Made by a program: the position numbers and the translations under genes. From Treponema sp. (GTDB taxonomy: Bacteria; Spirochaetota; Spirochaetia; Treponematales; Breznakiellaceae), in assembly GCA_031257195.1 (NCBI GenBank), contig JAIRPD010000082.1, positions 1 to 53,967 on the forward strand: a DNA stretch of 53,967 nucleotides. Reading direction: 5' to 3'. Position 1 is the first letter of the stretch. Every line of letters starts with the position of its first letter. Positions 1 to 53,967 of this stretch are shown here, piece by piece. Under the pieces are notes generated by a model that was given only the letters and a program-made list of their open reading frames with translations, made no database searches and had not been told where the DNA came from.

Positions 1-21
1 ATTACGCAAATACGGGTAAGA

Positions 22-59
22 AACACTGATTAAATCCTCGATTGGATTTAATCAGTGTT
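22..59. repeat. Perfect 16-bp palindrome inside yoeB relic
   Basis: Two 16-base arms (22-37 and 44-59, AACACTGATTAAATCC and its exact reverse complement) flank a 6-base loop. The element begins exactly where the minus-strand YoeB-like reading frame loses similarity to the family, so it looks like an inserted or expanded palindromic element rather than a terminator. It has no flanking T-run suited to termination of either strand. Confidence 0.8.
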
Positions 60-184
60 GCCTTAGGCAAAACCTGATAAACCAGCCGGTGCTGAATGTT
101 GATTCTGCGTGAATAGGTAGTATCTTCATAGCTTTGCAGCTTTTCATAGGGCGGGGGATTTTGAAAAGGCAGTGTCATCAGATT
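60..184 (-). pseudogene. Txe/YoeB-family toxin remnant
   Basis: A 76-codon minus-strand frame spans about 2-232, but only its middle resembles the YoeB/Txe mRNA interferases: PFQNPPPYEKL, then SRRINIQHRLVYQVL. This is the family's conserved core of about 40 residues (full length usually 80-90). The N-terminal helices are absent. The C-terminal end, which in the family carries basic and catalytic residues followed by a His-Tyr, is replaced by translation of the 22-59 palindrome. No antitoxin gene is visible. I infer an inactive relic of a toxin-antitoxin module. The family assignment rests on motif recognition only. Confidence 0.7.
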
Positions 185-285
185 CCAGAATGGCGCGGTC
201 TGCACCGCGCTGAAAAACCGGGGTGGGTTCACGGGGAACTATCAGGACCTGGTGGAGTAGGTGCGGCAGTTCTTTGACGAAGCCT

Positions 286-377
286 GCCAAAAGGCTTCGC
301 CTTTTGGCTTAGGAGTTTGCGCATGAGCGCAAACTCCACACAATTATTCCGTGGAGTTTTGCCTTTGGTAAAACTCC
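286..377. repeat. Cluster of three perfect hairpins
   Basis: Three adjacent hairpins: arms 286-295/299-308 (10 bp, 3-nt loop), 312-322/327-337 (11 bp, GGAGTTTGCGC arm, 4-nt loop) and 353-360/370-377 (8 bp, GGAGTTTT arm). The last two share the GGAGTTT start, so they look like members of one REP-like family. No intact gene is visible between 185 and 582; the open frames there are translations of these repeats and of GC-rich sequence. Confidence 0.75.
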
Positions 378-582
378 CAGCTATCCGACGCAAACAAGCA
401 AGGATTAGGCGGCCAAACAAGGCCGGATTACCGCCGTACTTCAGCCTTGACCGGCGGCGTTGACCGGCGCGGCGCGCGGGTTTAACACCATCCAGTGTAC
501 GGGCGCTAGACACCGGTAGGTGTGCGGCGCGGACACCGGTACCGCCGCCAACTGGGGGCAGTAAGCAAACAGGGAGCAAACC

Positions 583-904
583 ATGGACCGGAATACGCGT
601 CAGGCCGGGGGAGGGGACAGCGACGGAGGGGATACCCCGAAAACCGTTGCCTCCGAATACCGGTTTACGAACTCCGACGGTTTTACGATGGGCGAAACCA
701 CCGCCGTTAAAACAGCCGGTGGCGCTTTTTTCCTGACCGGCGTATATACCGAAGACGGTGGAACTATTACCGTGTCTTCGTCTAGCGCGAAGTGGGCGTA
801 TTTGTATGACAATACCGGCGAAAAAGGGATCGTATAGTTTTACTCCGGCTCTGTCCGCGGATAGTGTGAGCGAGACCCCGGCTGGGCTCTTTGACGGTCA
901 ATAA
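583..904 (+). pseudogene. Small hypothetical protein, frameshifted near its end
   Basis: The frame starts at ATG 583 after a GGGAG ribosome-binding sequence 7 bases upstream and stops at 837 (84 residues). It is Thr/Gly/Ser-rich with beta-type sequence and shows no recognised domain. Skipping one G of the GGG near 826-828 lets the frame run on through SYSFTPALSADSV to a TAA at 902-904. That continuation has normal protein composition and keeps the beta-rich character, which suggests a one-base indel. It may be the C-terminal remnant of a larger surface protein. Function is unknown, and the gene may be non-functional. Confidence 0.4.
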
Positions 905-1003
905 GACAGCGCGGGGGCGGGCGGGCACACGCCGCGCCTCCGCGATACAAGCTCCGGCGGCAACCTCTGGTTCACACAGATAGCGCGGCCGGCGGTTTTG
1001 TGC

Positions 1004-1017
1004 TACACTCTTCCGGT
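1004..1017 (+). promoter_or_regulatory. lysS -10 element next to start codon
   Basis: TACACT at 1004-1009 lies 8 bases before ATG 1018, with no Shine-Dalgarno sequence between. The position suggests transcription beginning at or very near the start codon. No convincing -35 is seen. Confidence 0.5.
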
Positions 1018-2700
1018 ATGGACGCGACAACCCAGCCCCAGGTTCCGCCGGTTTCCCGCCGGACGGACCGGGCCGCCCACTGGGCGGACGAAACCGCGGA
1101 CAAGGTAATCCGCGAGAAGGGCGAAAAGGCCCTCTATACCTGCGCCTCGGGGATCACCCCCTCGGGGACGGTGCATATCGGCAACTTCCGGGAGATTATC
1201 TCCGTAGACCTGGTAGTCCGGGCGCTGCGGGACCAGGGCCGCCGGACGCGCTTTATCTATTCCTGGGACGACTACGACGTGTTTCGCAAAGTGCCGGCCA
1301 ATATGCCCGGCCAGGAGGAGCTGGAACGCCGCCTGCGTTTCCCCATCACCATGGTCCCCGACCCCTGGGGAAGGGACGAAAGCTACGCCCGGCACCACGA
1401 GGTAGATGTGGAAACCGCGCTGCCCGAGGTAGGAATCTTCCCCGAGTACCTTTACCAGGCAGACAACTACCGTTCTTCCCGGTACGCCGCGGGAATCCGC
1501 CGGGCCCTGGAACACCGGGAGGAACTCAAGAACATCCTGGATACCTTCCGGGACGAGGACCATAAGATTCAGGGAGACTGGTGGCCTATCAGCGCCTTTT
1601 GCGGGGGCTGCGGCCGGGACGAAACGGCCATTGAGGGCTGGGACGGCCAGTGGGAGGTGCGCTACCGCTGCGCCTCCTGCGGCCAGACCGCAGCGGTGGA
1701 TTTGCGGCAGGCGAAGGAGATTAAACTGGGCTGGCGGGTGGACTGGCCCATGCGCTGGGCCTACGAAGGGGTGGACTTTGAGCCCGCCGGCAAGGACCAC
1801 CACAGTCAGGGCGGCTCCTTCGACACCTCCCGGCGGGTATGCAAGGAGGTGTACGGCTGGGACGCGCCGGTAACCTTCCGCTACGACTTTATCGGTATCA
1901 AAGGGACGCCGGGGAAGATGTCCAGCTCCAGGGGCGCGGTAATTGACCTGCGGGATGTGCTGCGGGTCTACACCCCGGAGGTAACCCGCTACCTCTTTGC
2001 CGGCACCCGGCCCAACACGGAGTTTACCATCTCCTTCGACCTGGATGTGATCAAGATCTACGAGGACTACGACCGGACGGAGCGTATTGCCTGGGGGGAC
2101 GAGGCAGCCAAAGACGAGGCGGCGTACCGGCGGGAACGGCGGATCTACGAGCTCTCCCAGCCGGGCGTTGACGGCGAGGGCCGGACAGCCATGCCCGTCG
2201 TCAAGCCCTGGCAGATCCCCTTCCGGCATCTGTGCAACCTTATCCAGATTGCCGACGGGGATATTGACCGGACGGCGGCCGCGCTCCGGGCCGGTCCGGC
2301 GGGCGGCGGCGGGCCGGGGGCGGGCCCCAGCGAAGAGCAGCTTCCCGGCCTCCTGAGCCGGTGCCGCCGGGCCAAGTACTGGGTGGAGGAGTGCGCGCCG
2401 GAGGAGTTCCGCTTCCGGCTGCGGCCGCCGGGGGAGCGCGCGGCGGGCTTGAGCGAACAGGAACTCGCGGGGGTCCGGTTGCTGCGGGACAGGGTGGCGG
2501 CGCGGATTGAGACCTACGACGGCGACAAGTCCCGGGCGGAGGCGATCTACCAATGCGCAACGGACGCCGGTCTGGAGGGAAAGGAGCTTTTCCGGGCCGC
2601 CTACCAGGCGCTGATCGGCAAAGACCAGGGCCCCCGGCTCGCCAGCTTCCTGGGAAGCGTAAGCCGGGACCGGCTGCTGGCTATCCTCGCGGCCTACTAG
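1018..2700 (+). CDS. lysS: Lysyl-tRNA synthetase, class I
   Basis: 560 residues from ATG 1018. An upstream in-frame start at 1000 would place the -10 box inside the gene, so 1018 is preferred. The protein charges tRNA-Lys with lysine in the cytoplasm. Class I signatures are clear: HIGN at residues 53-56 and KMSSS at 300-304, with the substrate region SWDDYDVFRKVP between them. A four-cysteine zinc-finger-like insert (CGGCG and CASCG) lies around residues 200-222. Class I LysRS is typical of archaea, spirochetes and some alphaproteobacteria, and is one of the best lineage clues in the window. The helical C-terminal anticodon-binding half carries a Gly/Pro-rich linker near residues 424-437. The gene is monocistronic and probably leaderless. 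Confidence 0.96.
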   Translation: MDATTQPQVPPVSRRTDRAAHWADETADKVIREKGEKALYTCASGITPSGTVHIGNFREIISVDLVVRALRDQGRRTRFIYSWDDYDVFRKVPANMPGQEELERRLRFPITMVPDPWGRDESYARHHEVDVETALPEVGIFPEYLYQADNYRSSRYAAGIRRALEHREELKNILDTFRDEDHKIQGDWWPISAFCGGCGRDETAIEGWDGQWEVRYRCASCGQTAAVDLRQAKEIKLGWRVDWPMRWAYEGVDFEPAGKDHHSQGGSFDTSRRVCKEVYGWDAPVTFRYDFIGIKGTPGKMSSSRGAVIDLRDVLRVYTPEVTRYLFAGTRPNTEFTISFDLDVIKIYEDYDRTERIAWGDEAAKDEAAYRRERRIYELSQPGVDGEGRTAMPVVKPWQIPFRHLCNLIQIADGDIDRTAAALRAGPAGGGGPGAGPSEEQLPGLLSRCRRAKYWVEECAPEEFRFRLRPPGERAAGLSEQELAGVRLLRDRVAARIETYDGDKSRAEAIYQCATDAGLEGKELFRAAYQALIGKDQGPRLASFLGSVSRDRLLAILAAY

Positions 2701-2843
2701 GACCGCGCCGAAACCAGGGCTCCACCGCCCGGAAAAGCCGCCCGCCGGGGCGGGGCAATCCGCCTTGGAAGGGAGCCGCGGGCCGGGCGGAAGCGGGATG
2801 GCGGACCGGTTTGCGCCGTCTTTTGTAACGGCCCAAAAGCGTG

Positions 2844-2855
2844 TATACTCCCCCC
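2844..2855 (+). promoter_or_regulatory. argA-like gene: -10 box six bases from ATG
   Basis: TATACT at 2844-2849 is followed by six C residues and then ATG 2856. There is no ribosome-binding sequence, giving perfect leaderless geometry. A TTTTGT stretch about 17 bases upstream is a possible weak -35. Confidence 0.6.
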
Positions 2856-4247
2856 ATGAGCCACACTCCCTCCGGCGGCGTCTCCCAGATGGACCTGGTC
2901 CGGGAGGCCTTTCATTATCAAAGCCGTTTCGCCGGCTCCACCATGGTCTTTAAGATCGACTTTCCCCTGACCGCGGAGCCGGCCTTTCCCTCCCTGATGC
3001 GGGACTTGGCCTTGCTGGCCCAGACCGGTTTCCGGGTGGTGGTGGTTCCCGGCGCCAAGGAATGGATTGACGCGGTTTTGACGGAGTACGGCGTGGTATC
3101 CCAGTATGTCCCCTCGGAGGTTCACGGCCCCCTCCGGGTTACCGGCGCGAAGGCTATCGGCTTCGTGGAAATGGCCGCCTTCCACGTGGCCACCCGCTTT
3201 ATGACCGCCCTTTCGGCGAACCGCCGGGACTCCGTGGTGGGAAACTTTGTCCGGGCCCGGGGGCTGGGGGTAATCGCGGGCCGGGATATGGAGAACACGG
3301 GCCGGGTGGAAAAGATACTGATTAAGCCTATGGGGAGGGTTCTCGATCTGGGGATGATCCCGGTTCTTCCCTGTATCGGCTGGGGGCCCTCCGGCAGACC
3401 CTACAATGTACCCAGCGACGAGATAGCCCTGGCGGCGGCGGCGGCCCTGGGGGCGGTTAAGCTGTTTGTGGTGTCCGCGGGGAAGGGCCTTGCCGGCGGC
3501 GGTTTGAGGATTCCCCCGGGGGTGGAGACCGGCGGTGAGGGCCGGATTGTGCGGCTTACTCCCCGGGAGGCGGAGGCGGTGCTGGAGCTGAACGCCGCGG
3601 CTGCCCCGGACGGCCGGGAACCGCCGGAGGGCCCGGTGGACGGCGCCGCCCTGACGGGACTGCGGCTGGCTGTGGCGGCCTCCCGGGCGGGGGTAGAGCG
3701 GGTGCATATCATCGACGGCCGGGAGGAAGGGGCGGTTTTGCGGGAACTCTTTTCTAACCTGGGGGCGGGGACCATGGTGTACGCCGACGAGTACGAGGCG
3801 ATCCGGCCCCTGAAAACGGCGGATATACCGGATGTGCTGCGGTTCATGGAGCCCCTGATGCGGCGGGGTGTGCTGGTTCGCCGGACGGCGGAGGATATTC
3901 AGGAAAGGAAGGAGGATTACCGCGTGTTTGGCATAGACGGCCAGGCCCACGCCTGCGGCGCCCTGCATCGCTGGGATGACGCCCCGGGCCCGGACCAGGG
4001 GGAGATTGCCGCCGTGGCGGTGGACAGCGCCTACGCCGACATGGGTCTGGGAAGCCGCCTTGTCCGGTTCCTTATTAATAAGGCCGCGAAGGAGGGGCTT
4101 CGCCGGGTGTTTGTCCTGACCACCGCTACCCAGGACTGGTTCGAGGCCCTGGGGTTCAGGGAGAGCGGCGTGGATACCCTGCCCGCGTCCCGGCGAAAAA
4201 CGTACAACCCGGAACGGAAAAGCAAGGTCTTTGCCCTGGATTTGTAG
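2856..4247 (+). CDS. argA: N-acetylglutamate synthase-like (kinase fold + GNAT)
   Basis: 463 residues. The N-terminal two thirds resemble the amino-acid-kinase fold (VVVVPGAKEWIDAVL near residue 60, later LGMIPVLPCIGWGPSG), and residues from about 310 form a GNAT acetyltransferase (IAAVAVDSAYADMGLGSRLVRFLINKA, the acetyl-CoA loop). This two-domain order matches ArgA-type N-acetylglutamate synthases, which make the first intermediate of arginine synthesis from glutamate and acetyl-CoA. The Ala/Gly-rich stretch at about 200-260 is typical of this GC-rich genome. The GTG at 2841 would give five extra residues but overlaps the -10 box, so ATG 2856 is preferred. No other arginine gene is nearby, so the role rests on domain order alone. 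Confidence 0.82.
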   Translation: MSHTPSGGVSQMDLVREAFHYQSRFAGSTMVFKIDFPLTAEPAFPSLMRDLALLAQTGFRVVVVPGAKEWIDAVLTEYGVVSQYVPSEVHGPLRVTGAKAIGFVEMAAFHVATRFMTALSANRRDSVVGNFVRARGLGVIAGRDMENTGRVEKILIKPMGRVLDLGMIPVLPCIGWGPSGRPYNVPSDEIALAAAAALGAVKLFVVSAGKGLAGGGLRIPPGVETGGEGRIVRLTPREAEAVLELNAAAAPDGREPPEGPVDGAALTGLRLAVAASRAGVERVHIIDGREEGAVLRELFSNLGAGTMVYADEYEAIRPLKTADIPDVLRFMEPLMRRGVLVRRTAEDIQERKEDYRVFGIDGQAHACGALHRWDDAPGPDQGEIAAVAVDSAYADMGLGSRLVRFLINKAAKEGLRRVFVLTTATQDWFEALGFRESGVDTLPASRRKTYNPERKSKVFALDL

Positions 4248-4275
4248 GTCCCCTGCCCTGGTTGGTTTACCGCTG

Positions 4276-4310
4276 TTTACTTTTTTCCTCCCCTGGGCTA
4301 TTATTCTTCC
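4276..4310 (+). promoter_or_regulatory. Promoter of plsC-like gene, leaderless geometry
   Basis: TTTACT (4276-4281), a 17-base spacer, TATTAT (4299-4304), six bases, then GTG 4311. There is no Shine-Dalgarno sequence. Confidence 0.6.
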
Positions 4311-5147
4311 GTGACCGTAAAACCGCCCCCCCCCCCCGGTCCTTACACGCCGGACCTGGGGATTCAGTACCCGGCGAGGACCGACGCCCACATGATAGAG
4401 ATCCAGGGGACCCCGCCGGTTATTGACGAGAACTATCCTTACCTGGACAAGTCTCTGTTCTTCAGGCTGATGAGTACCCTGTCGTACCTGGCTATGTGGA
4501 CCGCCGCCTTTGTGGCTTGTCATGTCCGCTTTGCCCTAAGAATCGAGGGCCGGCGGCTTTTGAGGAAACACCGGAAGCTTTTTAAAAACGGGGCTATGAC
4601 GGTGTCGAACCATGTTCTGTTTTGGGACTTTGTCTGCGTTTGCCAGGCGGTCCGTTACCACCGTCTGCACTTTCCCGCCTGGCCGGGAAATCTGGGGGGG
4701 CCGCAGCGGAACCTGATTCGCTGGACCGGGGGTATTCCTATACCGGAGGGTATCCACGCTTTTAAGTACTTTCTCCAGGCCTTTGACGAACTCCACCTTC
4801 GGAAGAAGTGGTTTCATTCTTTTCCCGAGGGAAGCTGGTGGAACTACCATCAGCCTATCCGGCCCTTTAAGAAAGGAACGTTTAACCTGGCCTGCCGTTA
4901 CAATATTCCCGTTATTCCCCTGGCCTTTTCATACCGTCCCGCCCGGGGGCTTTACAAGCTTTTTAAGGGGAAGTACCCGCTGATTACCCTGCGGATTGGG
5001 GATCCTATTCTGCCCGATTCCAGCCTGAGCCACTACGACGCGGCCGAAAAGCTCCGGGAGGCGGCTCACCGAAAGATGTGCGAACTGGCGGGAATTACCA
5101 ATAACCCCTATCCCTGTAAAGAAACGAAGATGGGAAACGGGATGTAG
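4311..5147 (+). CDS. 1-acyl-glycerol-3-phosphate acyltransferase-like (PlsC)
   Basis: 278 residues from GTG 4311. It has the acyltransferase HX4D motif (His101 to Asp106 in SNHVLFWDF), the FPEGSWW block near 171-177 that binds the glycerol phosphate, and a hydrophobic segment at about 51-74 for membrane attachment. The expected role is acyl transfer to lysophosphatidate, or to a related acceptor, at the inner membrane. The first 30 residues are unusual: a run of 12 C at 4326-4337 encodes a Pro tract. Loss or gain of one C would shift the frame unless translation begins lower, for example at ATG 4392. The acceptor substrate cannot be told from sequence. Confidence 0.85.
   Translation: MTVKPPPPPGPYTPDLGIQYPARTDAHMIEIQGTPPVIDENYPYLDKSLFFRLMSTLSYLAMWTAAFVACHVRFALRIEGRRLLRKHRKLFKNGAMTVSNHVLFWDFVCVCQAVRYHRLHFPAWPGNLGGPQRNLIRWTGGIPIPEGIHAFKYFLQAFDELHLRKKWFHSFPEGSWWNYHQPIRPFKKGTFNLACRYNIPVIPLAFSYRPARGLYKLFKGKYPLITLRIGDPILPDSSLSHYDAAEKLREAAHRKMCELAGITNNPYPCKETKMGNGM
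4326..4337 (+). repeat. Homopolymeric C12 tract in 5' coding end
   Basis: Twelve consecutive C residues, five codons after the GTG start of the acyltransferase gene. Tracts of this length are prone to replication slippage and to sequencing error. Confidence 0.9.
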
Positions 5148-5274
5148 CCGCCGGTTTTTGTGTCCTTGTTCGCCGCGGGGTATATGTACCGGAGCTTGTT
5201 CTGTCCGCCGCCGAGCGCGGTAACACCGCCGGCGTTGCGCGTAACGTTCCTGTTATGCGCGGTAGCGCCGTACC

Positions 5275-5430
5275 CCATTATTTTTTTATTATTATCGTGG
5301 AACGATTATTTATAAAGCATAAACTGAATATATCATCAATGCTTTTTATAAAAATATTTTTGAAAAATTCTCCTATAATTTTATAAAAAGATACGGTGAA
5401 TTTTCCAAAATTATTGGGTGGTTTTTACCA
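5275..5430. other. AT-rich patch beside integrase relic
   Basis: About 155 bases rich in T and A runs in an otherwise GC-rich window. An imperfect hairpin precedes it (GCGCGTAAC near 5237 against GTTATGCGC near 5252). No ORF or clear site is visible. It abuts the end of an integrase remnant and may mark the edge of a former insertion. Confidence 0.5.
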
Positions 5431-5834
5431 AATATACCATGTTTTGTGGCGGACTATGCGGGTGTAGCGGGCGGTGGTCTTGATAGAGGTGTGGCCCAGG
5501 AGTTCCTGAATGTAGCGGATGATGGTACCGCTTTCAAGGAGATGGGTGGCAAATGCGCGGCGGAGGCTGTGTATTGAGGAGTTTTTTGAATGTTGGCTTT
5601 CATGAGGGCCTGCTCGCAGACGCGCTGGGCCGAACGGATTGACAATGGTTTAGCGGTATCCGCGTCGGGGAAAATCCACCTGGTTATGTCTGTTTTGGTG
5701 TAATAGCGCTTAAATGTATTGATGACCAGGTCTGATAAAATTGTATAGCGATCTTTGCTCACTCTGGTGATAATAGTTTTGCGGCTAAAGTCCACAAATA
5801 TGATGGAACAAGCATACCGCGCCGAAACCGGCAA
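5425..5834 (-). pseudogene. Tyrosine recombinase (integrase) C-terminal relic, frameshifted
   Basis: The upstream frame (start at 5834) reads DFSRKTII then KDRYTILSDLVINTF, typical of the middle of phage-type tyrosine recombinases. At a run of six A (plus-strand T run 5582-5587) the frame breaks. In the -1 frame it continues as [15 protein letters not shown] and [15 protein letters not shown] to TAA at 5425-5427, giving the HxxR motif, the LGH box and the nucleophile Tyr. One more A in the run would restore a single frame. The N-terminal arm and core-binding domains are missing: the first 12 residues do not match. I infer a decayed integrase. Translational slippage on the A run is possible but cannot rescue the missing N-terminus. 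Confidence 0.85.
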
Positions 5835-5883
5835 GGCGCGCTCCCCGCGCCCGCGCCCTTTCTGGTCCGCGGACCCTTTCGCG

Positions 5884-8568
5884 TTAACCGGCGCTGGCCT
5901 GGGGGGCTTTTTTGATCAGAGGCTGGCGCGGGTGAGGAGCGCTTGATGCCGGCGGCGGCGACGACGGCTTTTGGTTTCCCCATTCCAGAAGGCCCCGGCT
6001 TAGGGCGATCCGGATGGCGTCGGCCCTGTTAACGGCGCCCAGTTTTTCATAGATCCGCTTGATCGCGCTTTTGATGGTGTTGGCCGAACGGCTGGAGGAT
6101 TTGGCGATCTCCTCCTGGGTAAAGCCCTGGAAAAGGGCCTCCAGAACCTCGTATTCCTTGTGGGAAAGTTTCGCGAACGGGGAGGGGTGGTTTCCCTTGG
6201 CGGAAAACTGTTCCCTCACGGCGCCCAGTTTTTTCGCGTACACCGATGACAGGTTACGGATCTTTTCCAGAAATTCCTCCGGCGGGCGCGGGTTGGAGCT
6301 GTCGTCTTTGAGGGCCTGGGAAGCGACGGAACGCGTGTCCTTGCCCATTTCGGCAAAGGGAAGCAAAAGCCCGCCGGGTTCCGCGAGAAGCCGGGCTTCT
6401 TCCAGAACGGCGTAGGCCGCCGCCCGCTGCTTCATCTGGTAGAGGCTTACCGCCTCCAAAACTTTTATCTCAATTTTACCCAGAATAAAATGAAGGGCGT
6501 TATGTTTTGTCCGCTTAAGGCTCAGAAGGGTCCCGGCGTAGTTCTTTTCCTGGAAAAAATACCGGGCCTTAACCAGCAGCTCCTGGCCGCGGATAAGACT
6601 GTTGGGACTTTCCTCGTTTTCCACGGTAAGCCAGACGGGGACTCTTTCACATTCCCCTATCTGGGCGTAAAACCAGCCCCAGTATATGTCGTGGTTGGCG
6701 CGGCGGTTCGCGTACTCTTCCTGGTTCAGAATGTCCTGGATTCCCTTCTGGCTTTCACGGATAAGCTCAATATCCCCCTGGAAACAGCCAATCCGCAAAA
6801 GGTAAAAATAGCAGCGGACCTCTATTTCATGCTGATGCCAGGCCCGGGCTTTGACCAGGGATTCCCGGAGAAAATTTTCCGCCCTGTCCATCTCCATTCT
6901 GAACAGGGCCAGTTCCCCCCGGGCCAGTTCTTCCATGCCGTACATACTGCCCCTCAGGCAGGCGGCGGCGTGAGGAATGGCGGCGGTCAGGGCGGCGAAG
7001 TAGCGGTCCATTTCCTTTGGATCCGGCGAAGGCACCCGGCAGACATAGCTTCCCAGGTTGGTGATGGTAAAGGGGCCATCCGCTTCCTCGCCCCATCGAT
7101 CTTTATGATAGTGGGCCTTTTCAAAGTGCGCCGGAAAGGAAAAATCCCCCTCCAAGACCGCGAGAATTTCAGCGAGGAAACCCAGAGTGATATAGCAGTA
7201 AAAAAGCGCCCCCTCCCGGGCCCGGCATGGCGGGCGGGCTTCCTGGGTTTTGATTATCGCCTTAATCCTCTCCACGGTTTCGTTGAGCTTACCGCTGTTT
7301 AAAAGGAAGCGGACCAGGACCACATAAACATCCGCGCGTTCCAAATAGATTTCTTTGGGGAACCGTTCCAGCACCGCCCGAAGCGGGTTCATGGTACTGG
7401 CGGGAAGCCCCAGGGGCAGAGCGTGGCATTGGGCGATTAGTTTTTCGTAGTCCTTGGCCTTTTCGTAGTATAAAATCGCGTCTATCCGCAGATTGTTTCG
7501 GACGCACCAGGCCGCCGCGGCCTGGTACACTTCCTTTTTTTCCTCCTCACTCAGCTCATTCTGAAGTCCCCGCAGGTAGTCCCGGAACAGCCGGTGTATG
7601 CTAAAGACATGGCGGTATTCGTCAAGACGGATGAGGGAGCCAATCTGCTCGATCCTGCGGATCAGGCAGCCCTCTTTCCCGCTGGTGTCGCAGTCGCCTT
7701 CTTGACACCGGGCAAGCTCCCGAATCAATTCCGGCGGGGACTCCTCAATAAGGGCCAGCTTAATAAGAAATTTCCGCAGTTCATCATCCACCCGGGCCAT
7801 GATTTCGCTTTCTATCAGCTTGTACATGTTCAGCCGGATCTGGCTTTCAAAGCCCGCCCCGGATGGTATCTGCATAAAGTGAATCCCCGACAGGTGAACG
7901 GCGAAGGCCCAGCCTTCGGTGTTGTGGTATACCTGGTCGATAGTATCCTGGGGGGCCTTGATCCCTATCATGGCAAAGAAGGCCTCAAGCTCGTCCCTGG
8001 TAAAGCGCAGATCATCCTCGCTGATCGACGCCAGAAGGCCCTTGGAGTAGAGCTTCATCAGGTTGATGGCCAGCTCTTTCCTGGTAATGAGGATTGAGGT
8101 GATACTGGGGAAGGGGATGGCGATGGACCGCTCCAGAAAACGGAGTACCGACTTGTCCTGAATAAGGTGTACATCATCGTACACAAAAACCATCTTTACC
8201 CTGGGGTTCACGTCCGCCAGGGGAATGGCCAGGTACTGCTCGAATTCCCGGTCCGTGGCGGGAAAGCCCTGCTTCGCCAGCCTGCCGGCGCTTTCCCCGT
8301 TGATCATGGAAACGGATTGAATAAAGTTTTCCCAGAAGCGGTCGCTGATGTTGTCCCGTTCGGTCAACTGAATCCATACGGTACGGACCCGGTGTTTTTG
8401 CAGGTAGGTGTATATCCCGTGGGATTTGCCGTATCCCGCGCCGCCGATTACCAGAATCACCGGATAATCCAGGGCTCCGCGGATTTGCTCGTTTATCCGG
8501 GGGCGTTCAAGGTACAAGAGATGCCCCGGTGCCACAGGTCTTGAACTCAGAATGGTCGAATCGTTCAA
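5884..8568 (-). CDS. MalT-like LuxR-family transcriptional regulator
   Basis: 894 residues from a TTG start at 8568 (NDSTILSS follows), with AAAGGG just upstream. The N-terminal STAND-type ATPase has Walker A GGAGYGKS at 42-49 and Walker B VFVYDDVH near 127-134. A long helical, TPR-like middle (about 330-760) follows, and a LuxR-type helix-turn-helix lies at about 800-863 (LSHKEYEVLEALFQGFTQEEIA). Length and order match MalT-type ATP-dependent activators, in which ligand and ATP binding drive oligomerisation and DNA binding. The C-terminal tail of about 30 residues is Pro/Ser-rich. The target genes and inducer are unknown. Divergent regulation is not evident because the gene upstream, cobQ, is on the same strand. 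Confidence 0.9.
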   Translation of the reverse strand: MNDSTILSSRPVAPGHLLYLERPRINEQIRGALDYPVILVIGGAGYGKSHGIYTYLQKHRVRTVWIQLTERDNISDRFWENFIQSVSMINGESAGRLAKQGFPATDREFEQYLAIPLADVNPRVKMVFVYDDVHLIQDKSVLRFLERSIAIPFPSITSILITRKELAINLMKLYSKGLLASISEDDLRFTRDELEAFFAMIGIKAPQDTIDQVYHNTEGWAFAVHLSGIHFMQIPSGAGFESQIRLNMYKLIESEIMARVDDELRKFLIKLALIEESPPELIRELARCQEGDCDTSGKEGCLIRRIEQIGSLIRLDEYRHVFSIHRLFRDYLRGLQNELSEEEKKEVYQAAAAWCVRNNLRIDAILYYEKAKDYEKLIAQCHALPLGLPASTMNPLRAVLERFPKEIYLERADVYVVLVRFLLNSGKLNETVERIKAIIKTQEARPPCRAREGALFYCYITLGFLAEILAVLEGDFSFPAHFEKAHYHKDRWGEEADGPFTITNLGSYVCRVPSPDPKEMDRYFAALTAAIPHAAACLRGSMYGMEELARGELALFRMEMDRAENFLRESLVKARAWHQHEIEVRCYFYLLRIGCFQGDIELIRESQKGIQDILNQEEYANRRANHDIYWGWFYAQIGECERVPVWLTVENEESPNSLIRGQELLVKARYFFQEKNYAGTLLSLKRTKHNALHFILGKIEIKVLEAVSLYQMKQRAAAYAVLEEARLLAEPGGLLLPFAEMGKDTRSVASQALKDDSSNPRPPEEFLEKIRNLSSVYAKKLGAVREQFSAKGNHPSPFAKLSHKEYEVLEALFQGFTQEEIAKSSSRSANTIKSAIKRIYEKLGAVNRADAIRIALSRGLLEWGNQKPSSPPPASSAPHPRQPLIKKAPQASAG

Positions 8569-8589
8569 TTCGTTGACCCTTTACTTTTT

Positions 8590-8595
8590 ATTATA
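8590..8595 (-). promoter_or_regulatory. -10 element of the LuxR gene
   Basis: TATAAT on the minus strand (plus-strand ATTATA), about 21 bases upstream of the TTG start. No good -35 is visible, which fits a regulated promoter. Confidence 0.45.
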
Positions 8596-8673
8596 CCGCG
8601 CGGGCAAGAAAAAAACATACCCGCCATACGAGGTTTAAACCGGCGGCTGCCCCGGACTGGCCGTTAAAGGGTT

Positions 8674-10137
8674 CTATAGAACGCCCTTTGAGGCGATGGC
8701 AAGGATACCCTCAATGTCAAGGCAGCCGTCCAGGACCGCCGCGACGGCGTCCACCGCCGCATCAACCCTGGCGGCCTGATCCACCCCGTCCGATACGGCC
8801 CCCAGCGCGGCCAGCCAGTAGGCCCGCTGCCCCGGATCGTCGAACAGCCGGTGGACGTAGCAGCCGGTAACGCGCCCATCATGGCTGACCGCGCCGTCCA
8901 GGCCGCCGCCGGAATACCGCAGGAAGGGGGCGGCGCCGGCATCCAACTCTGTCCGCCCGCAGTGGATCTCGTAGCCCCGGAAAGGCGCGCCGCCGGGCAG
9001 GCTTATTCCCGTAACTTCGGCCACCCGCTTACCGGCGGCAAGCGTTGTGGTTACCGGCAAAAAACCCAGCCCCGCGGCCTCGCCGGGTTCGCCTTCCAGC
9101 CCCAGGGGGTCGGCGAGGGTTTTGCCCAGCATCTGGTAGCCCCCGCAAATCCCCAGCACGCGGCCGCCCCGCCTGATATGGCAGGCCAGATCCAGATCCC
9201 AGCCCTGGGAACGGAAAAACGCCAGGTCGCTGATAACCGCCTTGCTGCCGGGCAGGATAACAAGCTTCGCGTTTCCCGGCAAAGCCTGGCCCGGCCATAC
9301 GCGGACAACCCGTACGGAACCTTCCGCGTCCAGCGCGTCCAGATCATCGTGGTTCGCTATATGGGGAAGCACGGGAACCGCTATCGTCACCTGGTCCTGG
9401 CCGGCGCTTTCCGCGGCGTCCCGAACCGCGTCTTCCTCCGGCAGGCCGCGGGCCTGGGGTATCCAGGGAACAATCCCCAGCCCCCGCCAGCCGGTTCGTT
9501 CCTCAATGGCCCGGTAACCGTTCTGGAAAAGCCCGGGGTCACCGCGAAACCGGTTGATAAGAAAGCCCCGGATCATCCCGGCGTCCCCGCTCTCCAGGAC
9601 CATCTTTGTGCCCACCAGGGACGCGATAACCCCGCCCCGGTCAATATCGCCCACCAGGATAACCGGCGCGGCGGCGGTCCGGGCAAAGCCCATGTTCGCT
9701 ATGTCCCCCTCCCGTAAATTGATTTCCGCGGGACTGCCCGCCCCCTCGATAACGACAATATCACTTTCCGCGGCAAGTCTCTCAAAGGATTCCATCACAG
9801 GGCCAAGGAGGGAAGCGCGCCCCGTGGTAAAATCCTTCGCGTCCAGCGCGCCGTACACCCTGCCCTGGACTATCACCTGCGCCCCGGTATCGGACTGCGG
9901 CTTAAGCAGCACGGGATTCATGTCAACCGAGGGCCTAACCCGGGCGGCCAAAGCCTGCAAAGCCTGGGCGCGCCCGATTTCGCCGCCCTCCACGGCGGCG
10001 GCGTTGTTGGACATATTCTGCGGTTTAAAAGGACGCACCCGCAATCCCCGGTTGGCAAACACCCTGCAAAGCCCCGCGGTCAAAACAGACTTGCCCACAT
10101 CGGACCCGGTCCCCTGCAGCATAACAACCGATGACAT
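8674..10137 (-). CDS. cobQ: Cobyric acid synthase
   Basis: 487 residues. The start is placed at ATG 10137 (MSSVVMLQGTGSDVGKS), preceded by GGGGGAAGGG; a longer frame to 10179 has no such support. The enzyme amidates four peripheral carboxylates of the adenosylcobyrinate a,c-diamide in cobalamin synthesis, using glutamine and ATP. Visible features are the P-loop-like GTGSDVGKS at residues 9-17, VVIEGAGSPAEINL, and a C-terminal class I-type glutaminase domain with the nucleophile in VLGICGGYQMLG. It is the only corrinoid gene in the window and no cobalamin riboswitch was recognised upstream. It lies 38 bases after the PAP2 gene on the same strand, so co-transcription is likely. Confidence 0.95.
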   Translation of the reverse strand: MSSVVMLQGTGSDVGKSVLTAGLCRVFANRGLRVRPFKPQNMSNNAAAVEGGEIGRAQALQALAARVRPSVDMNPVLLKPQSDTGAQVIVQGRVYGALDAKDFTTGRASLLGPVMESFERLAAESDIVVIEGAGSPAEINLREGDIANMGFARTAAAPVILVGDIDRGGVIASLVGTKMVLESGDAGMIRGFLINRFRGDPGLFQNGYRAIEERTGWRGLGIVPWIPQARGLPEEDAVRDAAESAGQDQVTIAVPVLPHIANHDDLDALDAEGSVRVVRVWPGQALPGNAKLVILPGSKAVISDLAFFRSQGWDLDLACHIRRGGRVLGICGGYQMLGKTLADPLGLEGEPGEAAGLGFLPVTTTLAAGKRVAEVTGISLPGGAPFRGYEIHCGRTELDAGAAPFLRYSGGGLDGAVSHDGRVTGCYVHRLFDDPGQRAYWLAALGAVSDGVDQAARVDAAVDAVAAVLDGCLDIEGILAIASKGVL

Positions 10138-10175
10138 AAACCCTTCCCCCTGTTTTGCGGACCCTGGACTCGCGA

Positions 10176-11069
10176 TCAATAACGAACACTTATTCCCACA
10201 TACCGGGGCAGAATGGTAACACTCACCCTTTCCGTTACCTCAAAACCCGGCATGGTATTCGCGCCGTTCGACGCGGGATTTCCGGAACTGTTTAAACCGC
10301 CGTTCCTGTCAAGGAGTTCCCGGTAGCTCTTTCCCACCGATTTTCCTATCGCGTAACCCACCAGCGCCCCCGCGACAGCGTCCGAGGCCCAGTGCGCGAA
10401 CAGGGACATCCCTATCCCGGTGAGGGCCGCGTATGAATACGCGGCGATCTTAAGCCCCGTGTTTTTTGGATACAGTTCAGCCAGCGTTACCGCCATGGCG
10501 AAGATAACCGCGGTATGACTGCTGGGCCACCCGGAAAACACGCCCCGTTCCATAAAACCAAAGGCAAAGTCCCCGCTAAAATCCGCGGAATCGCGTTCGT
10601 TGTTGATAATCCCCGGGTCGCGCCTTCCGGTAAACGCTTTTATCGACGACGATATAACCACCCCCAGTATCGCCGCCTGCCCCAGGGCAAGCCCCGTGAT
10701 TTGAAGATCCGCCCTTTGGCCGGAACGGCCATACAGGTACAACCCCAGGGGCATCGCCGCGGGAAGAATAAAACCCAGGGCCCCAAAGGGCGTTCCAGAA
10801 AAGGCCAGCGCCTTATGCTCCACCGCGATGGTACTCCACTCCCAATCCAGCCCGCTGTGAACAAAGTAGTACGTCCCCAGCCCGGCCAGAAGGTAGGGAA
10901 CCCCGTACCCATAGGTAAAACTGTTCAGGGTATTCGTCCCCAGCTTATAGAAAAGAGTCGAGAACGGTACGTTGTTTCGATCATCCCCGGGGGTTGGCGT
11001 ATCCTGCCCCGCCGCGAAGGACGAGCAAAATATGAGCAGCGTCAAAACCCCCAGGAACCTGGCCATCAT
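10176..11069 (-). CDS. PAP2-family phosphatase, membrane-associated
   Basis: 297 residues with a signal peptide (LTLLIFCSSFAAGQ). The PAP2 motifs are in order: KAFTGRRDP (KX6RP class), GWPSSHTA (PSGH class) and SLFAHWASD, with the last His/Asp pair. Several hydrophobic helices occupy about 55-230. The family removes phosphate from lipid phosphates or undecaprenyl diphosphate on the outer face of the inner membrane. The C-terminal 40 residues end in an aromatic (ISVRY), unusual for plain PAP2 enzymes and reminiscent of outer-membrane proteins. A GGGGGG sequence precedes ATG 11069, and a second ATG follows at once. The substrate is unknown. Confidence 0.87.
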   Translation of the reverse strand: MMARFLGVLTLLIFCSSFAAGQDTPTPGDDRNNVPFSTLFYKLGTNTLNSFTYGYGVPYLLAGLGTYYFVHSGLDWEWSTIAVEHKALAFSGTPFGALGFILPAAMPLGLYLYGRSGQRADLQITGLALGQAAILGVVISSSIKAFTGRRDPGIINNERDSADFSGDFAFGFMERGVFSGWPSSHTAVIFAMAVTLAELYPKNTGLKIAAYSYAALTGIGMSLFAHWASDAVAGALVGYAIGKSVGKSYRELLDRNGGLNSSGNPASNGANTMPGFEVTERVSVTILPRYVGISVRY

Positions 11070-11177
11070 GGAATCCCCCCTTTGTTTCGCCCCCGGGATA
11101 CCCCGCCCCGGCCGCCCCGCCCTCTCCGCCGCCCCCGCGGCGGCGGGCGCCGCGGAACAGCGCCGCCGGGCCGCCCC

Positions 11178-11993
11178 CTATGAAAAGAGGCGGTCCGCCC
11201 TCCAGTGGGAGGGATTCCCCGGCCCCACCCACTGGTTCAGGGCGAAACTTCCCGCGAGACTGCGGCCAATAAACCGCTTCGCCAGCAATACCGCCTCCCG
11301 GACAGACAAACCCCGGGCAAGTCCCGCGGCAATGGCGGCGGAGGTCGTACACCCCGCCCCATGGTTCCAGCGGGTATCGATCAACTCCCCCTCGATCAGC
11401 TCAAAGTCCTTCCCGTCAAAAAGAAGATCCACCGCCCTGCTTTGTCCCGGCAGCTTGGCCCCTCCCTTGATAAACACATGGCGGGCTCCCCGCTGGTGGA
11501 TGATCCGGGCCGCCTCCCGCATCCCCTCGATGGAGTTGATCTCCCGCAGGCCGGAAAGCCGCTCCGCCTCAAAAAGATTGGGGGTCGCCACTTCCGCCAG
11601 GGGAAGCAGCGTTTCCGCCGCGGCGGCGTTCAGTTCGGGGTTCAGCGCCTCCCCCGCGCCCTTGCATACCATCACCGGATCAAGGACATAGTTGGTAATG
11701 CCCTGGCGGCGGATATATTCCCCCGTCAACTCCACCGCGTAAAAGCTGCCGAGCATCCCCGACTTGGCGGCGGCGGCCCCCACGCCCTTGAAGATCGTCT
11801 CCAGCTGGGCCCGGAGGACCTCTTCCCCAAGGGGAAACACCTGGTGGGCCCAGGTATGGTCCGGGTCCATGGCCGCCACCAGCGTTACCGCCGCCATACC
11901 ATACAGGCCGTACTCCTCAAAGGTCTTAAGGTCCGCCTCCAGGCCCGCTCCCCCGGACGCGTCGGAACCAGCGATGGTCGCTATTTTTATCAT
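11178..11993 (-). CDS. pdxK: Pyridoxal/hydroxymethylpyrimidine kinase (PdxK/ThiD family)
   Basis: 271 residues, ribokinase fold. It starts TIAGSDASGGAGLEADLKTF. It has DPVMVCKG at about 113-120, the anion-hole and catalytic block NHGAGCTTSAA near residues 210-220, and LNQWVGPG at the C-terminus. The MVCKG and LNQ.VGP signatures fit the firmicute-type PdxK enzymes, which are ThiD paralogs active on pyridoxal, more closely than classical ThiD. Strict HMP-phosphate kinase function cannot be ruled out. AGGAG sits 6-7 bases before ATG 11993. No thiamin riboswitch or other thi gene was seen, which favours vitamin B6 salvage. Confidence 0.85.
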   Translation of the reverse strand: MIKIATIAGSDASGGAGLEADLKTFEEYGLYGMAAVTLVAAMDPDHTWAHQVFPLGEEVLRAQLETIFKGVGAAAAKSGMLGSFYAVELTGEYIRRQGITNYVLDPVMVCKGAGEALNPELNAAAAETLLPLAEVATPNLFEAERLSGLREINSIEGMREAARIIHQRGARHVFIKGGAKLPGQSRAVDLLFDGKDFELIEGELIDTRWNHGAGCTTSAAIAAGLARGLSVREAVLLAKRFIGRSLAGSFALNQWVGPGNPSHWRADRLFS

Positions 11994-12097
11994 GCCATTC
12001 TCCTTTTAAAACATCGTTTTCTTATATCAGTCAAAGGCCACAATAGTGAAAACCGCCGGGGGTGTCAAGGCGGAACCCGGCGCGATTTTACCGGCCT

Positions 12098-12125
12098 TTT
12101 ATCGTTCCTTTATCGTTCCTTGACA
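12098..12125 (+). promoter_or_regulatory. Direct 11-bp repeats and -35 box upstream of porin gene
   Basis: Two abutting copies of TTTATCGTTCC (12098-12108 and 12109-12119) run straight into TTGACA (12120-12125). The -10 is unclear; TATGTC or CATACC lie off the ideal spacing. Two head-to-tail sites against the -35 suggest an activator site. Confidence 0.4.
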
Positions 12126-12171
12126 TCCCCTCCGTAGATTATGTCCATACCAACTTTCATAAGGAGTGTTT

Positions 12172-13320
12172 ATGAAAAAACTAGTATGCCTCTGGTTCAT
12201 CGCCCTTTCGGCGGCGGCCGTCTTCGCGCAGGAACTGAAGTTCAGCGGCTATGTGAACAGCGGCATGGGCCTGGTGATCACCGGCAAGGAGAACAGCGAT
12301 CCCGCGGTGATGACCTACGGCGTCGATTCGGAGCGGAACATTGGCCGGTTCCGGCTGAACGGAACCTACACCAACGCCGGCGGTACCGGGGGGGCCGACT
12401 TCCGCCTGCAAGTCCAGGGCCGGGGCGTCAGCTCCCTCCCGGAGAACATCCCCTCCCTGGCCTTCGCGTACGGCTGGTTCAAGCCCGCGAAGTTCCTCAC
12501 CATCAAGGCGGGGCTGGTGGACGACAGCGCCTTTACCACCGGCGACGTGATCCTCAACGACGACCAGGGCGAGGGGGCGGGCCTGCTGGTCAAGCTCAGT
12601 CCCCTCCGGGGCCTGGACCTTGGGGCCGGGGCCTACGCGGCTTCCTACCAGGGCGGCGGCAGCAACAACCTCTTTGACGGCCAGCTCCCCCAGGAACTCC
12701 GCTGGGACCGGATCAAGTACACCTTTGGCCTGGCCTACACCCTGGAAGACGCCTTCCGCGTTACCCTGAGCGGCCGCACCTGGAACAAAGCGGGGAGCAA
12801 TGAAACCTCCGCCCGGGCCATCGGCGAGTTCCGCCTCCTCGCGGTGAAGAACCTCACCGCCGTGGTGGCGGTGGAGGGAAACAACCTCTACGAGGACCAC
12901 AAGGATTTCCGCGACCACGGGCTCATCACCTTTTACGAAACCCTGGGCTACCAGTGGGGGGACTGGGGGTTCGGCCTTAACGCCGCCCAGTACAAGAGCA
13001 ACGAAACCGGCAGGGAAGACCTGGCCCTCCTGGTGAACCCCTGGGTAAGCCGCGCCCTGGCGGGGGGAACCATCGTCCCCCGTTTGGAAGCCGTGTACTT
13101 CCTGGGCGGGAACCAGGACGGCGCTAACTACCACCGCCGGGCCTACAAGGCCAACTACCACAAGGACGCGTACGTGATCACCGGGCGGCCCTCGGTGAAG
13201 ATCAGCCTGGACCCCCGGGTGAGCCTGGAGATTGGCGACGCGGTGTACTATCAGCGGCCGGTCCAGGGCGATGGGGCGCTGACCAACGTGTTCTACGCGG
13301 ACCTGGTCGTTAAGTTCTAA
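12172..13320 (+). CDS. Outer-membrane beta-barrel protein (porin-like)
   Basis: 382 residues from ATG 12172 with AAGGAG 6 bases upstream. It has a clean signal peptide (MKKLVCLWFIALSAAAVFAQ). The mature part is a run of amphipathic beta strands with alternating aromatics (SGYVNSGMG, FAYGWFKPAKFLTIKAGL) and ends in DLVVKF. A terminal Phe is the usual recognition signal for barrel insertion. The size suits a 16- to 18-strand porin. Solute specificity is unknown. It is monocistronic: the next gene is 850 bases away, behind a tandem array. Confidence 0.8.
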   Translation: MKKLVCLWFIALSAAAVFAQELKFSGYVNSGMGLVITGKENSDPAVMTYGVDSERNIGRFRLNGTYTNAGGTGGADFRLQVQGRGVSSLPENIPSLAFAYGWFKPAKFLTIKAGLVDDSAFTTGDVILNDDQGEGAGLLVKLSPLRGLDLGAGAYAASYQGGGSNNLFDGQLPQELRWDRIKYTFGLAYTLEDAFRVTLSGRTWNKAGSNETSARAIGEFRLLAVKNLTAVVAVEGNNLYEDHKDFRDHGLITFYETLGYQWGDWGFGLNAAQYKSNETGREDLALLVNPWVSRALAGGTIVPRLEAVYFLGGNQDGANYHRRAYKANYHKDAYVITGRPSVKISLDPRVSLEIGDAVYYQRPVQGDGALTNVFYADLVVKF

Positions 13321-13537
13321 GGATGAGAGGCCGCGGCCCGTTTCCCGGACCCCGGCGCCTCATGTTCTTCCTCCTATTTTAAGGCCCTTCGGAGGCGGCC
13401 TGCCCTGGGCAGGCTGAATCCGGGGGGCCGTCTTGTTGCCGCCCCCCCGCCGCCCCGCCCCGTCCCCCGTTCCGGGGACCCTCTCCCCCTCCCCCCGGCC
13501 CCGCGCCCCCTCCCCCGCCGCCCCGCCCGGACCGCCG

Positions 13538-14104
13538 GCGTTCTTGCCGGCGGGTCCAGCGCCCTTCCCGGTAACGCCAGCGCCTTTGCCCGCGGGGACA
13601 GCGCCCCTGCCCGCGGGGATAGCGCCCCTGCCCGTGGGGACAGCGCTTTTGCCGGCGGGGACAGCCGCCTTCCCGGCGGGGACAGCGCCCCTGCCCATGG
13701 GGACAGCGCCCTTGTCCGCGGGGATAAGGTCCTTACTGCCGGGGACAGCGCCCCTGCCGGTGGGGTCAGTTCCCTTGCCCGCAGGGATAGCGCCCCTGCC
13801 CGCAGGGATAACGCCCCTATCCCTGGTGATAGCGGCCGTATCCCTGGTGATAAGGCTCGTACCGGTGGTGATACGGACGCTATCCCTGGTGATAAGGCTC
13901 TTACCGGTGGTGATAACAACCTTATCGGTGGTGATAGCGTTCTTATCGGTGGTGATACGGCCCTTATCGGTGGTGATACGGCCCTTACCGGTGGTGATAG
14001 CGTTCTTATCGGTGGTGATAAGGGCGCTATCCCTGGTGATAAGGCTCTTATCGATGGTGATACGGCCGCCACCGGGGGTGATACGGCCCTTCCCGGGGGG
14101 GCCA
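13538..14104. repeat. 27-copy tandem array, 21-bp period
   Basis: The array divides without gaps into 27 units of 21 bases. The unit drifts from a GC-rich form (GCGCCCCTGCCCGCGGGG then ACA/ATA) on the left to a form with CTTATCGGTGGTGATA on the right. Right-hand units contain small CTTATC...GATAAG inverted pairs. Because 21 is divisible by 3, all frames lacking a stop stay open, producing long false ORFs on both strands (plus-strand heptads such as LPVVIAF, minus-strand ITTGKGR). It ends 65 bases before a sensor-kinase gene and begins about 220 bases after the porin gene. No coding role is supported. Confidence 0.95.
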
Positions 14105-14169
14105 AGGACCCTCCCCGCCCCCTTGTTTTGCCGGGCCCCTTTGGTATATCCTATAAAAAAGAAAGGGGA

Positions 14170-16263
14170 ATGAAAAAGCCGTCCGTCGAAGTCCGCGCCA
14201 AAGCGCTTTTTGCCGCCGCCATCCTTATCGTGTCGATCAGTTTCCTCTATATATGGGGTGTCTTCCGGTCTTCCAACGAATTGTGGATCGCCGGCATCCA
14301 AACCCGGCTCCTGACCCTCAGCGACTCCCTGGCCCGGCTGACTACCGCGGAGGAACTGGCGGAGCTTTCCACCCCCGAAGACATGGCCAAGCCCCTCTAC
14401 CGGGAGTTGAAGTGGCGGCTCAACAAGTTCGCCGTGGACAACGCCGTCCTCTACGCCTACTATGTGCGCCTCTCCGGGCAGGACGCGCACAGCTACATCG
14501 TGGACAGCGACTTTAACCCCGCGACGGTCTTTGACCTTTCCACCAAACCCATTCCCCTGAACAGTTCCCTGCGGGAGGCCTTTGGGGGCCGCCGGACCGT
14601 CCTGGGGATCCGGGAATACGTGGACCATTCGGAGGGGCTCCTGTCCGCCTTCTCCCCCCTCAGGAACCGGGAGGGGAAAATCACGGCCCTGGCGGGGGTG
14701 GATGTGAGCGACGCCCCGATTATCCAGAACCGCCGCACCGGCTGGCTCCTTACCCTGCTGCTGGCCGTCTCCGCGGGGGCGGCTATCGCCTGCGGCGGGC
14801 TGAGTCTGGCCCTCTACCGGCGGAAGTTCCGGGAGGCCCCGGGGTCTAACCTGGCCGCCGGCGAGGTTCTCCACCGGATGTCCCGGGAAGCGCGGATTCC
14901 CCTGAACGCCGTCATCGGCCTTTCGGAGCTGACCCTGGGGGACCAGGACCTTCCGGGGGAGGCCCGGGAAAATACGGAGAAGGTCCGCCAGTCCGGGGCG
15001 ATCCTCCTGGGGATCATCAACGACACCCTGGACCTTTTCCAGATCGAGGCGGGCGCGTTCGAACTCCACCCCGCGGAGTACGATCTGCCCAGCCTTATCA
15101 ACGACACCCTCACCCTGAATATCCCCTGGACCGCCGGCGGGGCCTCGGCCTTTGCCCTGAATATCTCGGAGACTCTGCCGGCCAAGCTGTTGGGGGACGA
15201 CCAGCGGCTGAGGCGGATCTTCCACAACCTCCTGGACGGCGCCTTTGCCCGCGCCAACCAGGGCAGGGTGGAATGGAACCTGTCCTGCGCGAGGGACCCC
15301 ACGGGGGTGTGGCTTGTCAGCAGTGTCAGGGATTCGGGGGCGGGGTTCCGCCCGGAGGACCTGAAGAACCTGTTCCGCCTCCCCGGCCCGGCGGAGGCGG
15401 GGGCGGACCAGGAAAAGGAGGGGGCGAGCCTGGGGCTGGTGGTAACCAGGCGGATGGTGGAGCTGATGGGGGGCTCCCTTACGGTGGAAAGCGAGTACGG
15501 CCAGGGGAGTCTCTTTACGGTGTGGCTCCGGCAGGGGTATGTGAACGACGCGATTATCGGTGAAGCGGTGGCGAAAAGCCTGCGGAACTTCACCTACCTG
15601 AAGGAAAAGTCCCGCCGGACCGCCCGGCTGGCCCGGCTCCGGCTTCCCTATGCCCGGGTCCTGGTGGTGGATGACGTACCCACCAATCTGGATGTGGCCC
15701 GGGGGATGTTGAAGCCCTACGGCATGAAGATTGACTGCGTAACCAGCGGGGAGGAGGCGATCCGGCTTATCCGGGAGGGGGTAAAGTATAGCGCGGTTTT
15801 CATGGACCACATGATGCCCGGCATGGACGGCGTTGAGGCGGTCCGGGTTATCCGGGAGGAGATCGGCACGGACTACGCCGGGAGCGTGCCCATCATTGCC
15901 CTGACGGCCAACGCGATCCGGGGTAACGAGGAGGTGTTTCTCCAACAGGGCTTTCAGGCTTTCCTGGCCAAACCCCTCGATCCGGGTCAGCTGGACTCGG
16001 TTATCCACCGGTGGGTCCGGGATACGGGTCTGGAGGAGCGCGTGGGCCCCTCGGCTTTGGAGATGCGCTTCCACCAGGACCGGCGGAACGGGGACGAACG
16101 GCGGACCGGCCTGGAGCGCCGCCGCGATTCCGGCCCGGTCCGCCGGGATGGGGGCCGCCTTTCCCGCCAGGAGCGGGGGGCGGGGGAGTTTCCCCCCGGG
16201 GAGGTCCCGGACGCCCCCCCGGAAAAGGCCGGGGACGGTTCCGCGGGCCCGGGGGACGGGTAG
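14170..16263 (+). CDS. Hybrid sensor 'histidine kinase' with degenerate catalytic core
   Basis: 697 residues. TM1 lies at about 11-31, a periplasmic Cache/PAS-like domain at about 32-192 and TM2 at about 193-217. A HisKA-like region follows, then an HATPase-like region, and a receiver at about 498-620 with Asp546 (FMDHMMPGMDG) and AKPLD Lys. In the H-box the phospho-accepting His is Arg239 (MSREARIPLNA against MSHE.RTPLNA). The N-box Asn is Gly357 (NLLDGA), and the G2 loop reads GASLGLVV. The kinase core is therefore probably inactive while the receiver looks intact. The receiver start LPYARVLVVDDVPTN is also found in the active kinase at 37448. The tail is Arg/Glu/Gly-rich. AAAGGGG sits close to ATG 14170. 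Confidence 0.88.
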   Translation: MKKPSVEVRAKALFAAAILIVSISFLYIWGVFRSSNELWIAGIQTRLLTLSDSLARLTTAEELAELSTPEDMAKPLYRELKWRLNKFAVDNAVLYAYYVRLSGQDAHSYIVDSDFNPATVFDLSTKPIPLNSSLREAFGGRRTVLGIREYVDHSEGLLSAFSPLRNREGKITALAGVDVSDAPIIQNRRTGWLLTLLLAVSAGAAIACGGLSLALYRRKFREAPGSNLAAGEVLHRMSREARIPLNAVIGLSELTLGDQDLPGEARENTEKVRQSGAILLGIINDTLDLFQIEAGAFELHPAEYDLPSLINDTLTLNIPWTAGGASAFALNISETLPAKLLGDDQRLRRIFHNLLDGAFARANQGRVEWNLSCARDPTGVWLVSSVRDSGAGFRPEDLKNLFRLPGPAEAGADQEKEGASLGLVVTRRMVELMGGSLTVESEYGQGSLFTVWLRQGYVNDAIIGEAVAKSLRNFTYLKEKSRRTARLARLRLPYARVLVVDDVPTNLDVARGMLKPYGMKIDCVTSGEEAIRLIREGVKYSAVFMDHMMPGMDGVEAVRVIREEIGTDYAGSVPIIALTANAIRGNEEVFLQQGFQAFLAKPLDPGQLDSVIHRWVRDTGLEERVGPSALEMRFHQDRRNGDERRTGLERRRDSGPVRRDGGRLSRQERGAGEFPPGEVPDAPPEKAGDGSAGPGDG

Positions 16264-16308
16264 AAAAAGCGGCGCGATAACGCTACACTGAACGCGGGAG
16301 GGACTGTA

Positions 16309-16695
16309 ATGGATCCGGCGCGCCCCAGGATCATGCTGGTGGATGACAATGTGACCAACCTTACCACGGGGAAGGCCGCGTTGAAGGATTGGTTCCAGGT
16401 TTTTACCCTGCCTTCGGCGGCGAAACTCTTTGAGCTGCTGGAGAAGGTAACCCCCGATTTGATTCTTCTGGACATTGAGATGTCCGAAATGGACGGTTTT
16501 CAGGCGATACAAAGGCTTAAGGCGGAGGAAAAAACCGCCGCCATCCCGGTTATCTTCCTTACCGCCAGCGCGGACCCGGTTCAGGAGGAGGAAGGGCGGC
16601 GGCTGGGGGCCGCGGACTATATACAAAAGCCCTTTTCTGGCCCAGACTTGAGGGAACGGATTAAAAAACAGTTCTTTTTGTCTAATATTCATTGA
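16309..16695 (+). CDS. Single-domain response regulator
   Basis: 128 residues, receiver domain only. It has the acidic pair in MLVDDN, phospho-acceptor Asp55 (LILLDIEM), Thr in FLTAS and Lys in IQKPF. There is no output domain, as in CheY- or Spo0F-like phosphorelay carriers. GGGAGGG lies about 6 bases before ATG 16309, and TACACT further upstream (about 16283-16288) is a possible -10. It follows the degenerate sensor by 45 bases and probably works with it, either receiving phosphate from another kinase or competing for it. Confidence 0.9.
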   Translation: MDPARPRIMLVDDNVTNLTTGKAALKDWFQVFTLPSAAKLFELLEKVTPDLILLDIEMSEMDGFQAIQRLKAEEKTAAIPVIFLTASADPVQEEEGRRLGAADYIQKPFSGPDLRERIKKQFFLSNIH

Positions 16696-16720
16696 ATAAA
16701 ATCCTTTTTTTCTGTATAAT
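16692..16720 (+). promoter_or_regulatory. Strong promoter of the GHMP-kinase operon
   Basis: TTGAAT (16692-16697), a 17-base spacer and TATAAT (16715-16720). The -35 overlaps the small ATTCA/TGAAT palindrome that follows the receiver gene. Confidence 0.8.
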
Positions 16721-16758
16721 GAAGCAAAACCTGTTGTGGAGCGAGGATTGTTGTAATA

Positions 16759-17925
16759 ATGCTGGATATCGGTCCTATTCATCGCGCCGAGTATGAGCTG
16801 GACAGTGGACAATCCGATCCGGTATTTATCGCGGAGGCCCCTGGAAGAATCCATTTTTTGGGTGAACATGGGGAGCCGCGGGCGGGGTTGTACCTTTCCG
16901 CCGCCATAGACCGGTTTGCGCGGGTGGCGGTAAGCCCCCGGAAGGATAATTCCCTCCGTTTTTTCGCCGCCGATCTGGGGGAACGGAAGCGGACCACCCT
17001 GATAAACCTTAAATACAAGCGGGAAGATCGCTGGGCCAACTACATCAAACTGGCGATCTACCTCTTTTCCTCCCTGGGGTACGTTACCAAGGGATTGAAT
17101 TTTACCCTGGCGGGGAATATACCCCATCAAGTGGGGCTGGCCTCCTCTTCGGCCATAGAGGTGGCCGCCGCGGCGGCCCTCAAGGGCCTGCTTAAGGCGT
17201 CGCTGCCGGACAAGGACCTTCCCCAGGCCCTTGTCCGGGGGGAGGCGGAATTCCTGGGCCGGGAGGTAAGCCCCGTGGATTACCTTGTGGCCCTGAACGC
17301 CAGGAAAGATCATTTCCTCCTGGTGGACGAGGTTTCGAGGGGGGTAACCAAGATCAAAAGCCCCTTTGCCCGGTACGCGATGCTTCTAATGGATTCCCGG
17401 GTTCCCCGGGTGGGGGTGGAGGAAGAGCTTAAACTGCGCCGGGCGGATACCCGGCGGGGCCTGGAGCTGCTTGCTAAACGGAAACAGGGAACCAGCTTCC
17501 GGGACTATGAAAACGGGGACCTCCTGGAATCCATGGGGGATTTGAGCGAGGAGGTGCGCCGCCGGTCTCTCCATGTGGTGGAAGAAAACCAGCGGGTCCG
17601 GGAGGCGAAGACCGCCCTGGAAGGCGGCGATCTGGCGGAGTTTTCCAGGATCATCTTCCGTTCCCACGAAAGTCTGCGGGACCTTTATGAGGTTTCCTGT
17701 CCCGAGACCGACTGGCTGGTAAAGCGGGCCCAGGAACTGGAGGGAGTGGCCGCTTCCCGCATGACCGGCGCCGGTTTTGGGGGCTGCACCTACACAATCC
17801 TCAAGGAAAACATCCAGGAAGAGTACCGCCGGCGGATGGAAGACTATGAGCGGATCTTCGGGTTTCATCCCCTGGTCCACGAATTCCACCTCGCCTCCGG
17901 CGCCCGGCTTATCGCCAAGGGATGA
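16759..17925 (+). CDS. GHMP kinase, galactokinase-like
   Basis: 388 residues. Galactokinase-like order: AEAPGRIHFLGEHGEPRAG at about 28-46, the ATP loop GLASSSAIEVAAAAAL near 129-144, and the C-terminal MTGAGFGGCTYTIL. In galactokinases the first motif reads GEHTDYNGG, and its Glu, His and Asp contact the sugar. Here TDYN is replaced by GEPR, so the sugar contacts differ and true galactose activity is doubtful. The region normally carrying the catalytic Asp reads SPVDYLVAL. The start at ATG 16759 follows a weak GAGG. It overlaps the next gene by ATGA. It may phosphorylate another sugar or have a regulatory role. Confidence 0.8.
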   Translation: MLDIGPIHRAEYELDSGQSDPVFIAEAPGRIHFLGEHGEPRAGLYLSAAIDRFARVAVSPRKDNSLRFFAADLGERKRTTLINLKYKREDRWANYIKLAIYLFSSLGYVTKGLNFTLAGNIPHQVGLASSSAIEVAAAAALKGLLKASLPDKDLPQALVRGEAEFLGREVSPVDYLVALNARKDHFLLVDEVSRGVTKIKSPFARYAMLLMDSRVPRVGVEEELKLRRADTRRGLELLAKRKQGTSFRDYENGDLLESMGDLSEEVRRRSLHVVEENQRVREAKTALEGGDLAEFSRIIFRSHESLRDLYEVSCPETDWLVKRAQELEGVAASRMTGAGFGGCTYTILKENIQEEYRRRMEDYERIFGFHPLVHEFHLASGARLIAKG

Positions 17926-18614
17926 AAGCCATGGCTGTCCATGAATCCCTGGAAGAGGGCATTAAGTTTTTCCGGCTTAAGCGCTGGGATAAGGCGCTGG
18001 AGGAGTTCCTCAAGGCCAATACGGATTCGTTTGGGGCGGAAGATAACGCGGAACTGGCCTATTACCTGGGGCTCTGCTATACCAAGCTGACCCGCTACAA
18101 CGACGCCCTCCTGTACCTGGAACAGGTGGTTACCGCCGCCCCGGATCCCCTCCGGGTCTACCAATGCCGCATGACCCTGGCCTACATTTACGTGATCACC
18201 AGCCGCTCCAAACTGGCGGAATTTGAGCTGGGCCGTCTTATCAAAGGGGGCTTTGAGTCGGTTCAGATATACACCACCCTGGCCTACGCCGCCTGGTCTC
18301 AGCGGCACTATCAAAAGGCGGTGGATTACTACGAGAAGGCCCTGGACCTGGACGAAAACAACACCACCGCCCTGAACGGCCTGGGCTATATCCTGGCCGA
18401 TTCGGACATCGACGCGGCCAAGGGGCTTAAGCTTTGCCGCCGGGCGGTGGAAAAAAAGCCCCAGAACGCCGCCTATCTTGATTCTTTGGGCTGGGCCTGT
18501 TTTAAAAACGGGAATGTTTCCGAGGCCCGGCTCTGGCTGAGGCGGGCTTTCGATATAAACCCCAATCAAACAGAGATAAAGCGGCATATAAAGATAGTGG
18601 TGGGCGAAAGCTAG
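17922..18614 (+). CDS. TPR-repeat protein
   Basis: 230 residues made almost wholly of tetratricopeptide units. Examples are AELAYYLGLCYTKLTRYNDALLYLEQ, the unit starting IYTTLAYAAWSQRHY, and the unit starting TALNGLGYILADS. No signal peptide or membrane segment is visible, so it is probably a cytoplasmic scaffold. The ATG at 17922 overlaps the kinase-gene stop (ATGA), so translation is coupled; ATG 17931 is an alternative start. The next gene also opens with TPR units, and the three genes probably form one operon. Confidence 0.85.
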   Translation: MKAMAVHESLEEGIKFFRLKRWDKALEEFLKANTDSFGAEDNAELAYYLGLCYTKLTRYNDALLYLEQVVTAAPDPLRVYQCRMTLAYIYVITSRSKLAEFELGRLIKGGFESVQIYTTLAYAAWSQRHYQKAVDYYEKALDLDENNTTALNGLGYILADSDIDAAKGLKLCRRAVEKKPQNAAYLDSLGWACFKNGNVSEARLWLRRAFDINPNQTEIKRHIKIVVGES

Positions 18615-18642
18615 GACCGGGAAGCGCGGGGAGGGAAGTGGT

Positions 18643-20730
18643 TTGACCGTGAAGCACGGGCGTTTTGGCAAACTTATCTGTCTCGCGTTGTTGTTCGCGC
18701 GGGGGGTTCCGATCCCGCTGGGGGCGCAAAACGATTCGGGGCCCAATTATCTGCGGACCGGAGCCGCCGGGGCGGCCCTGACCGACACGGTAAACGCCCA
18801 AAACGAATTCCGCGTTGGGGTCCAAGCCTACTACCGCTACGCCTTCAACGAGGCGATCCTGGCCTTTGAGCGGGCCAATTCCTTCCGGCCCGGGGAATCG
18901 CTGATCCTCGACTGGCTGGGCAGAGCCTACTACCGTTCGGGCTTCGAGGAAACCGCCGTCCGGCAGTGGACCTTCGCCGCGGAAAACGCCTCCTCCTCGG
19001 CGGAGGAAATCCTTATCCGCGGCCGGATAGAAACGGTCAGGAACCGCCGGAGCCTCCTTCCCCTGGTGGAAGAGGGGCGTTACATAGAGGCGGGCCGCTA
19101 CCCCGGCAGGTCAGGCGCTTCCCTTTATTTCCGCCAGCCCTCCTCGGTGCTGCCCCTGGAAGACGGAACCGCCTGGGTGGCGGCCTACGGCAGCAATGAA
19201 TTGGTCCGGGTGGACGTGAACGGCCTGATCCGCCAGCGAATCCGGGGCCCCGTAAACGGCTTCGACCGGCCCTACGACGTGGTGCGGGCCCCCGACGGCA
19301 GGCTCTACGTTTCCGAATACCGGGGGAGCCGGGTCAGCGTCCTTGACGCGGAGGGCCGCTGGCTCTCCTACCTGGGAAGCCGGGGAATCAAAGAAGGGAT
19401 GTTTGTGGGCCCCCAGAATATGGCCGTAGACCAGGACGGCTACCTCTATGTGGTGGATTACGGCAACCGGCGGATCTCCAAATTCGATCCCGAGGGGAAC
19501 CACATCCTTTCCTTTGGAAAAAGGGGCTGGGGCTTTGAGGGTTTCCTTTCCCCCACGGGGATCGCCTGCCTGGACGAGCGGGTTTTCGTGGCCGACGGGG
19601 TTTCCAAACGGATCTACGCCTTTGACCGGAACGGCACGTACCTGGGGATTCTGGTGGATGAGGGCCTGAACGGCCCGGAAAGCATGCGCCTGGTCCGGGG
19701 GCAGCTCCTGGTGGCGGACACCACCCGGATCCTCCTGATCGACCCCGATTCGGCCATTACCCGGGAAGTGGGGGTCCTGGGGGGAAGCGCCGTGCGGATC
19801 ACCGACGCCGGGGCGGACGGCAACGGCAACATCCTGGTGGCGAACTTCCAGGGCGACGAGGTGGCGGTACTGACCACCACCGACGACATGGCCTCGGGCC
19901 TTTTTGTCCAGATAGACCGGGTGGTCGCCGGCGACTTTCCCCAGGTAACGGTGGAGGTTTCCGTCCAGGACCGCCGCCGCCGTCCCATCCTGGGGCTGGA
20001 CCAGCGGAACTTCGTCCTCACGGAACAGAACCGCCCCGCGGCCCGGCAGGAGTACCTGGGCGCCGCGTATCTTTCAGACCGCTATGATATTTCGGTCCTC
20101 CTGGAGCGGTCGGACCTGACCTTTTCCCTGAAGGATGAACTGGCCGCGGCCCTGCGGGACACCGCCGGGCTTACCGCCGGCCCCCGGCTGGTATCGGTGG
20201 TTTCCGCGGGGGAAAGCCCCTTCAGGGAACGGGTGGGGGCGGGCGCTTCCGGCCTGGCCGCCGCCGCCCGGGCGGGGTCCTACAGTCCCTACTGGCGTTT
20301 CGACGGGGGGCTCCGGCTGGCCGCCTCCGACCTCCTGGCGGGGGAAAAGAAACGGGCCGTGGTGTTCATCGGTTCCGGCGCCCTGGGAGAACTGGCCCTG
20401 GAGCAGTACAGCCTTTCGGAACTGGCCTCCTACCTGGCCAACAACGGCATTTCCTTTTACGCGATTATCGTGGGCGGCGAGAGCGCCGGGGAGGAGCTGC
20501 GCTACCTCGCGGAGGAGACCGGGGGCGCGGTGGCGGACCTGTACCAGCCCGCGGGGGTGGTCCCCCTGATCCGTTCCATCGGGGAAAAGGGCTCCGGCTC
20601 CTACGCCCTGCGGTACCATTCCTCCCTGCGGACCAACTTTGGCAGGGATTACCTTCCCGTGGAAGTGGAAGTGTACCTGATGGAACGATCCGGGCGGGAC
20701 CGGGTGGGGTACTTCGCGCCGCTGGAGTAA
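18643..20730 (+). CDS. Secreted TPR-NHL-repeat protein with VWA-like end
   Basis: 695 residues from TTG 18643, placed 8 bases after GGAGGG; GTG 18649 is less well spaced. A signal peptide ends at PLGAQ. Residues about 45-125 hold TPR-like helices. About 155-425 form an NHL-type propeller with repeated signatures (RPYDVVRAPDGRLYVSEYRGSRVSVLD, then VGPQNMAVDQDGYLYVVDYGNRRISKFD). The C-terminal 250 residues (DISVLLERSDLTFSLKDEL, then RAVVFIGSG) resemble a VWA-like Rossmann fold lacking a clear MIDAS. Such proteins usually form periplasmic or surface interaction platforms. No enzymatic residues are seen. Confidence 0.78.
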   Translation: MTVKHGRFGKLICLALLFARGVPIPLGAQNDSGPNYLRTGAAGAALTDTVNAQNEFRVGVQAYYRYAFNEAILAFERANSFRPGESLILDWLGRAYYRSGFEETAVRQWTFAAENASSSAEEILIRGRIETVRNRRSLLPLVEEGRYIEAGRYPGRSGASLYFRQPSSVLPLEDGTAWVAAYGSNELVRVDVNGLIRQRIRGPVNGFDRPYDVVRAPDGRLYVSEYRGSRVSVLDAEGRWLSYLGSRGIKEGMFVGPQNMAVDQDGYLYVVDYGNRRISKFDPEGNHILSFGKRGWGFEGFLSPTGIACLDERVFVADGVSKRIYAFDRNGTYLGILVDEGLNGPESMRLVRGQLLVADTTRILLIDPDSAITREVGVLGGSAVRITDAGADGNGNILVANFQGDEVAVLTTTDDMASGLFVQIDRVVAGDFPQVTVEVSVQDRRRRPILGLDQRNFVLTEQNRPAARQEYLGAAYLSDRYDISVLLERSDLTFSLKDELAAALRDTAGLTAGPRLVSVVSAGESPFRERVGAGASGLAAAARAGSYSPYWRFDGGLRLAASDLLAGEKKRAVVFIGSGALGELALEQYSLSELASYLANNGISFYAIIVGGESAGEELRYLAEETGGAVADLYQPAGVVPLIRSIGEKGSGSYALRYHSSLRTNFGRDYLPVEVEVYLMERSGRDRVGYFAPLE

Positions 20731-20885
20731 ACCCGCCCCCCGCGCCGTTTTCGCGGGCGCGGCGCCCCGCCCCCGGGGTTCACCCCAGGGACGGCGGGGA
20801 CGCGGACGCCCCCGCCGCGGCCTCCGGCGGCCCTCCGCCCCGGTCCTTCACCGCGGGCGAAAGGCCGGGGGTCAGCGCGCCGGGG

Positions 20886-21566
20886 TCAGCTCACCACCAC
20901 GTGCTGAATATCCCCCCAGGGCCCCAGTTCCCCCCGCTCCGACTGCCAGCGGGCCGCGCAGGACAAAAAGCGCCCCTCCGCCTCGGGCCCCAGGGACAGC
21001 ACAAAGGGTGAATGGGTCATCAGCGCGGTATCCTTCAGTTTGGCGTAGTCCATCACCTTTTCCGGCGCCAGGACATAATTCAACAGGCAGCCGTTGGTGC
21101 CGTAGGGCCGCGCCCTGCGGTCCGGCGCGGCCTCATCGTGGAACCGCGCCTCAACCTGAAAGCCCCCCAGCGCCCTCAGGCCGGCTATCAAAGCCCGGGT
21201 TCCGGGGCGTTCTATGCTGCTATGGGTGGTATCCCGGTTATGCAGGCGCATCGCCGTTCTGTCCTCGTTGGTTACCGGCTCAAACTTGAGGTACTGCGCC
21301 ACAAAGGGCCGGACAAACCCCTCGGCGGCCCGGCGGGCGTCGTTCTTGGCCTCCGTGTCCACCGGGGTATGGGGACCGGTGGTCCTGGCAAAAGCGGTCC
21401 GCCAGTCCGCGTCCCGCTGTTTCAATTCCGCCACCTTCGCCGCCGGAATATGCGTCCATCCGGGAGCCGGGCCCCCGGTCTTGCCTTCCACATAGCCGGT
21501 CAGATTCGCCAGCCAGCCGTCAAATTCAGCGTCCCGATCGGGCACAAAATCCTTGGTATGCGCCAT
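20886..21566 (-). CDS. Hypothetical protein, Treponema-type family
   Basis: 226 residues from ATG 21566 (MAHTKDFVPDRDAEFDGWL) with GGGGAGG about 9 bases upstream. A longer frame exists only because the upstream tandem array has no stops. It begins with a helical bundle-like half (ADWRTAFARTTGPHT, then ARRAAEGFVRPFVAQYLKF). A beta-rich half follows (QVEARFHDEAAPDRRARPYGTNG) and ends SERGELGPWGDIQHVVVS, resembling a fibronectin-like strand pair around a WGDIQ motif. I recognise the general pattern (DAEF.W at the start, GPW..IQ at the end) from spirochete and Bacteroidetes hypotheticals, but no function is known. A 21-bp array lies 190 bases upstream. Confidence 0.75.
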   Translation of the reverse strand: MAHTKDFVPDRDAEFDGWLANLTGYVEGKTGGPAPGWTHIPAAKVAELKQRDADWRTAFARTTGPHTPVDTEAKNDARRAAEGFVRPFVAQYLKFEPVTNEDRTAMRLHNRDTTHSSIERPGTRALIAGLRALGGFQVEARFHDEAAPDRRARPYGTNGCLLNYVLAPEKVMDYAKLKDTALMTHSPFVLSLGPEAEGRFLSCAARWQSERGELGPWGDIQHVVVS

Positions 21567-21758
21567 CGCCGCCGCCTCCCCGGGGGCCGTTTTTTTGTAC
21601 GGAGGAACAATTCCCCCGCCGCCGCGGACGATTCCCCGGCCTTGGTACCGGTCCCCTTGCCCAGGGTGAACCATTTCCCCCATTTTGTAAACCCCTCCCC
21701 GGAGGCGGAGGCCCGTTCCGCCCCCGGGGGAAGGCCCGGGAAACACCCCGCGGGCGAT

Positions 21759-22059
21759 TCCCCGGTTGTAGTGAGCCGCTCCCCGGTTGTAGTGAGCGGC
21801 TCCCCGGTTTTTGCGAGTAACTCCCCGGTTGTAGTAAGCGGCTCCCCGGTTGTAGTAAGCGGCTCCCCGGTTGTAGTGAGTGGCTCCCCGGTTTTTGCGA
21901 GTCGCTCCCCGGTTGTAGTGAGCGGCTCCCCGGTTTTTGCGAGTAACTCCCCGGTTGTAGTGAGCCGTTCCCCGGTTGTAGTGAGCAGCTCCCCGGTTGT
22001 AGTGAGCGGCTCCCCGGTTGTAATGAGCGGCTCCCCGGTTCTTGCAAGGGGCTCCCCGG
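21759..22059. repeat. Tandem array, 21-bp period, two unit types
   Basis: Fifteen unit starts (TCCCCGG) occur exactly every 21 bases from 21759 to 22053; the last unit is partial. Two unit types alternate irregularly: A carries TTGTAGTGAG or TTGTAGTAAG, and B carries TTTTTGCGAG. The order is A A B A A A B A B A A A A, then a diverged B-like unit with TTCTTGCAAG. The heptad translations (plus SPVVVSG, minus TTTGEPL) match those of the 13538 array (LPVVI.., ITTGK..), so the two arrays look related. The stop-free frames on both strands are by-products. The rest of 21567-22200 is GC-rich with no gene seen. Confidence 0.95.
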
Positions 22060-22200
22060 CCGCCGGGCGCGGCGGGGGTGAGCGCGTTACGGACGCTGGC
22101 GGGGTTATGAGCCGCGGGTAATCGCCGGGGGGCTTTGATCGGGCCGTCCCGGCCCTGGGGCGGGGGCAACGGCGGGCGGCGGGCAGGGGGGAGGCCGGCC

Positions 22201-22229
22201 TTGTCATTCCCCGGTTTCCGGGATAAACT
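22201..22229 (+). promoter_or_regulatory. Promoter of scaffold/GGGtGRT operon
   Basis: TTGTCA (22201-22206), a 17-base spacer holding CCCGG/CCGGG, and TAAACT (22224-22229). TAAACTAT recurs at 22237-22244, giving a direct repeat across the expected start of transcription. Confidence 0.6.
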
Positions 22230-22261
22230 ATCCGGGTAAACTATAAAAGCAGAGGTATGCT

Positions 22262-22963
22262 ATGATCTATTCCGCTGAAGTGGAGCATATGTGTCCGGTG
22301 GTTAAGGGCGCGTATCACGGGCCTGCTCCCATCCCCCAGGAGGGAAAATGGGTTCAGGCAAAGGAAATCAAGGACATCAGCGGCCTTACCCATGGGGTTG
22401 GCTGGTGCGCCCCCCAGCAGGGCGGCTGTAAGCTGACGCTGAATGTCAAAGATGGGGTGATTGAGGAAGCCCTGATCGAGACCATTGGCTGTTCGGGGAT
22501 GACCCACTCCGCGGCTATGGCCGCGGAGATCCTCCAGGGAAAGACCATCCTGGAGGCGCTGAACACGGACCTGGTCTGCGACGCCATTAACGTGGCCATG
22601 CGGGAACTGTTCCTGCAGATCGCCTACGGCCGCAGCCAGACGGCCTTTTCCGAAGGGGGGCTTCCCATTGGCGCGGGGCTTGAGGACCTGGGCGGGACCC
22701 TGCGCAGCCAGATTGGGACCATGTACGGCACCAAAAAGAAGGGGGCGCGCTACCTGGAAATGGCGGAGGGCTACGTAACCCGCCTGGCCCTGGATAAGGA
22801 TAACCTGATCATCGGGTACGAGTTTGTCAATCTGGGCAAGATGATGAAGGCTGTCAGGAAGGGTACCGACGCCAACGAGGCCCTTAAAGCCGCGACGGGC
22901 CGTTACGGGCGCTGTAAAGAAGAAGACGGGGCGGTTGCGTTTATTGACCCCCGGGAGGAGTAA
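22262..22963 (+). CDS. IscU/NifU-like Fe-S scaffold protein
   Basis: 233 residues from ATG 22262 with AGAGG 6 bases upstream. The core resembles IscU/NifU N-domains: GCSGMTHSAAMAAEILQGKTILEAL at about 76-100 matches the family's Cys-plus-helix segment. Cysteines at 11, 49, 56, 77 and 106 and one near the C-terminus could bind a cluster, but the usual third scaffold Cys is not in its standard place. An insert and C-terminal extension (FSEGGLPIGAGLEDLGGTLRSQIG, then MAEGYVTRLALDKDNLIIGYEFVNLGKMMKAV) are not part of a normal IscU. The next gene starts 3 bases after the stop. No iscS, sufB or sufC gene is nearby, so this is a specialised branch and not the general assembly system. Confidence 0.85.
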   Translation: MIYSAEVEHMCPVVKGAYHGPAPIPQEGKWVQAKEIKDISGLTHGVGWCAPQQGGCKLTLNVKDGVIEEALIETIGCSGMTHSAAMAAEILQGKTILEALNTDLVCDAINVAMRELFLQIAYGRSQTAFSEGGLPIGAGLEDLGGTLRSQIGTMYGTKKKGARYLEMAEGYVTRLALDKDNLIIGYEFVNLGKMMKAVRKGTDANEALKAATGRYGRCKEEDGAVAFIDPREE

Positions 22964-22966
22964 AAA

Positions 22967-23965
22967 ATGGCATTGTTTGAAAGCTACGAAAGACGGATTG
23001 GCCATATCAATGAGGTGCTTAAGGAGTACGGGATCAAGGACCTGGAGGAGGCCAAGCAAAGCTGCGTCGGCAGGGGCTTTGACCCTTACGAAATCGCCAA
23101 GAAGGTTCAGCCCATAGCCTTCGAGAACGCCGGCTGGGCCTATACCATGGGGGCGGCCATCGCGCTCAAAAAGGGCTGCAAGAAGGCCGCCGACGCCGCG
23201 GAGGCTATCGGTATTGGCCTCCAGGCGTTTTGCATCGCCGGTTCCGTGGCGGACGACCGCAAGGTGGGGCTGGGCCACGGCAATCTCGCGGCCATGCTGC
23301 TCCGGGACGAAACGAACTGTTTCTGTTTCCTCGCCGGCCATGAAAGTTTCGCCGCCGCGGAGGGGGCCATCGGCATCGCGCTAAACGCCAACAAGAGCCG
23401 GGGAAAGCCCCTGCGGGTGATCCTCAACGGCCTGGGAAAGGACGCCGCGCAGATTATCAGCCGGATCAACGGCTTTACCTACGTAAAGACCCAGTTTGAT
23501 TACCTTTCGGGGAAGCTTACCATTGCCGGGGAAATCCCCTATTCCGGCGGGGAGCGGGCCAAGGTTAAGTGCTACGGGGCGGACGATGTGCGGGAAGGGG
23601 TGGCGATTATGCACCACGAGGGGGTGAATGTCTCGATCACCGGGAACAGCACCAACCCCACCCGGTTCCAGCATCCGGTGGCGGGGACCTACAAGAAGGA
23701 GTGCGTGGACCAGGGGAAAAAGTACTTTTCCGTGGCTTCCGGGGGCGGCACGGGCCGGACCCTGCACCCGGACAACATGGCCGCCGGCCCCGCCAGCTAC
23801 GGCATGACCGACACCATGGGCCGGATGCACTCCGACGCCCAGTTCGCCGGGTCTTCCTCCGTGCCCGCCCACGTGGAGATGATGGGCTTTTTGGGCATGG
23901 GGAACAATCCCATGGTGGGCGCCACCGTGGCGGTGGCGGTGGCGGTGGAGCAGGCGCTTCGCTAG
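22967..23965 (+). CDS. GGGtGRT-family protein
   Basis: 332 residues. It carries the name-giving GGGTGRT at 259-265, followed by LHPDNMAAGPASYGMTDTMG and a Gly/Val-rich end (GMGNNPMVGATVAVAVAV). There are conserved-looking Cys at 33, 71, 89, 118 and 120. It has no signal peptide or membrane segment. The family is known as an uncharacterised partner of NifU-like scaffold proteins in anaerobes; I know of no established reaction. GGGAGGAG precedes the ATG, and the tight 3-base spacing implies co-translation with the scaffold. A Fe-S enzyme or a maturation factor receiving a cluster from its partner is a reasonable guess, and it is inference. Confidence 0.88.
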   Translation: MALFESYERRIGHINEVLKEYGIKDLEEAKQSCVGRGFDPYEIAKKVQPIAFENAGWAYTMGAAIALKKGCKKAADAAEAIGIGLQAFCIAGSVADDRKVGLGHGNLAAMLLRDETNCFCFLAGHESFAAAEGAIGIALNANKSRGKPLRVILNGLGKDAAQIISRINGFTYVKTQFDYLSGKLTIAGEIPYSGGERAKVKCYGADDVREGVAIMHHEGVNVSITGNSTNPTRFQHPVAGTYKKECVDQGKKYFSVASGGGTGRTLHPDNMAAGPASYGMTDTMGRMHSDAQFAGSSSVPAHVEMMGFLGMGNNPMVGATVAVAVAVEQALR

Positions 23966-23984
23966 GGCGCGGTTAACCGGGGTA

Positions 23985-24011
23985 CGGGGGCGGTCTGTTT
24001 GTTCGCCCCCG
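23985..24011. terminator. Hairpin between convergent genes
   Basis: A perfect 8-bp stem CGGGGGCG/CGCCCCCG (23985-23992, 24004-24011) with an 11-base loop lies between the GGGtGRT stop and the stop of the opposing XRE gene. There is no U-run, so a Rho-independent terminator is not certain. Confidence 0.45.
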
Positions 24012-24026
24012 GGGCGGAAAACGGGC

Positions 24027-24341
24027 CTACATGTACCTGTTGATCAGCTCAATCACCCTGGTTTTGGCTTTGGTTTTTTCTTCTTCCGGCGGCGTAAACA
24101 GCGCCGCCGGATTTATTTTCAGGGCCTCGCAGACCCTGAGCAGGGTGTAAAGATTGGGAATCCGCTTCCCCGTCTCTATGCAAAATACCTGATTTTGAGA
24201 TAGACCGGCTTTTAATGACAGCTCCATCTGGGAAATTCGCGCCTTTTCCCGCTCTTCCCGGACGCGCTGGGAAATAGCTTTTATTTGGGTTTCAATCTCA
24301 TCGATTTCCAGATTAGTGTTCATTCCCGAAACAACGTCCAT
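24027..24341 (-). CDS. XRE-family helix-turn-helix regulator
   Basis: 104 residues from ATG 24341 (ATG 24323, MNTNLEID, is an equally good start). The XRE/Cro HTH spans about 27-86: ISQMELSLKAGLSQNQVFCIETGKRIPNLYTLLRVCEAL. The N-terminal helix is acidic and the C-terminus is short and basic. No effector domain is visible. The intergenic space upstream is AT-rich and holds a strong divergent promoter for the gene at 24467, so that gene is the obvious candidate target. Confidence 0.88.
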   Translation of the reverse strand: MDVVSGMNTNLEIDEIETQIKAISQRVREEREKARISQMELSLKAGLSQNQVFCIETGKRIPNLYTLLRVCEALKINPAALFTPPEEEKTKAKTRVIELINRYM

Positions 24342-24369
24342 TTTGTAATAAATTTACCATTTTTTTGTG

Positions 24370-24399
24370 TTGACACATCATCTAAAAACATTGTAAGAT
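24370..24399 (+). promoter_or_regulatory. Promoter for the outer-membrane/phosphoesterase pair
   Basis: TTGACA (24370-24375), an 18-base spacer and TAAGAT (24394-24399). It lies between the XRE regulator and the plus-strand genes. Confidence 0.7.
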
Positions 24400-24466
24400 A
24401 CAACCTAATAAGATTGCGAAGGAGCTATATACGTATACGGTTAAAATATTTGGCGGGGCCCGGCGT

Positions 24467-25156
24467 TTGTTGATCCTCGCGCTACTCCTGACGCCGGCCC
24501 CGTTCCTCCAGGGGTTTGACGGGGAAATTTCCAAACGGGAACTGGGTTTTGGGTTTCATCCCGAATATAACCGGAGCATGCACTTTTCCTGGGATTTTTC
24601 CGCCTTTGGCCTGGTGGAGTTCCGCCGTATGCTGAGTTTTGGGGCCGGCCTGGCCGCGGGCCAAAGCTGGGACATCGCCGAGGTGGACGCCTATCTCTTT
24701 GCCGAAATCGCTTCCCCCTTTTTCCGCGATTACGTTCCCCTTTCGATAAAAGCCGCGTATATCTACAACGGCCTGCCCGGCTACGAAACCCATATCCACA
24801 CCCTGCTTCCGCTGGCTTCGCTGAGCTGGAAATGGTTTGGGGCGGCCCTGGGGGGAACCCTGCGGTTCACCCGCTTTGCCGGCGATCCGGTCCTGTTTGA
24901 ACCCATCCTGGCGTATTCGTTCTATGCCAATTTTTATAACGCCGGGGAGGCGGTGATGGGAATAAGGCTGGCGAATTTTGACGATTTTAGCGGTAACAAT
25001 ATGGGGTCCTATTTTTTTGGCCTTTACAGCTGCCTGCGGCTTACCCCCCGCGCGGCCATCGCGGGCGAACTAAAAATCGATATGTCGGGGAACGTGGGGC
25101 GTATCACCAGCGTATACGGTATCTCGATCAGGGAAGGAGTGGTATTCTCATGGTAA
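24467..25156 (+). CDS. Hypothetical outer-membrane-like protein
   Basis: 229 residues if TTG 24467 is used. The protein is a string of short amphipathic beta strands with many aromatics (HFSWDFSAFGLVEFRRM, GSYFFGLYSCLRLTPRAAIAGELKID) and ends VVFSW, an aromatic C-terminus suited to a small barrel. The hydrophobic start LLILALLLTPAPFLQG is a signal-peptide core, but its basic n-region (KIFGGARR) lies upstream in frame. AAGGAG at 24419-24424 points 6 bases ahead to an in-frame ACG (24431). No ATG, GTG or TTG is well placed there, so the true start is unclear. It overlaps the next gene by 7 bases. Confidence 0.65.
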   Translation: MLILALLLTPAPFLQGFDGEISKRELGFGFHPEYNRSMHFSWDFSAFGLVEFRRMLSFGAGLAAGQSWDIAEVDAYLFAEIASPFFRDYVPLSIKAAYIYNGLPGYETHIHTLLPLASLSWKWFGAALGGTLRFTRFAGDPVLFEPILAYSFYANFYNAGEAVMGIRLANFDDFSGNNMGSYFFGLYSCLRLTPRAAIAGELKIDMSGNVGRITSVYGISIREGVVFSW

Positions 25157-25962
25157 ACCGCCCCGTTTTTTGGCTTTGCGCAGTCCTGCTGTTTTCCGCC
25201 TGTACCCTGCCCAGCTATTACAACGATTATGAGTCCCGTTTTGACTGGCGCGATGAATTTAGGTTCCTTACCCCCGCCGACCGGGCGCCCTCGCCGGGGG
25301 AAGAGTATTCGTTCATCGTAGTAAGCGACATCCATATAGGCGGGGCCCGGGATGCCCTGGATTTTACCCGGCTGGGGGAAAAACTTAACGGGGCCCAATT
25401 TATCGTGATCACCGGGGACGTAACCAACCAGGGCTCGCGGGAAGAACTGCGGCTGTTCATCGAGGCCGCCCGCTCCCTTGGCGTTCCCTGCTATCCCGCC
25501 GCGGGAAACCACGACATCTACACGGAAAGGGGAAAGCCCTGGAGGGAGCTTATCGGTTCCACCATGTACCGGATCGACGCGGGCGGCGCGTCCCTGTTTA
25601 TCCTGGACAACGCCAACGCCGCCTTTGGCTACGATCAGCTCGACTGGCTTGAGACCCAGCTGCGGAGGGCGGGGAAAAACACCTTTGTTTTCTTCCACGA
25701 AAACCTGTTCGTCGAGGCCTCACCCCCCGACTTTGAGCAGACCACCGACATCCGGGAACGGGCAAAGATTATGAGCGCCCTTAAAGGCCGGGCCGGCCTT
25801 GTTTTTATGGGTCACATCCACCGGCGGATGGAAAAAGAGTTCGGCGGCGTCAGGTACATCACCCTGGAGAACTACGGGGCCACGGGCGGTACGGGGGGAT
25901 TTTGCCGGGTCCGGGTGTCCAGCGGCGGGGTATCCTGGGAGTTTGACCGGGTGGTGTTTTAG
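25150..25962 (+). CDS. Calcineurin-like metallophosphoesterase lipoprotein
   Basis: 270 residues. A lipoprotein signal (LLFSAC, Cys18) anchors it in a membrane facing the periplasm or surface. The metallophosphoesterase motifs are in order: SDIHIGG (D-x-H), GDVTNQG (GD), GNHDIY (GNHD), FFHENLF, and GHIHRR (GHxH). All metal ligands appear present, so an active dimetal phosphatase or nucleotidase/phosphodiesterase is likely. The substrate is not deducible. The start overlaps the preceding barrel-like gene by 7 bases, so the two are translationally coupled and may act together at the envelope. Confidence 0.88.
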   Translation: MVNRPVFWLCAVLLFSACTLPSYYNDYESRFDWRDEFRFLTPADRAPSPGEEYSFIVVSDIHIGGARDALDFTRLGEKLNGAQFIVITGDVTNQGSREELRLFIEAARSLGVPCYPAAGNHDIYTERGKPWRELIGSTMYRIDAGGASLFILDNANAAFGYDQLDWLETQLRRAGKNTFVFFHENLFVEASPPDFEQTTDIRERAKIMSALKGRAGLVFMGHIHRRMEKEFGGVRYITLENYGATGGTGGFCRVRVSSGGVSWEFDRVVF

Positions 25963-25974
25963 CGGCCGTTCTGC

Positions 25975-25986
25975 TACACTTACCCC
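25975..25986 (+). promoter_or_regulatory. lepA -10 box six bases from ATG
   Basis: TACACT at 25975-25980, six bases, then ATG 25987. No Shine-Dalgarno sequence is present, so leaderless geometry is suggested. Confidence 0.55.
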
Positions 25987-27807
25987 ATGACAGACCCCGG
26001 CGCGGACCCCTCCCGGATCCGCAATTTCTGCATCATCGCCCACATCGATCACGGCAAATCCACCCTGGCGGACCGGCTTATCCAGAAGGGCCGCTTGGTA
26101 GAGGACCGGAACTTCCAGGACCAGATCCTGGACAACATGGACATAGAACGGGAACGGGGGATCACCATCAAAAGCCAGGCGGTAACCATCCCCTACACCG
26201 CCTTGGACGGAAAAGACTACAGCCTTAACCTGGTGGATACCCCGGGGCACGTGGACTTTAGCTACGAGGTAAGCCGGGCCATCAGCTCCTGCGAGGGGGC
26301 CCTGCTCCTGGTGGACGCCGCCCAGGGGGTCCAGGCCCAAACCCTGTCCAACCTGTACCTGGCCATGGAACACAACCTGGAGATTATCCCGGTGATCAAC
26401 AAGATCGACATGCCCGCGGCGGACATTCCGGGAACCCGGGCTCAGATAGAAAAGGACCTGGGCCTGGACCCGGAGGAGGCCCTGCTGGTTTCCGCCCGGC
26501 GGGGAACGGGGGTGGACGGCGTTCTGGAAGCCATTGTTCAGCGGATACCGTCCCCCGCGGGCAGTCCCGCCGCCCCCCTGCGGGCGCTGATCTTCGACTG
26601 CCACTACGACCCCTACCGGGGGGTTATCGTCCACCTGCGGCTCTTTGACGGCGTTATCCGGGGGGGGATGAGAGTGCGCTTTATGTCCAACGGGGCGGAG
26701 TACGAGGTGGAATCCGCGGGGGTGTTCAAGCTAGCCCTGGTGGAAACGGGAGAGCTTTCCGCGGGCAGCGTGGGGTACATTATCGCGGGAATCAAGACCG
26801 TAAGTGACGTGCGGGTGGGCGACACCGTAACCGGAGCGGACAAGCCCTGCGCCGCGGCCCTGCCGGGGTTCCGGGAGGTAAAGCCGGTGGTGTTTTCCTC
26901 TATATACCCCGTGGATTCCAACGACTACGAGGAATTCAAAACCAGCCTGGAAAAACTCAAACTCAACGACGCCTCCCTGGTTTACGAAAAAGACAGCTCC
27001 GCCGCGCTGGGGTTCGGGTTCCGCTGCGGCTTTTTGGGCCTCCTCCACCTGGAGGTGATCCAGGAACGGCTGGAGCGGGAGTTCGGCCAGTCGGTGATCT
27101 TCACCGCCCCCTCGGTAAAGTACAAGGTCCGCCTGCGGGGCGAGGGGGGGGAGGTGATGGTGGACAACCCCACGGACTATCCCGGCGAGGGCCGGGTAGA
27201 GGGGGCGGAGGAACCCTACATCCGGGCGCAGGTGATCACCCCCGCGGCCTACCTGGGGAACATTATCAGCCTTTGCGTGGAAAAGCGGGGCGTCCAAACC
27301 GGGATGACCTACCTGGACGAAAAGCGGGTGGAGCTGACCTACGACATGCCCCTTTCGGAGGTACTCTTTGACTTTTACGATCGCCTTAAAAGCATCAGCC
27401 GGGGTTACGCCTCCTTTGACTACGAGATTACCGGCTACCAGCCTACGGAACTGGTTAAGCTGGACATCCTCCTGAACGGCAAGCAGGTGGACGCCCTGTC
27501 CCAACTGGTCTTCCGGGACCGGGCCTACGACCGGGCCCGGCTGGTCTGCGAGCGCCTGCGGGACGAGATTCCCCGGCAGCAGTTTAAAATCCCCATCCAG
27601 GGAGCCCTGGGCAGTCAGATTATCGCCCGGGAAACGGTGAACCCCCTGCGGAAGGACGTGCTGGCCAAGTGCTACGGCGGGGACATTACCCGCAAGCGCA
27701 AGCTCCTGGAGAAGCAGAAAGAGGGCAAGAAGCGGATGCGGATGGTGGGAGACGTGGAGCTGCCCCAAAGCGCCTTTTTGGCGGTGCTGAAGACCAAGGA
27801 CGAGTAA
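25987..27807 (+). CDS. lepA: Elongation factor 4 (LepA GTPase)
   Basis: 606 residues, full length. The ribosomal GTPase acts on stalled or mis-translocated ribosomes. G-domain motifs are all present: AHIDHGKST (G1), RGITI (G2), DTPGHVDF (G3), NKID (G4) and the SARRGTG region (G5). The C-terminal LepA-specific domain has FRDRAYDRARLVCERLRDEIPRQQF and the basic KRKLLEKQKEGKKRMR segment that reaches the peptidyl-transferase region. It is monocistronic and its start is leaderless-like. Confidence 0.97.
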   Translation: MTDPGADPSRIRNFCIIAHIDHGKSTLADRLIQKGRLVEDRNFQDQILDNMDIERERGITIKSQAVTIPYTALDGKDYSLNLVDTPGHVDFSYEVSRAISSCEGALLLVDAAQGVQAQTLSNLYLAMEHNLEIIPVINKIDMPAADIPGTRAQIEKDLGLDPEEALLVSARRGTGVDGVLEAIVQRIPSPAGSPAAPLRALIFDCHYDPYRGVIVHLRLFDGVIRGGMRVRFMSNGAEYEVESAGVFKLALVETGELSAGSVGYIIAGIKTVSDVRVGDTVTGADKPCAAALPGFREVKPVVFSSIYPVDSNDYEEFKTSLEKLKLNDASLVYEKDSSAALGFGFRCGFLGLLHLEVIQERLEREFGQSVIFTAPSVKYKVRLRGEGGEVMVDNPTDYPGEGRVEGAEEPYIRAQVITPAAYLGNIISLCVEKRGVQTGMTYLDEKRVELTYDMPLSEVLFDFYDRLKSISRGYASFDYEITGYQPTELVKLDILLNGKQVDALSQLVFRDRAYDRARLVCERLRDEIPRQQFKIPIQGALGSQIIARETVNPLRKDVLAKCYGGDITRKRKLLEKQKEGKKRMRMVGDVELPQSAFLAVLKTKDE

Positions 27808-28279
27808 CGCGCGAGCCGCTCCCCCGGCGGAAGATCCCCCGGAACCCCCCGCCGGGCTCGGCAAAGACCCCGGTGTACGCGTACCGCGAACACCAGGCAA
27901 CGTAAAGCGCGGCCGCCCATTCACGGCCGCCAATGAGGGGATTCCTCATCCTTATTCGAAGGTCTGGTTCACTACCCTGCGGCTTGCCGCGGCTGGTAAC
28001 AGGCAAAGCCAACAAAAAAGGTAGTAAGCCGGAGGGCATACTCAACTTCCTAAGGACGGGGACCGCCGTGTAAGGGAAAAGACATCGCCGAACTGGAAGA
28101 AACGCTGGCGGACCTGTACGGATTTTATAAAGAAGAATAGGAAGGACAACAAAAAAACAGCGGTAAACTGAAGGTTTTGGCATGAAAAGAAGCGCGCCGC
28201 TGGCTGTCCTTAACCGGCTGGGCCGCGTTTTTGTAAAACCGTTGTAAAACATGGGAAGAAGCATGATCAGTATCCGGCC
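27808..28279. other. Gene-free interval with small palindromes and ORF scraps
   Basis: Directly after lepA a hairpin with CCCGGCGG (27823-27830) and CCGCCGGG (27849-27856) could end transcription, though it has no U-run. TGAGG/CCTCA near 27935-27950 is another small palindrome. A short frame ending at the TAG at 28138-28140 (KDIAELEETLADLYGFYKEE) looks like the tail of a lost gene. Minus-strand translation gives a run (LRIRMRNPLIGGREWAA) that resembles repeated intergenic sequence in related genomes. I see no complete gene here. Confidence 0.5.
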
Positions 28280-29461
28280 TTAACTAAACCACTCCCCCCG
28301 GGCCGCCTCCACAAATTGCCGGTAGCGGGCCGCCGCCTCGATGATGGCCCCGGGGGCGATTTTCTCGTTGGGGCAGTGGCACTCCCCGGGGAGCCCCGGG
28401 CCCAGGATCATAAAGGGCAGGCGGGGGTAGAAGGGAATTACCAGGGAAGCGTCGGTAAAGTAGAAGAGGCCCAGCGGTTTTTTCCCCGCCTCTTTGCCGC
28501 AAAGGTCCACCATAAACGCCGCGGCGGGATGGCTGACGTCGGCCTCCAGGGCGGGGCGCCGGTCCCGGCAGGTCCGCGTAATCACCAGCCCCGGATGGCG
28601 GCGCTCCAGGTCCCCGGCGGCCTCGTCCAGGGCGGCCTCCACCCGCGGCAGTTCCGTCCCCGGAACGCACCGTATGTCCGCGGAAAACGCCGCCCGGTCA
28701 GGAATCACGTTGATCTTTACCCCTCCCTGGGCCAGCGTAACCGAGCAGGTGTTGGTTCCCAGCAGGGGATGGGGCGCGGCGGCCAGGGCGGCGATTTTTT
28801 CTTTTACCCCCGCGAGGTACTCAAAGCCGGCCTCCAGCGCGTTAATCCCCCTTTCCGGCATGGAGGCGTGGCTGGTCCTGCCCTGGAGGGTAAAATCGTA
28901 CCAGACAATCCCCTTTTCGCAGACCCCCGGATGTCCGCCGGTGGGCTCGCAGATGAATAGAAAAGCAAGGTCCCCAAAAAAGCCCGCGTCCCGCAGGGCG
29001 GCGGCTCCCATGCCGGCGGCTTCCTCGTCGGCGGTAAAAAAGAAACGCAGGTTTACCGGCGGCGGGCCGTCCCGCAGATAGGAACGGGCCAGGAGGATCA
29101 TCGCCGTCAGCCCCCCCTTCATGTCCGCCGCGCCCCGGCCGTGGACAAAGCCCTCCCGCCGTTCCGCCCTAAAGGGATCGCTCCGCCATTCGGCGCGCTC
29201 CCCCGGCGGCACCGTGTCCATATGGCCGGCGAACCCAAGGGTAAGGCCGGGGTTCCCGCCGGGAAGGTCCAGCACCAGGCTGGCCCGGCCGCCGCCGTGA
29301 TCCACCACCCGGAACGCGCCGGCCCCGGCGCCCTCCCCGGTCAGGTAACGCTGGATAAAGGCCGCCAGCGCCGCCTCGTTTCCCGGGGGGTTGGAAGTGT
29401 TTATCCCAATCAGCGAGGAAAGGAGCCCCGCGGTTTCATCATGGTCATCGTACTTTGTCAT
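28280..29461 (-). CDS. M20-family metallopeptidase (ArgE/DapE/CPG2-like)
   Basis: 393 residues from ATG 29461 (MTKYDDHDE). The longer frame to 29563 runs through the -10 box and a divergent promoter, so it is rejected. The zinc-site order is GHMDTVPPG, GRGAADMKGG, DEEAAGMGAA with CEPTG, and a final H in PGECHCPNEK, all typical of M20 di-zinc amidohydrolases. The dimerisation lid covers about 180-290. Substrates in the family are N-acyl amino acids, succinyl-diaminopimelate or small peptides; none can be chosen from sequence. It is divergent from the nucleoside-hydrolase operon, which carries another M20 gene of limited similarity. Confidence 0.88.
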   Translation of the reverse strand: MTKYDDHDETAGLLSSLIGINTSNPPGNEAALAAFIQRYLTGEGAGAGAFRVVDHGGGRASLVLDLPGGNPGLTLGFAGHMDTVPPGERAEWRSDPFRAERREGFVHGRGAADMKGGLTAMILLARSYLRDGPPPVNLRFFFTADEEAAGMGAAALRDAGFFGDLAFLFICEPTGGHPGVCEKGIVWYDFTLQGRTSHASMPERGINALEAGFEYLAGVKEKIAALAAAPHPLLGTNTCSVTLAQGGVKINVIPDRAAFSADIRCVPGTELPRVEAALDEAAGDLERRHPGLVITRTCRDRRPALEADVSHPAAAFMVDLCGKEAGKKPLGLFYFTDASLVIPFYPRLPFMILGPGLPGECHCPNEKIAPGAIIEAAARYRQFVEAARGEWFS

Positions 29462-29473
29462 GGGCGCAGTATA
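29462..29473 (-). promoter_or_regulatory. -10 box six bases from M20 start codon
   Basis: Minus strand TATACT (29468-29473), six bases, then ATG 29461. TTGATT 18 bases upstream serves as a -35. No Shine-Dalgarno sequence is present. Confidence 0.6.
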
Positions 29474-29504
29474 GCAAAAAAACCAAAATAAAATCAAAAA
29501 TTGT

Positions 29505-29533
29505 TTGACACGCGTATCCTGGCGGGGTATAAT
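29505..29533 (+). promoter_or_regulatory. Consensus promoter of nucleoside-uptake operon
   Basis: TTGACA (29505-29510), a 17-base spacer and TATAAT (29528-29533), a full match to the sigma-70 consensus. Transcription should begin near 29540 and give a leader of about 33 bases. Confidence 0.88.
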
Positions 29534-29572
29534 GGACCGGTAAAAGGTTTTACTGGCGTACAAGGCGGATGG

Positions 29573-30517
29573 ATGTTACCTGCGGGCACTAAAAGAAAAA
29601 TTATCATGGACTGCGATCCCGGCCACGATGACGCCGTGGCGATTCTGATGGCCGCGCGGCACCCTTCTCTTGAACTGCTCGGTATTACCACCGTGCGGGG
29701 AAATCAGACGATAGAAAAAACAACCAGAAACGCCCTCCATGTGTGCCAGTGGCTTGGAATTGAGGTTCCGGTATGCCAGGGAATGTCCCGGCCCATTGTG
29801 CGGGACCCGCCGCCGGTGGAAGATCGCCTGCACGGCGATTCGGGCCTGGACGGCCCGGAGTTCCCGCCCCTGAAAAAACAGGCGGACCGGCGGCACGGGG
29901 TGGATTTTATCATCGATACGCTTTTGTCCGCCGCCGGGCAGATCACCCTGGTGCCCACGGGGCCGCTTACCAACATCGCCATGGCGATACGGAAAGAACC
30001 GGCGATTCTGGAAAAGATTGAGGAAATTGTGCTGATGGGCGGCTGCTATCAACTGGGGAACGTAACCCCCGCGGCGGAATTCAACATCCACGCGGACGCC
30101 GAGGCGGCCCATATTGTCTTTACCTGCGGCAGGCCGGTTTCCATGATGGGTCTGGATATTACCCGGAAGGCGCTGTGCCTCCCCGCTGTTATTGAGCGCA
30201 TGGAAAAAATCGAAAACCGGGCGGCCAGGCTTTTTGCCGGCATGATGCGGTACTTTAGCATGACCCAGAAACGGGTGTTTGGATGGGAGGGGGGGCCGCT
30301 GCACGATCCCACCTGTATCGCTTACCTGATCGATCCTTCATGTATCGAGCAAAAATCCATGTATACCGAAATCGACATCAGGAGCGAGCAGTCCTATGGC
30401 CGGACCAACTGCGATTATTTTTCGCTGCGCAAGGAACCCCACAATTCCAGGGTCGCGGTGAATATTGATGTGGAAAAATTCTGGGACATCGTTGAACAGT
30501 GCATAGGGCTTTACTAA
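29573..30517 (+). CDS. Inosine/uridine-preferring nucleoside hydrolase
   Basis: 314 residues from ATG 29573, with AAGGCGG 5 bases upstream. The in-frame start at 29501 lies inside the promoter and is rejected. The nucleoside-hydrolase Asp cluster DCDPGHDDAVA is at about 12-22, with VLMGG near 150 and HDPTCIAYLID near 252 as a calcium ligand. The enzyme splits the N-glycosidic bond of ribonucleosides to base plus ribose in the cytoplasm. It stands first in an operon with an M20 hydrolase and a BMP/ABC nucleoside-type importer, which supports nucleoside salvage as the pathway. Base preference is not clear from sequence. Confidence 0.92.
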   Translation: MLPAGTKRKIIMDCDPGHDDAVAILMAARHPSLELLGITTVRGNQTIEKTTRNALHVCQWLGIEVPVCQGMSRPIVRDPPPVEDRLHGDSGLDGPEFPPLKKQADRRHGVDFIIDTLLSAAGQITLVPTGPLTNIAMAIRKEPAILEKIEEIVLMGGCYQLGNVTPAAEFNIHADAEAAHIVFTCGRPVSMMGLDITRKALCLPAVIERMEKIENRAARLFAGMMRYFSMTQKRVFGWEGGPLHDPTCIAYLIDPSCIEQKSMYTEIDIRSEQSYGRTNCDYFSLRKEPHNSRVAVNIDVEKFWDIVEQCIGLY

Positions 30518-30531
30518 AGTAAGGGTGGAAC

Positions 30532-31815
30532 ATGCGGGACGAAAAGGACTTGCTGCTTGAAACGTTAAACAGCCATAAAGACGGGTATATCCGCCGCCTG
30601 GCGGAGCTTGTCGCCATCGATACCCGCGACCTGGGGCACGGCATTGAGGGCGGCCTTGAGGAGAAGGGGCAGGAATACCTTCGGGGCCTGTTTCAGGAGA
30701 TGAAGGCCGGCGATATTGTCAGCGAGGCCATGAGCGAAGGGCCGATTCAAAAAGCCATGGAACAATACCAGGAGGGAAACCCCGGCCACAACTATGATAA
30801 GCGCTATAACCTGTACGCCCGTTTCAAGGGAACCGGCGGCCCGTCGATTCTTTTTAACGGCCATATCGACACCATGCCCCCGGGAGACGAAAGCGCGTGG
30901 ACGCACCCGCCCTTTGGCGCGGAAACGCTCGGCGGCAGGCTCTACGGCCTGGGGGCCTGCGACATGAAGGGGGGCCTTGCCGCTTCCATCATGGCGGTCA
31001 AGCTCCTTCAGGACGCGGGTATTCCCCTCCCCGGCGACGTGATTATTACCTCGGTCTGCGATGAGGAGGGGGGCGGCAACGGCTCAATCCTCGCCGCCAT
31101 GGGCGGGCAAAAGGCGGACGCGGTGGTGGTCTGCGAACCCACCGAGGGCGCGCTGCTCCTGGCCCATATGGGTTTTGTCTTTTTCAAGGTTGAGGTCCAG
31201 GGAGTTTCGGTCCATTCGGGGGGAAAGGTGAACGGGGTCAACGCCATAGACAAGGCGATCAAGATCATCCGCGCCCTGGACGAGCTGGAACATGACTGGC
31301 TTCTCCGCTACAAGCATCCGCTCCTTCCCCCGCCGTCGGGCAACGTGGGGGTCATAGAGGGGGGAACGGCGGGTTCCACCGTGCCGGATTACTGCGTTTT
31401 CAAGACCTGCGTTCACTACCATCCCGCCACGATGAGCCACAGCCAGGTGGCTGCCGAATATCAAAGGGCGATAGACCTTTGCTGCGACGGCGACGGCTTC
31501 CTTAAAGACCACCGGCCAAAGGTCAGCGTGTACCAGGCCGGCGGGCCCTTTGAGATGGAGGCGGATCATCCGCTGGTGGGCTGCTTCTCCGCCGCCTGGC
31601 GGGATGTTTTTAACGCTGCGCCGGTGATCGCCGGTTCCCCGGCGGGCTGCGATTCCCGGGTATGGCGCAACATAGCGGGATGTCCCACAATCCAGTATGG
31701 GCCGGGCAGCCTTAAACAGTGCCACGCGGTTGACGAGTATGTGGAGATCCAGGAGTATCTTGACGCCATTCTGATATACGCCCATTTGATTTTACGCTGG
31801 GGCCGCCGAAGATAA
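30532..31815 (+). CDS. M20-family metallohydrolase
   Basis: 427 residues, with GTAAGGGTGG about 6 bases before ATG 30532 and only 14 bases after the hydrolase stop. Zinc-site motifs: FNGHIDTMPPGDES, GACDMKGGLAAS, CDEEGGGNGS, CEPTEGAL and a terminal H in KQCHAVDEYV. It resembles ArgE/DapE-type deacylases or carbamoyl-amino-acid hydrolases. Position between a nucleoside hydrolase and the importer raises the possibility that it acts on a ring-opened or acylated derivative taken up by the same transporter. That is inference. Confidence 0.87.
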   Translation: MRDEKDLLLETLNSHKDGYIRRLAELVAIDTRDLGHGIEGGLEEKGQEYLRGLFQEMKAGDIVSEAMSEGPIQKAMEQYQEGNPGHNYDKRYNLYARFKGTGGPSILFNGHIDTMPPGDESAWTHPPFGAETLGGRLYGLGACDMKGGLAASIMAVKLLQDAGIPLPGDVIITSVCDEEGGGNGSILAAMGGQKADAVVVCEPTEGALLLAHMGFVFFKVEVQGVSVHSGGKVNGVNAIDKAIKIIRALDELEHDWLLRYKHPLLPPPSGNVGVIEGGTAGSTVPDYCVFKTCVHYHPATMSHSQVAAEYQRAIDLCCDGDGFLKDHRPKVSVYQAGGPFEMEADHPLVGCFSAAWRDVFNAAPVIAGSPAGCDSRVWRNIAGCPTIQYGPGSLKQCHAVDEYVEIQEYLDAILIYAHLILRWGRRR

Positions 31816-31824
31816 ACAGGTAAA

Positions 31825-31860
31825 TAACGGCGGCCTTTCCAGCGGGGAAAACCGCCGTTA
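31825..31860 (+). terminator. Intra-operon stem-loop before pnrA-like gene
   Basis: Arms TAACGGCGG (31825-31833) and CCGCCGTTA (31852-31860) pair perfectly. An inner TTTCC/GGAAA stem with a 5-base loop is separated by a small bulge. T-rich sequence follows up to the AAGGAGG of the next gene. No promoter is seen after it, so partial termination, or protection of a processed mRNA that favours the binding protein, fits better than full termination. Confidence 0.65.
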
Positions 31861-31897
31861 AAATAAATTTTCTTTGTTTTTTAAGGAGGAAAAAGAA

Positions 31898-32953
31898 ATG
31901 AAGAAAGCGTTTGCGATACTGTTCGCGTGTTTGGTTCTGTTCGCGTCCTGCTCAAAGGGAGGCGGCAAGGCGCCGGAAACATCGGAAAAATTCAAGGTTC
32001 TTCTGATTTCCGGCCTGGAGGGCGATAAATCCTTTGCCGACTCCGCCATGATTGGGGCGAAGAAAGCGATTGCGGATTTTGGCGTTGAGATTTCCTATTC
32101 CCAGTCCGGCGATCCGGCGGAATTTGAAAATCAGGTGATCACCGGCGCGGAAGAAGGCTTTGACCTGGTTGTGTGCGCCGCGTCCCAGTGGCTTGAGTTT
32201 ATCGAGAAGCACGCCCCGAATTACCCCAACGTCATGTTTGGCATCACCGACACCAACGCCAAGGGCGATAACGTCTGCTCGGTAACCTTCGCCCAAAACC
32301 AGGGATCGTTCCTTGCCGGCGCGGCGGCGGCTATGTTCACCGAAATGACCGAATTTTCCAACGTGAACCAGGACCCGATCATCGGCTGGGTCGGCGGCGT
32401 GGATATTCCCGCGCTCCGGGATTTCTTTCTTGGCTATACCGAGGGGGCCAGGTACATTAATCCCAATGTCAAAATACTCCAGTCCTTCGCGGGAAGCTGG
32501 TACGATCCGCTCAAGGGCAAGGAACTCACCGCGGCCATGTATGAACAAGGCGCGGACATCGTGATGAACGTGGCCTCCGCCACGGGAAACGGCATCCTGG
32601 AGGCCGCCGCGGAAAACAAGCGCTACGCCATCGGTGTTGACATGAACCAGGACGGGGAACAGCCCGGCGCGATCCTTACCTCAATGATCAAGGAAAACGG
32701 GCAGGGCATTTACTACATCATCAAAAAGGCGGTGGAAGATCGAAGATTCACCGGCAATCCGCGGATCTACATGGACCTGGAATACGGCGGCGTTAACCTT
32801 ACCGACATGAGCGTGATCAAGAGTTTCTGCGGCGATCAGCAGAAAGCGTCTATTGACAGGATCCTCGCCAAAATCGACGAGATCAAGAAAGACATCGCTT
32901 CCGGCAAGATCGTGGTTTCCAACTACGAAGGCTACGGCAAGAACGCGAACTAA
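31898..32953 (+). CDS. pnrA: BMP-family nucleoside-binding lipoprotein (PnrA-like)
   Basis: 351 residues from ATG 31898, with AAGGAGG 8 bases upstream. The lipoprotein signal ends LFASC (Cys18). The rest is a Bmp/PnrA-type periplasmic-binding fold: LLISGLEGDKSFADSAMIGAKKA, FAQNQGSFLAGAAAAMFTE, IGWVGGVDIPALRDFFLGYTEGARY and GVDMNQDGEQPGAILTSMIK. In T. pallidum the homologous PnrA (TmpC) lipoprotein binds purine nucleosides, with Phe stacking and an Asp contacting ribose. Phe45 (in KSFAD) is a candidate stacking residue here. It is followed directly by ABC ATPase and permease genes, and the hydrolase gene upstream fits nucleoside cargo. Confidence 0.9.
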   Translation: MKKAFAILFACLVLFASCSKGGGKAPETSEKFKVLLISGLEGDKSFADSAMIGAKKAIADFGVEISYSQSGDPAEFENQVITGAEEGFDLVVCAASQWLEFIEKHAPNYPNVMFGITDTNAKGDNVCSVTFAQNQGSFLAGAAAAMFTEMTEFSNVNQDPIIGWVGGVDIPALRDFFLGYTEGARYINPNVKILQSFAGSWYDPLKGKELTAAMYEQGADIVMNVASATGNGILEAAAENKRYAIGVDMNQDGEQPGAILTSMIKENGQGIYYIIKKAVEDRRFTGNPRIYMDLEYGGVNLTDMSVIKSFCGDQQKASIDRILAKIDEIKKDIASGKIVVSNYEGYGKNAN

Positions 32954-32965
32954 AAGGGCGGTTTG

Positions 32966-34528
32966 ATGGAACAATATGCCGTAGAGATGCGGGAAATCGT
33001 AAAAACCTTTGGTCCCGTTCACGCGGTAAGCGGCGCGTCCTTTAATCTTATCCCCGGCGAGATTCATTCACTCATCGGGGAAAACGGCGCGGGCAAGTCT
33101 ACCATGATGAAACTTCTCTACGGCATATACTCCGTTGACGGCGGAACCGTCGCCATCAACGGGAAAATCCTGCGGTCTTTGACTCCCAGGATCGCCATTG
33201 AAAATGGTGTCGGCATGGTCCACCAGGAATTTATGCTGGTGGACGAGCTGACCGTGCTGGAAAACATTATTTTGGGCTTTGAGCCGAAAAGAGGCCCCCT
33301 CATAGATTTTGTAAAGGCAAAGGCGAATATCCAGGAATACGTCGGGAAATACCACATGGATATTCAGATAAACAAGCGGATCAACCAGATCAGCGTGGGC
33401 GAAGCCCAGCGGGTGGAAATCATCAAAATCCTTTCCCGGGGGGCCAACACGATTATCCTGGACGAGCCCACCGGGGTACTCACTCCCCAGGAGGCGCGGA
33501 AACTTTTTGAGATATTGCTGAACCTCAAGGCCGCGGGCAAATCAATCATCTTTATATCCCATAAATTAAACGAGGTAATGGAAATTTCCGACCGCGTCAC
33601 CGTGATGCGGCAGAGCAAAGTAATCGATACCGTTCAAAAAAAAGAAACCAGTCCCCGGGAGCTTTCCAAAATGATGGTGGGCCGGGAGGTGTTTTTAAAT
33701 ATCAAGCGAAAAGAGGCGAACACGGGGGATTCGGTATTAACCGTGGAAAATCTTTGGACCTCCGGCGAGAAGGAACTGTCCAAGATCCGGGGCGTTTCCT
33801 TTGACGTTAAGGCCGGTGAAATTGTCGGCGTGGCCGGGGTGGACGGCAACGGCCAAAGCGAATTGGTGGAGGCCATCGCGGGGATCCGCGAGGTTGAGCG
33901 GGGGAAGATCAGCCTTGCCGGCCTGGACATTACCGGCCGCTCCCCGCGCTTTATCCGGGACGCCGGCCTTACCCACATCCCCGAAGACCGGAACACCCGG
34001 GGGCTTAACCGCGCGGCTTCGGTGGCGGACAACCTGATCGTAAACAAGGCGCGCCGTTCTCCTTTCAGCAAATTCGGTTTTGTGATGAACGCCGGCGCCG
34101 TCGCGTCCTACTCGGAAGAACTGATCCGCAAGTTCGATATCCGGCCTCCCCGGCCGGACATGCTTACCACGTTTTTTTCCGGGGGCAACGCGCAAAAAGT
34201 TGTGGTGGCCCGGGAGGTAACCGAGTCAACCAGGCTGCTGATCGCCGCGCAGCCCACCCGGGGTATAGACATAGGGGCCATTGAGGCGATCCGCGTGATT
34301 TTGCAGGAAGTAAAATCCCTGGGCGTTGGGGTTCTGCTTGTTTCGGTGGAACTGGAAGAAATTCTCAGCCTTTCGGATCGCATTGTGGTTTTAAGCGAGG
34401 GAACCATTTCGGGTATTTTGCCGGTGGAGGAGGCGAGCGAGGAAAACCTTGGCCTGTTGATGCTTGCCGGCAGCCGCCGCCAAACGGACATGGCCGCGGC
34501 ACGCGGCGGACCGGGGGTAAAGGCATGA
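32966..34528 (+). CDS. Nucleoside ABC importer, fused double ATPase
   Basis: 520 residues from ATG 32966 (a TTG directly upstream is also in frame), preceded by AAAGGGCGG. There are two ABC domains. Domain 1 has Walker A GENGAGKST, Q-loop HQEFMLVDE, signature ISVGEAQRVEI and Walker B TIILDEPTGVLTPQE. Domain 2 has AGVDGNGQSEL in place of a standard Walker A, signature FFSGGNAQKVVVAREV and LIAAQPTRGIDIGA. The second domain's degenerate Walker A and B (QPT for EPT) are usual for sugar/nucleoside ATPases of the RbsA/YufO type. It energises import through the two permeases encoded just downstream, with which it is translationally coupled. Confidence 0.93.
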   Translation: MEQYAVEMREIVKTFGPVHAVSGASFNLIPGEIHSLIGENGAGKSTMMKLLYGIYSVDGGTVAINGKILRSLTPRIAIENGVGMVHQEFMLVDELTVLENIILGFEPKRGPLIDFVKAKANIQEYVGKYHMDIQINKRINQISVGEAQRVEIIKILSRGANTIILDEPTGVLTPQEARKLFEILLNLKAAGKSIIFISHKLNEVMEISDRVTVMRQSKVIDTVQKKETSPRELSKMMVGREVFLNIKRKEANTGDSVLTVENLWTSGEKELSKIRGVSFDVKAGEIVGVAGVDGNGQSELVEAIAGIREVERGKISLAGLDITGRSPRFIRDAGLTHIPEDRNTRGLNRAASVADNLIVNKARRSPFSKFGFVMNAGAVASYSEELIRKFDIRPPRPDMLTTFFSGGNAQKVVVAREVTESTRLLIAAQPTRGIDIGAIEAIRVILQEVKSLGVGVLLVSVELEEILSLSDRIVVLSEGTISGILPVEEASEENLGLLMLAGSRRQTDMAAARGGPGVKA

Positions 34529-35598
34529 ACAGCAGGGGCTTTCTTGCATTGGCGGTTAATCACTACGCGGGCATACGCAAGGCGGTTCTTACGGTGCTGC
34601 TCTCCATTGGTATAAGCGTTTTTTTGCTGCTGCTTTTTACCAGTGACGATCCCGGCTCGGTGGTCTCGGCGCTGTTTCGGGGCGCTTTTGTGGGCAAGCG
34701 GAACCTGGGAACCACCCTGGCCGCCTCCACCACCCTGCTCCTTAACGCCATCGCCTTTTCCATCGCCAACAAAGCGGGGTTCTTCAACACCGGCATCGAC
34801 GGCGATATGTACATGGGCGCCCTGGCCGCGACCCTGGTGGGCATCTACGGCCGGGGTATTCCGGGACCCGCGCTGGCGGCGCTTTGCGTTCTTGCCGCGG
34901 TGATCGCCGGGGCGCTCTGGGCGCTGATCCCGGCGCTGCTCAACATTCACCTTAACGCCAACGTCATCTGCGTCTGCATCATGATGAACAGCGTGGCAAA
35001 CTACATCTGCAATTTTTTTATCGTGGGCCCCCTTTCCGCGGGAAAAACGGTGCCCCAGTCCAAAGACGTGGCTGTCCGGTTTTCGCAGATCATGCTGCCA
35101 TCGCGGCTTAACATAGGCATCTTCTTTTCCGTGATTATATGGATTGTGATGATCTGGGTGCTTAAAAAAACCACCCTGGGCTACGAGCTTAAAACCGTTG
35201 GAGAAAACCCCCAGCACGCCCAGTACGCGGGGATCAACTACAAAATGACCGCCGTTAAGGCCATGATGATAAGCGGCGCCCTTTCCGGCTTCGCGGGGTG
35301 CGTGGAAATCCTGGGCAACTATGGTTACTTCCTCAACGAATTCGCCTCCGGCCTCGGTTCCCGGGGCCTGCTTACGGCCCTGATTGTCCGCTGCGATATG
35401 ACCTTGCTGCCCATCGCGTCATTTTTTATTTCCGCCCTGTCTTCCGGGGCAATCACCATGCAGGCCGTTACCAAGGTGCCCAAGTCCCTGGTGGATTCCC
35501 TGACCGCGCTTTTTATCATCCTGGCCACCATGGAAACCCTTTTCCTTTTTCAGCGGCGCAAAAAGGCGTCCGAAACCAAGGAGGCCGCCCATGGATAA
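34525..35598 (+). CDS. Nucleoside ABC importer permease 1
   Basis: 357 residues, ATG overlapping the ATPase stop (ATGA). It has about nine hydrophobic segments and the BPD_transp_2 family pattern: IANKAGFFNTGIDGDMYMGALAA near 80-102 and GENPQHAQYAGINYKMTAVKAMMISGALSGFAG near 228-260, the coupling-helix region. It is of the YufP/NupP type. Together with the next permease it forms the membrane channel of the PnrA-dependent importer. Confidence 0.9.
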   Translation: MNSRGFLALAVNHYAGIRKAVLTVLLSIGISVFLLLLFTSDDPGSVVSALFRGAFVGKRNLGTTLAASTTLLLNAIAFSIANKAGFFNTGIDGDMYMGALAATLVGIYGRGIPGPALAALCVLAAVIAGALWALIPALLNIHLNANVICVCIMMNSVANYICNFFIVGPLSAGKTVPQSKDVAVRFSQIMLPSRLNIGIFFSVIIWIVMIWVLKKTTLGYELKTVGENPQHAQYAGINYKMTAVKAMMISGALSGFAGCVEILGNYGYFLNEFASGLGSRGLLTALIVRCDMTLLPIASFFISALSSGAITMQAVTKVPKSLVDSLTALFIILATMETLFLFQRRKKASETKEAAHG

Positions 35599-36532
35599 AC
35601 CGGGGATCCTGGAAATTCTGGCCAATGTTTTTTCGCCTTCCCTTTTTTACGCGTCCCTGCGGGCCTCCGCGCCGGTAATGTACGCCGGCCTCTGCGCCGC
35701 CATGACCCAGCAGGCGGGGATCCTCAACCTGGGAACCGAGGGGATCATGTTGATGGGGGCGTACCTGGCCGTCGCTTTTGGCTACCTGAGCGGAAGCTGG
35801 CTGGTGGGGATCTTCGCCGCCATGCTGGGAGGGGCGATCATCGCCGGCATCCTGGGCGTGGGAAACCTCCGCTACCAGGCTTTTCTGCCGGCTATTTGCA
35901 TAGGCATGAATCTGTTTGTGCTGGGCTTTACCCGGTTCCTTCTGGAAACAAACTTTAAGGTTACCGGCGTTTTTGTGGATCCCCGGATTCCCCCCATCCC
36001 CCGGATTCGTTTTGACGGTATCCCCTTTCTCGGCGCGTTCTTTAACAACTGGTGCCTTACCGAATGGCTGCTTATTCTGATCGTTCCCCTTACCTGGTTT
36101 GTGATCTTCAAGACCACCTGGGGACTGCGGATCCGTTCGGTGGGCAAGATGGAGATGGCCGCGCGAACCGCGGGGCTTAACGTCAACGCCTATAAATACC
36201 AGGCGATTCTTGTGTCCGGTCTGCTTGGCGGACTCGCGGGGGCCCATCTTTCCCTGGGGTACAGCAACATGTTTGTCCAGGGCATGACCAACAACCGGGG
36301 ATTCATGGGGATCGCCGCCATGTGGTTCGGCAACGCCCACCCGGTTTATACAGTCATCGGCGCCTACATTTTCGGTTTTTTCGATTCCACCGGTTCCCGG
36401 CTCCAGCCCTACGGCTTCCCGTCCCAGTTTGTGCTGGCGATCCCCTATATTGTTACGGTGGTCATCCTCGCCCTTGTGATGCTGGTCCAGGCGCGGCGTG
36501 AAAAACGAAGGAAGAGTCCCCTCTCCGGCTGA
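35591..36532 (+). CDS. Nucleoside ABC importer permease 2
   Basis: 313 residues, overlapping the previous gene by 8 bases. It is a BPD_transp_2 permease with AAMTQQAGILNLGTEGIMLMGAYLAVAFGYLSG near 36-68 and GKMEMAARTAGLNVNAYKYQAILVSGLLGGLAGAHL near 185-220. It is of the YufQ/NupQ type and is the last gene of the operon. Five Arg/Lys residues close the C-terminus, fitting a cytoplasmic tail. Confidence 0.9.
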   Translation: MDKPGILEILANVFSPSLFYASLRASAPVMYAGLCAAMTQQAGILNLGTEGIMLMGAYLAVAFGYLSGSWLVGIFAAMLGGAIIAGILGVGNLRYQAFLPAICIGMNLFVLGFTRFLLETNFKVTGVFVDPRIPPIPRIRFDGIPFLGAFFNNWCLTEWLLILIVPLTWFVIFKTTWGLRIRSVGKMEMAARTAGLNVNAYKYQAILVSGLLGGLAGAHLSLGYSNMFVQGMTNNRGFMGIAAMWFGNAHPVYTVIGAYIFGFFDSTGSRLQPYGFPSQFVLAIPYIVTVVILALVMLVQARREKRRKSPLSG

Positions 36533-36571
36533 AAACCGCCCCGGCTGGTTAAACCACCTCCCCAAAAAGCC

Positions 36572-36583
36572 GATACTATACCC
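36572..36583 (+). promoter_or_regulatory. -10 box six bases from ATG 36584
   Basis: GATACT (36572-36577), overlapping an alternative TACTAT, then six bases and ATG. No Shine-Dalgarno sequence is present. TTAAAC 17 bases upstream is a weak -35. Confidence 0.5.
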
Positions 36584-37249
36584 ATGATCCGCGCCTTTGT
36601 CCCCTGGATTTTTCCCTTTTTGGGCCTGGGGCTGATTTTCCCCCTTTTCCCGGCAAACGCCCAGGAGGTACTCCGGGGGGAGGTCCAGGTGGACCTGGAA
36701 CAGGTCCGGGGTTTTGTGGAAAGCCCCCCCCTGAATATCCAGGGCGCCCGGGATAAAGCCCTGGAAGAGGCGGCCTATTACTTTGGGGCCATGATCTACG
36801 GCTGGTCCTTTCGTTACGATGTGGGGGAAAAGGCCCGGCGTATTGAGGAAAAGCTGGAGCTGAGCCCCCTGGGGTCCATCGCCGCGGATGACCCCCGGTT
36901 GGAACCGGGAAACCCTCAGGTAAAAGACAACACCCTTTCCCTCTGGTCCGACTACCGTCCCAGCGATACCCAGCGCCTCCGGCTTGCCAAATGGAGATCC
37001 GGTTCCCTTCGGCCCGCCCAGGCCTACGGGCAAAGTCCCCTGGAAAACAAAGCCGCCGCCCTGGAAGACGCCGCCCGGGCCGCCCTGCGGGCCGCGCTCC
37101 GGGGCGGGGAACGGAACCGGCCCAAGGAAGTTACCGGATATATAAGCCTGGCCGCCTTTCCCCGGTTCTGGCTGAACGCGGGCCGGTGGATGGTGGAGGG
37201 CCGTTTTTTTGTGGAAATCCGGGAAATCCGGCCTTTCGCCGCCTATTAA
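36584..37249 (+). CDS. Secreted hypothetical protein
   Basis: 221 residues. A signal peptide (PWIFPFLGLGLIFPLFPANAQ) is cleaved near residue 28. The mature part is helical with a long mixed-charge run (QGARDKALEEAAYYFGAMIYGWSF, then GEKARRIEEKLEL). It closes with beta strands (GYISLAAFPRFWLNAGRWMVEGRFFVEIREI). The pattern 'AL..AA..A...' followed by a strand pair is reminiscent of LPP20-like periplasmic proteins, but there is no Cys for lipidation and I make no firm assignment. It is monocistronic and its promoter is leaderless-type. Confidence 0.7.
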   Translation: MIRAFVPWIFPFLGLGLIFPLFPANAQEVLRGEVQVDLEQVRGFVESPPLNIQGARDKALEEAAYYFGAMIYGWSFRYDVGEKARRIEEKLELSPLGSIAADDPRLEPGNPQVKDNTLSLWSDYRPSDTQRLRLAKWRSGSLRPAQAYGQSPLENKAAALEDAARAALRAALRGGERNRPKEVTGYISLAAFPRFWLNAGRWMVEGRFFVEIREIRPFAAY

Positions 37250-37293
37250 CCCCCCTTGACTCGGGGCCGCGGTTTTTTATGCGCTTTATTGAA

Positions 37294-37322
37294 TTGACAA
37301 AAAACTCCCCCTGTTTTATACT
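37294..37322 (+). promoter_or_regulatory. Near-consensus promoter upstream of sensor kinase
   Basis: TTGACA (37294-37299), a 17-base spacer and TATACT (37317-37322). Transcription would start near 37329, inside the palindrome at 37326-37356. Confidence 0.85.
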
Positions 37323-37325
37323 GTG

Positions 37326-37356
37326 CTTGCTTACTAACGGTCAGTTAGTAAGCAAG
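37326..37356. promoter_or_regulatory. Perfect 13-bp inverted repeat, TetR-type operator
   Basis: CTTGCTTACTAAC and its exact reverse complement are separated by 5 bases (GGTCA). The core TTACTAAC...GTTAGTAA resembles operators bound by TetR-family repressors. It covers the expected transcription start, which is ideal for repression. No TetR-like gene is present in the window. Confidence 0.75.
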
Positions 37357-37406
37357 TCCGTGGTTTTTCAGGCTAGGGCCTCGTAAAATCGCGTTTTAGT
37401 GGAAGA

Positions 37407-37434
37407 TTGGCCAATACCCGCGGATATTGGCCAA
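37407..37434 (+). promoter_or_regulatory. Second inverted repeat in the kinase mRNA leader
   Basis: TTGGCCAATA (37407-37416) and TATTGGCCAA (37425-37434) form a perfect 10-bp stem with an 8-base loop. It ends 13 bases before ATG 37448 and could hide the start region in the transcript or bind a second regulator. Confidence 0.6.
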
Positions 37435-37447
37435 CTCGAATGTATAA

Positions 37448-40400
37448 ATGAGTGGCGTTATGCGGAATTTCAAAATTGCCCTGTGGGGACTGCTAATTTC
37501 TATCGCCGTTTTAACGTTTTTAGGCTATGAAAAAAATAAGTCTGTCCTTCTGGGTAAAGCCGGAGGGGGGGGGAAGAACGCCGCCGGGCAGGCGGGGGCC
37601 CCTTTTATCTGCCGTTCCTACACGGACATACCGGGGGTAACCGCGGAGGAAAAGGCCGCCATAGAACGCTTCCGCGGCCAGGGCCGGATCTTTACGTACG
37701 GCATGATCTCCTCTTCCGAGTGTTTTCAGGGGGAACAAGCCATTGAGGGCTACGCTGCGCTTTACTGCAACTGGCTTACGGAACTGTTCGGTATTCCCTT
37801 TGTGCCCGCCATTTACGATTGGAATGATTTGATAAATGGCCTTGAATCGGGGACCATCGACTTTACCGGGGAGTTGAATACCAAAGGGAACGGCGCCGCC
37901 GGTTTTTACATGACCGGCCCCATCGCCGAACGGTTTCTTACAATCATCCAAAAAACCGGCAGTCAGGATGTTCAAATCCTGGCCAAAAAGGAAAAACCGC
38001 AAATCGCCTTTTTAAAGGATTCCGCCGCCTACAACCTGGTCCGTTCCCAGACGGATTTTGAGTTTACGCCCCTTTATTTTGAAACCGTTAACAGCGCCTG
38101 CCTCGCCCTGCTGGAGGGAAAAGCCGACGCCTTTATAGACGCTTCCATGGACGGCATTACAAACATCTACAATGAATTGACGGAAGAAACTTTTCTTCCC
38201 TACATTTACACCCCCGTGTCCATGGCGGCCCGCGACCCTGAACTTAAACCCTTTATTTCCGTTGTTCAAAAGTACCTCGATCAGGGGGGGGAGCGGTACC
38301 TGCTTCATCTTTACAACCAGGGCAGCAAGGATTTTCAGCATTTCCGTTTTATACAATCCCTGACGGAGGAAGAGCGTTTACACCTGGCGTTCCTTATGAA
38401 CAAGCCCATTCCCATCCGCGCGGAATGGGATAATTATCCCATAGCTTTTTACAACAGCAACGAATCCCAATGGCAGGGTATCGCCTGGGATATTTTACGG
38501 GAAATTGAGACCATATCCGGCCTTAGTTTCGAGGCCACCGGTCATCCCGGGACGGTATGGTCGGAATCCCTGGCGGCCCTGGAACAGGGCAGCGAACTGA
38601 TGATCTCGGAACTTATCCCGACCCCGGAAAGGGAGGGCCGTTTTCTTTGGGGCGATGTCTATCAGCGGGATAACTACGCCCTCCTGGCCAAGGCGGATCA
38701 CGACGATGTGGCGATCAACGAAATTATCTACAGCCGGGTGGGCCTTGTCAAAGGCACGGCGCATACGGATGTCTTTAAGCGGTGGTTCCCCAACCATCCC
38801 AATACCACGGAATACGAGGCCGTGAGCGACGCCTTGGACAGCCTGAAAAAGGGAGAGGTTGATATGGTCATGGGGACCAAAAATATGCTTCTTACCTTTA
38901 CTAATTACCGGGAAGATCCGGGTTATAAACTGATATGGATCTTCAATCAGACGGTGAATTCCTCATTCGGTTTTAACCTGCGGGAAAAAACGCTCTGCGC
39001 GATAATAAACAAGGCCCAGGCCCTGGTGGACACGGGAAGTATCACGTCCCGGTGGACCAGCAAGGTTTTTGATTACCGTACCCAGATGATGCGGTTCCGC
39101 CAGCCCTACCTGATCGCCTTTTCCCTTCTCCTGGGACTGGGGGTGTTTCTCCTCATCGCCCTGGTACAAAAATACAAAGTATCGGGCCAGGAACTGGAAG
39201 TAACCGTTAAACGCCGGACCCAGGAGCTGGAAGAACGGGGCGCGGAACTGGAACAGCGGAGAAACGCCGCCCAAAGAGCCTACAAGGTAAAAAACCGCTT
39301 CCTGGCCAACATGAGCCACGAGATACTTACCCCCCTGAACGCCATCATTGGACTATCCCAAACGGAACTGGACAAGGCCGAAAAGGATTCCCAGGAAAAC
39401 CTGTCCGCCATTAACCGTTCCGGCATGGCCCTGCTCAGCGTGATCAACGATCTTCTGGATATTTCCAACATTGAATCCGGGGAAATGGAACTCACCGTCG
39501 CCGACTATTCCCTGCCCGCTCTGATAAGCGGCGCCATCACCGCGGTAAAGATGTGGATCGGGGGAAAACCCATCCAGTTCCGGCTCGAGATGGACGAAAA
39601 CCTTCCCATGACTATCCGGGGGGATAAACAGCGGGTTAAACAGATTCTCAACAACCTTTTAAACAACGCCGTCAAGTATACCCAGCAGGGCAGCGTGATC
39701 CTCCGGGTGGGTTTTAGTCAAAGCGCCTCCGCTCAAGAGGCGGGGATCATCGACCTGATCTTTGAAATCCACGATACCGGAATGGGGATTAAGCCCGGCC
39801 ACATGGAAAAACTTTTTACCGATTACGGCCAGGCGGACACCAAGACTACCCGCTCCACCAGCGGTATCGGCATGGGTCTTTTGATAACCAAGAAGCTGGC
39901 GGAACTTATGGAGGGGGAGGTAGAGGCGATCAGCGAATTTGGCAGAGGAAGCGTCTTTAGCGCCAAATTACGCCAGATCGTTACGGACCCGTTCCCGGTG
40001 GGCAAGGATACGGTGGAAAAGCTCAAGGCCTTTACCTGGAAGGAAGAACAGGAAGACAGGCTGTGCCTTCCCTACGCCAGGGTACTGGTAGTAGACGATG
40101 TTCCCACCAACCACGCCGTCGCCAGGGGAATTATGCGGCCCTACAGGATGACCGTTGACGCCGTATCCTCCGGACAGGAGGCGGTGGATCTTATCGCCAG
40201 GGGCGAACCCCGGTACGACGCGATTTTTATGGACCACATGATGCCGGAAATGGACGGCATGGAAGCCGCCGCGCTCATCCGCGCCCAAGGAACCGAATAC
40301 GCCTCTACCGTACCAATCATCGCCCTAACCGCCAACGCCCTGCCGGAGAACGAGAAACTTTTCCTTAAAAATGGTTTTAACGCCTTTATGGCCAAACCAA

Positions 40401-41167
40401 TCAACATTAACAAACTGAACAAGGTCCTGATGGAATGGGTCCGGGACGAAAAAAAGGAGGCCCTCTATACCGGCGCGCCCCAGGAAGAGGAAGAACAGCC
40501 CGAAACCAACCGCCTTTTGGACTACGCCATTGATGGAGTGGACCTGGCCGCCGGGGCGGCCCAGTTTGGCGGCGAGGAAAGCTACCTGGAAATCGTCAAG
40601 GTCTTTGTTTCCGATACCCCCAAGCTGCTTAGGAATATCCAGCAAAACCTGGACGGTTTCCGCATCATGCCCGCCGCCGCCGCCGCCGCCCTGTCGGCCC
40701 TCAAGAACTACACCATCGCGGTCCACGGCATAAAAGGTTCCTGTTACGGGATATGCGCCACCCCCGTGGGGGATCTGGCCAAAGAACTGGAGCTGGCCGC
40801 CAAGGCCCAGGATATGGGCAAAGTACTGGAACTTAATAACCGGTTTATCCAGGCCGCGGAAAAACTGGTGGAAGAACTCCAGGCCCTCTTTCCCCAAAAA
40901 GAAGAAAATCCCAAACTGCAAAGAACGGCCCCCGACACCGCCGCGCTGCGAAAGCTTCTGGACGCTGTCCGGGCCTACAACATCAACGACATCCTGGAGA
41001 TCCTTAAAGAACTGGAGCAGTACGGTTACCAGGAAAATGGCGACCTTGTTGTCAAACTCCGGGAAGCGGCGAACGAGTACGAGTACGGGACCCTGCGGGA
41101 ACTCCTTACCGGCGCCCTTTCCCCGGAGGATGACAAACAGGAACTGCTCTTTGGAACCGCGGGTTAG
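37448..41167 (+). CDS. EvgS/BvgS-like hybrid sensor kinase with receiver and Hpt
   Basis: 1239 residues from ATG 37448; ATG 37460 is an alternative and neither has a good ribosome site. TM1 is at 7-25. Two periplasmic solute-binding (SBP_bac_3-like) domains lie at about 75-295 and 320-545, and TM2 at about 555-577. A coiled linker leads to HisKA with His624 (MSHEILTPLNAIIGLS), and the HATPase has an intact N-box (NLLNNAVKYT) and G boxes. The receiver has Asp929 (IFMDHMMPEMDG), and the Hpt has His1093 (AVHGIKGSCYG). All phosphorelay residues are present, so the protein can pass phosphate His-Asp-His to an unlinked regulator. It senses a periplasmic ligand. The receiver opens with the same LPYARVLVVDDVPTN as the degenerate sensor at 14170, so the two are paralogs. 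Confidence 0.93.
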   Translation: MSGVMRNFKIALWGLLISIAVLTFLGYEKNKSVLLGKAGGGGKNAAGQAGAPFICRSYTDIPGVTAEEKAAIERFRGQGRIFTYGMISSSECFQGEQAIEGYAALYCNWLTELFGIPFVPAIYDWNDLINGLESGTIDFTGELNTKGNGAAGFYMTGPIAERFLTIIQKTGSQDVQILAKKEKPQIAFLKDSAAYNLVRSQTDFEFTPLYFETVNSACLALLEGKADAFIDASMDGITNIYNELTEETFLPYIYTPVSMAARDPELKPFISVVQKYLDQGGERYLLHLYNQGSKDFQHFRFIQSLTEEERLHLAFLMNKPIPIRAEWDNYPIAFYNSNESQWQGIAWDILREIETISGLSFEATGHPGTVWSESLAALEQGSELMISELIPTPEREGRFLWGDVYQRDNYALLAKADHDDVAINEIIYSRVGLVKGTAHTDVFKRWFPNHPNTTEYEAVSDALDSLKKGEVDMVMGTKNMLLTFTNYREDPGYKLIWIFNQTVNSSFGFNLREKTLCAIINKAQALVDTGSITSRWTSKVFDYRTQMMRFRQPYLIAFSLLLGLGVFLLIALVQKYKVSGQELEVTVKRRTQELEERGAELEQRRNAAQRAYKVKNRFLANMSHEILTPLNAIIGLSQTELDKAEKDSQENLSAINRSGMALLSVINDLLDISNIESGEMELTVADYSLPALISGAITAVKMWIGGKPIQFRLEMDENLPMTIRGDKQRVKQILNNLLNNAVKYTQQGSVILRVGFSQSASAQEAGIIDLIFEIHDTGMGIKPGHMEKLFTDYGQADTKTTRSTSGIGMGLLITKKLAELMEGEVEAISEFGRGSVFSAKLRQIVTDPFPVGKDTVEKLKAFTWKEEQEDRLCLPYARVLVVDDVPTNHAVARGIMRPYRMTVDAVSSGQEAVDLIARGEPRYDAIFMDHMMPEMDGMEAAALIRAQGTEYASTVPIIALTANALPENEKLFLKNGFNAFMAKPININKLNKVLMEWVRDEKKEALYTGAPQEEEEQPETNRLLDYAIDGVDLAAGAAQFGGEESYLEIVKVFVSDTPKLLRNIQQNLDGFRIMPAAAAAALSALKNYTIAVHGIKGSCYGICATPVGDLAKELELAAKAQDMGKVLELNNRFIQAAEKLVEELQALFPQKEENPKLQRTAPDTAALRKLLDAVRAYNINDILEILKELEQYGYQENGDLVVKLREAANEYEYGTLRELLTGALSPEDDKQELLFGTAG

Positions 41168-41176
41168 CGCCTGGTG

Positions 41177-42019
41177 ATGAAAAAGACACTCCTCATTATC
41201 CCGCTCCTCCTTTTTCTGGGCTTCTACCGCGCCGGCGCCCAGGGTAAACCCGAAACTGTTAAGATAGCGTCCTTTAACATTCAAATATTCGGCGCCGCCA
41301 AAATGGCAAAAACAGAAGCGGCGGAACTGCTGGCGGAGATCGTGTCGGGCTTTGACATGGTGGCGATACAGGAAGTACGGTCGGCGGGCATTGAGCCGGT
41401 GGAGCGTTTTATGGCCATGCTGCCCGAACGGTACGGCTATGTACTGGGCCCCCGGGAGGGACGGTCCAGCTCAAAAGAACAGTACTGGACGATTTACGAT
41501 AAAACCAAGTTTACCGCGCTGGCCCAGGATGTCTGGCCCGACGCGGACGATATTTTTGAGCGCGAGCCCATGGCGGTATACTTTAAAACCGCGGGGACCT
41601 TTGATTTTATTCTTATTAACAACCACATCCAGCCCAGGGAGGCGCGAAAGGAGATAGCCGCGCTGCCGGAGGTGGCCGCCTATTACCGGGAACTTTGGAA
41701 GGACCCGGACCTGCTTATCCTGGGGGACTTTAACGCCGACGGCCAGTACTACGACGAGTCCCTTTTGGCGGAGGTCTTTCCCGAAGGGGAGTACCTGATC
41801 GTCATCACCAACGAGTACGATACCACCCTGGGGGCCGGGAACAACACCTACGACCGCTTTATCATCTCCTCCTCCGCGCGGGAAGATTACACCGGCGCTT
41901 TTGGGGTGATCCGGTTTGACGAAGTCTATGACTTTAGCCGCCGCCATATTACCCCCCGGGAGGTGAGCGATCACTACCCTATCTGGGCCGAATTCTGGAC
42001 AAACCGGGACACGGACTAA
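41177..42019 (+). CDS. Secreted endonuclease/exonuclease/phosphatase-family protein
   Basis: 280 residues from ATG 41177, 9 bases after the kinase stop. The signal peptide LLIIPLLLFLGFYRAGAQ is followed by the DNase I/EEP fold: KIASFNIQIFG, MVAIQEVR (metal Glu), LINNHIQP, LILGDFNADG and VSDHYPIWAEF with the terminal Asp-His. All catalytic positions appear intact. An extracytoplasmic nuclease would supply nucleotides from external DNA, but phosphodiesterases of other substrates share this fold. It is probably co-transcribed with the sensor kinase. Confidence 0.87.
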   Translation: MKKTLLIIPLLLFLGFYRAGAQGKPETVKIASFNIQIFGAAKMAKTEAAELLAEIVSGFDMVAIQEVRSAGIEPVERFMAMLPERYGYVLGPREGRSSSKEQYWTIYDKTKFTALAQDVWPDADDIFEREPMAVYFKTAGTFDFILINNHIQPREARKEIAALPEVAAYYRELWKDPDLLILGDFNADGQYYDESLLAEVFPEGEYLIVITNEYDTTLGAGNNTYDRFIISSSAREDYTGAFGVIRFDEVYDFSRRHITPREVSDHYPIWAEFWTNRDTD

Positions 42020-42250
42020 AGCCCGCCCCCCTCAAACGCGGCCGGGAGATTGCACCGGTTGTAGAAGTAGAAGGAATTGATCAGTTTGCCGTCCTCGAAC
42101 CCGCCGATGGTCAGGGTGTCGGACAAGGGCATGAATAACTCACTCTGATCGGAGGCGGTTTCCGTCAGCCTGTACTCAGGATGGGACTCTATGGCCCCCA
42201 CTTCCACACCCCGTCCAGGCTGACTTTCGCGGGGTTGGCCGTTCCACCGC
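42016..42250 (-). pseudogene. Decayed fragment downstream of repeat protein
   Basis: Two minus-strand frames carry consecutive sense: GGGTANPAKVSLDGVWKWGP (stops near 42190), then VGAIESHPEYRLTETASDQSE running on to AFEGGGL, whose stop at 42016 overlaps the last bases of the facing nuclease gene. One frame change near 42195 would join them. The fragment probably belonged to the C-terminal part of a protein like its upstream neighbour. No intact start or ribosome site is seen. Confidence 0.45.
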
Positions 42251-42256
42251 CGCCGC

Positions 42257-43024
42257 TTAATACAAAGTTACGCCGAGCTGCTGCGGTTTTGCCTGGGTCG
42301 CAAGGCTCAGTTTTCCACGGGGAAACGCGATGTTCAGTTTGGTAACATTTGGGCCGATGTTCACGGTGGTTACATTGGTGAAACCAGCAAAAGAAGAATC
42401 ATTCTTATAATGATCACCGTTCCGCCAATCACGGTCAATGTTGCCGTTAAAGGTCAGTTCCGTTACCGGGAAGCCTTCAAGTACCGCCGGTATGGTTACG
42501 ATGGTCGCCCGGCCCGTGTAGGCCGTTATCTTTGCGCCCTTGCTGTCTTTAGTAAGCTCAGCCTTGAAATCCCCCGGCTGGGCGCCGGCGGCGTTGGCCG
42601 CGGCTATGGCGGCCTGTTCTTCGGCGGCCTTCCGCTCCGCTTCGGCTTTATCCTCGGCGGCGGCTTGCTTTGCCTTGCCCGCTTTCCACGCCGCTACCAT
42701 CTGGGGGCTATAGCCATCCATCACCAAGGATTGTTCTATCCACACGTCTGGGACGCCCTGCCGCCGCAAAGACTCCACCCTCCTGTCCAGCCGCGCTTCC
42801 AGCGCCCGGACAACCCCGGCGTAGTCCTTCTTTTTGTAAGCGGCCGACGCCGCCCCATCCTTGAGGGAATTCACGGCTTTTTCCACGATTTTGGCCTTCA
42901 CTTCCACCCCCAGATACCGGGCCAGCTCGTCCAGGCTTATCTTGTCCTGCGCCCGGGCCGGGGCCGTTACCACCAGCCCCGCGCAAACCAGGACCGCCGC
43001 CGCGATCCATCCCCTTCGTTTCAT
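42257..43024 (-). CDS. Secreted protein with BspA-type leucine-rich repeats
   Basis: 255 residues from ATG 43024 with AAGGAGAG about 6 bases upstream. A signal peptide ends TAPARAQ. An alpha-helical segment about 26-140 is rich in Ala, Lys and Glu (KAKQAAAEDKAEAERKAAEE) and likely coiled. Residues from about 150 show the BspA/LRR_5 pattern: ITAYTGRATIVTIPAVLEGFPVTEL and FAGFTNVTTVNIGPNVTKLN. Such proteins are typically surface-exposed adhesins. It stops early, within the repeats (GVTLY), and further sense follows downstream, so it may itself be truncated. Confidence 0.72.
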   Translation of the reverse strand: MKRRGWIAAAVLVCAGLVVTAPARAQDKISLDELARYLGVEVKAKIVEKAVNSLKDGAASAAYKKKDYAGVVRALEARLDRRVESLRRQGVPDVWIEQSLVMDGYSPQMVAAWKAGKAKQAAAEDKAEAERKAAEEQAAIAAANAAGAQPGDFKAELTKDSKGAKITAYTGRATIVTIPAVLEGFPVTELTFNGNIDRDWRNGDHYKNDSSFAGFTNVTTVNIGPNVTKLNIAFPRGKLSLATQAKPQQLGVTLY

Positions 43025-43127
43025 CGTTCTCTCCTTGTCACGCGTTATATCCCCCGCCCCAACGGGCGGCGTCGCGATGTGCCCGCGGCAAGCCGCGCCT
43101 TTGTCGTTGTTATCTGACCCGTCCTTA

Positions 43128-43270
43128 GTCAGACCCCTGACCAAGGCCGGGTCAGACTCCTGACTAAAGCCGTGTCAGCCCCTTGACCTAAGCCGTGTCA
43201 GACCTCTGACTAGGCCCGTGTCAGACCCCTGACCTAAGCCGTGTCAGTCCACTGACTAAGCCGCGGTCAG
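43128..43270. repeat. Seven 23-bp tandem units with GTCAG-N4-CTGAC palindromes
   Basis: GTCAG recurs exactly every 23 bases at 43128, 43151, 43174, 43197, 43220, 43243 and 43266. In the first six units it is paired with CTGAC (once TTGAC) after four bases. Linkers read roughly TAAGCCGT. Helical phasing of 23 bases is about two turns, so all palindromes face the same side of DNA. The array starts 104 bases upstream of the BspA-like gene and ends about 120 bases before the promoter of the opposite-strand gene. Confidence 0.93.
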
Positions 43271-43388
43271 AACCGCCGTACCGCTTATGGTTCGGGGGTT
43301 TGCGGGGAAGGATGTCAAGGGCCAAAAACCGGCGTCCCCGCGAAGTACGCTGGAGTCACCGAATGGCGGCGGGATGACGCGTTTCTTA

Positions 43389-43417
43389 TTGGCAAACGGG
43401 ACGAAGCGGAGTATAGT
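43389..43417 (+). promoter_or_regulatory. Promoter of the DUF3782-type gene
   Basis: TTGGCA (43389-43394), a 17-base spacer and TATAGT (43412-43417). A small GCCGC/GCGGC hairpin follows at about 43437-43450, and AGAGG precedes ATG 43469. Confidence 0.6.
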
Positions 43418-43468
43418 GAGGGTAGGAATAATCACCGCCGCTCACGCGGCTTGTTATAGAGGTAATGT

Positions 43469-44012
43469 ATGGGAAAAATACAAGCAATACCAGAATGGAA
43501 AACCACAACCGATGAGATTTGGGCCTTACTAAGAGAAACCGCTCAACGGCAGATGGAAACCGCCCAACGACAGGCGGCTGGGAAAACTTACTAACCGTTT
43601 TGGCGAGGTTGTGGAGTACATGATAATGCCGAACCTTGTGGCAAAATTCCGTGAACTGGGCTTTGAATTTACCAAGGCCGGCCCTAATATCGAGATTGTT
43701 GACCGGCGGCACGATATTATCCTGGAGGTTGACGCTTTTCTGGAAAATGGCGATAAGGTAATGGCCGTGGAGGTTAAGACCAAGCCCAGCATTGACGACA
43801 TAAACGGCCATGGTGAGCGCATGGAAAAGCTGCGAGCCTACGCTGATCTGCATGATGACAGACGGGCGTATTTAGGCGCCGTCGCGGGGGTGGTTTTCAG
43901 CGAAAGTGAAAAGATATACGCCTTGAAAAAAGGTTTTTATGTGATAGAGCCTTCCGGCGATACGTTTAACATCATTGAACCGAAGGGCGCGTACAAAGTC
44001 CGGAAATGGTAA
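43469..44012 (+). pseudogene. DUF3782-type PD-(D/E)XK protein, frameshifted
   Basis: ATG 43469 gives a 41-residue frame (KIQAIPEWKTTTDEIWALL, then QRQ..TAQRQ) ending at TAA 43592-43594. Skipping one A in the AAAA at 43583-43586 moves into the frame LTNRFGEVVEYMIMPNLVAKF, which runs to TAA 44010-44012. The joined protein has the family's order: a short helical head with repeated RQM/RQA, then a nuclease-fold domain. That domain has ILEVDAFLENGDKVMAVEVKTK, the D...E-x-K signature of the PD-(D/E)XK superfamily. A frame from ATG 43611 would still contain the nuclease-like domain and may be translated alone. A sequencing indel is possible. Confidence 0.82.
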
Positions 44013-44058
44013 CTGCCCTTTCCGCCTGGAGCGCGCCTTGGCGGCTGTTTTTGGTGAA

Positions 44059-44131
44059 TGATCCAGGGCTGAATCGGACAGCCGACCTGCTGCTTAGGAG
44101 GCAGCCGCTCTATCCACTGAGCTACTGGACC
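44059..44131 (-). tRNA. tRNA-Arg (anticodon CCT)
   Basis: The 73-base minus-strand cloverleaf folds fully. Acceptor GGTCCAG pairs with CTGGATC (one G-T pair), D-stem GCTC/GAGC, anticodon stem GCTGC/GCAGC with loop CTCCTAA (anticodon CCT, reads AGG), a 5-base variable loop and T-stem GGCTG/CAGCC. CCA is not encoded. The T-loop reads TCCGATT, so position 55, almost always T, is C; this is unusual and may affect folding. A strong promoter lies directly upstream. Confidence 0.93.
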
Positions 44132-44140
44132 GGTATAGCC

Positions 44141-44169
44141 AGAATATCGTTTCCCTCCGCTCTTGTCAA
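44141..44169 (-). promoter_or_regulatory. Promoter of tRNA-Arg
   Basis: Minus strand TTGACA (44164-44169), a 17-base spacer and TATTCT (44141-44146), nine bases before the mature 5' end of the tRNA. Confidence 0.8.
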
Positions 44170-44277
44170 TCGCGCCCCTTTCGGAAATAATAGACCTGTT
44201 TGGTAACCCGGCTGGTTGCTAAACACGTCTTCCGCCCAGGGGGCGGAGGCGGGCGGCGGATAAGGCAAGGAGGCGCC

Positions 44278-47200
44278 ATGCCGGTCCCTGTAAAGCGGAT
44301 CTTTGTTGAAAAACGGCCGGGGTTTGACGTTGAAGCCCGGCGCTTAAAAACCGACATCATGGGCTTTCTTGGCCCCCAGTACCCGGCTTTGGCCCGGCTT
44401 ACGGAACTGCGCGTTTTTAACCGTTACGAGCTTTTCGCCGGGCTTACGGAAGATCAATTCCGCCGGGCGGTTTCCCTGGTTTTCTCCGAACCTCCCCGGG
44501 ACCGGGTCTTTTATCAGCTGCCCCTCCCGCCGGATAACGCGGCGGCGATGGCGGCGGGGGCTTTCCAGGTCTTTGGGGTGGAATACCTCCCCGGCCAGTA
44601 CGATCAGCGCGCCGATTCGGCGGAACAATGTCTGGAACTGATCCTGGGTACGCGCCCCCCCGTCCGGTGCGCCCGGTTTTACCTGCTTGCCTCCGAACTT
44701 CCCCTGGGAAACGCGGAAATGGGGGCGGTCAAGGCCTACTTGATCAATCCCGTGGATTCCCGGGAAACGGCGGAAGACGCTTCCCCTGATTCGGTGGAAC
44801 ATCCGGCGGCCGCCGGCCTGGGGGCCGGCGCAAATCCCGGGGCCGCCGCCGTTCCGGGGGGGGCCGCGAACAATATGCCGGTCCTGGAAGGTTTTTCCGC
44901 CCTCAAGGACCCAAACCGCCTGGCGGCCCTGGGCAGGGACTACGGCCTGGCCATGTCAGACGCCGACCTGGCCTGCTGCCGGGATTATTTTGCCTCCGAG
45001 GGGCGGGACCCTACCCTGACGGAACTCCGGGTGCTGGACACCTATTGGTCCGATCACTGCCGTCATACCACGTTTACCACAATCCTGAAATCGCTAAAGA
45101 TCACCGGCCAGGGGCGGGACCGGGCCCCCTTGCAAAAAGCCCTGGCCCTTTATGACGCGGTCCGCCGGGAAGTCTACGGTCCCGGGGCAAAGACCCGGCC
45201 CCGGACCTTGATGGATATGGCCACCATTGGGGCGAAGGTTCTTAAAAAGCGGGGCCTTCTGGAAGACCTGGACGAGTCGGAGGAGATCAACGCCTGTACG
45301 ATAAAAGTACGGGCGCGGTTTGAGGGATCGGCGGAGGATGTACCGTACCTGCTCCTCTTTAAAAACGAAACCCACAACCACCCCACGGAGATAGAGCCCT
45401 TTGGCGGGGCCGCCACCTGTCTGGGCGGGGCGATCCGGGACCCCCTGTCGGGGCGGGCCTACGTGTACCAGGCTATGCGAATCACCGGCGGCGGCGACCC
45501 CCGCGGTTCCCTGACGGACACCTTGCCGGGTAAACTCCCCCAGGTTAAGATTGCCCGGGAAGCCGCCGCGGGTTACTCCTCCTATGGAAACCAAATTGGA
45601 CTGGCCGCGGGGCAGGTGGTGGAGTTCTACCATCCCGGTTATCTGGCCAAACGGCTGGAACTGGGGGCCGTTATTGGGGCGGTCCCCGAAGTCCAGGTCC
45701 GTCGGACGGAGCCTGTACCGGGGGATCTGATCCTCTTGATTGGGGGAAAAACCGGACGGGACGGCATTGGCGGGGCTACGGGATCCAGTAAGGTCCATAC
45801 CGGTGAATCGGTGGAAACCGCGGGGGCGGAGGTCCAAAAGGGTAACGCCGTGGAGGAACGGAAACTGCAGCGGCTTTTCCGTAACCCCGGGTTTTCCCCG
45901 CTTGTCAAGCGGTGCAACGACTTTGGCGCGGGGGGCGTCTCTGTGGCGGTGGGGGAACTGGCTCCCGGCCTGGACATCAACCTGGACGCCGTTCCCAAAA
46001 AATACGCCGGCCTGGACGGCACAGAGCTGGCCATCTCCGAATCCCAGGAACGAATGGCCGTGGTCTGCGCCCCGGAACACGCCGAAACCTTGATACGCCT
46101 GGCGGCGGCGGAAAACCTGGACGCCGTGGTAATCGCCGCCGTAACCCAGGGGACGGAGGCGCGCCTCAGAATGAGCTGGCGGGGTACAACGATTGTGGAC
46201 CTTGCCCGGACTTTTCTTGATTCCCACGGGGCCTCCCGCTCCGCCCTGGCGGTGATTAAAAGGAGGCTGGCCCCATCTTCCGGTTTAGCCGGGCCGTCGA
46301 ATCGGGGGACCCCTCCTAAAGAATCACTGGCAAACCTCAAAGCCGGGCTGGGCTCTCTTCGGGACGGGTCCCGGCGGGGACTTCAGGAGCGCTTTGACGG
46401 ATCCATTGGCGCGGGATCGGTGCTGTTCCCCTGGGGAGGGCGGGAACAGGGTACTCCCGAATGCGGTATGGCGGCCCTGCTCCCGGCGCCGCTTTTCGCC
46501 GCCGGAAACGATGGGGCCCTTAATCCGGCGGGCTCGGATTGGCCCGCAAGTCCGGCTTACGGCGCAAGCCTTACGGCTTCCCTGATGACCTTTGGCTTTG
46601 ACCCGGTTTTGACGGAAGCGGACCCCTACGAAGGAGCCAAGGGGGCGGTTAAGGAGGCGCTGGCCAAATACGCCTGCCTGGGGGGGGATCCCTGGAAGGC
46701 CCGGCTTTCCATGCAGGAATACTTTGAACGGATGGAAAGTCCCGAATCCTGGGGCAAGCCCGCGGCCGCCCTGCTCGGGGCGCTGGAAGCCCAGCTTGCC
46801 CTGGGGGTTCCCGCCATTGGGGGAAAGGATTCCATGTCGGGGTCCTACAAAGACCCCGTGAAAGGGATAGACCTGGCCGTACCTTCCACGGTGGTGATCT
46901 TTGCCGCGGGAACCGCCGGGGTGGCCTCGGTTCGGTCTGGCGCCCTCAGTGGAAAGCCGGGAAACCCGGTCATCCTGTTTTACCACAAGGCCCCCGGCGG
47001 GGAAAGTCCCGCCGGCGAGTGGTCCCGGTTTAGGACCAATATAAACGCCCTGGCCGGCCTGACCAGTCAAGGTCTGGTGCTGGCGGCGTACCCTGTGGGA
47101 CCGGGGGGCGTTGCCGCCGCCCTGGCTCTTATGGCCTTTGGCAACATGACGGGGGTCGAAGTCCGCGCCGGCGTCCTTGATCTAACGGATGAGACAAACT

Positions 47201-48336
47201 ATCCCGGCGCCATGCTGGCCGAAATCGACGGCGGGGCTTTAAAGAATTCCGGGGAGGGGCATCCGGCGGATACGCTGAAAGCCTGGATTTCCCCGGACGC
47301 CGCCTGGGTGGAGGCGGCGCGTACCATCCCTGAACCGGTGTTCCGGGTTACCAGCGGAGATCCGCCGGAATCCGCGGAACTTCCACTGGAGGAACTACGC
47401 TGCGTTTACGAGGAGCCGCTCTCTCAGGTTTATCCGCGGGTTTCGGGGAACTATGCCGCGGTTGGTATACCCCCTTCAAAGCCGGAGGAATTTTCCCGTC
47501 CTTCCGTCCCCCGCTCCCCCTCGATCCGCGGCCACCGTCCCCTGACGGTGCTTCCCGTCTTTCCGGGAACAAACTGCGAATGGGACATGGAACGGGCGTT
47601 CAGGGAAGCGGGGGCAAAGACCCGGCTGGTGATCTTCCGCAACCGCGGCCCCGGCGACATCGCCGAATCCATCCGGGAACTGGCGGAGGCCATTGCCGAA
47701 GCGCGGATCGTCGCCCTTTCCGGGGGATTCAGCGCCGGGGACGAGCCCGATGGTTCGGGGAAGTTTATCGCCAATGTGTTCCGCACTCCCGCCATTGCCG
47801 GGGCGGTGAACGAATTCCTGGAAAAACGGGAGGGGCTTATGCTGGGGATCTGCAACGGCTTTCAGGCCCTGATCAAACTTGGCCTGGTTCCCTATGGGCG
47901 TTACATCGACGCCTCTGAAAATTCCCCCACCCTCACCTTTAACCGCGTGGGCCGCCACGTGTCGCGGATGGTCAGGACCAGGGTAATGGCCTCCCCCTCT
48001 CCCTGGCTTGCCCTGGAAGAGCCCGGAACGGTTCACATCCTGCCCGTAAGCCACGGTGAGGGCAGGCTGGTGATTGACGGGGAAGAGGGCCGGGGCCTCT
48101 TTAAAACGGGGCAGGTTCCCTTCTGCTACGCCGACGCCGAAGGCCGCCCGGCCTCCTCGGAACCGGACAACCCCAATGGATCGGACTTTGCCATAGAGGG
48201 GCTTACCAGCCCCGATGGCAGGATCCTCGGCAAAATGGGCCATTCGGAGCGGCGGGGACCCTTTGTCCACATCAACATACCGGGTAACAAGGTCCAGCGG
48301 ATCTTCGAGGCCGGGGTCAAGTATTTCAGATCCTGA
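44278..48336 (+). CDS. purL: Phosphoribosylformylglycinamidine synthase (PurL-PurQ fusion)
   Basis: 1352 residues from ATG 44278 with AAGGAGG 4 bases upstream. The upstream in-frame start at 44200 lacks a site. The enzyme makes FGAM from FGAR, ATP and glutamine, step four of purine synthesis. The N-terminal linker is followed by the synthetase core with TYWSDHCRHTTF near 256-267, KNETHNHPTEIEPFGGAAT near 361-379, and GGKTGRDGIGGATGSS. A C-terminal glutaminase starts LPVFPGTNCEWDMERAF, with nucleophile Cys1192 in GICNGFQ. An Ala/Gly-rich insert at about 175-200 and a short spacer before the glutaminase vary in this family. Nucleoside salvage genes 8 kb upstream show that the cell both makes and scavenges purines. 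Confidence 0.95.
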   Translation: MPVPVKRIFVEKRPGFDVEARRLKTDIMGFLGPQYPALARLTELRVFNRYELFAGLTEDQFRRAVSLVFSEPPRDRVFYQLPLPPDNAAAMAAGAFQVFGVEYLPGQYDQRADSAEQCLELILGTRPPVRCARFYLLASELPLGNAEMGAVKAYLINPVDSRETAEDASPDSVEHPAAAGLGAGANPGAAAVPGGAANNMPVLEGFSALKDPNRLAALGRDYGLAMSDADLACCRDYFASEGRDPTLTELRVLDTYWSDHCRHTTFTTILKSLKITGQGRDRAPLQKALALYDAVRREVYGPGAKTRPRTLMDMATIGAKVLKKRGLLEDLDESEEINACTIKVRARFEGSAEDVPYLLLFKNETHNHPTEIEPFGGAATCLGGAIRDPLSGRAYVYQAMRITGGGDPRGSLTDTLPGKLPQVKIAREAAAGYSSYGNQIGLAAGQVVEFYHPGYLAKRLELGAVIGAVPEVQVRRTEPVPGDLILLIGGKTGRDGIGGATGSSKVHTGESVETAGAEVQKGNAVEERKLQRLFRNPGFSPLVKRCNDFGAGGVSVAVGELAPGLDINLDAVPKKYAGLDGTELAISESQERMAVVCAPEHAETLIRLAAAENLDAVVIAAVTQGTEARLRMSWRGTTIVDLARTFLDSHGASRSALAVIKRRLAPSSGLAGPSNRGTPPKESLANLKAGLGSLRDGSRRGLQERFDGSIGAGSVLFPWGGREQGTPECGMAALLPAPLFAAGNDGALNPAGSDWPASPAYGASLTASLMTFGFDPVLTEADPYEGAKGAVKEALAKYACLGGDPWKARLSMQEYFERMESPESWGKPAAALLGALEAQLALGVPAIGGKDSMSGSYKDPVKGIDLAVPSTVVIFAAGTAGVASVRSGALSGKPGNPVILFYHKAPGGESPAGEWSRFRTNINALAGLTSQGLVLAAYPVGPGGVAAALALMAFGNMTGVEVRAGVLDLTDETNYPGAMLAEIDGGALKNSGEGHPADTLKAWISPDAAWVEAARTIPEPVFRVTSGDPPESAELPLEELRCVYEEPLSQVYPRVSGNYAAVGIPPSKPEEFSRPSVPRSPSIRGHRPLTVLPVFPGTNCEWDMERAFREAGAKTRLVIFRNRGPGDIAESIRELAEAIAEARIVALSGGFSAGDEPDGSGKFIANVFRTPAIAGAVNEFLEKREGLMLGICNGFQALIKLGLVPYGRYIDASENSPTLTFNRVGRHVSRMVRTRVMASPSPWLALEEPGTVHILPVSHGEGRLVIDGEEGRGLFKTGQVPFCYADAEGRPASSEPDNPNGSDFAIEGLTSPDGRILGKMGHSERRGPFVHINIPGNKVQRIFEAGVKYFRS

Positions 48337-48358
48337 TCTTCGAAGTCAATCGCGGAAT

Positions 48359-49012
48359 CTAACGGAAGAGGCTGAATTTCCCGTACTTATGCCACTTGCC
48401 GGAATTCCGCCGGCCCTCTTCCATGGTTTTAAAAATATGGGCGGCAAAGGGATTTTCCTCCCCCGGATCGGAACAGGAAAAACCCATCACATTGTAGGGG
48501 GCGTTTTGAGAAGAGGCCAACACGCCTTGGGCAAGAGCCCGAAAGGCCGCGGCGGCGGGAAGGCCCAGCAGATCGGCGGTTTCATCCCTGGTTCCGGCCC
48601 CCGTCCCGGAAAGCACCAAAGCCAGGGTTCCCGATTCCCGGGCCCTAAAAATCAACGCCAATTCCCGGACCAAAAAGATCCAGCGCTTGATCTGATCATC
48701 AGCGTATGTATCGATTTCCGGCAGCGCGAGATCCTCCGCCCGTTTACGGCAAACCGGTGGAACACAAACAAGGATCGCCTCGTCTATATGTTCCAGCCGG
48801 TTCACCGCGGAAAGAACCAGCGTCCGGGCGGAGATGGGGCTGGGGGAATTCCACTCCAGGGTGATCTGCCTGGCCGGTTCGCTCCGAAGGGGGGCATCCC
48901 GGCTTTGAGGAATAAACGCCGCCGCGTAACCGCTTACCCGCCGGGCCGCTTCCGCTCCCAGGGCGTAAAAAAGGGGCGATCCATTTCCGGCGATTAAAAT
49001 TCCCCTGGTCAT
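48359..49012 (-). CDS. Hypothetical protein, Rossmann/SDR-like
   Basis: 217 residues. The start GILIAGNGSPLFYALGAEAARRVSGYAAAFIP looks like a nucleotide-binding beta-alpha-beta with GNGSPL in place of a classical G-loop. NRLEHIDEAILVCVPP sits where SDR enzymes carry the NNAG strand. DDQIKRWIFLVRELALIFRARESGTLALVLSG resembles their dimer helix and following strand. The catalytic Tyr-x-x-x-Lys is not seen, so it is probably a non-catalytic relative. It is convergent with purL. The start codon has leaderless geometry. The assignment is by pattern only. Confidence 0.6.
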   Translation of the reverse strand: MTRGILIAGNGSPLFYALGAEAARRVSGYAAAFIPQSRDAPLRSEPARQITLEWNSPSPISARTLVLSAVNRLEHIDEAILVCVPPVCRKRAEDLALPEIDTYADDQIKRWIFLVRELALIFRARESGTLALVLSGTGAGTRDETADLLGLPAAAAFRALAQGVLASSQNAPYNVMGFSCSDPGEENPFAAHIFKTMEEGRRNSGKWHKYGKFSLFR

Positions 49013-49024
49013 GCCCCTAGTATA
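49013..49024 (-). promoter_or_regulatory. -10 box six bases from ATG 49012
   Basis: Minus strand TATACT (49019-49024), six bases (AGGGGC), then ATG. The AGGGG could double as a very close ribosome site. Confidence 0.5.
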
Positions 49025-49033
49025 CCGGAAAGA

Positions 49034-50161
49034 TCATTTTACCGTAACCAGCTCATAGGTTCCGCTGCCAAGGCCGATTTTTTCGGCGTGGGCAATCTGG
49101 CCGCGCCAATCCGTGGTAGGGTGGACATCGGTTACGTGATCCGCGTTGCCCGCCGCGTCTTTGTGGGTCCGTTCCCGCTCGCCAAGGATGCTGCTTGCCA
49201 CGGCGGGGGCGGCGTTTACCGCGTCGATACAGGCCTTGTCCAGAGCCACGGGATCAAAGCCGGCAAAGATACCGATGTCGGGGACGATGGCGGCGTCGCT
49301 TTCGCCATGACAGTCGCAGTAGGGCGAAACCTGGTTCACCACGGTAACATGAAAATGGGGCCTGCCGTCAAGCACCGCCTTGGTGTACTCGGCGATCTTG
49401 CTGTTCAACGCCAGGTTGCTGGAACTCGAGTCATTGTCAATGGCGTTCTTGCTGCAGGCCCCGATACAGCGGCCGCAGCCTGCGCATTTAGTGTGATCGA
49501 TAGATGCCTTGCCCCCCGCGAAGTTGATGGCCCCGTGGGCGCAGAACCGGGCGCAGATCTTGCAGCCTATACAGTCCTCTTTGTTTACCTGCGGTTTACC
49601 GTCGTTGTGCATGGCCATCTTTCCCGCCCGGCTCCCCGAACCCATACCGATATTTTTCAGGGCCCCGCCAAAGCCGGTGTTTTCATGGCCCTTAAAGTGA
49701 TTCAGGGAAATAACAATATCGGCGTCCATGATTGCCCTGCCGATAAAAGCCGTCTTGCAGTACACCCCCCCGTTTACGGGGACCTCCATGTCGTCCACGC
49801 CCCGGATACCGTCGGCGATGATATTCTGGCACCCCGTGGAAAGGGGGGAATAGCCGTTCTCGTTGGCCGCGTCCAGGTGATTCAGTCCCTGGTTGCGCCG
49901 CCCCACATAGAGGGTGTTGCAATCCGTCAGGAAGGGCATGCCCCCCAGGGCTTTTACCCTGTCCGCCACAACCTTGGCAAAGTTGGGGCGCAAAAAAGCC
50001 AGGTTGCCCGGTTCGCCAAAGTGTATCTTGATGGCCGTATACTTCCGCTTAAAATCGATTTTATCAATCCCCGCTTTGTTTATAAGCCGCTCCATCTTGA
50101 TCAGAAGACTTTCCCCTACCGGGGTCCTCATGCTGGTGAAAAACACTTTTGATGCTGTCAT
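49034..50161 (-). CDS. DUF362-family 4Fe-4S protein
   Basis: 375 residues from ATG 50161 with GGGAGG 5 bases upstream. The N-terminal two fifths are the DUF362 domain (YTAIKIHFGEPGN, LGGMPFLTDCNTLYVGRR, ADIVISLNHFKGHENTGFGGALKNIGMG). Two ferredoxin-type cluster motifs follow at about 194-245 (CIGCKICARFC and CAGCGRCIGAC, each closed by a further pattern residue). The C-terminal part continues DUF362 (GFDPVALDKACIDAV). The 2[4Fe-4S] insert suggests electron transfer in an anaerobe, but the substrate of DUF362 proteins is not established. It has no signal peptide. It is followed on the same strand by the Rossmann-like gene. Confidence 0.9.
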   Translation of the reverse strand: MTASKVFFTSMRTPVGESLLIKMERLINKAGIDKIDFKRKYTAIKIHFGEPGNLAFLRPNFAKVVADRVKALGGMPFLTDCNTLYVGRRNQGLNHLDAANENGYSPLSTGCQNIIADGIRGVDDMEVPVNGGVYCKTAFIGRAIMDADIVISLNHFKGHENTGFGGALKNIGMGSGSRAGKMAMHNDGKPQVNKEDCIGCKICARFCAHGAINFAGGKASIDHTKCAGCGRCIGACSKNAIDNDSSSSNLALNSKIAEYTKAVLDGRPHFHVTVVNQVSPYCDCHGESDAAIVPDIGIFAGFDPVALDKACIDAVNAAPAVASSILGERERTHKDAAGNADHVTDVHPTTDWRGQIAHAEKIGLGSGTYELVTVK

Positions 50162-50234
50162 GTTACCTCCCAAAAATTTAAGGACCAAGACGGGGCGGGA
50201 TTAGCGCCGCCCGGCCCGCCTTTGGTCCATTTTA

Positions 50235-52031
50235 ACCTTTTTTCGCGATCTTTGCCCAGGTATCCCGCAGGCCTACGGTTTTATTAAACACCAGCTTGTT
50301 TGACGGCGGGGATTCTTTGCCGGGCCCGTCCTGGCCTTCACCGGCCAGGTCGCGGACAAAGTAACCCAGCCGTTCAAACTGAAAGCGTTCCCCCGGCTTG
50401 GCGTCCGCCAGGCAGGGTTCCCCGCGGGCCCCGGAAATCACTTCCAGCGAAGCGGGGTTCAGGTTGTCAAGGAACGTTCCCGGCGTTCCATCCGGGTGGT
50501 TTGGCGCGTCCATGGGCTTTTCAACCCCAAACAAATAATCGTAAAGCCGGACTTCCAGGGGAACCGCGGCGGCGGCGTTAAGCCAGTGGATTGTCCCCTT
50601 AACCTTGCGGTTGTCCGGGGCGTTGCCCCCCCTCGTTTCCGGGTCATAGGTACAACGCACGGCGGTTACGTTTCCGGCGGCGTCTTTGTCGAGGCCCGTA
50701 CAGGTTACAATATAGCCGTAGCGGAGCCGCACGGCATTGCCGGGAAACAGCCGGAAGTACCTGGGCGGCGGCGTTTCCTCAAAATCATCCCGCTCTATCC
50801 ACAACTCTTTCCCAAACTGGACAATCCGCTTCCCGGCGCTTTCATCCTCGGGGTTGTTCACCGCCTCCAGGTCTTCGGTTTTGCCCTCGGGCCAGTTTTC
50901 GATGATAAGTTTCAATGGTTTAAGGACCGCCATAACCCGGCGGCTGGTCTTGTTCAGGTCTTCCCGCAGGCAGTAGTCCAGAAAGGCGATGTCCACCGTA
51001 CTGTCCGTTTTAGCGATCCCGATCTGGGAGATAAAGTTCCTGATGGCGACGGGGGTATACCCCCGGCGGCGCAGGCCCGCCAGGGTGGGCATGCGGGGAT
51101 CGTCCCAGCCGGCCACGTGTTTTTCCCGTACCAGCCGGAGGAGGTAGCGCTTGCTCAGTACCGTCCGGGTCAGGTTGAGCCGGGCAAACTCGATCTGCCG
51201 GGAAGGAAAGACCTCCGCCTCCCGGATAAACCACTCGTAAAGAGGCCGGTGAATCTCGTATTCCAGGGAACACAGGGAGTGGGTGATCCCCTCCTTCGCG
51301 TCCGACAGGGGATGCTGGAAGTCGTACATGGGATAGACGCACCACTTGTCCCCCGTCCGGTAGTGAGGCTCCCGGCGGATCCGGTACATCACCGGGTCCC
51401 GCATCAGGAGGTTCGGGTCCGCCATGTCAATTTTGGCCCGCAGGGTTTTTTCGCCGTCGGCGAATTCCCCGGCCCGCATCCGGGCAAAGAGGTCAAGGTT
51501 TTCTTCTATGGAACGGTTCCGCCAGGGACTATTCCGGCCGGGGGGGGTTATCACAGCGCCGTTTTCCCCGGTTTTGCCCGCCGCCGCCGTGCCCCGGTAC
51601 TCGCTTATCTCGTCTTCGGAAAGGTCATCCACATAAGCCCGGCCCTTTTTGATGATCCGTACCGCCAAATCGTAGAGGTACTCGTAGTAGTCCGAGGCGT
51701 AGTACTCCCGGTCTTCCCAGTCAAAGCCCAGCCACTTTATGTCCCGCTTGATCGCCTCCACATAGGACCGATCCTCTTTTTCCGGGTTGGTGTCGTCAAA
51801 ACGGAGGTTGCATTTTCCGCCAAACCTTTCGGCCATGATAAAGTCCACCATCATGGCCTTGCAGTGGCCTATGTGGAGCCATCCGTTGGGCTCCGGCGGA
51901 AAACGGGTGTGGACGCGGCTAAAGCGCCCCGCGGCCAGGTCTTCCCTGATAAATTCACTGATAAAATCAGTCCCCCCCCCGCTTTCACCCGCCGGTCCGG
52001 CCGCGGCGGCCTCGTGGTCCATGGTATCCAT
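50235..52031 (-). CDS. glnS: Glutaminyl-tRNA synthetase
   Basis: 598 residues. The start is taken at ATG 52031, with ATG 52022 (MDHEAAAAG) as an alternative that would have the -10-to-ATG spacing seen elsewhere. The class I core has [17 protein letters not shown] near 45-61 (HIGH), DDTNPEKED, and VLSKRYLL in place of KMSKS. The C-terminal beta-barrel anticodon domain follows ([24 protein letters not shown]). A low-complexity N-terminal head ([13 protein letters not shown]) is poorly conserved in the family. It charges tRNA-Gln directly. Its 3' end adjoins DUF362 by about 75 bases, same strand. Confidence 0.95.
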
Positions 52032-52052
52032 ACTAACCTGTCAATCTCCGTT

Positions 52053-52631
52053 CTAAAAATCCGTTAAATAGCAGAGCCCCAGCAGCAATACCGCCCTCAG
52101 AACGGTCCTGTCCGTAAGCCCCTCGAAAACCCGGCCTATCTGCCCCCCGTACCACCAAAACAGCCCCATCTGGGTATCAATCCTGAGGGCGTATTCAATA
52201 AAATCGTCCTTCCGGCTTTGGGCCCCAAAGAGCAGCCAGGCCAGTTCCTCCAGGACAGCCCCGAATTTTTTAAGGGCCGCCCCATAATCGGCTTTTTCAA
52301 TCACGTCGATCAAGCCGGGGATGCAGGTTTGCAGCCTGTCCTTACGGTCCTCGTCGTTTTTTTCAACCCAGGTTTTCTGGATCAAAAGGTCAAGATTATT
52401 CTGAAACGAAAGGAGAAACTTTTTCATCTCCTCCGTGGGGGACGATCCCAGGGGCCGGACATCCCCCAGGTTGAGCAGTTTACGGTAATCCGCGTCTATC
52501 CCCAGGATACCGGCAAAGGTCAGGGCCTCCTCCAGGCCCCCGGCGCTCCCGCCGGGGGGGAAAAGGGCCTCCGCGGCTTTTTTGTATTCCCCTGGTATTG
52601 CCGAATTTACACAGGCCGGGCAATGAAACAT
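52053..52631 (-). CDS. Hypothetical protein with N-terminal CPxC
   Basis: 192 residues from ATG 52631. It opens FHCPACVNSAIP, with two cysteines spaced as in a metal knuckle but without a second pair. The remainder is helical: DLLIQKTWVEKNDEDRKDRLQ, then KKFGAVLEELAWLLFGAQ. It ends hydrophobically (DRTVLRAVLLLGLCYLTDF). I do not recognise the family. It lies just upstream of glnS on the same strand, separated by 21 bases, so the two are probably co-transcribed. Confidence 0.7.
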   Translation of the reverse strand: MFHCPACVNSAIPGEYKKAAEALFPPGGSAGGLEEALTFAGILGIDADYRKLLNLGDVRPLGSSPTEEMKKFLLSFQNNLDLLIQKTWVEKNDEDRKDRLQTCIPGLIDVIEKADYGAALKKFGAVLEELAWLLFGAQSRKDDFIEYALRIDTQMGLFWWYGGQIGRVFEGLTDRTVLRAVLLLGLCYLTDF

Positions 52632-52666
52632 AGTTTAACCATGCTCATAAAGGAAAAAAGTGTCAA
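52632..52666 (-). promoter_or_regulatory. Promoter upstream of hypothetical-glnS pair
   Basis: Minus strand TTGACA (52661-52666), a 17-base spacer, CATGGT (52638-52643), six bases, then ATG 52631. The -35 is perfect and the -10 weak; leaderless geometry. Confidence 0.55.
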
Positions 52667-52845
52667 GGCGGGCAAAACCGGCCCGGCGGTTTCCGCCGTT
52701 TTACCCCCCCCGCCAGGGTCAAGGGCCCTGACGGCCGGCGGCGCGGGCCCGGGGCGGCTGTACCGGGGGTATGAGCCGGGGGGTTGCCGTAACTCCCCTC
52801 CCCCCCTAGAATGTTCGTGCGGAGCGAACAGCTTGATTTTCATAC

Positions 52846-52857
52846 TATGATTGCCGT
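52846..52857 (+). promoter_or_regulatory. -10 box six bases from ATG 52858
   Basis: TATGAT (52846-52851), six bases, ATG. No Shine-Dalgarno sequence is present. Confidence 0.5.
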
Positions 52858-53121
52858 ATGTCTCTTACACAAACCGTAGAAATACCCGCCTTCCCCGCTT
52901 CCGAAGAGAAGCGGCGAATGGTTATCGAAGTTCCCCGCGATGATGGCGCCGTTTTAACGGACGAAACGGTTGATAAATTCGTTATGGACGTGTATGCCGC
53001 GCTTGATAGAGGGGCGTATAAGGCTATACCGAATCCACACCAACCGGAACGAAGTTCCACTACAGCGCCCTTAAAATTGTCTGCCCAACGCTGCGCAATT
53101 AGTAAACGCCTTTTCCGTTGA
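52858..53121 (+). CDS. Antitoxin-like small protein, probably truncated
   Basis: 87 residues. The head QTVEIPAFPASEEKRRMVIEVP closely parallels the head of the next gene (QTVEIPAGSASEGERRLTIDVP) and resembles VapB-type antitoxin N-termini. Residues 28-60 (AVLTDETVDKFVMDVYAALDRGAYKAI) are a normal helical stretch. After about residue 60 the sequence becomes basic and low in structure, as if the reading frame had run past a deletion point. No toxin partner follows it; the next 320 bases hold no gene. Confidence 0.5.
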   Translation: MSLTQTVEIPAFPASEEKRRMVIEVPRDDGAVLTDETVDKFVMDVYAALDRGAYKAIPNPHQPERSSTTAPLKLSAQRCAISKRLFR

Positions 53122-53440
53122 TTGATCAGAGTAACTCCCTGCGTGAAGAATTCACCGGCAAATTCTTTACGCTGAGACGCCGATCCGCAGAGGGCTGCGC
53201 GCTGTTCGCAAACCATGCGCCCCCCTCCGCAACCTCCGCGCCCCTTCTCCCTGCGTGATCCTTTGCCGAACAATCCCTATCACTTCATACATACCGCCAT
53301 ACCGCGCTTCACGGCAGATGTCCCTATCTTACGCGATAGAATTTCAAAAACAGGAATTTTTATCCTGCCGTACATGATAGGTACGCCGGGAACGTTCCCC
53401 TCCGCTTGCGAAAAAGCCCGGTATGCGGTATAGTGGAACC
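53122..53440. other. Gene-free stretch with spirochete-type intergenic repeats
   Basis: No credible gene. CCCTGCGTGA occurs twice (near 53137 and 53251), with a C/T-rich run (CCCCCCTCCGCAACCTCCG) between. The stretch looks like non-coding or decayed sequence separating two antitoxin-like heads. Confidence 0.4.
53406..53434 (+). promoter_or_regulatory. Promoter of the antitoxin/VapC fusion, leaderless
   Basis: TTGCGA (53406-53411), a 17-base spacer, TATAGT (53429-53434), six bases, then ATG 53441. Confidence 0.6.
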
Positions 53441-53955
53441 ATGACCGCCATACGGCAAACCGTAGAAATACCCGCCGGCAGCGCTTCCGAAGGGGAGCGG
53501 CGGCTGACCATTGACGTTCCCCCGAAGTACCGGCGGGAGTACCCATTGACCTATGTTCTGGACGCTTGTGCCCTTATTGCGTTGTTCAGACAGGAACCAG
53601 GTATGGATAAGGTCATGGCGTTGATTGACGGCGCGGATAAAGGCAGGGTTTCCCTCTCCATGTACGCCGTCAACCGCATTGAGGTGGACTACCGTTTTAC
53701 CGGGAACTGGACGGGGCGGACTACCGGAACCTGCTTGCGCATATCAACGCCCTTCCTGTCCAGTGGATTGATACGGTTGACGCCGCCATTACGGACGAGG
53801 CTGTCCGGCTGAAAGCCCGCTATCATATCCCCATAGGGGACGCGGTTGGCCTTGCGGCTGCCGTCAAGCTGGGCGTGGTCTTTGTTACTTCCGATCATCA
53901 TGAGCTGGAGGCTGTTGAACAGGCCGAGGCAATTCCTTTTTTCTGGTTCCGCTAA
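53441..53955 (+). pseudogene. VapB-head/VapC PIN toxin fusion, frameshifted
   Basis: ATG 53441 begins an antitoxin-like head (TVEIPAGSASEGERRLTIDVP) that runs in frame into a PIN domain: LTYVLDACALIALFRQEPGMDKV, with the first catalytic Asp. Near 53700 the frame breaks. In the -1 frame it continues as DGADYRNLLAHINALPVQWI, then DEAVRLKARYHIPIGDAVGLAAAVKLGVVFVTSDHHEL and IPFFWFR, stopping at TAA 53953-53955. These give the remaining PIN acidic residues. A normal locus has separate vapB and vapC genes, so a deletion fused the two and a single-base loss then broke the toxin. It is probably inactive as a ribonuclease. Confidence 0.8.
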
Positions 53956-53967
53956 ACCGCTTGTGCC

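Follow-up and report, generated by a model that had tools for sequence, protein, structure and literature searches.

Plasmid centromere and iteron arrays (parC/ParR, tubC/TubR, initiator sites) consist of short repeats beside the gene that encodes their binding protein. In RAYT/REP systems and their BIMEs, a gene is tied to short extragenic palindromes, and the classes of repeat match the gene (PMC2817692, PMC3116915). A contig of a Treponema species (JAIRPD010000082.1 of assembly GCA_031257195.1; the whole stretch of 53,967 nucleotides that was analysed is called the window here) carries an array of 23-bp palindromic units that abuts the remnant of a gene for an HU-Ig protein, in which the Pfam families HU-DNA_bdg (PF14848) and DUF4469 (PF14734) are combined.

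Like RAYT genes, HU-Ig genes are accompanied by palindromes whose class matches the gene and which can be dispersed in intergenic DNA, but the HU-Ig partner has no transposase signature, and its units follow one another head to tail every 23 bp, for the most part 3′ of the gene. Like plasmid centromeres and iterons, HU-Ig modules set a number of short repeats beside the gene for a (here putative) binding protein, but they are chromosomal, up to 16 were detected in one genome, and each has a sequence of its own. Neither partition nor replication genes were noted beside the modules examined. HU-Ig proteins share an HU-type DNA-binding domain (by Pfam profile) with the nucleoid proteins HU and IHF, from which they differ in having a locus-specific repeat partner and an extra Ig-like domain.

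The DUF4469 HU-Ig family has many copies in Treponema and in Bacteroidota relatives, and we know of neither a function nor a DNA target for it. A 2017 paper in Cell Cycle by Burroughs et al. reportedly describes an expansion of HU-Ig proteins in Bacteroidetes, with invading DNA as their possible target. No description of 23-bp arrays was found in the open-access full texts searched, although Burroughs et al. may have noticed them earlier; the HU-Ig module with a private array is widespread and apparently undescribed.

The array in the window and its flanks

The array can be read as seven CTGAC-N9-GTCAG units or, equivalently, as six GTCAG-N4-CTGAC palindromes with a half-site at either end (Table 1). 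The palindromes start at 43128, 43151, 43174, 43197, 43220 and 43243, and five of the six are exact, the one at 43174 having a single mismatch. Tandem Repeats Finder assigns a period of 23 across 43128-43271. By chance 0.62 such palindromes would be expected in the window (sd 0.81; maximum 3 in 100 shuffles), which holds six and gave no match beyond the array. The original prediction of seven phased GTCAG-N4-CTGAC palindromes was thus right about the 23-bp step but not about the count, since seven is reached only in the CTGAC-N9-GTCAG register, and in that register the array begins 14 bp before the 43128 first proposed. It had also placed all sites on one side of the helix. One 23-bp step corresponds to 2.19 turns at 10.5 bp per turn, a rotation of about 69 degrees between units, so the sites do not share a helix face. 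Tandem repeats of 21 bp elsewhere in the window (13543-14091 and 21759-22059) are of a different kind and would encode 7-residue repeats within long ORFs.

Table 1. Coordinates of the array and of the elements of the module around it, in positions of the window.
Feature	Position	Strand	Remarks
C-terminal remnant of an HU-DNA_bdg+DUF4469 gene	43256..43300	-	reads NPRTISGTAVLTAA-stop; extends into the first unit of the array
Array of 23-bp palindromic units	43114..43270	-	exact 23-bp steps
Leader from the array to the next minus-strand gene	43025..43113	-	near-identical leader after a DUF4469 fragment on contig C129 of the same genome (L264)
Downstream gene of the module, 255 aa	42257..43024	-	signal-peptide-like N-terminus; begins MKRRGWIAAAVLVCAGLVVTAPARAQ

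Only the last 14 codons and the stop of the HU-DNA_bdg+DUF4469 gene survive in the window, and the intact gene is absent. Twelve of the 14 residues are identical to those of a DUF4469 gene on another contig of the same genome (C85, L019), as are 68 of 81 bases across the remnant and the start of the array, and a profile of the DUF4469 C-terminal tail scores the remnant at 11.2 against a 99.5% null of 10.5. The leaders in the window and on C129 have GCCGCCCGTTGGGGCGGGGGATATAACGCGTGACAAGGAGAGAACGATG in common. Since the DUF4469 remnant abuts the array and the leader recurs after the DUF4469 fragment on C129, the window holds a decayed copy of a module composed of gene, array and secreted-protein gene. 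The remnant occupies the position directly 5′ of the array on the same strand, and the window has both the 22-23-bp step and the dyad-symmetric arms of the arrays described below.

This context differs from the one first proposed, an array between divergent genes for a BspA-like surface protein and a DUF3782-type protein. Divergent ORFs are present, but neither family label has Pfam support: the protein encoded at 42257-43024 matches no Pfam family above cut-off, and none that would support BspA, while the plus-strand neighbour (43470-44012) contains an in-frame stop near its start and likewise has no Pfam match. The abutting DUF4469 remnant had been overlooked.

The genome of origin (G000; G, C and L numbers denote genomes, contigs and loci) is of termite-gut Treponema type, comprising 2.54 Mb in 135 contigs at 91% completeness, and the window contig bears a chromosomal-type purine synthesis gene. 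A genome-wide search for the palindrome, proposed as a check in the original prediction, found it to be rare, neither common nor singly scattered: nine of 12 exact copies lie in two arrays (five in the window, four on C85), one in a remnant on C74, and two singly inside genes. A common uptake or Chi-like signal was rejected on this basis, with only 12 exact palindromes in 2.5 Mb. The C85 gene (L019) is itself a broken copy, with the same array adjoining.

Association of arrays with HU-Ig genes

Among the 200 family genomes, 16 from 10 of the 57 genera carry GTCAG arrays at a 23-bp step, and a reversed control pattern gave no matches. When the gap was freed to 2-20 across the order, arrays of the family used gap 9; the exceptions were one single pair with another gap (G096) and two genomes of another family with shorter steps. 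In another family of the order, L194 and L195 (G217 and G226) have GTCAG palindromes at 17- and 18-bp steps, and DUF4469 was detected in G217. Among the matches listed, named records with GTCAG arrays at 23-bp steps are Treponema and Spirochaetaceae MAGs; the matches listed from a scan of genome contigs were mostly to unrelated Actinobacteria with other spacings. Viral contigs contained no 23-bp-step arrays of GTCAG flavour. Units within one array are near-identical, loop and spacer being uniform within arrays and variable between them, and copy number varies.

Clustering of the ORFs around 34 GTCAG arrays revealed one recurrent neighbour, directly 5′ and on the strand that points into the array, which Pfam identifies as HU-DNA_bdg (PF14848) plus DUF4469 (PF14734). 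The stop codon of the DUF4469 gene falls within the first unit of the array at several loci. By the C-terminal tail profile, a DUF4469 tail abuts 11 of the 34 arrays, including that of the window, with the gene always pointing into the array; the other 23 have no adjoining tail. All 16 GTCAG-bearing genomes possess DUF4469 genes, from 1 to 15 each. Sequence was sufficient for 81 of these genes, and in 50 of them a significant tandem array lies no more than 350 bp beyond the stop, with a period of 23 in 46 cases, 22 in three and 33 in one. Upstream arrays accompany eight of 56 genes (six of period 23), a bias towards one side that departs from the inverted REPs on both sides of RAYT genes; thus some DUF4469 genes have an array upstream and some have none. 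Background sequence from the window's own genome gave arrays of period 22-23 in 0 of 463 windows. Within the sequences compared, the pairing of an HU-Ig gene with a 23-bp palindromic array of its own is an anatomical rule.

The longest ORF that starts within 900 bp downstream shares the strand in 67 cases and lies on the opposite one in 26, and a simple lipobox rule fits 20 of the 67 same-strand genes against none of the 26 others. Several contigs, among them L271, L281 and L300, stop inside an array, or at or shortly beyond a DUF4469 gene; arrays therefore probably break assemblies and are undercounted.

Beyond the family, DUF4469 is present in 132 of 294 genomes of the order Treponematales. 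Most of a further 25 Treponematales loci, which include single-contig genomes of another family and some near-duplicates, have such an array shortly 3′ of the gene; 17 of the 25 score at least 25, and 23 have a best period of 23 or 46. In plasmid-labelled records of Parabacteroides (Bacteroidota), L339, L340 and L343 carry arrays of period 23 shortly 3′ of the gene, that of L339 consisting of five units followed by a fimbrillin gene; L341, also from Parabacteroides, has a weaker 24/48-bp pattern. Two phage-labelled records encode a homologue with no array directly after it, and a query with a five-protein alignment found no relatives in viral contigs. Judged by sequence, the association of gene and array spans Spirochaetota and Bacteroidota.

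Constant step and variable sequence

While the step of 22-23 bp is constant, the palindrome itself differs between loci, as in GTTCAAA-GGG-TTTGAAC, GGGAAG-AGCGG-CTTCCC, CGACAAG-C-CTTGTCG and TCCCA-N6-TGGGA. Against column shuffles, 38 of 55 arrays are palindromic at p≤0.05, where about three would be expected by chance, and about 17 are not significantly so. The arms hold 1.56-1.93 bits, a range partly inflated by selection of units on their arms, against 0.08-0.77 for loops and spacers. Where two exact GTCAG stand 23 bp apart, the CTGAC between them is exact in 177 of 200 cases. The arms of L198, L293, L294 and L295 differ, and their spacers all resemble AGCCTTAG, perhaps a shared element next to the variable arms.

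Array similarity follows protein identity weakly (rho 0.20) and only above about 50% identity, and protein pairs at 80-85% identity can carry unrelated arrays. A simple recognition code between protein and array is not readable from so weak a correlation, and the faster divergence of the arrays argues against a simple sequence-specific one.

An AlphaFold2 model of an HU-Ig protein (67 sequences, mean pLDDT 90, pTM 0.54) retrieved a single structure with Foldseek at E≤0.001, the putative DNA-binding protein 4fmr of Bacteroides vulgatus (E 1e-17). The low whole-chain TM-score would fit a flexible two-domain chain. PADLOC anti-phage profiles had no match among three DUF4469 proteins.

Dispersal and orphan arrays

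In some genomes a single flavour is found at many sites. G052 contains 169 unit pairs of TCCCA-N6-TGGGA flavour, and the arrays sampled there lie between genes or at the ends of contigs, with unrelated neighbours and no DUF4469 gene; GTCAG arrays are likewise dispersed in several genomes. The GGTAG flavour, by contrast, occurs only beside one DUF4469 gene in G311, G248 and G245, which are assembled in one or two contigs. Orphan arrays have both orientations and lie upstream of, downstream of or between convergent unrelated genes. Genes have decayed beside a surviving array in the window and at L019, L198, L205 and L207.

At L080 (330-521) perfect inverted repeats of 20 bp (GGCTTTGCCGGCTTGGTCAG and the complement) enclose the entire GTCAG array, which looks as though it had grown in a hairpin; growth at a terminator apex, which this flanking repeat suggested, was rejected, the repeat being clear at L080 alone. 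At L212 two arrays (110-551 and 5245-5456), about 5.1 kb apart, have nearly the same 50-bp 5′ flank, and the pair represents a segmental duplication that ends at the array.

The positions of arrays across genomes do not suit a multi-site operator of the two divergent genes, as first suggested, because arrays of relatives lie 3′ of DUF4469 genes or are orphaned beside unrelated ones; an operator of the flanking genes was rejected since relatives keep the array without those genes. A replication iteron set, another early suggestion, is unlikely in view of several arrays per chromosome and none in viral contigs, and the window contig is itself of chromosomal type.

Possible functions of the arrays

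On balance we lean towards the array being the 3′ tail of an HU-Ig module whose protein binds it and creates a local nucleoprotein structure. Such a module would run from the PF14848+PF14734 gene to an array at or just after its stop and often on to a co-directional gene for a lipoprotein or secreted protein. We infer that the protein recognises its array in double-stranded form and probably binds as dimers, which would read the dyad or a bent structure as much as the sequence. Once coated, the array could insulate or regulate the gene that follows, and other sites in the genome with orphan arrays of that flavour would be additional targets. Counting against this reading are the divergence of arrays faster than that of the proteins, the 23 of 34 GTCAG arrays with no adjoining tail, the arrays that are not significantly palindromic, and the DUF4469 genes with an upstream array or none. 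Conserved arms, variable loops and spacers and the lack of an RNA strand preference are consistent with the earlier proposal that small palindromes of this size suit a dimeric DNA-binding protein. Among the earlier readings, that of a protein-nucleation site comes closest, the binding being putative.

We rank DNA binding with a local nucleoprotein structure ahead of a REP-like selfish repeat, an RNA function and neutral repeats, in that order. The selfish reading, in which the HU-Ig protein, perhaps aided by recombination or replication enzymes of the host, amplifies and spreads the palindromes and leaves orphans as debris, is unlikely but compatible with the nucleoprotein reading. It would explain why some genomes have arrays of matching flavour at many intergenic sites, as well as homogeneity within arrays, the patchy distribution among family genomes and the decay of genes beside surviving arrays. 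However, DUF4469 proteins contain no recognisable nuclease or transposase domain, the GGTAG flavour is not dispersed in three genomes of one or two contigs, and the Y1 transposase (PF01797) has no match in G000 (91% complete) or G044, both of which carry GTCAG arrays; membership of RAYT/REP was rejected for its absence from the window's own genome. The 1.8-Mb genome G011 has 34 matches to Y1 (IS200-type) transposases, against none in the window's genome.

An RNA role, in which the transcript between the HU-Ig gene and its downstream neighbour would form successive small hairpins that control termination, stability or translation, is improbable. The position of arrays just 3′ of stop codons, often ahead of a co-directional gene, would suit it, and arm mutations on the sense strand favour G-U over A-C by 70 to 40, a weak hint from counts that are not independent. 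Against this, folding energy does not differ between sense and antisense strands in 67 arrays (p=0.49), the palindrome centres of several arrays are 0-2 nt long, a size unfavourable for RNA hairpins, and orphan arrays occur in both orientations, even between convergent genes. Least probable is that the arrays are tandem repeats without function, the product of slippage during replication at the 3′ ends of genes of a fast-evolving family. Variable copy number, near-identical units and fast divergence of array sequence are what slippage would give, but the 22-23-bp step and the dyad arms have been kept over two phyla despite changes in sequence, background genes lack such arrays, and arms are conserved relative to loops.

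More tentatively, with the odds somewhat against it, HU-Ig proteins may form a two-phylum family of self-marked DNA-binding proteins, co-diversifying with arrays that are private to each paralogue and have spread in some genomes. If this is true, one genome would contain many parallel chromosome-structuring or self-recognition systems. The arrays provide a concrete, testable target for each DUF4469 paralogue and could explain the expansion of the family. Were binding shown, gut and oral bacteria would have a class of chromosomal nucleoprotein element not recognised before, constant in geometry and private to each locus in sequence.
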